Positions 1 through 40,331 of a stretch of DNA of 40,331 bases are shown here, in pieces. The notes under the pieces are model-generated. The model worked only from the letters and a program-made list of their open reading frames with translations. It was not told the DNA's origin and did not search any database. Within the stretch, counting starts at the first letter, position 1; each line of letters opens with the position of its first letter. Location: positions 1-40,331 of the forward strand of contig CAIPWR010000019.1 of the NCBI GenBank assembly GCA_903868795.1, written 5' to 3'. The stretch comes from an uncultured Spartobacteria bacterium (GTDB lineage: Bacteria; Verrucomicrobiota; Verrucomicrobiia; Chthoniobacterales; UBA6821). The translations under genes and the position numbers were made by a program.

Positions 1-340
1 CTGGCATGTTGAGCAGACGAAGCCAATGGATCGCTCCTCTACGGATGAGTTGCTGTTTCTTCCTATCGACGGCATCCAGAGGTCTGCCCATCTCCTCGGA
101 GCGGCGGGTCTTTACCTCCGCAAAGACCAGGGTGTCACCATCCCTGCAGACAAGATCGACCTCTCCTCCCCCAGGAGCGCGGAAGTTCCGTCGCAAGATT
201 TTCCACCCAAGACGCTTCACGTATCGTGCCGCTTGATCTTCCCCCCATGTTCCGAGGGCAAGATGAGCGTTGCGATCAGAAGCCGAAGGTAGGCTGGTCG
301 ACCGGCGCAAAACCACGTCGATGATGCGGGCAAGGTCCAT
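1..340 (-). CDS. yraN: YraN/UPF0102 family nuclease-like protein, partial (runs off left edge)
   Basis: The reading frame opens with ATG at 340-338, inside the 3' end of rnhB, and stays open to base 1, giving about 113 residues without a stop. It contains the family's core: LALGTWGEDQAARYVKRLGW, then GGGEVDLVCRDGDTLVFAEV followed by KTR. The acidic residues and the E-V-K-T triad are those expected of the restriction-endonuclease-like fold of UPF0102. Family members are usually about 120 aa, so only the last few residues are missing. The cellular function of the family is not settled. It overlaps rnhB by about 65 bp, which suggests translational coupling; rplS-rnhB-yraN is a common bacterial order. 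The exact start is uncertain because no SD is visible. Confidence 0.82.
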   Translation of the reverse strand, partial: MDLARIIDVVLRRSTSLPSASDRNAHLALGTWGEDQAARYVKRLGWKILRRNFRAPGGGEVDLVCRDGDTLVFAEVKTRRSEEMGRPLDAVDRKKQQLIRRGAIHWLRLLNMP

Positions 341-968
341 GTTCTTGTAGTTTAGCGAGGTGTTCGGCCGTGGCATAGCCCCGATGCTGGGCGAATCCGT
401 ATTGTGGATATTCCCGGTCGAGTTCGTCCATGATCCTGTCCCGGGTGACCTTGGCCAGGATACTGGCGGCGGCGATACTGAGGCTGATCCCATCCCCGCC
501 AACAAGTGCCGTATGCTCAATCGGGAGTCCCTTGACCGGCAATCCATCCACGAGGGCATGGTGGCACTGATGTCCGTTTTCATGAAGCCCTATCAAGGTG
601 CGCGCCATGGCGAGATGCGTTGCTCGCAGGATATTCAGGTGTCCGATTTCCTCTGAGCTGGCCTCGGCCACAAAGAATCTCACGCAAGCATCTTCAGTCA
701 ACCGGACATAAAGAGCCTCCCGCTGCTGGTGATTCAGTTTCTTGGAGTCATCCAGCCCCTCTAGGGAGAATTCTTCAGGCAGGATCACTGCGGCGGCCAC
801 CACGGGACCAGCCAAGGGGCCGCGTCCCGCCTCATCGACTCCGGCCACGGGACGGATGCCCTGGGCATGAAGTTCCTGCTCATGGAGGAGCGTGGGGCAA
901 AGAGAAGGGCTCCGAGTCTTGGAAGACTTGGAGCCCGAATTCTGTGATCCGCGACGCTTGGTCGTCAT
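276..968 (-). CDS. rnhB: Ribonuclease HII
   Basis: Removes RNA from RNA/DNA hybrids and incises at misincorporated ribonucleotides in the cytoplasm. The 230-aa protein has the type 2 RNase H signature GVDEAGRGPLAGPVV with Asp45-Glu46, a later LVDG aspartate, and SIAAASILAKVTRDRIM with the last catalytic aspartate; together these form the D-E-D-D metal site. The first roughly 40 residues are a basic Ser/Lys-rich extension not needed for the fold. The gene lies 22 bp downstream of rplS on the same strand and overlaps yraN at its 3' end, so the three are likely co-transcribed. The ATG at 968 is preceded by a T/C-rich stretch, not an SD. Confidence 0.95.
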   Translation of the reverse strand: MTTKRRGSQNSGSKSSKTRSPSLCPTLLHEQELHAQGIRPVAGVDEAGRGPLAGPVVAAAVILPEEFSLEGLDDSKKLNHQQREALYVRLTEDACVRFFVAEASSEEIGHLNILRATHLAMARTLIGLHENGHQCHHALVDGLPVKGLPIEHTALVGGDGISLSIAAASILAKVTRDRIMDELDREYPQYGFAQHRGYATAEHLAKLQEHGPCPHHRRGFAPVDQPTFGF

Positions 969-990
969 CGGATCGGAAAATAATCAGTGA

Positions 991-1347
991 TTAGGCAACT
1001 TCCTGTGCCTTCTCCTTCACGGTGACAGCGGCCTTGCCCTTGCGGTCACGGAGGTAGTTCAGCTTGGAACGGCGGACCGATCCGCGCTTCTCGATCTCGA
1101 GCTTCGCGATGCGGGGGGAATGAAGAGGAAAAACACGCTCGACACCCTCACCGAAGCTGACGCGACGGACGGTGAAGTTGGCATTGATGCCAGCACCCTT
1201 GCGACCGATCACGATGCCGGAGTACTTCTGGATACGCTCCTTGTCACCCTCGATGACACGTGTGTGAACACAGATGGAATCACCGACCTGGAACTCGATG
1301 ATGTCGGACTTGAACTGCTCTTTTTCGATGGTGGCGATGATGCTCAT
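991..1347 (-). CDS. rplS: 50S ribosomal protein L19
   Basis: Structural protein at the 30S-50S interface. The 118-aa product shows the L19 pattern throughout: FQVGDSICVHTRVIEGDKER, IQKYSGIVIGRKGAGINANF, a VERVFPLHSPRIAKLEIEKR block, and RRSKLNYLRDRKGKAA near the C-terminus. Length is normal. It heads a minus-strand run with rnhB and yraN. In many bacteria trmD and rimM/rpsP precede rplS; here the upstream side instead holds about 120 bp of leader and a MITE-like element, so rplS probably has its own promoter. I could not pick a convincing -10/-35 pair in that leader. Confidence 0.97.
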   Translation of the reverse strand: MSIIATIEKEQFKSDIIEFQVGDSICVHTRVIEGDKERIQKYSGIVIGRKGAGINANFTVRRVSFGEGVERVFPLHSPRIAKLEIEKRGSVRRSKLNYLRDRKGKAAVTVKEKAQEVA

Positions 1348-1467
1348 GACAGGAATGGTGGCCGGAAATTGGTCTAAAGTGGTCGGATAGAATGCCTCCC
1401 CTGAGCAACCTTGGCAAGAAGTAATCCCAGATTTTGATCTTATTCACCGCTTTGTTCTGACTCCAGC

Positions 1468-1747
1468 TAGGGAAACACTGATTTAATCCCATGATGGCCG
1501 CTGAAGACCAGTTGCTGATTTTTGAAGGCGCGAGCGCTGGGCGATACCCGCAGCGGTCTCGCCCGAGCAAGCAACGCCACAAAAATCGACAAATGGTTTC
1601 AGCCCTGCGGGTTGCGGAGATAATAGGCCGGGGGCTGTGTTGGCTTCGCGGTTACAGCCCGCAAAGGGGATGCGCCCGCGAAGCCGCCTTACCCGAGGCC
1701 CATTCTTCCCGCAACGGCCTCTATGCGATTAGATCAGTGGTTCCCTA
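1468..1747. mobile_element. MITE-like element, copy 1 (276 bp plus flanking TA)
   Basis: A non-coding element whose ends are inverted repeats of about 20 bp: GGGAAACACTGATTTAATC at the left, and at the right the reverse complement of GGGAACCACTGATCTAATC. TA dinucleotides flank both ends (1468-1469 and 1746-1747), as expected for a TA target duplication. A second copy of exactly the same length lies at 22264-22539 in the same orientation. Inside is a perfect 10-bp stem (1642-1651 with 1676-1685) and a weaker GC-rich hairpin near 1530-1565. No transposase is encoded; the roughly 85-codon open frame starting at 1491 is not convincing as a gene. The element sits between the divergent rplS and xylB genes and may carry or disrupt regulatory sequence. 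Which transposase family mobilises it is unknown; TA duplication suggests an IS630/Tc1-like or similar enzyme. Confidence 0.8.
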
Positions 1748-1835
1748 GCGTCTCTTGCGTTTCATCGCTCGATGAACAGAATGGTGCAGATTCATCCTTT
1801 TTCATTTTTCATTCTTCCTTCATCCTTTCCCTCCC

Positions 1836-3335
1836 ATGATCACACTAGGCATCGACAGCGGAACCCAGAGTACCAAGACCATTGCACTCGATCTGGAGAC
1901 AGGAGAGATCCTGGCCAGCGCGCAACAAGCTTACGGCTTCGTCGAGGCTCAAGGAGAGGGCGCCATGGAGCAGGACCCCGCAGTCTGGATCGCGGCCGTC
2001 GAAGCAACTATCATGGAAGTTCTCTCTAAGATTCCCGATCGGCGTTCCGAAGTCGTGGGAATCGGCGTGAGCGGTCAGCAGCATGGTCTTGTGCTTCTCG
2101 ATGCAGCCAATGGCGTCGTCCGTCCAGCCAAGCTCTGGTGCGATACCTCGACAACCGCACAGTGCGCCGAACTGACGAAGGCCCTCGGCGGCGATGCCAA
2201 GGTGGTCGAGCTAACCGGCAATGCGATACTCACCGGCTACACGGCGCCCAAGATTCTCTGGGTACGACAGAACGAGCCCCAGAACTGGGCAGAGACCGCC
2301 TCGGTGCTGTTGCCTCACGATTACATCAACTGGTGGCTGACCGGCGTGAAGTCGATGGAATATGGTGACGCCTCCGGAACAGCACTCCTGAATGTGAAGA
2401 CCCGTTCCTGGTCGCAGCCCGTCCTTGATGCCGTCGCACCCGGACTCGCCGAGAAGCTCCCCTCGCTCCGTCACTCCTCGGAGCCTGCCGGTACACTCCG
2501 GGAAGAACTCTCCACCAAGTGGCATCTCGCTTCATCCGTGACTGTCAGCTCCGGCGGTGGTGACAACATGATGGGTGCCATCGGCACCGGCAATGTGAGC
2601 CCCGGCATCATGACCGCGAGCCTTGGCACTTCGGGAACGCTTTACGCCTTCAGCTCTTCTCCCGTGGTCGACCCCAAGGGCGAAGTCGCCGCATTCTGCG
2701 ATAGCACCGGTTCCTGGATGCCGCTCGCCTGCACCATGAATGTCACTCTCGTCACGGAGTTGACCCGCTCCCTCTTCGCGGGATGGACCCATGAGCAATA
2801 CGCCACTGTGGCCGCCACGATCCCAGCCGGTAGCGACGGACTCCTCTTGCTGCCCTACCTTGCCGGCGAACGCACTCCCAACCTGCCCCACGGCAGCGGT
2901 GTGCTTCATGGCATCACGACCAAAAACTTCACCCCTGCCCACATCGCCCGTGCGGCGATGGAAGGTGTGACCCTCGGTCTGGCTTACGGTCTCGAGCGCT
3001 TCCGGGCCCTCGGCGTCACCCCTACGGAAATCCGTATCACCGGTGGCGGAACCAAGAGCCATTTCTGGCGTCAACTCTGCGCCGATGTCTTCGGCGTGCC
3101 GACGGTCTGCCTCACCTCCAGCGAGGGAGCTGCCCTTGGTGGAGCCATCCAGGCGGCTTGGGCGGCTGGTCAGGATCATTCCATCGAGGCCCTTCACACC
3201 CTCTGCTCACGACTGGTGACCTTGGACGAATCCACACGATGCGTGCCTGATCCGAAGAATACCGCCGTCTATCAGGAGCTGCTTGAGCGTGCCAACAAGC
3301 TCCGCTCCGCCCTGACGGCTGCCGATCTCCTGTAG
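1836..3335 (+). CDS. xylB: Xylulokinase (FGGY family)
   Basis: Phosphorylates D-xylulose to xylulose 5-phosphate, the entry into the pentose phosphate pathway. The 499-aa length is typical. The N-terminal ATPase lobe begins LGIDSGTQSTKTIALDL (phosphate 1 loop); VGIGVSGQQHGLVLLD and AKLWCDTSTTAQC match the XylB substrate region, followed by TGYTAPKILWVRQNEP and LLPHDYINWWLTG. The C-terminal lobe has GTSGTLYAFS and ITGGGTKSHFWRQLCADVFG, then EGAALGGAIQAAWAAG. No xylose isomerase is adjacent, so it may serve xylulose from other routes. The start is preceded by a pyrimidine tract ending TCCCTCCC directly before ATG, with no SD. Another FGGY sugar kinase specificity is possible but less likely. 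Confidence 0.9.
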   Translation: MITLGIDSGTQSTKTIALDLETGEILASAQQAYGFVEAQGEGAMEQDPAVWIAAVEATIMEVLSKIPDRRSEVVGIGVSGQQHGLVLLDAANGVVRPAKLWCDTSTTAQCAELTKALGGDAKVVELTGNAILTGYTAPKILWVRQNEPQNWAETASVLLPHDYINWWLTGVKSMEYGDASGTALLNVKTRSWSQPVLDAVAPGLAEKLPSLRHSSEPAGTLREELSTKWHLASSVTVSSGGGDNMMGAIGTGNVSPGIMTASLGTSGTLYAFSSSPVVDPKGEVAAFCDSTGSWMPLACTMNVTLVTELTRSLFAGWTHEQYATVAATIPAGSDGLLLLPYLAGERTPNLPHGSGVLHGITTKNFTPAHIARAAMEGVTLGLAYGLERFRALGVTPTEIRITGGGTKSHFWRQLCADVFGVPTVCLTSSEGAALGGAIQAAWAAGQDHSIEALHTLCSRLVTLDESTRCVPDPKNTAVYQELLERANKLRSALTAADLL

Positions 3336-3375
3336 GCCCTATTGCCTAGTCCCCCATTCTCCGTTACCTAAATCC

Positions 3376-3966
3376 ATGCGCCTCGTTCTTGCAGCCACCG
3401 GAGCCAGCGGTTCCATCTACCTGCAACGGATGTTGCACCATCTGAGCAGTGGAGAGGCAGTCGGCGGCCATGAGATTCATCTCGTGCTCTCCCCCTATGC
3501 CAAGCAGGTGATCCATGAGGAGATCGGAGCCTTGAAACTCCCAGCCGGTGTCATCGAGCACAGCGAGAAGTCGATGAATGCACCCTTCGCAAGCGGCAGC
3601 GCCCTCTTCGACGGGATGGTCGTGATGCCCTGCTCCATGGGAACTGTCGGACGGATCGCCGCCGGAACCAGCGAGAACCTGATCCTGCGTGCTGCCGATG
3701 TCTTCCTCAAGGAACGCCGGAAGCTGATCCTCGTGCCGCGCGAGACCCCCTGGAATCTTATCCATGCCCGCAACATCGTCACCGTGACAGAGGCCGGCGG
3801 CATCATCCTCCCGGCATCCCCCTCTTTCTACAGCCATCCCAAGAACTTTGACGAACTTGCCGACACCGTCGTCTGGCGTGTTCTGGATATGCTTGGCATC
3901 CATGCCCCGAATGCCTGCCGCTGGCACCAGGAGATAAGCCCAGAGGATAGCACCGCAAGCGAGTAG
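3376..3966 (+). CDS. ubiX: Flavin prenyltransferase UbiX
   Basis: Makes prenylated FMN, the cofactor used by UbiD-type decarboxylases, from FMN and dimethylallyl phosphate. The 196-aa sequence starts RLVLAATGASGSIYLQRML (FMN-binding loop) and has the conserved block VMPCSMGTVGRIAAGTSENL followed by ILRAADVFLKERRKLILVPRE and TPW. The later EAGGIILPASPSFYSHP segment also matches the family. It lies 40 bp after xylB and its stop codon directly abuts the next ATG, so it is co-translated with the DUF374 gene. No ubiD is in the window, so the partner decarboxylase must be elsewhere. Confidence 0.93.
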   Translation: MRLVLAATGASGSIYLQRMLHHLSSGEAVGGHEIHLVLSPYAKQVIHEEIGALKLPAGVIEHSEKSMNAPFASGSALFDGMVVMPCSMGTVGRIAAGTSENLILRAADVFLKERRKLILVPRETPWNLIHARNIVTVTEAGGIILPASPSFYSHPKNFDELADTVVWRVLDMLGIHAPNACRWHQEISPEDSTASE

Positions 3967-4641
3967 ATGGCCTCTTCAACCGGAAGGATCAACAAGCAGG
4001 CTCTCCTCGCGGCTATCGCTGCGACGCTAGCCCGACTGATCTTCTCGACCATCAGACTCCGGATGAACGACAGATCTGGATTCCTGACGAATCCTCCCGA
4101 CGGCCCCCGCATCCTCGTCTTCTGGCATAATCGCATCCCTGCGATCTCGGTTGGTTTCCTGCGTCACTACCCGGGAAAGCACCCTAGCCGCAAAGGGGTC
4201 TCCGTCCTTACTAGCCCGAGTAAAGATGGCGATATCCTGGCGGGTGTCATGGCCAATCTCGGAATGGGTTCGGTGCGTGGCTCCAGCTCTCGCCGTGGCT
4301 CGACGGCAATCCGTGAACTGGCAGCGCTTCTCGAATCGGGCGTCGATCTCGCGATCACTCCCGATGGCCCCCGAGGGCCTAAGTACTCACTCGGTCCCGG
4401 CGCCGTCTTCCTAGCTCAGAAAACCGGCATCCCGATCATGCTGCTGCATGCCCGCTATCACAACGCCATCCGTTTGAAGACCTGGGATAATTTCGCGATC
4501 CCACTTCCCTTTTCCCGCATCGACATCACCATCGATCACTACCTGACGATCGATCCAGAGACCACCGATCTGGAAGCCGAGCGTCTCAAACTCGAAACCT
4601 ATCTCCGAGAAGAAGCCGAAAAAACCGATCTTCCCGCATAG
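3967..4641 (+). CDS. DUF374 / lysophospholipid acyltransferase-family protein
   Basis: A 224-aa protein with an N-terminal hydrophobic segment (roughly residues 10-30), then ILVFWHNRIPAI, VSVLTSPSKDGDILAGVMAN and LAITPDGPRGPKYSLGPGAV, which together identify the DUF374 family of the LPLAT acyltransferase superfamily. The His of FWHN and the later DGPRGP block are the expected active-site and substrate regions. Family members are often found with lipid A or Kdo genes in Gram-negative bacteria, so a role in membrane or outer-membrane lipid acylation is inferred, not shown. The start codon follows the ubiX stop with no spacer, implying coupling. Substrate is unknown. Confidence 0.82.
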   Translation: MASSTGRINKQALLAAIAATLARLIFSTIRLRMNDRSGFLTNPPDGPRILVFWHNRIPAISVGFLRHYPGKHPSRKGVSVLTSPSKDGDILAGVMANLGMGSVRGSSSRRGSTAIRELAALLESGVDLAITPDGPRGPKYSLGPGAVFLAQKTGIPIMLLHARYHNAIRLKTWDNFAIPLPFSRIDITIDHYLTIDPETTDLEAERLKLETYLREEAEKTDLPA

Positions 4642-4665
4642 AGAAACATCAGTGACAAAAAATTA

Positions 4666-4809
4666 ATATGAAACTCAGGAACTCAAGAAAGGAGAAATGA
4701 AATAGAAGTTTTGATCATTCGGGACAGAATAGTTCCACTTGCTCCTTCCTTTATGATCTTCATGGTTCATCTTTGCCTGCATTTTTCCTGAGTTCCTGAG
4801 TTCCACATT
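4666..4809. repeat. Palindromic CTCAGGAA element, copy a
   Basis: A 144-bp element occupying most of the gap between the DUF374 gene and folD. The left arm at 4666-4690 (core TGAAACTCAGGAACTCAAGA) is complementary to the right arm at 4782-4809 (core TTCCTGAGTTCCTGAGTTCC) over about 22 nt with two mismatches. Each arm is itself a tandem of the 8-nt unit CTCAGGAA. The AT-richer centre is not obviously shared with the other copies. The right arm ends 23 bp before the folD start codon, so a folded transcript would sit in the folD leader. Confidence 0.7.
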
Positions 4810-4832
4810 CAAAACCATATCACCCAAATCCC

Positions 4833-5711
4833 ATGAAACTCATTGATGGCAAGGCGGTCGCCGCCGAAGTCGAACTCGAAACAAAAGCCCGCATCGAGGC
4901 CCTCAAAGCCCGCGGCGTCACTCCCGGACTCGCCGTCGTACTGATCGGCGAGGACCCTGCCTCGCAGGCCTATGTTCGTAATAAGGACCGCACCTGCGCC
5001 GCGCTCGGAATGCATTCCTGCAAGTTCGAGTTGCCAGCCTCCACCACTCAGGAGGAGGTCATGAAGCTAGTTGAGGAACTCAATGCCGATCCCCTCATCC
5101 ATGGGATCCTTGTGCAATCCCCTCCGCCGAAGCACATCGACGAGCATGCCGTGACGCTCGCGATCGATCCTCGTAAGGATGTCGACGGATTTCACCCGAT
5201 CAATGTGGCAAAACTCGCCATGGAGGATCCCACCGCCTTCGTCCCCTGCACGCCGCTCGGCTGTCAGCGACTCCTCATTGCCGCAGGCATCGAGACCTCG
5301 GGCGCCGAAGTCGTCGTGGTCGGGCGCAGCCTGATCGTCGGCAAGCCGATGGCCTTGCTCCTGATGGCCAAGGGCAAGGGAGGAGATGCCACAGTCACCA
5401 TCGCTCATTCTCGCACGAAAGATCTGGCAGCGGTCACCCGCCGAGCTGATATCGTGATCGCCGCGATCGGTAGACCCAAGGCGCTTGGTGCCGAACACAT
5501 CAAGGAGGGAGCCGTCGTGATCGATGTTGGGATCAACCGCGTTGAGGATCCCTCGACCAAGACCGGCTACCGACTTGTTGGCGACGTCGACTTCGAGGCT
5601 GTGGCTCCCAAGTGCAAGGCGATCACTCCGGTTCCAGGAGGCGTCGGCCCGATGACGATTGCCATGCTGATGGCGAACACGGTTACCGCCGCAGAACGCC
5701 TAACAGCTTAA
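4833..5711 (+). CDS. folD: Bifunctional methylenetetrahydrofolate dehydrogenase / cyclohydrolase
   Basis: Interconverts 5,10-methylene-, methenyl- and 10-formyl-tetrahydrofolate, supplying one-carbon units for purines and formyl-Met. The 292-aa length is normal. Visible family motifs are [17 protein letters not shown] with the catalytic Lys, [36 protein letters not shown], the Rossmann segment [17 protein letters not shown], and the terminal [17 protein letters not shown]. It pairs metabolically with the SHMT encoded near 26 kb. The ATG is preceded by CCCAAATCCC with no SD; the palindromic repeat at 4666-4809 lies directly upstream. Confidence 0.96.
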
Positions 5712-5759
5712 GACTGTGGCCTTACTTCTTCCGCCTGAAGAGTCAGTCGGACCCTGAAA

Positions 5760-8461
5760 TCACTGAAGAAAATCAGGCAGATCGAGGGAAATCGTCGTGA
5801 CCAAATTATTCCGGGCTAGGAGCGTGGAAACATCCTGCTGAGTAACCGCAGCCACGTTATTCTTACCCTCTTTCTGCTGATCGGGGAGATCGGCTTCAGT
5901 CCCGGCAGGCAGGGTCATATCCTCAGCCTGAGAAGCCGATGTGGGATCGAACAGGTCCTGCTTGACCTTAAATGGAGTGGAATCCTGAGAGGCGGCCAGG
6001 TCAGAGTTCTCATCCTGGAGCGATTTGGAATTGCCGGCTTGTTCAGCCGTATCTGCAAGCTTCAGGGCTGAAATCGAGGCAAGTGCCGTACTGCTTCCGA
6101 GGTCATAGGAAGACTGCGCAACGACTGATACGACTGCTCCACTTGGGATCTCATTCTGCGGAGAGGAGCCTGAATACACCTGGGAATGAGCATTGGTGCT
6201 TGAAACCGCTGCAACAGCTGTAGGGATGAACGTTGGGGTAACGATGAAACTCGAAGCGGCTATCTCGGGGACGATTGTCTCCTCAGTGGGTTGAGATGTT
6301 GCCGCATGGGGAGTTGGTGCGGCATTTTCTGACTGGAGTGATACCGACTTCGCGTCACCAACGGAGTTTACCCCGCCATCCATCACAACAACCGGAAATA
6401 CATCCACTGGATAGGTGGTGATGTTCCCTGCATCGTAGGATCCATCGGTATAATAAACAGGTGCATCATAAGTAACGGTCACTGCCGGGCTGTTAGGATC
6501 GACCTGACCGTTCTCCAAGTAATAAGTGGTCAGATTGGTCACGCTTCCGTCAGCATTATTTGTGTGGTCAAACACAACGATGTCGCCATTGCCACCATAC
6601 TGATCACCTTCCTGATAGGACCATTCAATGCTAACGCCTGAAGCCGCATCAATTTCTCCACTGGTTCCAAAGTCGGTATTAACCACCCCGGCAGAGGTGT
6701 AATCCACTAGAACCGGAGTGGAGTTGCCATCCGTTGTGATGGCTGCGGCAAGGATGTCCCCATTGCTAAGTGATGTGAATGTTCCATTGAAGGATTCTCC
6801 CTCAGGAGCCGTCAATGATCCACTGCCGCCACCGAATGTTGTGTCCAGTTGACCCGAGGCCGTGAACTGCTGGAGAAAAACACCGGTCCCGTCATTGCTT
6901 GCAACATTCCCCTGCAACTGAATTGATCCGTTAGCGAGTTGAGTGGCACTCATCCAGACCGTTCCTGCCGGGCCACTCAGTTCGCCGTTATTACCGAAGA
7001 GGGTATTGATCGAACCATCTGCATTGTAATCAACCAGTACAGGAGTGTAATTCCCATCGGTGCTATAACCGGAATTCAAGGATGTGCCATCCTGAAGAGT
7101 CTGCCATCCACCATCCAAGGTATAACCCGCGGGGGCATCTAGGTTCTGTGTTCCATAGTACCCACTGCCAGTCACAGGTGGGAGGGGAACGGGATCAATG
7201 ATTGGAAGGGGATCTACCGGAATCGGGTCAACGGCGATCGGGTCAATGGTGATCGTGGTGGCAACTGCTGGATTGGAGGTGTCGAGTTGGCCAGTGGTCG
7301 TGAAGTACGTGTCCACTTCCGAAATCGAACCATCGGTCTGGTTAGTGTATTGCTTAAAGACGATCTCTCCCGAGTTGGAGTCCTGATAGGCATACTGATA
7401 GTCCGTTCCAGGAGTACCAATGATGATGCCGTTATCGCCGAAGAGCGAGTTGATGGATCCGTCGGCGTTGTAGTCCGCAAGCACCGGGGTGTTCGACCCA
7501 TCGGAACTGACTCCCGAAGCGAGAGTCGTTCCATCCTGAAGAGTCTGCCATCCACCATCCAAGGTGTAACCCGAGGGGGCAGTTAGACTCTGGGTTCCAT
7601 AGTACCCGCTGCCAGTAACCGGGAAAACGGGATCGACTGTAATGGGAGCATAGGTCGAATTAATTGCAGGGATATTCGGATCCACTTGGCCTAGCTGCGT
7701 GTAATAGGTACTCTGATCCGTGAAGCTTGCGTCGTTCTGGCTGGAAAAATCAGTTACCACGATGTCGCCACTGGTACCGTCCTGATAGAACCATTCACTG
7801 CTCACACCAGCAGGCGCAACGATCTCCCCATTCGTCCCAAAGTCGTTATTAACCACACCTGCCGAGGTGTAATCCACGATCACCGGCGTGTTGTTCCCAT
7901 CGGTCGTGTTCGCGGAGACAAGAAAGCTTCCATCGCTAATCAACTGAGGAACTCCATTCAGTTTTGTTCCATCTGGTGCGATGAGTTGTCCACTTCCCCC
8001 GCCAAAGCTCGTATCCAGAAGTCCGGCTCCGGTAAACTCAGCAACATATTCGGAGGTTGATCCATCCTGATTGCTTACTGACTGGAAACCAGAAATTCTC
8101 CATTTGGGAGCTGGGTCGCCGAGAGCTCCGATCCTCCCGTAGGCCCACTGAGATAGCCACCCGTACCGAAAGAGGAGTCGAGAGACCCGTCCGAATTGTA
8201 ATGGATAAGAACGGGGATATTGCTGGCATCGGTTGTATTCCCAGCCAGCAGGAGACTTCCGTCGTTTAAATAGGTTGTGTCACTTCCAGCACTGATCCCA
8301 ACAGGCAAATTCATGGGGCCCGTTACTGAATCCAAACCACCCGAAATCGGACATATCAGCGGAATGACGGTCTGCGAGGAAATAGGGTCAGTAAAGTCTG
8401 GCGTAGAAGGATCGTTTAGCATGGAAAGAGCTGAGGGAAATTCTTTATTAAATCTGAACAA
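5760..8461 (-). pseudogene. Delta-60-type repeat surface-like protein, interrupted by a frameshift
   Basis: A gene of about 900 codons read as two frames: 8461-8075 and a second beginning before 7943 and ending at 5760. Between them the second frame continues upstream through 8074-7944 with clear repeat sequence (SNQDGSTSEYVAEFTGAG, then LLDTSFGGGSG), so one missing base near 8076 explains the break. Modules of about 110-200 aa repeat: FGxxG-type turns, TTDGNxTPVLVDYTSAG, VTGSGYYGTQ, TLDGGWQTLQDGT. A Pro-Val spacer (IDPIAVDPIPVDPLP) lies near 7190-7255. The last 190 residues are Ser/Ala/Gln-rich and non-repetitive. I see no signal peptide at 8461 and no anchor or autotransporter domain. An extracellular role is inferred from the repeat type only. 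Base composition looks less GC-rich than its neighbours. The break could be a genuine mutation or a sequencing error. Confidence 0.72.
7087..7565. repeat. Exact 35-bp direct repeat inside the repeat protein gene
   Basis: Bases 7087-7121 and 7531-7565 are identical over 35 bp and sit 444 bp apart in register. They encode the TLDGGWQTLQDGT part of two neighbouring modules. The flanking modules are similar but not identical, so this stretch looks recently duplicated or homogenised and could serve as a deletion or expansion hotspot. Confidence 0.85.
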
Positions 8462-8493
8462 TCTCCCTTCAAAGTCAACATCCAGACCGTGAC

Positions 8494-9768
8494 CTAGCCA
8501 CCTTTTTCCACTAGATCGAGGATCTCTTCCTTGGAAGGGCCAGAACCGACCATAGCCAAGCTTAAGGTTCTCATTGTGAGTATCTTTCGCGCTACCTGCT
8601 GGATCTCTGCAGAGGTAACCTTGGCGAGGCGGTCATAAACCGATTCGGGAGTGACCACCTTCCCGTAAGTCAATAGGGAGGTACCGAGGCGGTAGTTCTG
8701 CGTGGCGGCGCGTTCGAGGGCCATCCTACTGGTACCGATCGAGTAGTCGCAGGCACGGCGAAGCTCGGCGGAAGAAGGTCCCTTTTCTGAAATTCTCCGA
8801 CACTCTGCGAAGATCAGCTTCAGCGCTTTGGCGACGTTCTTTCCATCGAGCCCAAGGGCAATCTCGAAGGCACCGCAGTCTGAGTGTGTCGAGAGGGATG
8901 TGCTAATCGAGTAACAGAGTCCCCGGCGCTCGCGAAGCTCCTGAAAAAGACGGGAGCTCATATTCCCTCCGAGAAGAATATGGAGGAGATTCACCGCATA
9001 GCGTTTCGGATCGTGAGATCCCACTCCCCGGAAGGAGAGTGCAAGCTGCGTCTGTTGATTCTCACGGGACTCGATAACGATCCGAGGACTTCCCTGACGA
9101 GGTGGCAAGGCGATCCGCGGCCTGGATGTCCCGGTCGGGAGTCTCTTGAGAAAGCCCGTGGAGACCAACTTCACAAACTCACCATGATCGACGGCTCCAG
9201 CAGCGGTCACGATGGAGCTTCCTGCATGGTAGTTGCCACGAAGGTGCATCATGAGATCCTTGCGTGAAATCGCAGCAAGGCTTTTCTTCGTTCCGGTGAT
9301 GGGACGGCTAAGCGAATTTCCCCTCCAGGTCTCGGCAGTCAGGAGTTCCTGCACATGCTGGGCTGACTCGTCACGGATCATCTCGATCTCCTCGACAATC
9401 ACTCCCCTCTCCCGCTCGACTTCCCGGGGATCAATGCGGGAGTTGCAGTACATGTCGGAGAGAACCTCCGTCACCCTGGCCAGATGATCGGAGGAGGCCG
9501 CTGCATAGAAGCAGGTACGCTCCTCTGCCGTGTAGGCATTCAAATCACCACCGACTCCCTCGACCTCCTCGCTGATTCGGCGGGCGCTCCGTTTCTTTGT
9601 ACCCTTAAAGAGCAAATGCTCCAGGAAATGGGAGATCCCGCCGATCCGCGCAGGCTCGTGACGGCCGCCGACGGCACACCAGATGCCGACTGCAACCGTC
9701 TGGGAAGAGGGCATCATCTGGGTCGCCACACGGAGACCGTTGGGAAGAATCGAAACCTCAGGATTCAT
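8494..9768 (-). CDS. M16 family zinc peptidase (pitrilysin/insulinase type)
   Basis: A 424-aa single-unit M16 protease related to mitochondrial processing peptidase beta and Bacillus YmxG. The inverted zinc motif HFLEH lies at residues 47-51 within GGISHFLEHLLFKGTKKRSA, followed by GGDLNAYTAEERTCFYA and, about 75 residues on, GVIVEEIEMIRD supplying the third ligand. The second half has FRGVGSHDPKRYAVNLLHIL, LLGGNMSSRLFQELRERRGL and CYSISTSL, typical of the inactive M16_C lobe. ATG at 9768 was chosen over an upstream ATG at 9795 because NPEVSILPNGLRV is the usual N-terminus. It is preceded by TTTTTTTCCT, not an SD. Probably cytoplasmic; substrates unknown. Confidence 0.9.
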   Translation of the reverse strand: MNPEVSILPNGLRVATQMMPSSQTVAVGIWCAVGGRHEPARIGGISHFLEHLLFKGTKKRSARRISEEVEGVGGDLNAYTAEERTCFYAAASSDHLARVTEVLSDMYCNSRIDPREVERERGVIVEEIEMIRDESAQHVQELLTAETWRGNSLSRPITGTKKSLAAISRKDLMMHLRGNYHAGSSIVTAAGAVDHGEFVKLVSTGFLKRLPTGTSRPRIALPPRQGSPRIVIESRENQQTQLALSFRGVGSHDPKRYAVNLLHILLGGNMSSRLFQELRERRGLCYSISTSLSTHSDCGAFEIALGLDGKNVAKALKLIFAECRRISEKGPSSAELRRACDYSIGTSRMALERAATQNYRLGTSLLTYGKVVTPESVYDRLAKVTSAEIQQVARKILTMRTLSLAMVGSGPSKEEILDLVEKGG

Positions 9769-9808
9769 AGGAAAAAAATGTTTTAGAAGAACCAAATAGG
9801 GGTTTTTG

Positions 9809-9999
9809 AATATGGACCTCAGGAACTCAGGAAGAAAAGCTGGATCGGTATAGATGTGATTAGTTCTCGTGATCCATGTTGCATCGGCTTGCCTAACAGT
9901 TACTTTGCATCTTTGAGTGATTGTTTTTAGTTGAAAACTTCCTCACTGGTTTCATTTGCTTGCCTGGCCGTTACTTCCTGAGTTCTTGAGTTCCATATT
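9809..9999. repeat. Palindromic CTCAGGAA element, copy b
   Basis: The 346-bp gap between the M16 gene and ispD (9769-10114) is filled largely by this element. The left arm at 9809-9834 begins AATATGGACCTCAGGAACTC; the right arm at 9974-9999 is its near-complement (24 of 26), ending GAGTTCCATATT. Both arms contain two CTCAGGAA-like units. The 139-bp centre is AT-rich and unlike that of copy a. The left arm lies about 40 bp upstream of the M16 start. Confidence 0.75.
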
Positions 10000-10012
10000 T
10001 TCCCCTGTCTTC

Positions 10013-10039
10013 TCTCTTACCCACTGAAAACAGCGAGGA
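10013..10039 (-). repeat. 27-nt module, also present inverted at 38648-38674
   Basis: These 27 bases are the exact reverse complement of 38648-38674. Here the module follows the right arm of palindromic copy b by 13 bp; at 38.6 kb it precedes a solo arm by 15 bp. The core reads CAGTGGGTAAGAGA on the minus strand. No protein or RNA assignment is apparent. Confidence 0.85.
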
Positions 10040-10114
10040 ACCAAAACACTTCATTAACATCCAGGAAAACCGAACCCGGAGTCCGTTTGCAACGGATCCC
10101 CGTTTCTGCATTTT

Positions 10115-10837
10115 TCATTTTTCATTTTGCCTTTCCCTGTCTCGGAGCAATGCCTCTGCCACTGCAAGATCCGAGGGCCAGGTGATCTTTAGATTCGGCT
10201 CCAGATTCTCCACAAAGGGAATTCTCCAGCCCGCGGCAAGCGCCACGGAAACCTCGTCGGTAGGCTTACCATGAGCCTGCTCTAACAGCAGCTTGAGCAA
10301 TGGTACTGCACGGAAGACCTGGGGAGTCTGCATGGCCCAGAGTCCCGAGCGATCAATCGTCTTGACCGCACATCCCTCCTGGTCGGCCAGATGGAGAGTG
10401 TCAGAAACAGGAACGGCAGCAGCGGAGGCACCGACCGCCCCAGCGATCTCGAGGCAACGCGTGATCAGCGAAGGAGTGACTAGGGGACGGGCCGCATCAT
10501 GGATGGCAACCAGATCGACACATGGAGGGAGGGCTTGCAACCCTCGCTCAACAGACTCCTTGCGATAGGAGCCACCCGTCACCACGGAGGTAAGCTTTGA
10601 GATCCCGGCGGCGATCGCTATCGCACGAAACTCCTCCTCGCGCCCCTTGGGAGCAACCAGAACGATACTGCTGATCGACGAGGTCTGCTCGAAGGCTAAA
10701 AGAGACCAAGCAAGCACGGGGAGACCAGCAACGGGAAGCGCGAGCTTGTCACCGCCAAAACGACTTCCCGAGCCACCACCGACCAGAATGGCTGCGCATT
10801 CCGTGACAGCGCTGGCTGGAGGAGGCGAGCTACCCAT
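10115..10837 (-). CDS. ispD: 2-C-methyl-D-erythritol 4-phosphate cytidylyltransferase
   Basis: Third step of the MEP isoprenoid pathway: transfers CMP from CTP to MEP. In 240 aa it shows the nucleotide-binding GGGSGSRFGGDKLALPVAG, VVTGGSYRKESVERGLQAL, and DLVAIHDAARPLVTPSLI, then VSDTLHLADQ and QTPQVFRAVPLLKLL, with TDEVSVALAAGW near the C-terminus. This is the standard IspD arrangement. The last codons and the stop lie in an AT-rich ATGAAAAATGAAAA tract. ispF is not adjacent. It lies 25 bp downstream of yqeY on the same strand. The start is preceded by TTTTTTCCGATCAC with no SD. Confidence 0.94.
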   Translation of the reverse strand: MGSSPPPASAVTECAAILVGGGSGSRFGGDKLALPVAGLPVLAWSLLAFEQTSSISSIVLVAPKGREEEFRAIAIAAGISKLTSVVTGGSYRKESVERGLQALPPCVDLVAIHDAARPLVTPSLITRCLEIAGAVGASAAAVPVSDTLHLADQEGCAVKTIDRSGLWAMQTPQVFRAVPLLKLLLEQAHGKPTDEVSVALAAGWRIPFVENLEPNLKITWPSDLAVAEALLRDRERQNEK

Positions 10838-10862
10838 GTGATCGGAAAAAAGGCGGAAAGAA

Positions 10863-11315
10863 TTAGGGCAGGAGCTTCTGCACCAGCGCGCTCAGGCTCT
10901 TGCCATCGGCACGGCCCTCCGCCTTGGCTTGGGCGATCTTCATGACCGCTCCCATCTGGGCCTTCGAGGTGGCACCCGCTTCGGCAATTGCTTCACTCAC
11001 GATCTTTTCAAGCTCCTCGGGTGAGAGTGCGGCTGGCAGGTAGGCGGAGAGTACGGAGATCTCAGCGCGCTCACTGGCGGCGGAGTCGGGACGCCCCCCT
11101 TTCTCAAATCCCTCAGCAGCATCCTCGCGCTGCTTGATCTGCTTGCGCAGGACGGTGACGGCCGTCTCGTCGTCGATCACGGCATCAGCTCCGGACTTCT
11201 CGATGGCCGCGTACTTGAGGGCGCTCTTCACCATGCGGAGTGTCCCGAGGCGGGCGGCGTCGCGGGCTTTCATGGCTTCCTTGAGGTCGTGATCGATTTT
11301 TTCTGCGAGTGTCAT
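10863..11315 (-). CDS. yqeY: GatB/YqeY domain protein
   Basis: A 150-aa stand-alone YqeY-family protein: KIDHDLKEAMKARDAARLGT, LRMVKSALKYAAIEK, and RKQIKQREDAAEGFEKGGR, followed by EISVLSAYLPAALSPEELEK and GAVMKIAQAKAEGRADGKSL. The C-terminal part matches the tail domain of GatB and probably binds tRNA, but the free-standing protein's exact role is not established. Length is normal. It precedes ispD on the minus strand and is divergent from gltX, which starts 86 bp away; the shared gap must hold promoters for both directions, though I see no confident one. Confidence 0.92.
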   Translation of the reverse strand: MTLAEKIDHDLKEAMKARDAARLGTLRMVKSALKYAAIEKSGADAVIDDETAVTVLRKQIKQREDAAEGFEKGGRPDSAASERAEISVLSAYLPAALSPEELEKIVSEAIAEAGATSKAQMGAVMKIAQAKAEGRADGKSLSALVQKLLP

Positions 11316-11400
11316 GGGATGGGCTTGGTTGGCTTGCGTGGCGGCTTGGTTGGCTTTGTGAATGAACCTTTGAAGCTACGCGCTTGAGTTGCCTCAGTAA

Positions 11401-12753
11401 ATGAATTCTCATGGAGAGATGTCTGAACGACCTGTCCGCACCCGCTTCGCCCCCTCTCCCACCGGCCTTCTCCATGTCGGGGGAGCCCGCACCGCACTCT
11501 TCAACTGGATCTACGCCCGCAAGCACGCCGGCACCTTCGTTCTCCGCATCGAGGATACCGATCACACGCGCAATACCGAAGAGGCAAAGCAGGTCATCCT
11601 CGACGGACTCCACTGGCTCGGCCTCGATTGGGACGAGGGACCGCAGAAGGGTGGCAATTACGGCCCTTACTATCAGAGCGAGCGTGGAGCAATCTACGAG
11701 GAGTATCTGGCACGTCTTGAGAAGGCAGGGCATCTCTACGAGGACAACGGAGCCATCCGCTTTCGCTCTCCCCGCGAGAAGGTCATCGTCGATGACGAGA
11801 TCTGCGGAAAGATCGAGTTCGACCTCACTAATCCCGGCACCCATCCCGATCTGACGCTTCGTCGCCCCGACGGCTCCTGGATCTTCCACTTCGTGAGCGT
11901 CGTCGATGACATCGAGATGAAGATCACCCATGTCATCCGTGGTGAGGATCATCTTTCCAACACTCCAAAGCATGTCGAACTTTACAAGGCGCTCGGCGCG
12001 GAACCTCCCCGCTTCGCCCACATGCCGCTCATCCTTAACCGTGACGGAAGCAAGATGAGCAAGCGTGACGAGGGAGCCGCTCTCGGCACTTACCCCGAGG
12101 CAGGATATGCACCGGAGGCAGTCCGCAACTACCTCAGCCTCCTCGGTTGGTCTCCGAAGGAGAACCGCGAGATCATCAGCACCGAAGAAGTCGTCGCTCT
12201 TTTCGATCTCCATCAGGTCAACCGCCGCAACGCAGCCTTCGACCTCGACAAATGTTTTTGGATCAATGGTCAGTATCTTCTCTCCATGGATCTCGCCCGC
12301 TATGCAGAACTGGCGATCCCCTTCCTCCAGAAGGCCGGCATCACCTGGCCGACCTGGGAAGCTCTTGAAAAGGTCCTCACGATTGTGAAGCCCAAAGTGA
12401 AGCTCCTCAAGGATCTCCCTGAGTGGGTGGCTTGTTTCTTCACGGAGGAGCTTTCCTATGATGAAGCCGCCGTTGCAAAATCCCTCACAGGATCCGCCGC
12501 CGCCGAGCGCCTGCAAGCCCTCTCCGATGCCTATGCGGCTCTTCCCACTTGGGATGCCGCCTCGCTGGAAGCATCCCTCAAGGAAACCGCCGCCAAACTC
12601 GGTATCAAGACCGGTGAGATGGTTCATCCAGCGCGCGTCGCCGTCAGCGGTCGAGGCATCGGCCCGGGACTCTACGAGATGATCGAGATCCTCGGTAAAG
12701 AACGCTCCCTTGCCCGCATCGCGAAAGGAATCGAAAAAGCAAAGGCCGCATGA
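11401..12753 (+). CDS. gltX: Glutamyl-tRNA synthetase
   Basis: Charges tRNA-Glu (and possibly tRNA-Gln) with glutamate. Class I features are clear: RTRFAPSPTGLLHVGGARTA carries the HIGH-equivalent HVGG, then LRIEDTDHTRNTEEAKQVI, and SKMSKRDEGAALGTYPEAG carries KMSKS. The C-terminal anticodon-binding region follows, ending GRGIGPGLYEMIEILGKERS. At 450 aa it is slightly shorter than E. coli GltX. Two starts are possible: ATG 11401, or ATG 11419 (MSERPVRTRF), which fits the family better but is directly abutted by GGAGAG. It overlaps aroE by 4 bp (ATGA), so the two are coupled. Confidence 0.95.
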   Translation: MNSHGEMSERPVRTRFAPSPTGLLHVGGARTALFNWIYARKHAGTFVLRIEDTDHTRNTEEAKQVILDGLHWLGLDWDEGPQKGGNYGPYYQSERGAIYEEYLARLEKAGHLYEDNGAIRFRSPREKVIVDDEICGKIEFDLTNPGTHPDLTLRRPDGSWIFHFVSVVDDIEMKITHVIRGEDHLSNTPKHVELYKALGAEPPRFAHMPLILNRDGSKMSKRDEGAALGTYPEAGYAPEAVRNYLSLLGWSPKENREIISTEEVVALFDLHQVNRRNAAFDLDKCFWINGQYLLSMDLARYAELAIPFLQKAGITWPTWEALEKVLTIVKPKVKLLKDLPEWVACFFTEELSYDEAAVAKSLTGSAAAERLQALSDAYAALPTWDAASLEASLKETAAKLGIKTGEMVHPARVAVSGRGIGPGLYEMIEILGKERSLARIAKGIEKAKAA

Positions 12754-13682
12754 GCTATGATCCCGAGTTGACGGAGGTCTTTACGGCAGCTGATCTCGCC
12801 GGAGGTGGTGAGATCTTCCGCAAGCTAAACCCTCCGGCTCGGCTAGCAGTCTTTGGGGATCCGGTCGCCCACTCGGCTTCGCCTCCCATGCACAATGCTG
12901 CACTTAGGGAGCTAAACCACGCCCTTCAGTACGTTCGCATCCGTGTCACTCCCGAAGAACTATCGGAGGCGCTAAGAAATCTAGCCTCAGCTGATTTCAT
13001 CGGAGCGAGCCTCACCATTCCCCGCAAGCAGGCGGCACTTCCCCTCATGGATGAGGTCAGTCGTGAAGCAAGGCTCATCGGAGCTATTAATACCGTGGCA
13101 GTCCGTGATGAAAAGCTGTGCGGATTCAATACCGACGGGCCCGGTCTTGCGGCAGCTATCAGTGAGGAATTCGGCATCCCGCTGAAAGAACTCAGCGTCT
13201 TGATCCTAGGTGGAACGGGAGGTGCCGGGCGCGCGATCACTGTGCAATGTGCACTGGAAGATTGCCCCTCGATTACGATTGCAAACCGCAATCCCGCCAA
13301 GGGTGACCAGCTTGCCGCTGAGATCCGTGAATCGATTGGAAAACAAGTGGCATCCGTTTCTCTTGATCCGAAAGACCTCTACTCAGCGATCCCCTCGGTC
13401 GACCTAGTTATCAACGCCACGCCGCTCGGTATGGAGGCAGATGATTCCTCCCCTCTATCCAATCTCTCCGAGGGACTCCTCACCTCCAATCACCTCGTCT
13501 ACGACACCGTCTACAGTGGTGGTGAAACGGCGTTGCTCAAACAGGCACGCTTGGCAGATGCCCGTTGCGCTGGAGGCTTCTCCATGCTCCTGCATCAGGG
13601 AGCCCTACAGAACGCTCTTTGGTTCGGTGCCCCAGCACCTCTCGAAACGATGCGAGAAGCGCTTCAGTCTCTTAGGAACTAA
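12750..13682 (+). CDS. aroE: Shikimate dehydrogenase
   Basis: Reduces 3-dehydroshikimate to shikimate with NADPH in aromatic amino-acid synthesis. The 310-aa protein contains LAVFGDPVAHSASPPMHNAA (shikimate-binding Ser pair), FIGASLTIPRKQAALPLMDE with the catalytic Lys, INTVAVRDEKLCGFNTDGPG, the Rossmann loop LILGGTGGAGRAI, and GGFSMLLHQGALQNALWFG. About 25 extra residues precede the core. Its ATG overlaps the gltX stop, implying coupled translation. It converges with ribF; the two coding regions overlap tail to tail by 11 bp, so no separate terminator fits between them. Confidence 0.94.
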   Translation: MSYDPELTEVFTAADLAGGGEIFRKLNPPARLAVFGDPVAHSASPPMHNAALRELNHALQYVRIRVTPEELSEALRNLASADFIGASLTIPRKQAALPLMDEVSREARLIGAINTVAVRDEKLCGFNTDGPGLAAAISEEFGIPLKELSVLILGGTGGAGRAITVQCALEDCPSITIANRNPAKGDQLAAEIRESIGKQVASVSLDPKDLYSAIPSVDLVINATPLGMEADDSSPLSNLSEGLLTSNHLVYDTVYSGGETALLKQARLADARCAGGFSMLLHQGALQNALWFGAPAPLETMREALQSLRN

Positions 13683-14601
13683 GAAGTTCCCTTGCACTAT
13701 CACGGTCGCAGGCGATGTGAGCCTTTAACTCCTCCAATCCATTGAACTTCTGTTCTGGACGTAGGAATTTCACGAACACTAACGCGAGGTTCTCACCGAC
13801 CAAATCAGAGGTGAAATCAAAGAGATGGACCTCCACGACGGGTGTCGTGGCCAAGGTATCGACGGTGGGACGCAGGCCGATATTACAGACTCCGGAAAGG
13901 ATGGTTCCTGCTCGGTGGACTTTCACAGCATAGACTCCATTGGGCGGCAACTGCATCCCCTCGATCTCAAGATTGGCCGTAGGGAAACCGATCTTAGAAC
14001 CGAGGCCAGCCCCTGAGACGACCTTTCCCGAGAGCAGGAAGGGTCGACCCAGACAGGTGGCAGCGTCGGTCAGATTTCCGGAGGCAACCGCGGTCCTAAT
14101 GCGGGTGCTGCTGATCGAGGCACCCTCGGCCATCACGGGATCGATCTGGATGACAGAGAAGTTGTGGGCGACTCCCAGTTCCTTCAGGAGGGCCACATTA
14201 CCCTCCCCTCCCTTGCCAAAGAACCACTCGCGTCCCACGCAGACAGCGCGTAGAGAAGAGGAAGAAGAAACGAGCGAGGCGATGAAATCGCGTGCAGTGA
14301 CAGAGGCCAGTTCGCTGGTGAAAGGAAGCAGCAGCAGAGCCTGAACTCCCATTCCATCGAGCAGAGCGATCTTTGCGTCGTTTCGGGTGAGTAACTTCGG
14401 AGCCTTCTCAGGACGGAGCAAGGCGGCGGGATGGCGGTCAAAGGTCATCACCACGGCCGTTCCCCCACAGGATGCGGCTTCCTCCATGGCACGGCGAATA
14501 AGCGCCTGATGTCCGAGATGAACCCCGTCGAAGGTCCCCGCAGCGAGAACAATCGGCCCCTTCAATGATGAAAGATCGCCGACGGAGTAAAGGATCTTCA
14601 T
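13672..14601 (-). CDS. ribF: Bifunctional riboflavin kinase / FAD synthetase
   Basis: Converts riboflavin to FMN and FMN to FAD. The N-terminal adenylyltransferase lobe has VLAAGTFDGVHLGHQALIRR (HxGH motif), TAVVMTFDRHPAALLRPEKA, and VGREWFFGKGGEGNVALLKE, followed by ISSTRIRTAVASG. The C-terminal kinase lobe begins GRPFLLSGKVVSGAGLGSKI with GFPTANLEIEG, and has NGVYAVKV and VEVHLFDF. At 309 aa it is full length. It is last in the nusA-infB-rbfA-nrnA-truB-ribF run, a conserved order. The ATG is preceded by TTTTTTCTCC, and palindromic copy c begins 8 bp further upstream. Confidence 0.96.
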   Translation of the reverse strand: MKILYSVGDLSSLKGPIVLAAGTFDGVHLGHQALIRRAMEEAASCGGTAVVMTFDRHPAALLRPEKAPKLLTRNDAKIALLDGMGVQALLLLPFTSELASVTARDFIASLVSSSSSLRAVCVGREWFFGKGGEGNVALLKELGVAHNFSVIQIDPVMAEGASISSTRIRTAVASGNLTDAATCLGRPFLLSGKVVSGAGLGSKIGFPTANLEIEGMQLPPNGVYAVKVHRAGTILSGVCNIGLRPTVDTLATTPVVEVHLFDFTSDLVGENLALVFVKFLRPEQKFNGLEELKAHIACDRDSARELLSS

Positions 14602-14609
14602 GGAGAAAA

Positions 14610-14766
14610 AATATGGAAATCAGGAAATCAGGAAGTGATTGCCAGCAGGAAACAGAATTAAGAATCCCTATGAAAAGCTAAGCGAGGCATTTCAGATTCA
14701 GTCTCTAACAATTTCATTTCAGTTCTCAGTTTTTTCCTGAGTTCCTGATTTCCTGAGTTCCATATT
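14610..14766. repeat. Palindromic CTCAGGAA element, copy c
   Basis: This fills the truB-ribF gap. The left arm 14610-14635 begins AATATGGAAATCAGGAAATC; the right arm 14734-14766 is complementary and has one extra 8-nt unit (TTCCTGAGTTCCTGATTTCC, then TGAGTTCCATATT). The unit is CTCAGGAA or ATCAGGAA, and the change to ATCAGGAA appears in both arms. The centre shares no clear similarity with copies a and b. It interrupts the otherwise tight translation-gene run. Confidence 0.75.
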
Positions 14767-14788
14767 AAAAAACTCTGCAGGAAAGTTC

Positions 14789-15511
14789 CTACGCTCCGCG
14801 AAGGCGAGAGACTTGGGGAAGCGTCAGGAGTTTTTCGAGGATCTGTTCCTTCGTGGCCGTCTTGAGATCAGCGGCTGGGAAGGCCATGTTCACATCGAAA
14901 CGTCCTGACTTGGTGCGGCGGAGGGCGTTGAGATGGGCACCGCATCCGAGGTCGTTGCCGATATCGAAGGCATAGGTCCTGACATAGAATCCCTTGCTGC
15001 AGACAACTCGGAAATCAATTTCCGGCAACCTCACTCCGAGGATGTGATGGGCATAGATATGAACGAAACGGGGCTCCCGCTCGACTGTCTTTCCCTGACG
15101 GGCGAGCTTGTAGAGGGCGACTCCATCTTTCTTGATCGCCGAGACCATGGGAGGGGTCTGATAAAAATCGCCGTCATACTTGGCAAAGGAGATCTCGAGT
15201 TGCTCCGGTGTGAAGGCTGGCACGATACGTGTTTCGGTGATCTCTCCGTCCGCATCCTGGGAATCCGTCATCTCACCAAGCTTCATCGTCCCCTCATACT
15301 CCTTGTCCTCGCTCATGAGCAGATCCTGGATCTTCGTTCCCTTGCCGAGGGTTAGCAAAAGAAGGCCTGTGGCCATGGGATCAAGGGTTCCGCAATGACC
15401 GATCTTTTTCGTACCAAGAACCCTGCGGGCAATAGCCACGACATCGTGGGAAGTCATGCCCGAGGCTTTGTCGATCGGAAGAACACCATCAATCAGGGAG
15501 TCAGTACGCAT
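14789..15511 (-). CDS. truB: tRNA pseudouridine(55) synthase
   Basis: Isomerises U55 in the T-loop of tRNAs. The 240-aa sequence has GVLPIDKASGMTSHDVVAIA, VLGTKKIGHCGTLDPMATGL with the catalytic Asp in GTLDP, then LLLTLGKGTKIQDLLMSEDK, YEGTMKLGEMTDSQDADGEI and YQTPPMVSAIKKDGVALYKL. At 240 aa it is shorter than E. coli TruB (about 314 aa) because it lacks most of the C-terminal PUA-like extension. The start is preceded by CTGATTTTCC with no SD. It lies 33 bp downstream of nrnA. Confidence 0.95.
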   Translation of the reverse strand: MRTDSLIDGVLPIDKASGMTSHDVVAIARRVLGTKKIGHCGTLDPMATGLLLLTLGKGTKIQDLLMSEDKEYEGTMKLGEMTDSQDADGEITETRIVPAFTPEQLEISFAKYDGDFYQTPPMVSAIKKDGVALYKLARQGKTVEREPRFVHIYAHHILGVRLPEIDFRVVCSKGFYVRTYAFDIGNDLGCGAHLNALRRTKSGRFDVNMAFPAADLKTATKEQILEKLLTLPQVSRLRGA

Positions 15512-15544
15512 GGAAAATCAGGTTGAGCGAGATCGTGAGATATA

Positions 15545-16534
15545 TCAGCGAATGGGTGAGGGCGAACCGAGCGCTGCATCAATGGCGGAGAGTACAGTCT
15601 TCTGGACATCCTCGAATGCTCCCTTAATCCGAGCACCCGAGGCCATGGGATGCCCCCCTCCCCCGAACTGCCGACAGAGATTGCAGGCGTCAAAACTCGC
15701 ATCCTTGGAGCGGAGACTCAGCCTGACCATGCCTTCGGGCAGTTCTTCAAAGAAGGCAGCGGCCTTGACTCCTTCAACAGAACGAAGGTTATCGATGATT
15801 CCCTCATTGTCCTCGGGAATCACACCCAGTTTCTCCACATCGGCAAGGGAGAGTGCGAAGCTGGCAACTCTGTCGTGGCTGGTAAACTGTGCGTTCACGA
15901 GGGCATGCTTGAGAAGTTCCAGTCGACGGCGCGGCTGATTCTCGTAGAGAGAGCGGGAGAGTTCGGCCACATTCACACCGCGCCTGATCAACTCGGCTCC
16001 AACCTCGTAGGTGCGATCGCTTGTACCATGATACTGGAAAGATCCCGTATCCGTGGAAATGGCTGCAAAGAGATTCGTCGCCATCTCTGGCGTGATGGTG
16101 ATTCCTTCATTCAGGAAAGCCTCCGCAAGGATCTGTCCCGTCGCAGGTCGTGACGGATCGATGAGATTGAGATCCGCATAGCCTTCATTGCTCTTGTGAT
16201 GATCAATGCAGATCCAGAGAGGAGACCCGGCAATGGCATCAATGACCGTCCCGAGGCGGTTTTTTACAGAGGTATCGAGGGCCAGAACTGCGTCGAAGCC
16301 GGAGGGTTCCACTGGGGGCGCCGTCACGAGTTCCGAGGAGGGCAAAAATGCATACTTCTCCAACATCCCATCCTCATTCCAAACGGTGACCTCATGCCCC
16401 TCGGCGCGAAGCCAGAGGGCCGCAGCAATCGCCGATCCGTAGGCATCCGGATCCGGGCGCAAGTGACTGGCCACCAGGATGCGTTTCCGACCGAGGAGAG
16501 CTTCTTTGATTTCCGGAAAGGCGACGTTCCTCAT
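15545..16534 (-). CDS. nrnA: DHH/DHHA1 family phosphoesterase (NrnA-like)
   Basis: Predicted bifunctional nanoRNase / 3'-phosphoadenosine phosphatase of the NrnA type. The DHH domain is visible as VASHLRPDPDAYGSAIAAAL, VLALDTSVKNRLG, WICIDHHKSNEGYADLNLID and LFAAISTDTGSFQYHGTSDR. The DHHA1 part ends CRQFGGGGHPMASGARIKG. The common HxxPDGDAxGS is here RPDPDAYGS; the aspartates are kept. Length (329 aa) is typical. The ATG overlaps the rbfA stop (ATGA) and is directly preceded by AAAGG. Its position between rbfA and truB is the conserved one for this gene. Confidence 0.92.
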   Translation of the reverse strand: MRNVAFPEIKEALLGRKRILVASHLRPDPDAYGSAIAAALWLRAEGHEVTVWNEDGMLEKYAFLPSSELVTAPPVEPSGFDAVLALDTSVKNRLGTVIDAIAGSPLWICIDHHKSNEGYADLNLIDPSRPATGQILAEAFLNEGITITPEMATNLFAAISTDTGSFQYHGTSDRTYEVGAELIRRGVNVAELSRSLYENQPRRRLELLKHALVNAQFTSHDRVASFALSLADVEKLGVIPEDNEGIIDNLRSVEGVKAAAFFEELPEGMVRLSLRSKDASFDACNLCRQFGGGGHPMASGARIKGAFEDVQKTVLSAIDAALGSPSPIR

Positions 16535-16920
16535 CCTTTACGATCCACTGGATCCTCGCCTTCACTTGGTTCATCGGGAGGGAGGGTCGCTTCGATTTCA
16601 TCAAGCAGGCTCAGCACGCGCGTCCCACGCTCGATCGACTCATCCAGATCAAAGTGCAATTGAGGCGTGTACTTGAGGATCACCCGACGTGAGAGTTCGT
16701 GCTGGAGATGCTGACGCTTCTCGGTGAGTTGGAGAATAGCCTGATCTTTCTGCCACTTTGTTCCGATGGCACTGATGGCGACATGGGCTTGTTTGAGATC
16801 GGGCGTGACATCGACAGCTCGAACAGAAACCAGAGGAGCCTCGAATTTCATCTCCCGACCAATAATGGTCCCGAGCTCACGCTTGAGCAGTTCGCAGACT
16901 CGGAGCATTCGAAGACTCAT
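16531..16920 (-). CDS. rbfA: 30S ribosome-binding factor A
   Basis: Assists 16S rRNA 5'-end maturation and cold adaptation by binding pre-30S particles. The 129-aa protein has a KH-like fold signature: RMLRVCELLKRELGTIIGRE, VSVRAVDVTPDLKQAHVAIS, and RVILKYTPQLHFDLDESIER, followed by GTRVLSLLDEIE. The acidic C-terminal tail (PPDEPSEGEDP) is common. It lies between infB and nrnA and overlaps nrnA by 4 bp. The start at 16920 follows CCCCATCCATC, with no SD. Confidence 0.94.
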   Translation of the reverse strand: MSLRMLRVCELLKRELGTIIGREMKFEAPLVSVRAVDVTPDLKQAHVAISAIGTKWQKDQAILQLTEKRQHLQHELSRRVILKYTPQLHFDLDESIERGTRVLSLLDEIEATLPPDEPSEGEDPVDRKG

Positions 16921-16963
16921 GATGGATGGGGTATCTTGGGCGGATGCCCGCTAATGGAAAAAA

Positions 16964-19153
16964 TCAGAGCTCCTGAGCTACCTTCTCAAGTGTGTAACAC
17001 TCGATGATGTCGCCGACTTCGTATTCCGAGAAATCCCCAAGTCGGATACCGCACTCGAGACCTGCGCGGACTTCCTTCACATCCTCGGTGAAACGACGAA
17101 GCGTCGAGAGACCTCCATCGTAAACCGCCTGACGGCGACGCAGCACGCGGGCTCGGGCCGTACGGGAGATACGTCCATCGGTGACCATGCTTCCCGCGAC
17201 CATGCCGCGGGAGAGATCGAAGATCTGCTTCACCTCGGCGTGGCCGATGATGGCTTCGCGGACTTCCGGGTCAAGGAGTCCCGTCATCGCCTCACGCATC
17301 TGGTCGGCAAGCTCGTAGATGATACTGAAGAGTTTGATCTGCACACCCTCCTTGCGGGCGGCAGTGTTGGCGCTGTTCTCAACCTTGACGCCGAAGCCGA
17401 TGATGATGGCATCCGAGGCGCTGGCGAGGAGGACATCACTCTCGGTGATGGGACCCACGGCAGAGTGGATCAGCTTGAGATCGATCTTCTCTTGAGGAAT
17501 ATCGGCCAACATTCCGATGATCGCTTCGAGCGATCCCTGCATATCGGCTTTGAGAACGATTTGAAGGACCTTCTTCTGTTCTGCTTCCAGATTTGCAAAG
17601 AGATTCTCCAAGGTGGCGCGTTTGGGGGCGGCAAGCTTCTCCTGGCGCTGGGCACCAAGGCGCTCCTCACTGAGTTGACGAGCTGAACGCTCGTTCTCCA
17701 TGACGACAAGCTCGTCACCGGCATTCGGAAGCCCGCTGAGTCCGAGAACCTTGGCAGGAACAGCAGGACCAGCACTCTTGAAGGCTTCTCCATCCTCGTT
17801 GATCAACTGCTTCACCTTGCCCCAATAGTTGCCGCAGATGAAGGCATCCCCGACGTGGAGCGTGCCGGTATTGACAATAACGGTGGCGGTGGGGCCTCGG
17901 CCTGCCTCCACCTGCGCCTCGATTACGCTGGCACGGGCGGCTTGGTCGGGATTTGCTTTGAGTTCCAGAACTTCGGCCTGAAGCGACATCATCTCCAGGA
18001 GATTGTCGATTCCATTCCCTGTGTGGGCTGAAACTTCGCAAACCACAGTCTCGCCACCCCAATCCTCCGGAACCAACCCCTTTTCTTGAAGCTGCTGCTT
18101 CACGCGGTCGATATTGGCGGTCTTGAGATCACACTTGTTGATCGCCACCATGATGGTCACCTTGGCGGCCTGAGCATGACTGAGCGCCTCCAGAGTCTGA
18201 GGCATGAGACCATCATCAGCGGCCACGACAAGAACAACGATATCGGTCACATTAGCGCCACGTGCGCGCATGGCCGAGAAGGCTGCGTGACCCGGCGTAT
18301 CGATGAATGTGATGGGATGCCCCTTCCAGTCGATGGAATAGGCGCCAATACGCTGGGTGATGCCACCAGCTTCACCGGATGCAACTTTGGCGCGCCGGAT
18401 AGCATCGAGCAGGGAGGTCTTGCCGTGATCCACATGCCCCATGAACGTGATAATGGGACCGCGGATTTTCTTGGCTTCTGGCTTCTCTTCGACCGGTTTT
18501 GGTGGTTCGACGACAACTTTTTCCTCTTTGTGGACACCGCCTCCGGAGACACGCTTTTCGCGCTCAAAGAGCAACCCATACATATCACAGAGCTTCGAGG
18601 CGATCTCCGGTTCGACGGACTGGTTGATGTTCGCAAAGATCTGCATGCCCATCAGATCTTTAATGATCTTGAAGGCGGGAATTTCCATTTGCGCAGCCAA
18701 TTCCTTGATCAGGATCGGAGGCTTGATGTGAATCACCCGGCGGTTGTCCTCCTCGCTCGCGATGACTTCACTGGCAACCTCCTCCTCGGAGGGAATATCA
18801 CTCACGGGAAGCGGTGCAGGAGTCGAGGCAGCATGCTCCTCCTCCCCGATACGGGGAAGGGCTTTACCGATGGAGGTAACCTTTTTCTTAGGAGCTGGCC
18901 CATCAATGAGGGAAAGCGTTGGGAGATCCGCAGTCTTGATTACGACCTTCTTCGGCTCGCTCGGTGCGGCGGCAGGTGTTTGAGAAACTGCTTTTCCTCT
19001 TGAGGCTGAGGAAGCTCCACGGGCCCCCGAGACCGTGCCTGCCCTGGAGGCGCGGGAGGCGCGGGATGGCGCCTTCGAGCCCGAGGACTTGGAGGTTTTA
19101 GATGGGGCTCCCTTGGAAGCGGTGGATTTGGAATTGTTGACTTTGGAGACCAT
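16964..19153 (-). CDS. infB: Translation initiation factor IF-2
   Basis: GTPase that delivers fMet-tRNA to the 30S subunit. From ATG 19153 it is 729 aa: an N-terminal Lys/Ser/Ala-rich low-complexity region of about 110 residues, an IF2_N domain (IHIKPPILIKELAAQMEIPA), then the G domain with GHVDHGKTSLLDAIRRA (G1), DTPGHAAFSAMRARG (G3) and NKCD (G4). Domain II, IF2 III (LKADMQGSLEAIIGML) and the C-terminal C2 domain ending LGDFSEYEVGDIIECY follow. ATG 19153 (MVSKVNNSKS) is preferred to an upstream ATG at 19216 that abuts the nusA stop. GGAG lies about 13 nt upstream. It is in the canonical nusA-infB-rbfA order. Confidence 0.97.
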   Translation of the reverse strand: MVSKVNNSKSTASKGAPSKTSKSSGSKAPSRASRASRAGTVSGARGASSASRGKAVSQTPAAAPSEPKKVVIKTADLPTLSLIDGPAPKKKVTSIGKALPRIGEEEHAASTPAPLPVSDIPSEEEVASEVIASEEDNRRVIHIKPPILIKELAAQMEIPAFKIIKDLMGMQIFANINQSVEPEIASKLCDMYGLLFEREKRVSGGGVHKEEKVVVEPPKPVEEKPEAKKIRGPIITFMGHVDHGKTSLLDAIRRAKVASGEAGGITQRIGAYSIDWKGHPITFIDTPGHAAFSAMRARGANVTDIVVLVVAADDGLMPQTLEALSHAQAAKVTIMVAINKCDLKTANIDRVKQQLQEKGLVPEDWGGETVVCEVSAHTGNGIDNLLEMMSLQAEVLELKANPDQAARASVIEAQVEAGRGPTATVIVNTGTLHVGDAFICGNYWGKVKQLINEDGEAFKSAGPAVPAKVLGLSGLPNAGDELVVMENERSARQLSEERLGAQRQEKLAAPKRATLENLFANLEAEQKKVLQIVLKADMQGSLEAIIGMLADIPQEKIDLKLIHSAVGPITESDVLLASASDAIIIGFGVKVENSANTAARKEGVQIKLFSIIYELADQMREAMTGLLDPEVREAIIGHAEVKQIFDLSRGMVAGSMVTDGRISRTARARVLRRRQAVYDGGLSTLRRFTEDVKEVRAGLECGIRLGDFSEYEVGDIIECYTLEKVAQEL

Positions 19154-19216
19154 TATAAAATTTCTGACTCCGGCCTCCCTCGAAGGTGTCGAGGGATCAA
19201 GCCGAGTTTGCAGCAC

Positions 19217-20482
19217 TTAAGCCGACGCCTGCCCTTTCGCTGGATCTTGGTTCTTGGCGGCAGACAGGATGGCTTCCGCCTTCTCAATGCCGCAACCCAG
19301 AATCCCATCGATATCAAAAGCCTCAGCGGTCACGACCACATCGACGGAATTCATGCCGCCGGCTGCGAGAGCCTTGGCTTCATCCTCGGTGATCCCGAGC
19401 ATGGTGGCGAGCTGGTGAGCAGCTCCGCCCATCTGCTGCTCGAAGGCCTCTGCGGCAGAACGGTCCTCCTGGATATCGATTTCCCAGCCTGTAAGTCGGG
19501 AGGTGAGACGGGCATTCTGACCGCGCTTGCCAATGGCAAGGGCAAGATCCTCCTTCTCGACAGCAATCCGCAGGGTGTGGGCTGCTTCATCCACCTCGAT
19601 GCTCCGGATGCGGGCTGGCTTGAGAGCCTCGCGGGCGAACTCCTTCGGATCCTCGTACCAGCGAATGATGTCAACCTTCTCATTGTTGAGTTCGCGGACG
19701 ATGTTCTTCACGCGTGCACCACGCATTCCGACACAGGCACCGACCGGGTCGACCTTGTCATTGGAGCTATGCACCGCAATCTTCGTTCGGAAGCCGGCTT
19801 CACGCGCAATGGCGCGGAGTTCGACCGTGTGATCTGCGATCTCGCTGACCTCGATCTCAAAAAGGCGACGGATGAAATTCGGATGACTGCGGGAGAGGAT
19901 GATCTCTGGACCACGGGCGCCATTCTCCACAGCGACAACGTAGGCACGGATTCGGTCCCCGATATTATACTCCTCGGTGCTCACACGCTCGCGCGAGGGC
20001 ATGATCCCCTCGAATTTGCCGAGATCCATGACAACATCGCTACGATCGAAGCGGCGCACGGTGCCACTAACGATCTCTCCAGCCCTGTCCTTGAACTCCT
20101 CGTAGATCATCTCTTTCTCGATCTGGCGGATACGCTGAGCAATCGCCTGTCGGGCAGTCTGAGCTGCGATGCGTCCGAAGTCTCGAGGAGTCACCTCGAT
20201 CTCAACCGCTTCGCCAACCTGAGCTTCCTTGTTGACCAAGAGAGCCTTGGTAAGTGTGATCTCTTCCTGAGGATTCGTGACAGTCTCGACAACGAGAGGT
20301 TTGGCAAATGCACGGATTGCTCCACTCTTGGGGTTGATGTCGATGCGCACATCACGCGAATAAGAGAAGCTCTTCTTTGAAGCGGCCACCAGGGCCGAGG
20401 AGATCGCCTCGATGAGGGTCTCGCGCTTGATACCTTTTTCACGCTCGAGGTAATCGAGCATGGCAATAAATTCAGAGTTCAT
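19217..20482 (-). CDS. nusA: Transcription termination/antitermination factor NusA
   Basis: Binds RNA polymerase and nascent RNA to modulate pausing, termination and antitermination. The 421 aa show the NusA N-domain (EREKGIKRETLIEAISSALV), S1 (EIVSGTVRRFDRSDVVMDLG), and tandem KH domains (VGACVGMRGARVKNIVRELN; VDIIRWYEDPKEFAREALKP; AIGKRGQNARLTSRLTGWEI). A short helix-hairpin-helix-like tail (DIDGILGCGIEKAEAILSAA) follows. rimP, which normally precedes nusA, is absent: the upstream 198 bp are non-coding and lead to a divergent glycosyltransferase. It heads the translation-factor run, so its promoter likely drives several downstream genes. Confidence 0.96.
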   Translation of the reverse strand: MNSEFIAMLDYLEREKGIKRETLIEAISSALVAASKKSFSYSRDVRIDINPKSGAIRAFAKPLVVETVTNPQEEITLTKALLVNKEAQVGEAVEIEVTPRDFGRIAAQTARQAIAQRIRQIEKEMIYEEFKDRAGEIVSGTVRRFDRSDVVMDLGKFEGIMPSRERVSTEEYNIGDRIRAYVVAVENGARGPEIILSRSHPNFIRRLFEIEVSEIADHTVELRAIAREAGFRTKIAVHSSNDKVDPVGACVGMRGARVKNIVRELNNEKVDIIRWYEDPKEFAREALKPARIRSIEVDEAAHTLRIAVEKEDLALAIGKRGQNARLTSRLTGWEIDIQEDRSAAEAFEQQMGGAAHQLATMLGITEDEAKALAAGGMNSVDVVVTAEAFDIDGILGCGIEKAEAILSAAKNQDPAKGQASA

Positions 20483-20545
20483 GGCAATAGAAATTCCCGA
20501 CGCACTGGTCAGGAAGTATTCCAGGACAGTATGTCGGGGTCATTG

Positions 20546-20574
20546 AATATGCAGGATCGCATCCTTCGGGTCAA
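20546..20574 (-). promoter_or_regulatory. Candidate sigma70-type promoter for nusA-infB run
   Basis: On the minus strand TTGACC (20574-20569) is followed after 17 bp by CATATT (20551-20546), a 5/6 and 4/6 match to the consensus. It lies about 64 bp before the nusA ATG. This is visual matching only; the spacing is ideal but the -10 is weak. Confidence 0.42.
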
Positions 20575-20680
20575 CTGAAAGAACGGGGAAAAGCTTCCTT
20601 AGGTTGAAGACTTTCTCAACATTCTCTTTGACCTCACTTGATCGTAAATCCATCCTCCGCATCCACGTCACGAGGTTTTC

Positions 20681-22243
20681 ATGTCCAGATCCCCTCACTC
20701 ATCCAACTCTACTCAGTCCCTCTCTTGGATTAACTCCTCCCGGTGGTTTTGGGGGATCCTCGCTTTCGTTACCTTCTGGAAGGTTCTTGCTGGCTGGAGG
20801 TTGGGCCTGATTTTTGATGAATGCTACTACTGGGAATGGTCGCTTCATCCCCAAGCCTGCTATTTCGACCACCCTCCCCTCACCGCCTGGTTAATCGCTT
20901 CGGCACGGATGCTTCTGGGACACACGATTCTCGCCGTCCGGATCTGGGCCGTTATTTCAGGTATCATTCTGGCCCTGGCGGGCCGGGAACTCGGAAAAGA
21001 TCTCTTCGGTCAGGAGGCGGGAAATCGGGCTGGCATCTTACTTCTCCTAGCCCCGATCTTTGCTGGGAATGCCCTTCTGATGACCCCCGATACTTTTCTC
21101 ATCCCTGCATGGGCTTGCGCGGTGCTTTGTGCCTGGAAGGGATATCGTGAAGGCGGCAACTTGGGATGGTGGGCGGCGGCGGGGATGGCTGCAGGCGTTG
21201 GGATGCTCTCCAAGTACACGATGATTCTCTTCTACGGGGCTCTTCTGATGCTCTGGTTGGTATGCCCAGGTAAACGTCGAGCCCTCTTACCCGGAATCAC
21301 GATCGCGGGACTTCTTACCTTGGTAATTTTTCTCCCCGTGCTGTTGTGGAACAGCAGACACGATTGGGTCTCGTTCACCCATCAACTCCACCATGGTTTT
21401 AGGAACGAGCATCGGACTCTGATCAATTTTCAGAACCTAAGCGACTACAGCGCATTCCTTGTGGTTCTGGTTTCTCCGATTCTGGGGCTGCTCTGCTTCC
21501 GCACAGCCGCCACTCGTATGAGGGATGCCCGATTCCTCTTCTTGGGAGTCTTCTTTTGGACTGTCGTGGTCTTCTTTGGGTACTCGGCGGCCAAGGCTCA
21601 CATCGAGGCGAACTGGCCGATGGCGGCATTTGTCACAGCCCTGATCATGGTCTCCGGCGACTGGGAGAACTATGGAGCGGGATGGAGGAACGCAGCCCTC
21701 GTTGTACTTTTGATGGCCGACGTGGGTGCCGTTATCGGCGTCTCCAACTTGCTGCTACCCAAGGACTCACCGCTCTCCATCAGGAATTTCTCCCCCGACC
21801 TCTCCTTCATGGGAAAGATTCCCGGCGTGTCACTGCTTGAGGCTCCCGCAAAGCAGGGATTGTCGGATTTTCAAACCCGCATTGAGGAGTTCCTGGGACC
21901 CGAGACCGCGGCAAAGACAATCGAGGAAAATTTCCGATCTTCGGGAGCCGATTTTGTCTGTCTCTCAACGTATCAGCTGTTCGGAGTTATGTCGTTCTAT
22001 GCCCCGTCCCTAGAGCCACTTCTCTGGCTACCCGATCATGGACGCTCACGTTTTCCTTGGATCAATGACAGGGAGTGGGCCGGGAAAAATGCACTCGTTG
22101 CCTCATGGCCGAGGCCAGATTTCTCATCCCTAGGACTCTTCGCGGAACTTTTGCCACCTCGTTCAATTCCAGTTTCAGGAACGAAGAGTCCCCTCTATCT
22201 TTCGATTGGGCACTCTTACGAGCCAGATAAAACCCGGCCCTGA
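20681..22243 (+). CDS. Membrane glycosyltransferase, PMT/ArnT-like (GT39/GT83 superfamily)
   Basis: A 520-aa polytopic membrane protein. The first periplasmic loop has the hallmark of polyprenol-phosphate-sugar transferases: LIFDECYYWEWSLHPQ with the acidic DE pair, then YFDHPPLTAWLIASARML. About ten hydrophobic segments follow, including LLLLAPIFAGNALLMTPDTF, GMLSKYTMILFYGALLML and LLTLVIFLPVLLWNSRHDW. The soluble C-terminal part is about 170 residues. Such enzymes transfer a sugar from an undecaprenyl-phosphate carrier to lipid A, protein or another acceptor on the periplasmic side. Donor and acceptor cannot be told from sequence. It is transcribed divergently from nusA, and its stop lies 18 bp before MITE copy 2. 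Confidence 0.82.
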   Translation: MSRSPHSSNSTQSLSWINSSRWFWGILAFVTFWKVLAGWRLGLIFDECYYWEWSLHPQACYFDHPPLTAWLIASARMLLGHTILAVRIWAVISGIILALAGRELGKDLFGQEAGNRAGILLLLAPIFAGNALLMTPDTFLIPAWACAVLCAWKGYREGGNLGWWAAAGMAAGVGMLSKYTMILFYGALLMLWLVCPGKRRALLPGITIAGLLTLVIFLPVLLWNSRHDWVSFTHQLHHGFRNEHRTLINFQNLSDYSAFLVVLVSPILGLLCFRTAATRMRDARFLFLGVFFWTVVVFFGYSAAKAHIEANWPMAAFVTALIMVSGDWENYGAGWRNAALVVLLMADVGAVIGVSNLLLPKDSPLSIRNFSPDLSFMGKIPGVSLLEAPAKQGLSDFQTRIEEFLGPETAAKTIEENFRSSGADFVCLSTYQLFGVMSFYAPSLEPLLWLPDHGRSRFPWINDREWAGKNALVASWPRPDFSSLGLFAELLPPRSIPVSGTKSPLYLSIGHSYEPDKTRP

Positions 22244-22261
22244 ATTAATTCCAAAAACTGT

Positions 22262-22541
22262 TAGGGAAACGCTGATTTAATCCCATGATGGCCGCTGAAG
22301 ACCAGTTGGTGATTTTTGAAGGCGCGAGCGCTGGGGGATACCCGCAGCGGTCTCGACCGAGCAAGCAACGCCACAAAAATCGACAAATGGCTTCAGCCCT
22401 CCGGGTTGCGGAGATAATAGGCCGGGGGCTGTGTTGGCTTGGCACTTACAGCCCACTGCGGGGATGCTCGTGCCAGGCCGCCTTGCCCGCGGCCCATTCT
22501 TCCTGCAACGGCCTCTATGCGATTTAATCAGCGCTTCCCTA
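22262..22541. mobile_element. MITE-like element, copy 2 (276 bp plus flanking TA)
   Basis: This copy has the same length and orientation as the element at 1470-1745, differing by scattered substitutions and no visible indels. The left end GGGAAACGCTGATTTAATC pairs with the right end (reverse complement GGGAAGCGCTGATTAAATC). TA dinucleotides flank it at 22262-22263 and 22540-22541. The internal 10-bp stem is 22436-22445 (GGCTTGGCAC) with 22470-22479 (GTGCCAGGCC), one G-T pair; the arms differ from copy 1 but still pair. The element lies exactly between the convergent glycosyltransferase and ABC-binding-protein genes, and its right end contributes part of the latter's stop codon, so it could act as a bidirectional terminator. 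Confidence 0.8.
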
Positions 22542-23672
22542 GGGAGCGATCGTCTCGACATAGACGAACTTCCCGTTCTTCACCTGCAACATCACGGCGG
22601 GCTTGTTAGGATTGCGATGCTCATCGAGGGTAATCTTGCCCGTCACACCAGGAAAATCCTTGGTCGCCGCAATGGCAGCATTGACCTTCGCCGGGTCGGT
22701 CGTGCCAGCACGCTTCATTGCGTCGGCCAGCAACTTCAAGGCATCGTAACCGAGTGCAACCATCGCGTCGGGATCCTGATTGTATTTTTTACGGTACGCA
22801 TCGACGAATGCCACGACCTGGGGATCCGTGCTCTGATTGGAAAAATGGTTTGAGAAATAGCATCCCTCCACGGCGGCTCCGCCCACTCCAACCAACTCCG
22901 TGGAGTCCCAACCATCCCCTCCGATGAAGGGAACGGTGATTCCCAACTGACGGGCCTGGCGAATGATCAAGGGTGCCTCGGTGTAGTAGGCGGGAAGAAA
23001 GACCACCTCGGGATTCGCCGACTTGATCGCGGTCAACTGAGCGCTGAAATCCTTGTCTCCACCGCTGTAGCTCTGCTCTCCGGTGATCACGCCCCCCTCC
23101 TTGAGGAACTCCTGCTTGAAGCTCTTGGCGAGCCCAAGACTGTAATCCTTGGAGACATCAGTGATGATGGCTGCCTTCTTTGCCCCGAGCTTGGCGGCAA
23201 ATTTCGCGCAGACCGTTCCTTGGAAGGGATCGATGAAGCAGACCCTGAAGATATGGTCTCCGGTCTCCGTCACCTTTTCATTGGTTGAGGCTGGGGAGAT
23301 CATGGGGATTCCGCTTCGTTGGGCAATCGGTGCGGCCTCCAGAGATCGCCCCGAAGCAACTTCACCAATGAGAGCAACCACCTTGTCCCGAGTGATCAAC
23401 TCACGAACCGCCGTCGAGGTCTCGCCGGGCTTTGACTGATTATCCTTGGTGATCATCCTAATAGGCTGGCCCAGCACCCCGCCAGAGCCGTTGATTTCAT
23501 CAAGAGCAAGCTGAACGCCCTTGTCAGTGCTCTGACCGAAGGTCGCCTGCCCCCCTGTTAACGATGCGAATTGACCAACAGGGATTCCAACCTCCTGCTT
23601 TTTATTACAGGAAGAAACGGCGAAGCAGAGAAATGCAATGGCAAGCACATGGGGGCGTTGGAAAAACTTCAT
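22539..23672 (-). CDS. Branched-chain amino-acid-type ABC transporter substrate-binding lipoprotein (LivJ-like)
   Basis: A periplasmic-binding-protein type I lipoprotein. From ATG 23672 the first 22 residues form a lipoprotein signal (basic start, hydrophobic core, lipobox FAVSSC). The mature part has VGQFASLTGGQATFGQSTDK, GVQLALDEINGSGGVLGQPI, VVALIGEVASGRSLEAAPIA, and GIPMISPASTNEKVTETGDH, all typical of the Leu/Ile/Val-binding family. It is 377 aa. An ATG 36 bp upstream would spoil the signal peptide, so the downstream start is chosen. No permease or ATPase genes are adjacent, so its transporter lies elsewhere. The stop codon overlaps the end of MITE copy 2. Ligand may be amino acids, amides or urea; it cannot be fixed from sequence. 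Confidence 0.9.
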   Translation of the reverse strand: MKFFQRPHVLAIAFLCFAVSSCNKKQEVGIPVGQFASLTGGQATFGQSTDKGVQLALDEINGSGGVLGQPIRMITKDNQSKPGETSTAVRELITRDKVVALIGEVASGRSLEAAPIAQRSGIPMISPASTNEKVTETGDHIFRVCFIDPFQGTVCAKFAAKLGAKKAAIITDVSKDYSLGLAKSFKQEFLKEGGVITGEQSYSGGDKDFSAQLTAIKSANPEVVFLPAYYTEAPLIIRQARQLGITVPFIGGDGWDSTELVGVGGAAVEGCYFSNHFSNQSTDPQVVAFVDAYRKKYNQDPDAMVALGYDALKLLADAMKRAGTTDPAKVNAAIAATKDFPGVTGKITLDEHRNPNKPAVMLQVKNGKFVYVETIAP

Positions 23673-23720
23673 GCACTGGAGACTAAAAAGGGAAATCCCA
23701 GATGCCAAGAATGGATCGGA

Positions 23721-24194
23721 TCAAAAAAGCTCTGCCTGTGAAGAATCCTGTGCAGAAAGCGTGGTAAAGATTTGATTCATCATGGCATCCGTTGCCGAGC
23801 CGAAAAGCGGCGCACCGATCAGCGGCATTCTGGGATGCTGAAAGTGCTGAATTTCCTCCTCCGTTGCGGCCCGTGTGATGATTTTCACAAGGGAGAGAAT
23901 CGGTTTCCCCGGTGGATTCGCTGGGTCTTCCGAAGAGAGTTTGTGGGTCAGCCCTCGTAAAAAAAGTCCATCCTTCACATCGTTCCAGACAAGCTTTCGG
24001 GATAGATCGGAACGTTCCGCAAATCGATCAATGGGAAGTTCCATAAGGCGCCCTCCCTGCCGGAGCCACCAATCCAAAGATTCATTGCGTGCAAACCCAG
24101 CCCAGACATGCCTCTCAATCCCACTTTCCGAGCGGCCTATTACCTCACATCCCGGCTTAAACGTTCTCTTCTTAAATTGAAAAGCGGAGCACAT
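23721..24194 (-). CDS. Short SRAP-like (YedK/HMCES-related) protein, tentative
   Basis: A 157-aa protein I do not recognise with certainty. Three features recall the SRAP domain, which crosslinks to abasic sites in single-stranded DNA: the N-terminus MCSAFQF puts Cys at position 2, as in MCGRF; VWAGFARNESLDWW falls where WGLxPxW/ARxE occurs; and SLVKIITRAATEEEIQHFQH followed by PRMPLIG resembles the FTIxTTxAN...HxRMPvIL block with its catalytic His. It is clearly shorter than YedK (about 220 aa), and the middle FYEW-type region is not obvious. The gene stands alone between the ABC-binding protein and tRNA-Ser. ATG 24194 is preceded by CCGCCATTTTCC with no SD. A different small domain of unknown function is the alternative. 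Confidence 0.45.
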   Translation of the reverse strand: MCSAFQFKKRTFKPGCEVIGRSESGIERHVWAGFARNESLDWWLRQGGRLMELPIDRFAERSDLSRKLVWNDVKDGLFLRGLTHKLSSEDPANPPGKPILSLVKIITRAATEEEIQHFQHPRMPLIGAPLFGSATDAMMNQIFTTLSAQDSSQAELF

Positions 24195-24342
24195 GGAAAA
24201 TGGCGGAAGGGGCGGGATTTCCTTGCCTTTGGCAAGGTGCTACTGTGTGGCTACGCAAGGTTGATTTGCCTCTGATCGCGGCATGGTGATCGAAACGAGG
24301 TTCTTCATCCCTCGGAATCAATATCCTGCCTTGCAGGCAGTT

Positions 24343-24434
24343 TGGCGGAAGGGGAGGGATTCGAACCCTCGGTGGGAATTACCCCACGTTCGATTTCGAG
24401 TCGAGTGCCTTAAACCGGGCTCAGCCACCCTTCC
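24343..24434 (-). tRNA. tRNA-Ser (anticodon CGA)
   Basis: A 92-nt class II tRNA on the minus strand. The acceptor stem GGAAGGG pairs with CCCTTCC, followed by discriminator G and an encoded CCA. The D arm has GGTTTAAGG; the anticodon loop CTCGAAA gives CGA (reads UCG). The long variable arm GTGGGG-TAATT-CCCAC is typical of serine tRNAs. The T arm is GAGGG-TTCGAAT-CCCTC. The outermost anticodon-stem pair is a C-A mismatch; other stems are intact. Confidence 0.95.
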
Positions 24435-24470
24435 TAAAAAACTGGGACGTGCACAATACCTGCATACTGA

Positions 24471-24488
24471 AGGAGGTCAAGACCTCCT
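24471..24488 (-). terminator. Hairpin downstream of nuoA, possible terminator
   Basis: AGGAGGT (24471-24477) pairs with ACCTCCT (24482-24488) across a CAAG/CTTG tetraloop. It lies about 30 bp past the nuoA stop and before the tRNA-Ser gene. There is no clear T-run after it on the minus strand, so intrinsic termination is uncertain. Confidence 0.35.
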
Positions 24489-24518
24489 CGTTCTCAAAGG
24501 AGAATCAGTTGAGCAAAC

Positions 24519-24902
24519 TTATTTCGACCAATTCAGCGCGCCCTTCTTGATGGCGTAGATATACCCTACAAAAAGAATGACCGAAAAGGTGACAAGCGTC
24601 CAAAGGATGCCGACTCCATACTGCATCAGATACTCACGATAAACGATTGACCAAGGATAAAGGAAAACGATTTCGATATCAAACAGGATGAACAGCATCG
24701 CAACCAGGTAGAACTTGACGCTGAACCGCGGCTGAGCACCCTTTTCCGGAAGCATGCCGCACTCATACGCGACATCTTTGACTCCTGAACGGGTCCCGAC
24801 ACGACCAAGAAGCAAGCTAGCAATCCAAGTTGTAAGAGCCAACGCCACGCAGACGGCGATGTGAATGAGAAGGGAACCGTAACTGCTCAGAGCGCTGTCC
24901 AT
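24519..24902 (-). CDS. nuoA: NADH-quinone oxidoreductase subunit A
   Basis: Small membrane subunit of respiratory complex I, located at the junction of the peripheral and membrane arms. The 127 aa form three hydrophobic segments (about residues 12-32, 66-86 and 97-117). The conserved loop is VAYECGMLPEKGAQPRFSVK, and FYLVAMLFILFDIEIVFLYP holds the acidic residues at the second helix. Normally nuoA opens a nuoA-N operon; here no other nuo gene is near, and it follows a histone-like gene by 42 bp. Start 24902 is preceded by CCTCCTTTATCTC with no SD. Confidence 0.93.
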   Translation of the reverse strand: MDSALSSYGSLLIHIAVCVALALTTWIASLLLGRVGTRSGVKDVAYECGMLPEKGAQPRFSVKFYLVAMLFILFDIEIVFLYPWSIVYREYLMQYGVGILWTLVTFSVILFVGYIYAIKKGALNWSK

Positions 24903-24925
24903 GAGATAAAGGAGGCTTTCGTGCT

Positions 24926-24953
24926 AAACGCTAGTCGTTAAAGCTTAGCGTTT
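24926..24953 (-). other. 8-bp inverted repeat at the end of the histone-like gene
   Basis: AAACGCTA (24926-24933) pairs with TAGCGTTT (24946-24953) around a 12-nt loop. The right arm overlaps the last codons and stop of the histone-like gene. It could be a weak terminator or processing site between that gene and nuoA. No T-run follows, so I leave its role open. Confidence 0.3.
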
Positions 24954-25511
24954 GGCGACTTTCTTTACCACCTTGCTTGTCTTCACAACTTTCACGGCAG
25001 CCTTCTTAACGAGTACTTTTTTCACAGGAGCTTTTTTGGCAAGAGGCTTCGCCGCAGGGGTAGTCTTTTTCGCGGGAGCTTTTGTTGGAGCCTTGGAAAC
25101 TTTAACAGCTTTTGCGACTGGTTTAACAGCAACCTTTGTAGTGGAAGTCTTCGCAGCAGGTTTTTTAACAGCAGAAATGGATGCAGGCTTGATGGAGACG
25201 ACTCCTGGAACTTGGGGTGCAGGAAGCGGTTCTTCAGGCGCAATGGCATTCGCTAAAGAGGCAAGGCCTTTATACTTCTTACCACTCTTCTTCACCATGT
25301 TCCGGGAAACAAGATGCTGGAGCTTCTCGTAGGCACGTAGGCGGAGCATTTCCTCCCCACCGCTGGCGGCATTACGCTTCTTCAGACGATCGTGGACGAC
25401 GTCGAAGAGCTGTTTAAACTCAAAGGAAGCCCCCTTCTTGGAAAGAACTGCTACCAGTTCCTCAGTGACCAGATCGGGGAGTCTGCGGGAGAAGGCACTT
25501 TTGCGTTGCAT
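24945..25511 (-). CDS. Histone H1-like lysine/alanine-rich DNA-binding protein
   Basis: A 188-aa protein in two parts. Residues 1-88 are an ordinary mixed helical segment (LPDLVTEELVAVLSKKGASF; VVHDRLKKRN; EEMLRLRAYEKLQHLVSRNM; VKKSGKKYKGL) whose helix-helix-turn pattern with a basic end looks like a small winged-helix-type domain. Residues 111-188 are an H1-type tail of Lys, Ala, Val, Pro and Thr with repeated KKxPAKK-like units and no acidic residues. H1-like tails of this type bind DNA non-specifically and compact nucleoids in Chlamydiae and other bacteria; the same role is inferred here. The head domain is not identified with a named family. It precedes nuoA on the minus strand. Confidence 0.75.
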   Translation of the reverse strand: MQRKSAFSRRLPDLVTEELVAVLSKKGASFEFKQLFDVVHDRLKKRNAASGGEEMLRLRAYEKLQHLVSRNMVKKSGKKYKGLASLANAIAPEEPLPAPQVPGVVSIKPASISAVKKPAAKTSTTKVAVKPVAKAVKVSKAPTKAPAKKTTPAAKPLAKKAPVKKVLVKKAAVKVVKTSKVVKKVAKR

Positions 25512-25526
25512 AATGAATAAGTCATA

Positions 25527-25556
25527 AATGTATCACCTATTCTCGCTCGTTGTCAC
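25527..25556 (-). promoter_or_regulatory. Candidate promoter of the histone-like gene
   Basis: On the minus strand GTGACA (25556-25551) and TACATT (25532-25527), preceded by TGA as an extended -10, are 18 bp apart. Transcription would begin about 9 nt before the ATG at 25511, a very short leader. This is visual matching only. Confidence 0.4.
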
Positions 25557-25646
25557 TAAAAAAGCACTTTTCTAACCGCCATGTCTTTCTCCATCAATTC
25601 AAAGCCGGAATGTTATTTATCCAAAAAAAATTGTCCCATGAGCGGA

Positions 25647-25675
25647 TTGACTTCAATTTTTAGGGCCCATACCTT
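25647..25675 (+). promoter_or_regulatory. Candidate promoter of the phosphatase-glyA gene
   Basis: TTGACT (25647-25652) and TACCTT (25670-25675) are 17 bp apart, about 49 bp before the ATG at 25724. The -35 is a good match; the -10 is poor (3/6). Confidence 0.35.
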
Positions 25676-25723
25676 GAAAAGGATGTGGCGTTTGTTCCAC
25701 TCCCAACAGGCAAACCGCCCTTC

Positions 25724-27448
25724 ATGAAAACGATTCTCTTCGTCTGCACAGGAAATATCTGCCGAAGCCCTATGGCGGAAGGGCTCATGAAAAATTTTCT
25801 CGGTGATCGAAAGGATATCAAAGTCCTCTCCGCTGGCATGAATGCCCCGAAAGGTTCACAGGCCAGCCAACCAGCCGTTGCTGCGCTTTCGGAACTCGGA
25901 ATCAGTCTGCGTCACTTCCGAAGTCAGCCTGTCACCGAGGAGTTGCTGGAGCGTTGCACTCATGTCTTCACCATGACCCGGGATCACTATCATCTCATCG
26001 ACCTGCTCTTTCCGGAGCATGCCGAGAAGGTTCGTCTCCTTGGGGAGTTCACCAAGAACGGAGGCGATGTGCCTGATCCGATCGGTCAGGGACTCACGAC
26101 CTACAAGCGCTGCCGCGATGTCATTAAAAGCGCGCTGGTACAAATCCGCGATTTTGTGGATCAATCTTCAATCACCATGTCCAAGCCAAACGATACCTCA
26201 TCCGAATACGACACCTCCAGCGCCCTCTCAAAGACCGATCCCGAGATCGCCGCCGCCATCGCCGCCGAACACCACCGCCAACTCGAGCACATCGAACTCA
26301 TTGCCTCGGAGAACTTCACCAGCCAAGCCGTGATGGAGGCTCAGGGCTCATGCCTCACCAACAAATATGCAGAGGGTTATCCCGGACGTCGTTGGTACGG
26401 CGGATGCGAATATGTCGACGTCGTCGAGAGTCTTGCGATCGAGCGCGCCAAGAAACTCTTCGGTGCAGAGCATGCGAACGTACAGCCGCACAGCGGCAGC
26501 CAGGCGAACATGGCCGTCTACTTCAGCGTGCTCCAACCGGGCGACAGAATCCTCACCATGGATCTGGCGCACGGCGGTCACCTGACCCACGGACACAAGG
26601 CCAACTTCTCCGGCAAACTGTACGAGGTCACCCACTACGGCGTCTCCCAGGCCGACGGTCGCATCGACTATGACGCTCTTGCGAAGCAAGCCGAGGAGGT
26701 GCGTCCGAAGATGATCACCGCCGGAGCCTCCGCCTACCCTCGTGAGATCGACTTTCCAAGACTTCGCCAGATCGCTGATTCGGTGGGTGCCTACCTCTTC
26801 GTCGACATGGCGCATATCGCGGGACTCGTTGCCGGAGGAGCCCATCCAAATCCCGTTCCTTACGCAGACTTTGTCACCACTACCACGCACAAGAGTCTCC
26901 GCGGCCCACGCTCCGGACTCATCCTCTGCAAGGAGCAGTATGCAAAGAAGATCGACGGGCAGGTATTCCCTGGCGTGCAGGGAGGGCCGCTCATGCAGGT
27001 GATTGCGGCAAAAGCCGTCTGTTTCCACGAGGCACTCCAGCCCTCATTCAAGGAGTACGCGAAGCAGATCGTCAACAATGCCAAGGCGCTCGCTGCCCGT
27101 CTCTCCATGCTCGGCTATACGATCAGCTCCGGAGGCACTGACAATCACGTGCTTCTCGTTGATCTCCGATCCAAGGGCATCAATGGACTCGAGGCGCAGG
27201 AGGCTCTTGATAAGGCCGCCATCACCGTCAACAAAAACGCCATCCCCTTTGATACGGAACCCATCAGCAAGACCGGTGGCATCCGCCTCGGAACCCCTGC
27301 GATGACCACCCGTGGCTTTAAGGAGGAGGAGATGATGCAGGTCGCCGACTTCATCGATACAGGCCTCAAGGCTCGCCATGATGAAGCTGCCCTCGCCAAA
27401 CTCCGAAAGGAAGTCACGGCATTCACCTCGAGGTTTCCGCTCCCCTAA
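25724..27448 (+). CDS. glyA: Low-molecular-weight protein tyrosine phosphatase fused to serine hydroxymethyltransferase
   Basis: One uninterrupted 574-aa frame. Residues 1-151 are a complete LMW-PTP: the P-loop [14 protein letters not shown] holds Cys8 and Arg14 (CX5R-S), and VPDPIGQG holds the general acid Asp118. Residues 152-574 are a full SHMT, starting at an internal Met ([10 protein letters not shown]): [35 protein letters not shown], and [16 protein letters not shown] with the PLP lysine near residue 390, then [21 protein letters not shown] makes glycine and methylene-THF from serine. The residue that is Thr11 in the arginine phosphatase YwlE is Ile12 here, pointing to phosphotyrosine-type chemistry. 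ATG 25724 is preferred over the upstream GTG at 25685. No SD is seen at 25724 or before the internal ATG at 26177, so a true fusion is likely; separate re-initiation cannot be excluded. Confidence 0.9.
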
Positions 27449-27516
27449 GGCCAGAGAGTTACAACGCAAAAACGTGAACCGTTACAAAGGGACCAGCAAA
27501 CCCATCGACTCCAACT

Positions 27517-27563
27517 GTTCACCTTTTCACTTTTTAACATTCTAACTTTTTAACTTTTCACCA
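27517..27563 (+). repeat. AT-rich degenerate repeat in the zwf leader
   Basis: The last 55 bp before zwf consist of overlapping copies of a CTTTTTAACxTT/CTTTTCACC-like unit (CACTTTTTAACATTCTAACT and TTTTAACTTTTCACCAC). It sits within the untranslated leader or promoter, ending about 9 bp before the start codon. No -10/-35 is convincing within it. Confidence 0.55.
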
Positions 27564-27571
27564 CTTTCTCC

Positions 27572-29101
27572 ATGCCCACACCACCTGTGAACCCTCTCCG
27601 TGAAGGGATCGCTAATCGACTCTCACCCGAACCTTGCACGCTAGTGATCTTCGGAGCGACCGGTGACCTAACGCACCGAAAACTCATCCCGGCTCTCTAT
27701 AATCTGGCTGCCGAGGGAGCTCTACCACCGGCACTCACGATCATTGGTTTTGCCCGACGCGAAAAGACCTCCGAACAGTTCCGTAAGGAGCTCGAGGAGT
27801 CGACACGTAAGTTCTCCCGCACCCCACTCAATGAGGAACTCTGGGCACAGTTCGCCTCGTCGATCATCTACCATCAGAGCCCCTTCGATCAGGCCGATGG
27901 CTACACATCACTTGCGAAGCAGATGGAAGAGGCTGATCAAAGGCGCGGAACCGGGGGCAACCGCCTCTATTACCTAGCCGTCGCACCCGACCAGTTCCCT
28001 GTGATTTTAAGTCACCTGAGGGAGAGTGGCCTGAGCACCGCCACCCCGGGAAGCTGGGCTCGCGTGATCGTCGAGAAGCCCTTCGGCAAGGACCTCAAGA
28101 GCGCTCAGCTTCTCAATACCCTTGTCAGCGAGGTCTTCCCTGAATGTGACACGTATCGAATCGACCATTATTTGGGCAAGGAGACAGCGCAGAACATCAT
28201 GGTCATGCGCTTTGCCAATTCCATCTTTGAATCGCTCTGGGATTCCAATCACATCAGCCACGTGCAGATCACGGCTGTGGAGCCTCTCGGTGTCGAGGGG
28301 CGGGCGGGCTACTATGATACCTCGGGAGCCATGCGAGACATGATCCAGAATCACCTTCTCCAGCTCCTCACCCTGACGGCCATGGAGCCCCCCACCAGCC
28401 TCAGCGCCGACGCGATCCGCGACGAGAAGGTGAAGGTGCTTCGTTCCCTACGCCCCCTCCGCGGTGATGATGTCTTCAAGCATGTCGTGCGCGCCCAATA
28501 CACTGCCGGACTTATCAATGGTCAGCCCGTCCCGGGCTACCGCGAAGCCGACGGAGTTCCCAAGGATTCGACGACCGAAACCTATGTGGCTCTTCAGGTG
28601 AATATCGATAACTGGCGCTGGGCCGGCGTCCCCTTCTTCATTAGGACAGCCAAGCGCATGCCCAAGGGAGGCACCGAGATCGCCATCACCTTCAAGAGTG
28701 TTCCCCGCGTCCTCTTCAACCAGACGGGTGAGGGACTCGACGAGAACGTCCTTGTCATCCGCATCCAACCCGACGAGGGAGTCTCTCTCCGCATGAGCGC
28801 CAAGATGCCTGGTTCCAGCCTCCGAATCGAGCCGGTGAAGATGGATTTCCATTACGGCACCTCCTTTGGCAAGGCAACCCCCGAGGCCTACGAACGCCTC
28901 CTGCTGGATGCGATGTCGGGTGATGCCACTCTCTTTGCACGACGTGACGAGGTAGAGGAGGCATGGGCCTTCGTCGATGGGATCGAGGAAGCTTGGAAGA
29001 CCCGCTCCGATGATCTTGCCTTCCACACAGCCGGCTCCTGGGGACCGGCCGAGGCAGCCGACCTGGCCGCTCGTCACGGCGTCACCTGGAGGAGAATGTG
29101 A
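27572..29101 (+). CDS. zwf: Glucose-6-phosphate 1-dehydrogenase
   Basis: First step of the oxidative pentose phosphate pathway; oxidises glucose 6-phosphate to 6-phosphogluconolactone with NADP+. The 509-aa sequence has the coenzyme loop VIFGATGDLTHRKLIPALYN, the substrate signature RIDHYLGKETAQNIMVMRFA, VIVEKPFGKDL, and RTAKRMPKGGTEIAITFK. Length and order are standard. The stop overlaps the GTG start of opcA by 4 bp. It lies 123 bp after the phosphatase-SHMT gene. The ATG is preceded by CACTTTCTCC with no SD. Confidence 0.97.
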   Translation: MPTPPVNPLREGIANRLSPEPCTLVIFGATGDLTHRKLIPALYNLAAEGALPPALTIIGFARREKTSEQFRKELEESTRKFSRTPLNEELWAQFASSIIYHQSPFDQADGYTSLAKQMEEADQRRGTGGNRLYYLAVAPDQFPVILSHLRESGLSTATPGSWARVIVEKPFGKDLKSAQLLNTLVSEVFPECDTYRIDHYLGKETAQNIMVMRFANSIFESLWDSNHISHVQITAVEPLGVEGRAGYYDTSGAMRDMIQNHLLQLLTLTAMEPPTSLSADAIRDEKVKVLRSLRPLRGDDVFKHVVRAQYTAGLINGQPVPGYREADGVPKDSTTETYVALQVNIDNWRWAGVPFFIRTAKRMPKGGTEIAITFKSVPRVLFNQTGEGLDENVLVIRIQPDEGVSLRMSAKMPGSSLRIEPVKMDFHYGTSFGKATPEAYERLLLDAMSGDATLFARRDEVEEAWAFVDGIEEAWKTRSDDLAFHTAGSWGPAEAADLAARHGVTWRRM

Positions 29102-30138
29102 GCTTTATCCCCGGCATCCCGGTGCCGATCGGCGGCATCGAAAAAGAACTGGGCAAGCTCTGGGAGGAGAGCGGCGATACCAAGACCCGTGCCTCTCTTA
29201 TCAATCTGGCTATCTATAACGAGAAGCCCGGCTCCCTTGAGCGTAACACGGAGATCATCCGAGGCATTGCGGGAGAGCATGCAATGCGCGCAATCCTTGT
29301 CCAGGCCGACCCCAAGGCCGAAGGAACAAGTGCCGAGGCATGGATCACCATGCATTGTTACCTGCGAGGATCCAAAGGAGGCTCCGTCTGCAGCGAGCAG
29401 ATCTCCTTTGAGTTAGCTGGCATGGCGGCACGATCGCTTCAAAGTGTCGTTTTCTCGCATCTCGACTCCGACCTTCCTCTCTGCCTCTGGTGGCAGGCCG
29501 ACTTCCGTCCTCCGATCGATGGCAAACTCTGGCGCTGGGTCGACAGACTGCTCTTCGATAGCAGGCACTGGAAGAACCCCAAAGAGCAGTTCGATCTGAT
29601 CCGTCAGATCTCGGGACTCGCTGAGGCACGTACCGTGCTCTGCGATCTGAACTGGGCTCGATCACTACCCGTGCGCCAAGCGCTGGCCGCCATCTTCGAT
29701 ATCCCCGGCACGTTGGCCGAGCTTCAGCTTTTGAGAACACTCGAGCTCGATTATGCTCACGGATCACGCACCACGGCTCTGCTCTTGGTAGGTTGGTTGG
29801 CGGATCGCCTTGGATGGAGTCTCTCCAATCCGTCTCTCAATCCGGAGTTCCGGGATGCGCAGGGTAATACGATCCATGTGAACCTTACTGAGACACAGGG
29901 GGCCAGCATCTCCCGCATGAGACTCGCATCCGAGAAAGCGGAGTTTCATCTTCTCCGGGAATCGGGATCGGATCTTTATGTCACCACGGCAACAGGGTCT
30001 GACGTTGCTCCCACGAGCAGGATGGTCCGTGCACCACGTGAGGAGACGCGTGAAATTCTCCTGGCCGAGCTTTCCCGCGGTGGAAGACATCCGCTCTACA
30101 CCAAAGCGGTGAAGGCTGTCGAAGGTCTCTGGACTTAA
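29098..30138 (+). CDS. opcA: Glucose-6-phosphate dehydrogenase assembly protein OpcA-like
   Basis: OpcA supports oligomerisation or redox activation of Zwf in cyanobacteria and actinobacteria. This 346-aa protein starts at GTG 29098, overlapping the zwf stop, so it is translationally coupled. Family features are AILVQADPKAEGTSAEAWIT near residue 70, SVVFSHLDSDLPLCLWWQAD with FRP, LLFDSRHWKNPKEQF, and CDLNWARSLPVRQALAAIFD. The short spacing to zwf supports the call. It converges with the PBP gene 11 bp downstream. Confidence 0.88.
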   Translation: MSFIPGIPVPIGGIEKELGKLWEESGDTKTRASLINLAIYNEKPGSLERNTEIIRGIAGEHAMRAILVQADPKAEGTSAEAWITMHCYLRGSKGGSVCSEQISFELAGMAARSLQSVVFSHLDSDLPLCLWWQADFRPPIDGKLWRWVDRLLFDSRHWKNPKEQFDLIRQISGLAEARTVLCDLNWARSLPVRQALAAIFDIPGTLAELQLLRTLELDYAHGSRTTALLLVGWLADRLGWSLSNPSLNPEFRDAQGNTIHVNLTETQGASISRMRLASEKAEFHLLRESGSDLYVTTATGSDVAPTSRMVRAPREETREILLAELSRGGRHPLYTKAVKAVEGLWT

Positions 30139-30149
30139 ATGGTCTCTTC

Positions 30150-32594
30150 TTAAAACTCAGCCGGTTTTGGCGTCGGAATCGTCAAGGCCGGCGCGGCACT
30201 TGGTAGATCCATGGGAGTGACGGGCTCTGCCTTTCTCACCTCTTTCTCAGCGACCGGGAGGGCAATTGCAACATTCGTAGCATTCTGACCACCTTTCCCA
30301 TCGGCCCCGGGATCCTTTCCATCCGGCGTTGTGGCACGTGCTACCTTGATGCTCGGATCATCCGCAGCTCCCACGCTCAAGGTGGGATTCACGGAGCGGT
30401 AGAGATCGTTCTGAGCTAGCAAGGTGGGAGCATTGACAGGAATGGGACGCACCCTACTCAGATCCACCGCCGCAGCTGCCCTGGGCCACTCGGCCTGATC
30501 GACATCACGATTATAACTCCGCACCCCTCCCCCATGAATATCGCAGACCCCGGTGGGCATCTCCGCCTCCGTGGCATACTCGGTGGCGATCATACCGGTC
30601 AGTTTGCGACATCCTTCCGCGGGGATCAGACCGGAACTTCTGCAGATCTCGACCTTCTTGAGTCCGGAGGGAAGCTCACGTTCACAGGCTGGAAATCCTG
30701 AGAACGAGGCATTCATCACTTGGGCCCAGATCGGAAGGGCGAGATCCTTACCGAAAGCCCCGCAGTAGATCTTCTGCGGCTTGTCGAATCCGACCCAAAC
30801 GCCGCAAGTCACGGCGCTCGAGTAGCCCACGAACCACGTGTCGGTGAAGTTGTACGCCGTCCCGGATTTACCGGCCAGCGGTGCATTTGTTGAAACCCCC
30901 GAGGCAGCCGCCTCTTGAGCACACGCTTTAAAGAGAGCATCCTGCAGAACGGTATGGACCTGATAGGAGGCCTCCGCAGGGAGCACCTCGACACGAGCCA
31001 CGGGATTCTCGTAAAGCAGATTACCCTCCTGATCGGTGATCCGGGTAATGGTGAAGAGCTTGGCCGGACGAGATCCCCCTCCCGGGAAAGCCGTATAGGC
31101 AAGAGTCAGCTCATCAAGAGACATCTCACTCGAGCCGAGATACGCATTGGCCACATCACGGAGCGGGGAACGAATGCCGGCGGATTTACAAAACTCACCC
31201 AGCTTATCGAGTCCGGTCTTATACCCTAGGCGAATGACGGCAGCATTCTTCCCCCTCGCAACCGCTTCATGCGAAGGCATCGGCCCCTCGTATTCATTAT
31301 CAGCGCGTTCCACTCCCCATTCTCCCAAGATCCCGTTATCTCCCCCGATCATGACGAAGTGATTGTCGATGCAGTCATCGTCAACCGGCTCTCCCGGAAA
31401 AACTCCGTTCGCATAGGCGGCTGCGGCCACCAGTGGAGTAAAGAGCGTCCCCGGCGGACGGCGCCCCTGAACGGCGCGGTTGTATTCGCTATGCAGAAAG
31501 TCACGTCCACCAGCAACCGCCAGAATGCCTCCGGTGGCATTCTCCACCGCGAGGACTGCACCTTGGAGATATCCGGGTGATGGCATCGTGACAGGTTCTC
31601 CACGCTGCGCAGCCTCTTCCATCTTCTCGTTGATCTGATGATATTGCTGATAGGTGATATGACCGAACCCAGGCTGGCTCTCTACCTCCGCTAGGTGGCT
31701 TTTCACCGCACGCTCCGCAGTCATCTGGAGCTTGGCATCGAAGGTCGTCTGAATCTGCACCCCCTCATTCATCGCTGTGTCATAGCCCAAAGCCGCGATG
31801 GCCTGCTGGCGAACAAGATCGATCGCATAAGAGATCCTGTTGGGATTGGTCCTCTTGCGAACCGAGAGATTCAGTTCGATTGCTCCATCATATTCCTCAC
31901 GCGTGATCAGATGCATCTCCCGCATGCGACCGAGGACGAAATCACGAACCTTCTTCGCCCCTGTAGGATTATTCCATGGAGAGTAATAGTTGGGGCTCTT
32001 CAGCAAACCAGCGAGCATGGCGCACTCTCCGACACTGAGATCCTTGGCAGCCTTCCAGAAATAGCCTCTGGCCGCAGCCTCCACCCCGTAGAACCCGCTC
32101 CCGAAGTAGACGCGATTCAGGTAATACTCCATGATCTTCTCCTTAGTGAGATGATCCTCGATGCGCTGTGCCAGGAACATTTCCAGAAGCTTGCGGCGAT
32201 AGCTCTTCTCATGGAGATCGAATGAGTTCCGCGCCAACTGCTGGGTCACCGTACTGGCTCCCTGCTTCACCTTTCCCTGATGCCAGTTACTCATCGCCGC
32301 ACGCAGAACCCCGAAGTAATCGACTCCATGATGTTCGAAGAACCTATTATCCTCCTCGGCCACCACGGCATTCACCATCTCCTTTGGAATCTGGTCATAA
32401 GGAATGGGGAGACGGTTCTGGATAAAAATCTTGCCCATCTGCTGTCCGTTGCGATCCAGAATCACACTTGCCGACTCCATCTTGGGAATCTTCGCCAGAT
32501 CAAAGGCTTCGGCCTTGGCCTTGAACTCGGAAACCAGCCAACCATAGACAATCAGGGCCCCCAAAGCGGCAAGGATCAGGAGGGTAACGGGCAC
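30150..32594 (-). CDS. Class A penicillin-binding protein (GT51 + degenerate transpeptidase)
   Basis: An 814-aa inner-membrane protein. After one TM segment (LLILAALGALIVYGWLV), the GT51 domain is intact: AVVAEEDNRFFEHHGVDYFG with the catalytic Glu, KQGASTVTQQLARNSFDLHE and FLAQRIEDHLTKEKIMEYYL. It should polymerise lipid II into glycan strands. In the transpeptidase domain the nucleophile motif, normally PGSxFKP, reads PPGTLFTP; SxN reads GKN; only KSGTA is normal. Crosslinking activity is therefore doubtful. The C-terminal 150 residues are a Pro/Ala-rich tail. The frame stays open for 27 codons upstream of GTG 32594 (RHRYSWEEKSERRRKPWF) without a start, while ATG 32688/32679 lies one frame off, so a base insertion may have separated the true start. 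It is last in the minus-strand sugar gene run. Confidence 0.88.
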   Translation of the reverse strand: MPVTLLILAALGALIVYGWLVSEFKAKAEAFDLAKIPKMESASVILDRNGQQMGKIFIQNRLPIPYDQIPKEMVNAVVAEEDNRFFEHHGVDYFGVLRAAMSNWHQGKVKQGASTVTQQLARNSFDLHEKSYRRKLLEMFLAQRIEDHLTKEKIMEYYLNRVYFGSGFYGVEAAARGYFWKAAKDLSVGECAMLAGLLKSPNYYSPWNNPTGAKKVRDFVLGRMREMHLITREEYDGAIELNLSVRKRTNPNRISYAIDLVRQQAIAALGYDTAMNEGVQIQTTFDAKLQMTAERAVKSHLAEVESQPGFGHITYQQYHQINEKMEEAAQRGEPVTMPSPGYLQGAVLAVENATGGILAVAGGRDFLHSEYNRAVQGRRPPGTLFTPLVAAAAYANGVFPGEPVDDDCIDNHFVMIGGDNGILGEWGVERADNEYEGPMPSHEAVARGKNAAVIRLGYKTGLDKLGEFCKSAGIRSPLRDVANAYLGSSEMSLDELTLAYTAFPGGGSRPAKLFTITRITDQEGNLLYENPVARVEVLPAEASYQVHTVLQDALFKACAQEAAASGVSTNAPLAGKSGTAYNFTDTWFVGYSSAVTCGVWVGFDKPQKIYCGAFGKDLALPIWAQVMNASFSGFPACERELPSGLKKVEICRSSGLIPAEGCRKLTGMIATEYATEAEMPTGVCDIHGGGVRSYNRDVDQAEWPRAAAAVDLSRVRPIPVNAPTLLAQNDLYRSVNPTLSVGAADDPSIKVARATTPDGKDPGADGKGGQNATNVAIALPVAEKEVRKAEPVTPMDLPSAAPALTIPTPKPAEF

Positions 32595-32737
32595 AAAAAA
32601 CCAGAGCCGCAGAAACCATGGTTTCCGGCGACGTTCACTCTTTTCTTCCCAGCTGTAGCGATGACGTGCGATCCGTCATCTTTTCCATGAAACCCCTCCT
32701 CGGGCAAGCAATCAGGAAGGGGCTAAAGGGGTGTTTG

Positions 32738-33910
32738 CTATTGCAATCCACCGATCCAGACCCCCTTAAGCTGCCAGCGATCGTTGAAGCGTATCAGGTT
32801 GGCTATTTTACCTGAAGCGAGCGATCCGAGCTCTTGATCCAGACCGAGGGCTTTGGCAGGAACCAAAGTGGCCATCGCCACCGCCTCCTCCAGAGGCACT
32901 CCGACTAGAGCAACCATGGTCCTCACTCCCTCAAAGAGTGTCGAGGTACTCCCAGCCAGACAGCGATCACTACCCTCCCCTGTCCAAGCCGCCCCATTCT
33001 TGACATAACAAGGGAGGCCACCCAAGTCGAAGCTCTCACCTTCCCCTAGCCCTGCTCCGGCAGTTGCATCGGAGACCAGGGCAATCTCCTCCCACCCCTT
33101 GGTCAGCCATGCCTCGTGAAGCAGTTCCGGAGCAACATGAACTCCATCTGCGATTAATTCACAAACAACACCGGATGTCTCCAGGGCCACCTCTACCAGA
33201 CCGCGTCTGGGATTCGCCCCTGTTTTGCGCAGAGAGGACATCGCGTTGTGAAGATGAGTCACTTGGGTGATTCCAGACCTGAACCCCGCTAGCGCCTCCT
33301 CATCCGTGGCATTTGAATGACCCGCACTAGCTGCAATTCCGTTGCTCTCGAGTTTACGAACAAGATCCGCTACTCCAGGAATTTCAGGTGCGAGGGTCAT
33401 GCGCCGAATCACCGAAGCATGATTTAGAAGCAGGGAGGTTTCCTCCCGCGAGGGATGGCGAAGCATCTCCATCCGATGGGCACCACGTCGATAAGGAGAG
33501 AAATAAGGACCCTCCAGATGAATCCCGGCAAGGCGCGAAAAAGAATTCCTCTCCCCTTCCCTATATACCTTCGCACACTCCATCACAGCCAGCATCTCCG
33601 CAAGTGAGGCGGCCACCGTGGTCAGCAGAGTCGTCGTCGTTCCCCGGGATCCATGATAGTTAAGAATCCTCGCAAAGGCCTCAGAAGTTGCCTCCATGGC
33701 ATCGCGCCCCAAAGCACCGTGGCAATGGATGTCTACCAGTCCTGGAGCAATGAAATCCCCACAACAATCGATCATGGAAGCGCACTCCGGGAGTTCGGCT
33801 TCCTTAAATCCGATACTCGTGATCACCCCCTCTTCCACCAACAACCACCCCATGACAATTCTCTCAGGGCGTGGAAGGATCAACCGGGCATTGAAGAACA
33901 CGCACTTCAT
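32738..33910 (-). CDS. nagA: N-acetylglucosamine-6-phosphate deacetylase
   Basis: Deacetylates GlcNAc-6-P in amino-sugar catabolism and cell-wall recycling. The 390-aa amidohydrolase shows FIAPGLVDIHCHGALGRDAM, RLAGIHLEGPYFSPYRRGAH with the metal-binding Glu, GIAASAGHSNATDEEALAGF, ITQVTHLHNAMSSL, and LVSDATAGAGLGEG with the catalytic Asp. The terminal LASGKIANLIRFNDRWQL is typical. nagB is not adjacent. It lies 14 bp after galT on the same strand, so the two are likely co-transcribed. Confidence 0.93.
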   Translation of the reverse strand: MKCVFFNARLILPRPERIVMGWLLVEEGVITSIGFKEAELPECASMIDCCGDFIAPGLVDIHCHGALGRDAMEATSEAFARILNYHGSRGTTTTLLTTVAASLAEMLAVMECAKVYREGERNSFSRLAGIHLEGPYFSPYRRGAHRMEMLRHPSREETSLLLNHASVIRRMTLAPEIPGVADLVRKLESNGIAASAGHSNATDEEALAGFRSGITQVTHLHNAMSSLRKTGANPRRGLVEVALETSGVVCELIADGVHVAPELLHEAWLTKGWEEIALVSDATAGAGLGEGESFDLGGLPCYVKNGAAWTGEGSDRCLAGSTSTLFEGVRTMVALVGVPLEEAVAMATLVPAKALGLDQELGSLASGKIANLIRFNDRWQLKGVWIGGLQ

Positions 33911-33924
33911 GCCTGTAAATAGCT

Positions 33925-34974
33925 TCAGGCCGTATAATGTATGGAAGGCAGATCCCTCAGACGCTCCGCGGCCTGTTCTGCCGTGAGATCTCGCTGACCT
34001 TCGGCAAGCATTTCATAACCAACGAGGAACTTTTTCACCGAGGACGAACGCAGGAGGGGCGGGTAGAAATGAGCGTGCAGCTGCCAGTATTCCTCCGGCT
34101 TTTCACCATCGTCTGGCAGGAACGGCGCGCCATGCCAGCCCATCGAGTAAGGAAAAGAGCATTGGAACAGATTATCGTAACGCACAAGAAGTCGGCGCAT
34201 TGTTTCGGCCAAATCAAGCCGGTGACTCACCGGCAGGGAAGTCAGACGCGTCACGATTTCACGCTTCGGGAGGAGCAATGCCTCATACGGCCAGAGTGCC
34301 CAGTAGGGAACGACTGCAAACCAGTGATCTCCCTCGACCACAATGCGGGATCCGTCACGGAGTTCCTCTGCTGCATAGTCGAGCAGAAGGGATCTCCCGT
34401 GCTCACGGAAGTAATCCTTCTGCGAGAGATCTTCCTTGGCCGGTTCCTCCGGGATAAAATCACCTGCCCAAATCTGGCCATGAGGGTGAGGGTTAGAGCA
34501 ACCCATCGCCGCTCCTTTGTTCTCGAAGACTTGGACCCAGCGGTTCCGACTTCCCAACTCCTTGCACTGTGACTGCCATGTTCCGATGACTCCAGCGATT
34601 TCCTCTGCAGACATCTGGGCGAGCGAAAGGTCGTGTCTCGGGGAAAAGCAGATCACACGGCATTCACCCGAGACTTCTTGGGATCTGAAAAACGGCCCAT
34701 CCTTCTTGACTTCGTCTTGTGTAGCGGGAGGCAGTAATGCCGGAAAGTCATTGCCGAAAACATAGGTGTCGGCGTAATCGGGATTGACCTCGCCGCTCAC
34801 GCGCTTGTTTCCCGGACAGAGCGTGCAGGCGGGGTCGTAAGTCGGACGCTCTTCTGTGACGGCCTCCACCTGACCCAACCACGGGCGTGCTGCACGATGA
34901 GGAGAGACAAGGATCCACTCTCGCTTGAGTGGATTCCAGCGGCGATGAGGATGAAGAGATGTCTCGGCTTTCAT
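33925..34974 (-). CDS. galT: UDP-glucose--hexose-1-phosphate uridylyltransferase (GalT type)
   Basis: Second step of the Leloir pathway: transfers UMP from UDP-glucose to galactose 1-phosphate. The 349-aa protein has NPLKREWILVSPHRAARPW, a zinc-type CTLCPGN, the catalytic GCSNPHPHGQIWAGDFIPEE containing the HPH triad, and YWALWPYEALLLPKREIVTR, with MGWHGAPF downstream. Length is normal. It begins 6 bp after the galactokinase-like gene stops. galE is not nearby. Confidence 0.93.
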   Translation of the reverse strand: MKAETSLHPHRRWNPLKREWILVSPHRAARPWLGQVEAVTEERPTYDPACTLCPGNKRVSGEVNPDYADTYVFGNDFPALLPPATQDEVKKDGPFFRSQEVSGECRVICFSPRHDLSLAQMSAEEIAGVIGTWQSQCKELGSRNRWVQVFENKGAAMGCSNPHPHGQIWAGDFIPEEPAKEDLSQKDYFREHGRSLLLDYAAEELRDGSRIVVEGDHWFAVVPYWALWPYEALLLPKREIVTRLTSLPVSHRLDLAETMRRLLVRYDNLFQCSFPYSMGWHGAPFLPDDGEKPEEYWQLHAHFYPPLLRSSSVKKFLVGYEMLAEGQRDLTAEQAAERLRDLPSIHYTA

Positions 34975-34980
34975 GAACCG

Positions 34981-36213
34981 TTACCACCCGGGCAAGAGCA
35001 TGATCCCATCAACCATCCTGCAGGAGTGCACGGCATAGTTTTCAGCATATTCGGGATGACTCCGGGGATAGGCAGTCTCCACAGCGGAACGTACCGCTCC
35101 TTCGCTTTCGCTGAGAACCAGGGCGCCACTGGCTCCCCGATCCCCCCCACCGAGCATCCGCTCGCCGAGGACGCCCGGAACACTCCTCACGATATCGCAC
35201 ATGGTTTCCAGCTCCTTGCCGGAGATTTGATAATCATCCCGAAGACCGAGACCATCGGCTCGAAAGATCGCCCCGACCTCCGCAATATCACCTTGCTGCC
35301 AGGCGTTGAGCATCCGCTTAAACCGCAGCTGGGCATGGTAGATGTAATCGAGCCGCTTGCAGAGATGAGGATGACTCTCTCCGAACCTCGTAAGGATTAA
35401 GTGGAAAAGTTCCTCAGAACGAACATCCCCCAGCGTCTTGATACCATAGGGCTCTGCACAAAGGTCGACCATCTCACGGCATTCTGAATGACGGATCTTG
35501 TAGGTTGACTTCTCGAGCCCTGGACGGATTGTTCCTGTATCGAGACTCATGATTCGGAAGTCTGGCGCGCCCTTACCGAGAGGCAGATGACGGATCGATC
35601 GGTCGGCAGGGTTATAGTGAGTTCCCATCCCTTCGCGGGCGAAGAGGATCATGATTTGATCCAGATTTCCACAAGGAGAGCCTATGTACTCGTTCTCCAC
35701 GGCTTGAGCGAGATCCACAATTCCCATTTCGGAAGAAAACTCGATCCCATTCACCTCTGCGATCGTGATTAGCAGATTGAGCGTCAGCGATGCGGAGCGG
35801 GACATCCCACCCCCGGGAATATTTCCGTGCACGACTGCATCGATACCCTTGCGCAGATCGTATCCGTTTTTCTTCAAGATCCAGACAACTCCCAGAGGAA
35901 AACGCGACCAAGAGTCGGGAGCCGTTCCTGGCTCTGGAATCGAATCAAGCGCCACGTCGATCAAGCCATCTTGCTCGAAGTTCCCACTAAAGAGACGGAG
36001 ACGCCCCAGATCATTAGGCTGGTAGGCCATCCAGATGAACCGATCGGTGCCGACCCCGAAGAGCTCTGTCCCGTTGTAATCCCCATGCTCAACTCCTAGA
36101 CAGAAGCGCGAGGAGGAACGTCGGATCTTTGAGCCGAGCAGAGAAAGTCCAGCCTTGGTAGCCAGATTCCGAAGAATGCCACGAAAATCGTCGTCCTCCT
36201 CACCGATACTCAT
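34981..36213 (-). CDS. Galactokinase-family GHMP kinase, divergent
   Basis: A 410-aa sugar kinase next to galT, so galactokinase is the first expectation. The key regions are recognisable but altered: the family's GRVNLIGEHTDYN is SRFCLGVEHGDYN, keeping Arg, Glu, His and Asp; the ATP loop PxGxGLSSSAS is IPGGGMSRSAS; CGNLDQ keeps the catalytic Asp; the third motif is GERMLGGGDRGASGAL. LRDDYQISGKELETMCDIVR is a close match to galactokinase. The changed sugar-binding and phosphate-loop residues leave the substrate open (galactose or an amino sugar). ATG 36213 was chosen because AAAGGA precedes it by 2 nt and it overlaps the upstream stop as ATGA. Confidence 0.8.
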   Translation of the reverse strand: MSIGEEDDDFRGILRNLATKAGLSLLGSKIRRSSSRFCLGVEHGDYNGTELFGVGTDRFIWMAYQPNDLGRLRLFSGNFEQDGLIDVALDSIPEPGTAPDSWSRFPLGVVWILKKNGYDLRKGIDAVVHGNIPGGGMSRSASLTLNLLITIAEVNGIEFSSEMGIVDLAQAVENEYIGSPCGNLDQIMILFAREGMGTHYNPADRSIRHLPLGKGAPDFRIMSLDTGTIRPGLEKSTYKIRHSECREMVDLCAEPYGIKTLGDVRSEELFHLILTRFGESHPHLCKRLDYIYHAQLRFKRMLNAWQQGDIAEVGAIFRADGLGLRDDYQISGKELETMCDIVRSVPGVLGERMLGGGDRGASGALVLSESEGAVRSAVETAYPRSHPEYAENYAVHSCRMVDGIMLLPGW

Positions 36214-36398
36214 TTTCCTTTGGCCCTCAGCGCAGATCCCCACATCAGAATCCCGAAGATCAGAAGAGCAACGCCCCAGATCAGATTGATATTTATTCCT
36301 AAGGAAGTTTTATCAGGATTAAAAAAGCCTGAAGCAGTCAGCAGAAGACCGATCAGGGTGAACATCATTCCGATTGGAAAGCGAATATCGAGGCCCAT
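36210..36398 (-). CDS. Small two-helix membrane protein of unknown function
   Basis: A 62-aa protein with two hydrophobic helices (about residues 8-26 and 37-55), joined by a short NPDKTSLGININ loop, and a basic end ALRAKGK. Its stop overlaps the start of the galactokinase-like gene by 4 bp, and the SD of that gene lies in its last codons, so the pair is coupled. It is 62 bp downstream of the SSS transporter. I recognise no family. It could be an accessory to the transporter, but that is only inferred from position. Confidence 0.6.
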   Translation of the reverse strand: MGLDIRFPIGMMFTLIGLLLTASGFFNPDKTSLGININLIWGVALLIFGILMWGSALRAKGK

Positions 36399-36460
36399 AG
36401 TAATAATAGGAAATAGGGTTTAGGTAATAGGGTATGGGGGAGAAAAGAGCTAAAGAAGGC

Positions 36461-38413
36461 TTACCAGAAGATGTAATTCAGAATGACGCAGACAGCCAGA
36501 AGAACGACGCCAATGGTGCCGGGCCGTGCATACCATGCCTGATCCACCGACTGCTTCGGAGTGAGCGAGTAGACCAGACCGGTCAGCTCTTCGTTGCTCT
36601 TCGTGCGTGGGGTTGCCAGTGAGACGATAACAGTGACCAGGAAACAGACCGTGAAAGCAAAACTTGCGAGCCAGAAGTTCTGGGCCATATCACTGGGAAG
36701 TGTCCAGAAGGTATGGATATAACCACCCTTGACCCCGGGAAGATTCCCCACCGAGATGGTACAGGCATGGAAGAGCGCCGAGGCAGCCGTTCCGGAGATC
36801 AATCCCACAAAGGCCCCCGTGCCGGTGGTGCGTGACCAGAACATGCCAAGAAGGAAGGTGGCGAAGAGCGGGGCGTTCACGAAGGCGAAGACCAACTGAA
36901 TGATGTCCATGGCATTCGTCCACATGCTCGCGAAGTAAGCGGCCCCAATGGAGAGAATGATACCGGCCACCGTCACCACGCGCCCCATCCAGGAGTAGTG
37001 CTCATCACTTTTATCGGGCGCGATGTACGCCTGGTAGAGATCGTATGTCCAGACGGTGTTGAAGGCGGTCACATTTCCGGCCATGCCGGACATAAAGGAG
37101 GCGAGCAGGGCGGTCAGCGCAAGGCCGAGAAGCCCGGTAGGACAGTAACGCTTTACCAGCGACAGGATAACCCCGTCATAATCGTTCACCACGGCATCCT
37201 GGATGCGGATGGCTGCCTGGGCATCGGGAATGGGAGCCCCCGACTTGGACGCCTGAAGAAGTTCCTCAACCTTGGCGGCATTAAAGGAAGTTCCAGCGGC
37301 CAAAGAGAGTGCCCTCGCAGTTGTAGCGACATCAGCTCCGGATGCAGCAGACTGACGTACCGCAGTGATTGCAGCCGGCATCTTTGCCTCCGCGATCACG
37401 GCTTTCGGGAACTGATACCCCTTTCCTTGGGTGGCAGAGAGTGCGAGTGCAATCATACCGGGGAGAATGACAAGCAAAGGGAAGAGCATTTTGGGAACCG
37501 CCGCGATAAGCGGCGTGTTACGAGCAGCCTTCATGTCCTTCGCGGCCATGGCACGCTGGACGACCAGGAAGTTCGTGCACCAGTAGCCGAAGGAGAGGAC
37601 AAACCCGAGCCCGAAGACCATTGCGAAAAGGTCGATCCCCATCGGATTTGCGGAGGGGCCCCCGAGCAGAGGCTTCCATGCACTTGTCCAGGCATCGGAG
37701 TGGAATGACGTGGAGGCGGAATCAGCCAGATTGTAAGCCGAGGGATTCACAGCCACCCCGGCAAGCTTCTGCTTGATGGCGTCCCATCCGCCGGCGTCCT
37801 TGAGACCGAGGTAGATGACCGGTGCGAAGCCAAGCACGATCATGAAGAACTGGAGCACCTCCGTGTAGATCGCAGAGGTAAGGCCACCCTTGAGCACGTA
37901 GAGAAGCACGATGAAAGAGCAGACCCAGAGGGAGATATTGTATTCCCAGCCAAGAAGGTTGTGCAGGAGCTTCGCAAGTGCGTTGAGAGAGATTCCCGAC
38001 GCAAAGATCGTCATCACCGCGAAGGAGATGGAGTTGAAGGCGCGGGTGCGCTCGTCGAAACGGAGCTTCAGATACTCGGGTACGGAACGTGCCTTCGAGC
38101 CGTAGTAGAAGGGCATCATGAATACCGCCAGGAAGATCATGGCCGGGATCGCTCCCACCCAGTAGAAGTGACAGGTTGCGATGCCGTACTTGGCACCGCT
38201 TGCCGCCATGCCGACCAATTCCAGCGCACCGAGATTGGCAGAGAGGAAGGCGAGTCCGGTCACCCATGCGGGGATATTTCGGCCTGAGAGGAAGAAGTCG
38301 GACGAGGTTTTCATCTGACGCTTCAGCGCAAAGCCGATACCGATGACGAAGACGACGTAGAGGGCGAGGATCGAATAATCGATCACTCCGAGATGGACGG
38401 ATGGGATGTTCAT
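36461..38413 (-). CDS. Sodium:solute symporter (SSS/SGLT-type sugar transporter)
   Basis: A 650-aa polytopic transporter. From ATG 38413, LGVIDYSILALYVVFVIGIG is the first helix, followed by SSDFFLSGRNIPAWVTGLAF, SANLGALELVGMAASGAKYG, and SKARSVPEYLKLRFDERTRA, all typical of SGLT-like Na+/sugar symporters. Around residues 328-410 there is an unusually long hydrophilic Ala-rich insertion (QGKGYQFPKAVIAEAKMPAA onward) before the DYDGVILSLVKRYCPTGLLG helix. It is followed by the small membrane protein, galactokinase-like, galT and nagA, supporting uptake of galactose or a related sugar. A 27-codon upstream extension to 38494 is rejected because MNIPSVHLG is the usual start. Confidence 0.88.
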   Translation of the reverse strand: MNIPSVHLGVIDYSILALYVVFVIGIGFALKRQMKTSSDFFLSGRNIPAWVTGLAFLSANLGALELVGMAASGAKYGIATCHFYWVGAIPAMIFLAVFMMPFYYGSKARSVPEYLKLRFDERTRAFNSISFAVMTIFASGISLNALAKLLHNLLGWEYNISLWVCSFIVLLYVLKGGLTSAIYTEVLQFFMIVLGFAPVIYLGLKDAGGWDAIKQKLAGVAVNPSAYNLADSASTSFHSDAWTSAWKPLLGGPSANPMGIDLFAMVFGLGFVLSFGYWCTNFLVVQRAMAAKDMKAARNTPLIAAVPKMLFPLLVILPGMIALALSATQGKGYQFPKAVIAEAKMPAAITAVRQSAASGADVATTARALSLAAGTSFNAAKVEELLQASKSGAPIPDAQAAIRIQDAVVNDYDGVILSLVKRYCPTGLLGLALTALLASFMSGMAGNVTAFNTVWTYDLYQAYIAPDKSDEHYSWMGRVVTVAGIILSIGAAYFASMWTNAMDIIQLVFAFVNAPLFATFLLGMFWSRTTGTGAFVGLISGTAASALFHACTISVGNLPGVKGGYIHTFWTLPSDMAQNFWLASFAFTVCFLVTVIVSLATPRTKSNEELTGLVYSLTPKQSVDQAWYARPGTIGVVLLAVCVILNYIFW

Positions 38414-38540
38414 GGGGAAAGTAAGTTTTACAAAACGTCGGACGTCGTTACTTAATAATAATCTTAGCTGAACAGCTGTAAAGACAATCCGCAACCCAGT
38501 TGACGGAATGAGGTGAGCGTACTAATCAGAAGGCAGTAAG

Positions 38541-38574
38541 CTAATGAAGCGCTGATTAAAACGCATAGAGGCCG
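38541..38574 (-). mobile_element. End fragment of the MITE-like element
   Basis: Thirty-one of 34 bases match the right end of MITE copy 2 read inward (core GAAGCGCTGATTAAA, then CGCATAGAGGCCG). Similarity stops at 38574. It marks a decayed or partly deleted copy. The 404-bp gap 38414-38817 also holds the 27-nt module and a solo CTCAGGAA arm; otherwise I see nothing convincing there. Confidence 0.75.
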
Positions 38575-38647
38575 ACGAGGGTGTAAAGAAAGAGACCTAT
38601 GTGGGGGGGATACGTCATAGAATCAGGTTCAAAAACAACGGATGGCT

Positions 38648-38674
38648 CCTCGCTGTTTTCAGTGGGTAAGAGAC
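38648..38674 (+). repeat. 27-nt module, exact inverted copy of 10013-10039
   Basis: An exact reverse-complement match to the module beside palindromic copy b. Here it lies 15 bp upstream of a solo arm, so the relative order of module and arm is reversed compared with 9.97-10.04 kb. Confidence 0.85.
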
Positions 38675-38689
38675 AAGGCCTCTTCAACC

Positions 38690-38713
38690 TTCCTGAGTTC
38701 TTGAGTTCCAGAT
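38690..38713 (+). repeat. Solo arm of the palindromic CTCAGGAA element
   Basis: CTTCCTGAGTTCTTGAGTTC and the following CAGA match the right arm of copy b almost exactly (CTTCCTGAGTTCTTGAGTTC then CATA). No complementary left arm is present nearby. It lies about 105 bp before the MFS gene start. Confidence 0.7.
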
Positions 38714-38817
38714 AAAAACCTTCCCCTTCTCCTCTTCTGGCGAAAACGGGCTCCGAGTCACTTCATCTCCTGAATAGATTTCAGGGAGTATCGACAGGGG
38801 AACAATCGGGTGATTGA

Positions 38818-40149
38818 ATGGAGTTTCCTCTAATGGCCCCTTCTGATTCATCCAGTCCCGCTAGTGGCATTCGCTGGCTAGTTTGTGCTCTGCTCTTTTT
38901 CGCCACGACGATTCTTTACTTTGATCGTCAGATTCTGTCGCTACTGAAAGAACCCCTTGGAGGGCTTCTGCATTGGAACGACACTCAATATGGTTTGGTA
39001 AATTCGGCTTTTCAGCTCGCCTACGGACTGAGCCTACTGGCCTTTGGATGGATCATTGACCGTTTCGGAACCAAGATCGGTTACTCCATCACGATTGCGG
39101 GATGGAGTCTTGCCGCAATGGCGACCTCTCTCGTCTCCACGCTTGGGGGATTCTTTGTCGCACGCATTGCTCTGGGATTTTCTGAAGGAGGGAATTTTCC
39201 TGCTGCCATCAAAGCCGTCGCCCTCTGGTTTCCAAAGAAAGAGAGAGCCTTAGCCACGAGTATTTTTAATTCCGGCGCGAATGTCGGCGCCATTGCAGCA
39301 CCAGCGATCGTGCCGTGGCTCTACTTTCATTTTGGCTGGCAGGCAGCCTTTCTTGTCGCTGGATTTGCCGGCCTCGTTTGGCTTGCCTTCTGGATACCGT
39401 GGTACGGGGTACCCGCCCAGAAGAAGGAAGTTTCGCCTCAGGAGCTGGCATGGATCGAGAGTGATGCTGGGGCCGAGCAAGAAACAGGACCGAATATTCC
39501 TTGGGCCAGTCTGCTCGGGTATCGTCAAACTTGGGCATTTATTATCCCTAAATTTCTCACTGATCCCGTCTGGTGGTTTTATCTTTTCTGGCTTCCCTCT
39601 TTTTTCAAAGACTCGCGAGGCCTCGATATCAAACATAGCTGGACATTGCTGGTCACGATTTATTCGATTGTCACGGTCATTAGTATTACTGGGGGATGGG
39701 TGTCGGGGTATCTGGCCAAGAAAGGCCTCTCGATGAATTTGGCTCGCAAGCTCGGAATGCTCCTCTTTGCCCTCTGCGCTCTGCCGATGCTTGCCGTGAC
39801 CCATGTCGGAAACTGGGGGGCCGTATTGCTAATCGGCCTCGCCGGAGGGGCTCATCAGGCTTGGTCAGCCACCCTATTCACGACGGTTTCCGATACCTTT
39901 CCTAAACGCTCGGTTGGCTCGGTGATCGGCATCGGTGGACTGGCCGGGTCGGTTTTTGGGGCCTGTTTCCCTTATATTACGGGGATGCTTACCGATCATT
40001 TTAAGTCCATCGGTCAACCGACCACTGGCTACGGCATTCTTTTTGGGTTTTGTGCAGCAGCCTATCTCGTTTCACTCTTGATCATGCAGATTCTCAATCC
40101 TAAACTTCAACCTGTCATTAATCTGACCTCTGTTTCCAAAAACCAGTAG
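38818..40149 (+). CDS. MFS transporter, hexuronate (ExuT-like) family
   Basis: A 443-aa, probably 12-helix major facilitator of the anion:cation symporter group. The first cytoplasmic loop is FGWIIDRFGTKIGYSITIAG (motif A type). The stretch GFSEGGNFPAAIKAVALWFP, then KKERALATSIFNSGANVGAI, is very close to hexuronate transporters such as ExuT. SAFQLAYGLSLLAFGW and LAGGAHQAWSATLFTTVSDT, then FPKRSVGSVIGIGG, also fit. Substrate is likely glucuronate, galacturonate or another sugar acid. Start 38818 or the in-frame ATG 38833 (MAPSDSSS) are both possible. The stop codon falls about 3 bp before the truncated transposase begins. Confidence 0.88.
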   Translation: MEFPLMAPSDSSSPASGIRWLVCALLFFATTILYFDRQILSLLKEPLGGLLHWNDTQYGLVNSAFQLAYGLSLLAFGWIIDRFGTKIGYSITIAGWSLAAMATSLVSTLGGFFVARIALGFSEGGNFPAAIKAVALWFPKKERALATSIFNSGANVGAIAAPAIVPWLYFHFGWQAAFLVAGFAGLVWLAFWIPWYGVPAQKKEVSPQELAWIESDAGAEQETGPNIPWASLLGYRQTWAFIIPKFLTDPVWWFYLFWLPSFFKDSRGLDIKHSWTLLVTIYSIVTVISITGGWVSGYLAKKGLSMNLARKLGMLLFALCALPMLAVTHVGNWGAVLLIGLAGGAHQAWSATLFTTVSDTFPKRSVGSVIGIGGLAGSVFGACFPYITGMLTDHFKSIGQPTTGYGILFGFCAAAYLVSLLIMQILNPKLQPVINLTSVSKNQ

Positions 40150-40151
40150 AG

Positions 40152-40331
40152 GGCCAACCGCTTGGCAAGTTGAAGTAGCCCATTGATGGACTCCATGGCG
40201 CCGTTAGTGAGCCTCGTTCTCATGAACGCTACCACCCCGTTCCAGTGCTTCTTGATGGAACGGGCAAGGCGAACGAAGGGCTCCAGCCTGCTTCGACTCG
40301 CTCTCTGACACCACCAGGCGAGCATCTCGGC
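40152..40331 (-). pseudogene. ISL3-family transposase, C-terminal fragment (runs off right edge)
   Basis: The minus-strand frame from the window edge reads MLAWWCQRASRSRLEPFVRL, ARSIKKHWNGVVAFMRTRL and TNGAMESINGLLQLAKRLA, the conserved C-terminal part of ISL3-family DDE transposases, including the Glu of the ESIN motif. After KRLA the similarity ends (the family continues ARGFRxFxYFR) and the frame runs into antisense of the MFS gene. The terminal 15-20 codons and the IS end are missing on this side, so the element is truncated at about 40152. Whether the part beyond the window is complete cannot be seen. Confidence 0.82.

Follow-up and report, generated by a model that had tools for sequence, protein, structure and literature searches.

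A class A penicillin-binding protein of Verrucomicrobiota with an intact glycosyltransferase domain and a conserved, apparently inactive transpeptidase fold

Can a class A penicillin-binding protein (PBP) that has lost catalytic motifs of its transpeptidase (TP) domain be a maintained protein, and what would it then do in the cell wall? The question is raised by an open reading frame at positions 30150-32594, on the minus strand (as are all features described below) of a 40,331-nt stretch of DNA from an uncultured Spartobacteria bacterium, the whole of which is called the window here. The frame is genuine, with 814 codons (814 aa) and no internal stop; residues are numbered from its GTG at 32594. 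The encoded protein has the architecture of a class A PBP: an N-terminal membrane helix predicted by the AlphaFold model (residues 2-29; 32508-32591) is followed by a GT51 glycosyltransferase (GT) domain (residues 51-224; 31923-32444; Pfam Transgly PF00912, 2.9e-63) and then by a C-terminal TP fold (residues 345-600; 30795-31562; Pfam Transpeptidase PF00905, 2.4e-13, above the cut-off). Both catalytic glutamates of GT51 are there, E81 of EDNRFF and the Glu of RRKLLE. The best NCBIfam model was TIGR02074 (PBP_1a_fam), at 466.1 bits and below its curated cut-off of 508.75, which leaves the protein outside that family as the model defines it. The AlphaFold model, built with 65 sequences (mean pLDDT 82.6), had PBP1b and PBP1a as its top Foldseek matches and aligned with Pseudomonas aeruginosa PBP1A (4oon) over 379 residues (Z 45.7, rmsd 1.8). 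The TP fold is thus predicted to be intact.

To place the motifs we used a residue-by-residue alignment with 4oon. PGTLFTP aligns to PGSSFKP, so that TLFT (T383-T386; 31437-31448) stands in place of SxxK, with T383 (31446-31448) at the nucleophilic Ser and T386 at the Lys. GKN (residues 448-450; 31245-31253) aligns to the SRN of KSRN and puts G448 at the Ser of SxN, while GKSGTA aligns to GKTGTT; N450, K576, and G578 are kept. The TP domain has neither SxxK nor SxN, and of the three D,D-transpeptidase motifs it retains K[TS]G (KSGTA; KSG, residues 576-578, 30861-30869). This alignment and the Pfam matches bear out the sequence-only reading, which had described the replacement of SxxK by TLFT and of SxN by GKN in a domain otherwise kept together with KSGTA. 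We also checked for another SxxK that might occupy the active site. None was found in the TP domain; Ser-x-x-Lys strings occur in the whole protein only at residues 22, 244, and 643. In the AlphaFold model T383 lies at the start of a predicted helix (382-395), and its pocket position is taken from the sequence alignment and this helix start, not from fold comparison. Acyl-enzyme chemistry in PBPs requires both the Ser and the Lys of SxxK. With these two residues and the Ser of SxN missing, the window protein is unlikely to form an acyl-enzyme, and hence to act as a D,D-transpeptidase or to bind beta-lactams; it is probably beta-lactam-blind.

Whether the TxxT replacement is lineage-wide, as the sequence-only reading had asked, could be answered positively: TLFT or a close variant occurs in relatives from 97 to about 34% identity. 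A match to the window protein was obtained in 94 of the 97 relatives searched, a count that includes canonical paralogues. The named relatives all belong to Spartobacteria/Chthoniobacterales; Chthoniobacter flavus Ellin428 (L164) is one of them. Within the class, 58 of 188 sampled genomes carry the variant, distributed as 27/30 in the order Chthoniobacterales, 25/25 in family f15, and 6/6 in family f35; for f15 the motif was read in 19 of the 25 genomes, while the assignment of G113, G150, G165, G177, G196, and G211 used score and frame length. No matches outside the class were found at 1e-60 in a phylum sample of 288. Family f15 includes a genome (G184) that we take as Akkermansia muciniphila ATCC BAA-835; one of its M60 peptidases (L288) matches PDB 7sci over 486 residues without any visible difference, whereas PDB comparison of two others (L278, L284) did not help to identify the strain. 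Its variant has TAIL, SKI, and KTGT, and its paralogue SLFK, SRN, and KTGT. In the available portion of PMC8406291, Akkermansia is described as having kept class A PBPs and the variant is not mentioned. In three genomes that are 99-100% complete, G110 and G118 (family f24) and G028 (0.9 Mb, from the window's order), no GT51 gene was found. In addition, the variant gene L076 (G096:C10) changes frame after residue 592, through a frameshift or an assembly error, and an open frame of 24349 residues was reported around the canonical paralogue at G014:C1:127002-127841, perhaps because of an N run or a masked stretch.

The TP domain also carries a nearly invariant, family-specific loop, DNHFVMIGGDNGILGEWGVE (residues 410-429; 31308-31367). 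The pattern DN...GG..G..GEW is present in all members of the variant clade, whereas canonical paralogues show W.P.N.D there; among the displayed paralogues from Chthoniobacterales, f15, and f35, the majority have the W.P.N.D type in the loop's place. The near-invariant GEWG (residues 424-427; 31314-31325) has the lowest model confidence within the folded domain (pLDDT <50), as would be expected if the loop depended on a ligand or a partner. A motif census covered 191 distinct sequences, of which 141 have, between the first and the second motif, the strict loop GG..G..GEWG.E; three incomplete rows (L091, L094, L256) were set aside. In the strict-loop set the nucleophile position is Thr in 140 sequences and Ser in one, and the Lys position is T in 62, L in 31, K in 24, V in 12, I in 4, F in 3, A in 2, and G, Q, or H in one each. 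Both Ser and Lys are absent from 117/141, and Lys is kept together with Thr in 23/141. At SxN we read GKN 64 times, SKN 47, SKI 22, SHN 3, SKV 2, and AKN, SRT, and GRN once each, so the Ser is gone in 66/141; KTGT or KSGT is present in 129/141. The 47 rows without the strict loop comprise two clade members with a variant loop and a Thr nucleophile (L237 and L259, with TAFF and TAFL), two with a GEWA loop and SxxK (L088, L089), and 43 canonical sequences, all with SxxK. Across the clade, Thr occupies the nucleophile position in 142 of 145 distinct sequences: a hydroxyl residue is nearly fixed there instead of varying freely, a pattern compatible with a structural role as well as with some remaining chemistry.

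Three sequences, L088, L089, and L174, lie inside the variant clade yet have SxxK, SKN, and KTG. Judged by these motifs they are possible regained transpeptidases and could be active. Given this group and the 23 of 141 sequences that keep Lys with Thr, it may be that not all members are inactive.

A tree of 95 rows, made by a quick method with the SxxK and SxN columns excluded, placed 70 variant rows on one side of a branch and 25 canonical rows on the other (SH-aLRT 100). The set contains no split or cut genes; those omitted are L091-L094, L133, the genome's own paralogue (L005 and L006), and the second fragment of L076. The tree requires three changes between Ser and Thr, six at Lys, and five at the Ser of SxN. 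The simplest reading is one basal change from Ser to Thr, two returns to Ser near C. flavus (L164), and repeated loss of Lys, though the count alone cannot prove direction. Pairwise dN/dS (Nei-Gojobori, 10 pairs) was 0.00-0.084 for the TP domain and 0.00-0.078 for the GT domain, and mean column identity was 61% across 52 TP domains. The low TP values indicate that the altered domain is being maintained: it is under strong purifying selection, and the motif loss is neither an error nor local decay. What these data add to the sequence-only reading is the age and breadth of the loss: the variant is ancient, maintained by selection throughout a clade, equipped with its own loop, and found in Akkermansia too. 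Among the 92 loci searched (L117-L196, L227-L238), the neighbors zwf (11 loci), opcA (11), nagA (9), galK (6), and galT (4) are shared only by close relatives, so the gene context gives no function.

The frame upstream of GTG 32594 proved to be conserved protein back to an ATC at 32672-32670. A stop stands two codons before this ATC, and no ATG, GTG, or TTG lies between it and GTG 32594, a codon that borders the membrane helix. Since the upstream frame is conserved and GTG 32594 is not, the coding region very probably reaches from ATC 32672 to the stop (30150-32672; 840 aa), with codon conservation in relatives pointing to a probable AUC initiation codon at 32670-32672. For this comparison we used 52 variant genes with an N-terminal Y-x-W anchor; unanchored genes, including those of C. 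flavus and Akkermansia, were left out. The codon five positions before the anchor Tyr is ATC in 35, ATA in 4, ATT in 1, and ATG in 7 genes, and the other 5 have ATG at minus three; strain LR76 (L144) is one of the carriers of the ATC start. Upstream of the window's ATC lies a promoter-like pair (32679-32707): counted from the A of this codon, TTGCCC begins at -35 and AAAAGA is found near -12. A TTG begins 37-34 bases upstream in 35 of the 40 non-ATG cases and, after removal of near-copies, in 21 of 25 (mean 1.9, maximum 7, in 1000 shuffles). The non-ATG cases also have an A-rich stretch near -10, and an SD-like string close to the ATC was seen in 1/40. This pattern fits a promoter whose transcript would start at or near the AUC, that is, a leaderless mRNA with putative non-AUG initiation (AUC, also AUA and AUU). 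Our literature search for an AUC start codon returned eukaryotic reports only. A start by programmed frameshift from an upstream ATG (32688-32686, after AGGAGG in the window) was set aside; in most genomes having such an ATG, GTG, or TTG its distance to the ATC is 16, 17, or 18, and the frame that it opens ends at differing lengths.

If the window protein does not crosslink, other enzymes of the same cell should. A whole-genome search with PF00905 gave six places: three class B PBPs (SVFK or STFK), the window gene, and one canonical class A PBP in two pieces, split over contigs C110 and C67. This paralogue likewise has GT51 and TP domains and is about 39% identical to the window protein, but its SSAK, SRN, and KTG are intact; GT51 occurs in these two genes only. 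The genome also has eight YkuD (L,D-transpeptidase) places, including two partial ones; the class-wide count gave seven for it. The sequence-only reading had suggested that crosslinking is left to other PBPs or L,D-transpeptidases, and enzymes of both kinds are indeed encoded in this genome and may do so. At least two class A matches were present in 57 of the 58 carriers; in the remaining one, G032, no second class A match was found at 1e-20, perhaps owing to an assembly gap. In the class sample, the median number of YkuD places is 9 in carriers (range 4-18, n=58) and 2 in non-carriers (0-12, n=130), a comparison whose test value ignores relatedness. As carriers represent few independent lineages and the association is confounded by descent, we regard it as a lead. 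Counter to a strict link, variant-free f20 genomes have 6-8 YkuD places, and one f39 genome has 12.

Taken together, we consider it likely that the window protein is a membrane-anchored class A PBP whose intact GT51 domain polymerizes lipid II and which does not crosslink, its TP domain having become a fixed pseudoenzyme in the ancestor of a Verrucomicrobiota clade. All 169 rows with complete motifs retain the two GT glutamates, which makes glycan polymerization likely. The TP domain would form no acyl-enzyme and so bind no beta-lactam; it may serve as a structural or binding module for the nascent strand, the stem peptide, or a partner, and crosslinks would come from the canonical class A PBP, from class B PBPs, and from the YkuD L,D-transpeptidases, which are numerous. 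The sequence-only reading had already proposed a polymerase of this kind with a pseudo-transpeptidase. The intact GT domain, the lost SxxK and SxN, the kept fold, and the lineage-wide, selected distribution speak for this proposal, which is supported in part; inactivity may fail for some members.

Of the alternatives, a working transpeptidase or carboxypeptidase with Thr383 as nucleophile and K576 or K449 as base is unlikely. The fixation of Thr in 140 of the 141 loop-bearing sequences, the kept KTG-type motif, the 23 sequences with Lys, and the two returns to Ser that the tree requires within the clade would suit it. Against it, the Lys position holds one of nine residues other than Lys in 117/141 and the SxN Ser is lost in 66/141, while PBP chemistry requires Ser and Lys. 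One could also imagine that the pocket has gained another catalytic activity centered on the GEWG loop and nearby acidic residues, the loop being near-invariant, missing from canonical paralogues, and located between the SxxK and SxN positions. We recognized no known catalytic motif in it, however, and because residues 424-427 are poorly modeled (pLDDT <50) the pocket placement of the loop is putative; such an activity seems distinctly improbable.

A purely regulatory, non-catalytic role of the entire protein toward the canonical paralogue, which is nearly always encoded alongside (57 of 58 carriers), is in our judgment very improbable, as it conflicts with the invariant GT glutamate pair (169/169) and the low GT dN/dS. 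A degenerating paralogue or an assembly artefact could be argued from motif loss alone and from the one frameshifted copy (L076), but is already contradicted by full-length frames in dozens of independent genomes, single-contig ones included, by low dN/dS, and by the single ancient clade, and its probability is close to negligible. A bolder version of the pseudoenzyme reading is put forward tentatively, as a possibility that we ourselves doubt: the Verrucomicrobiota clade to which Akkermansia belongs would keep a dedicated, beta-lactam-blind polymerase whose TP domain, rebuilt around GEWG, serves as a docking module for L,D-transpeptidases or as a sensor of nascent strands, and which in the window's lineage is expressed from a leaderless, AUC-start mRNA.

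Compared with known systems, the window protein shares with canonical class A PBPs (Escherichia coli PBP1B, P. aeruginosa PBP1A 4oon, Acinetobacter baumannii PBP1a) the membrane anchor, GT51 catalytic residues, PBP TP fold, and KTG-type motif, and differs from them in the loss of SxxK and SxN, the GEWG loop, and its sub-threshold TIGR02074 score. Monofunctional glycosyltransferases (NCBIfam TIGR02070), such as MtgA and SgtB, are likewise expected to have GT activity only, but are devoid of any TP domain, whereas the window protein keeps a full TP-fold domain. The laboratory point mutant E. coli PBP1B(S510A), with active GT and inactive TP, is described in PMC6428754 as preventing lysis and feeding strands to LdtD. 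It is a precedent for a useful TP-dead class A PBP, although in the window protein GT activity is predicted and the loss arose in nature, long ago, and together with other changes. No earlier report of such a family was found in the open-access full texts searched.

Natural class A PBPs with a conserved, apparently dead TP domain would represent an evolutionary split of the two halves of the enzyme, as S510A does in the laboratory, and would make roles of the TP domain besides crosslinking testable. They bear on the beta-lactam response and wall structure of Akkermansia and of soil and freshwater Verrucomicrobiota, and would mean that the capacity for D,D-crosslinking is overestimated when class A PBP genes are counted.
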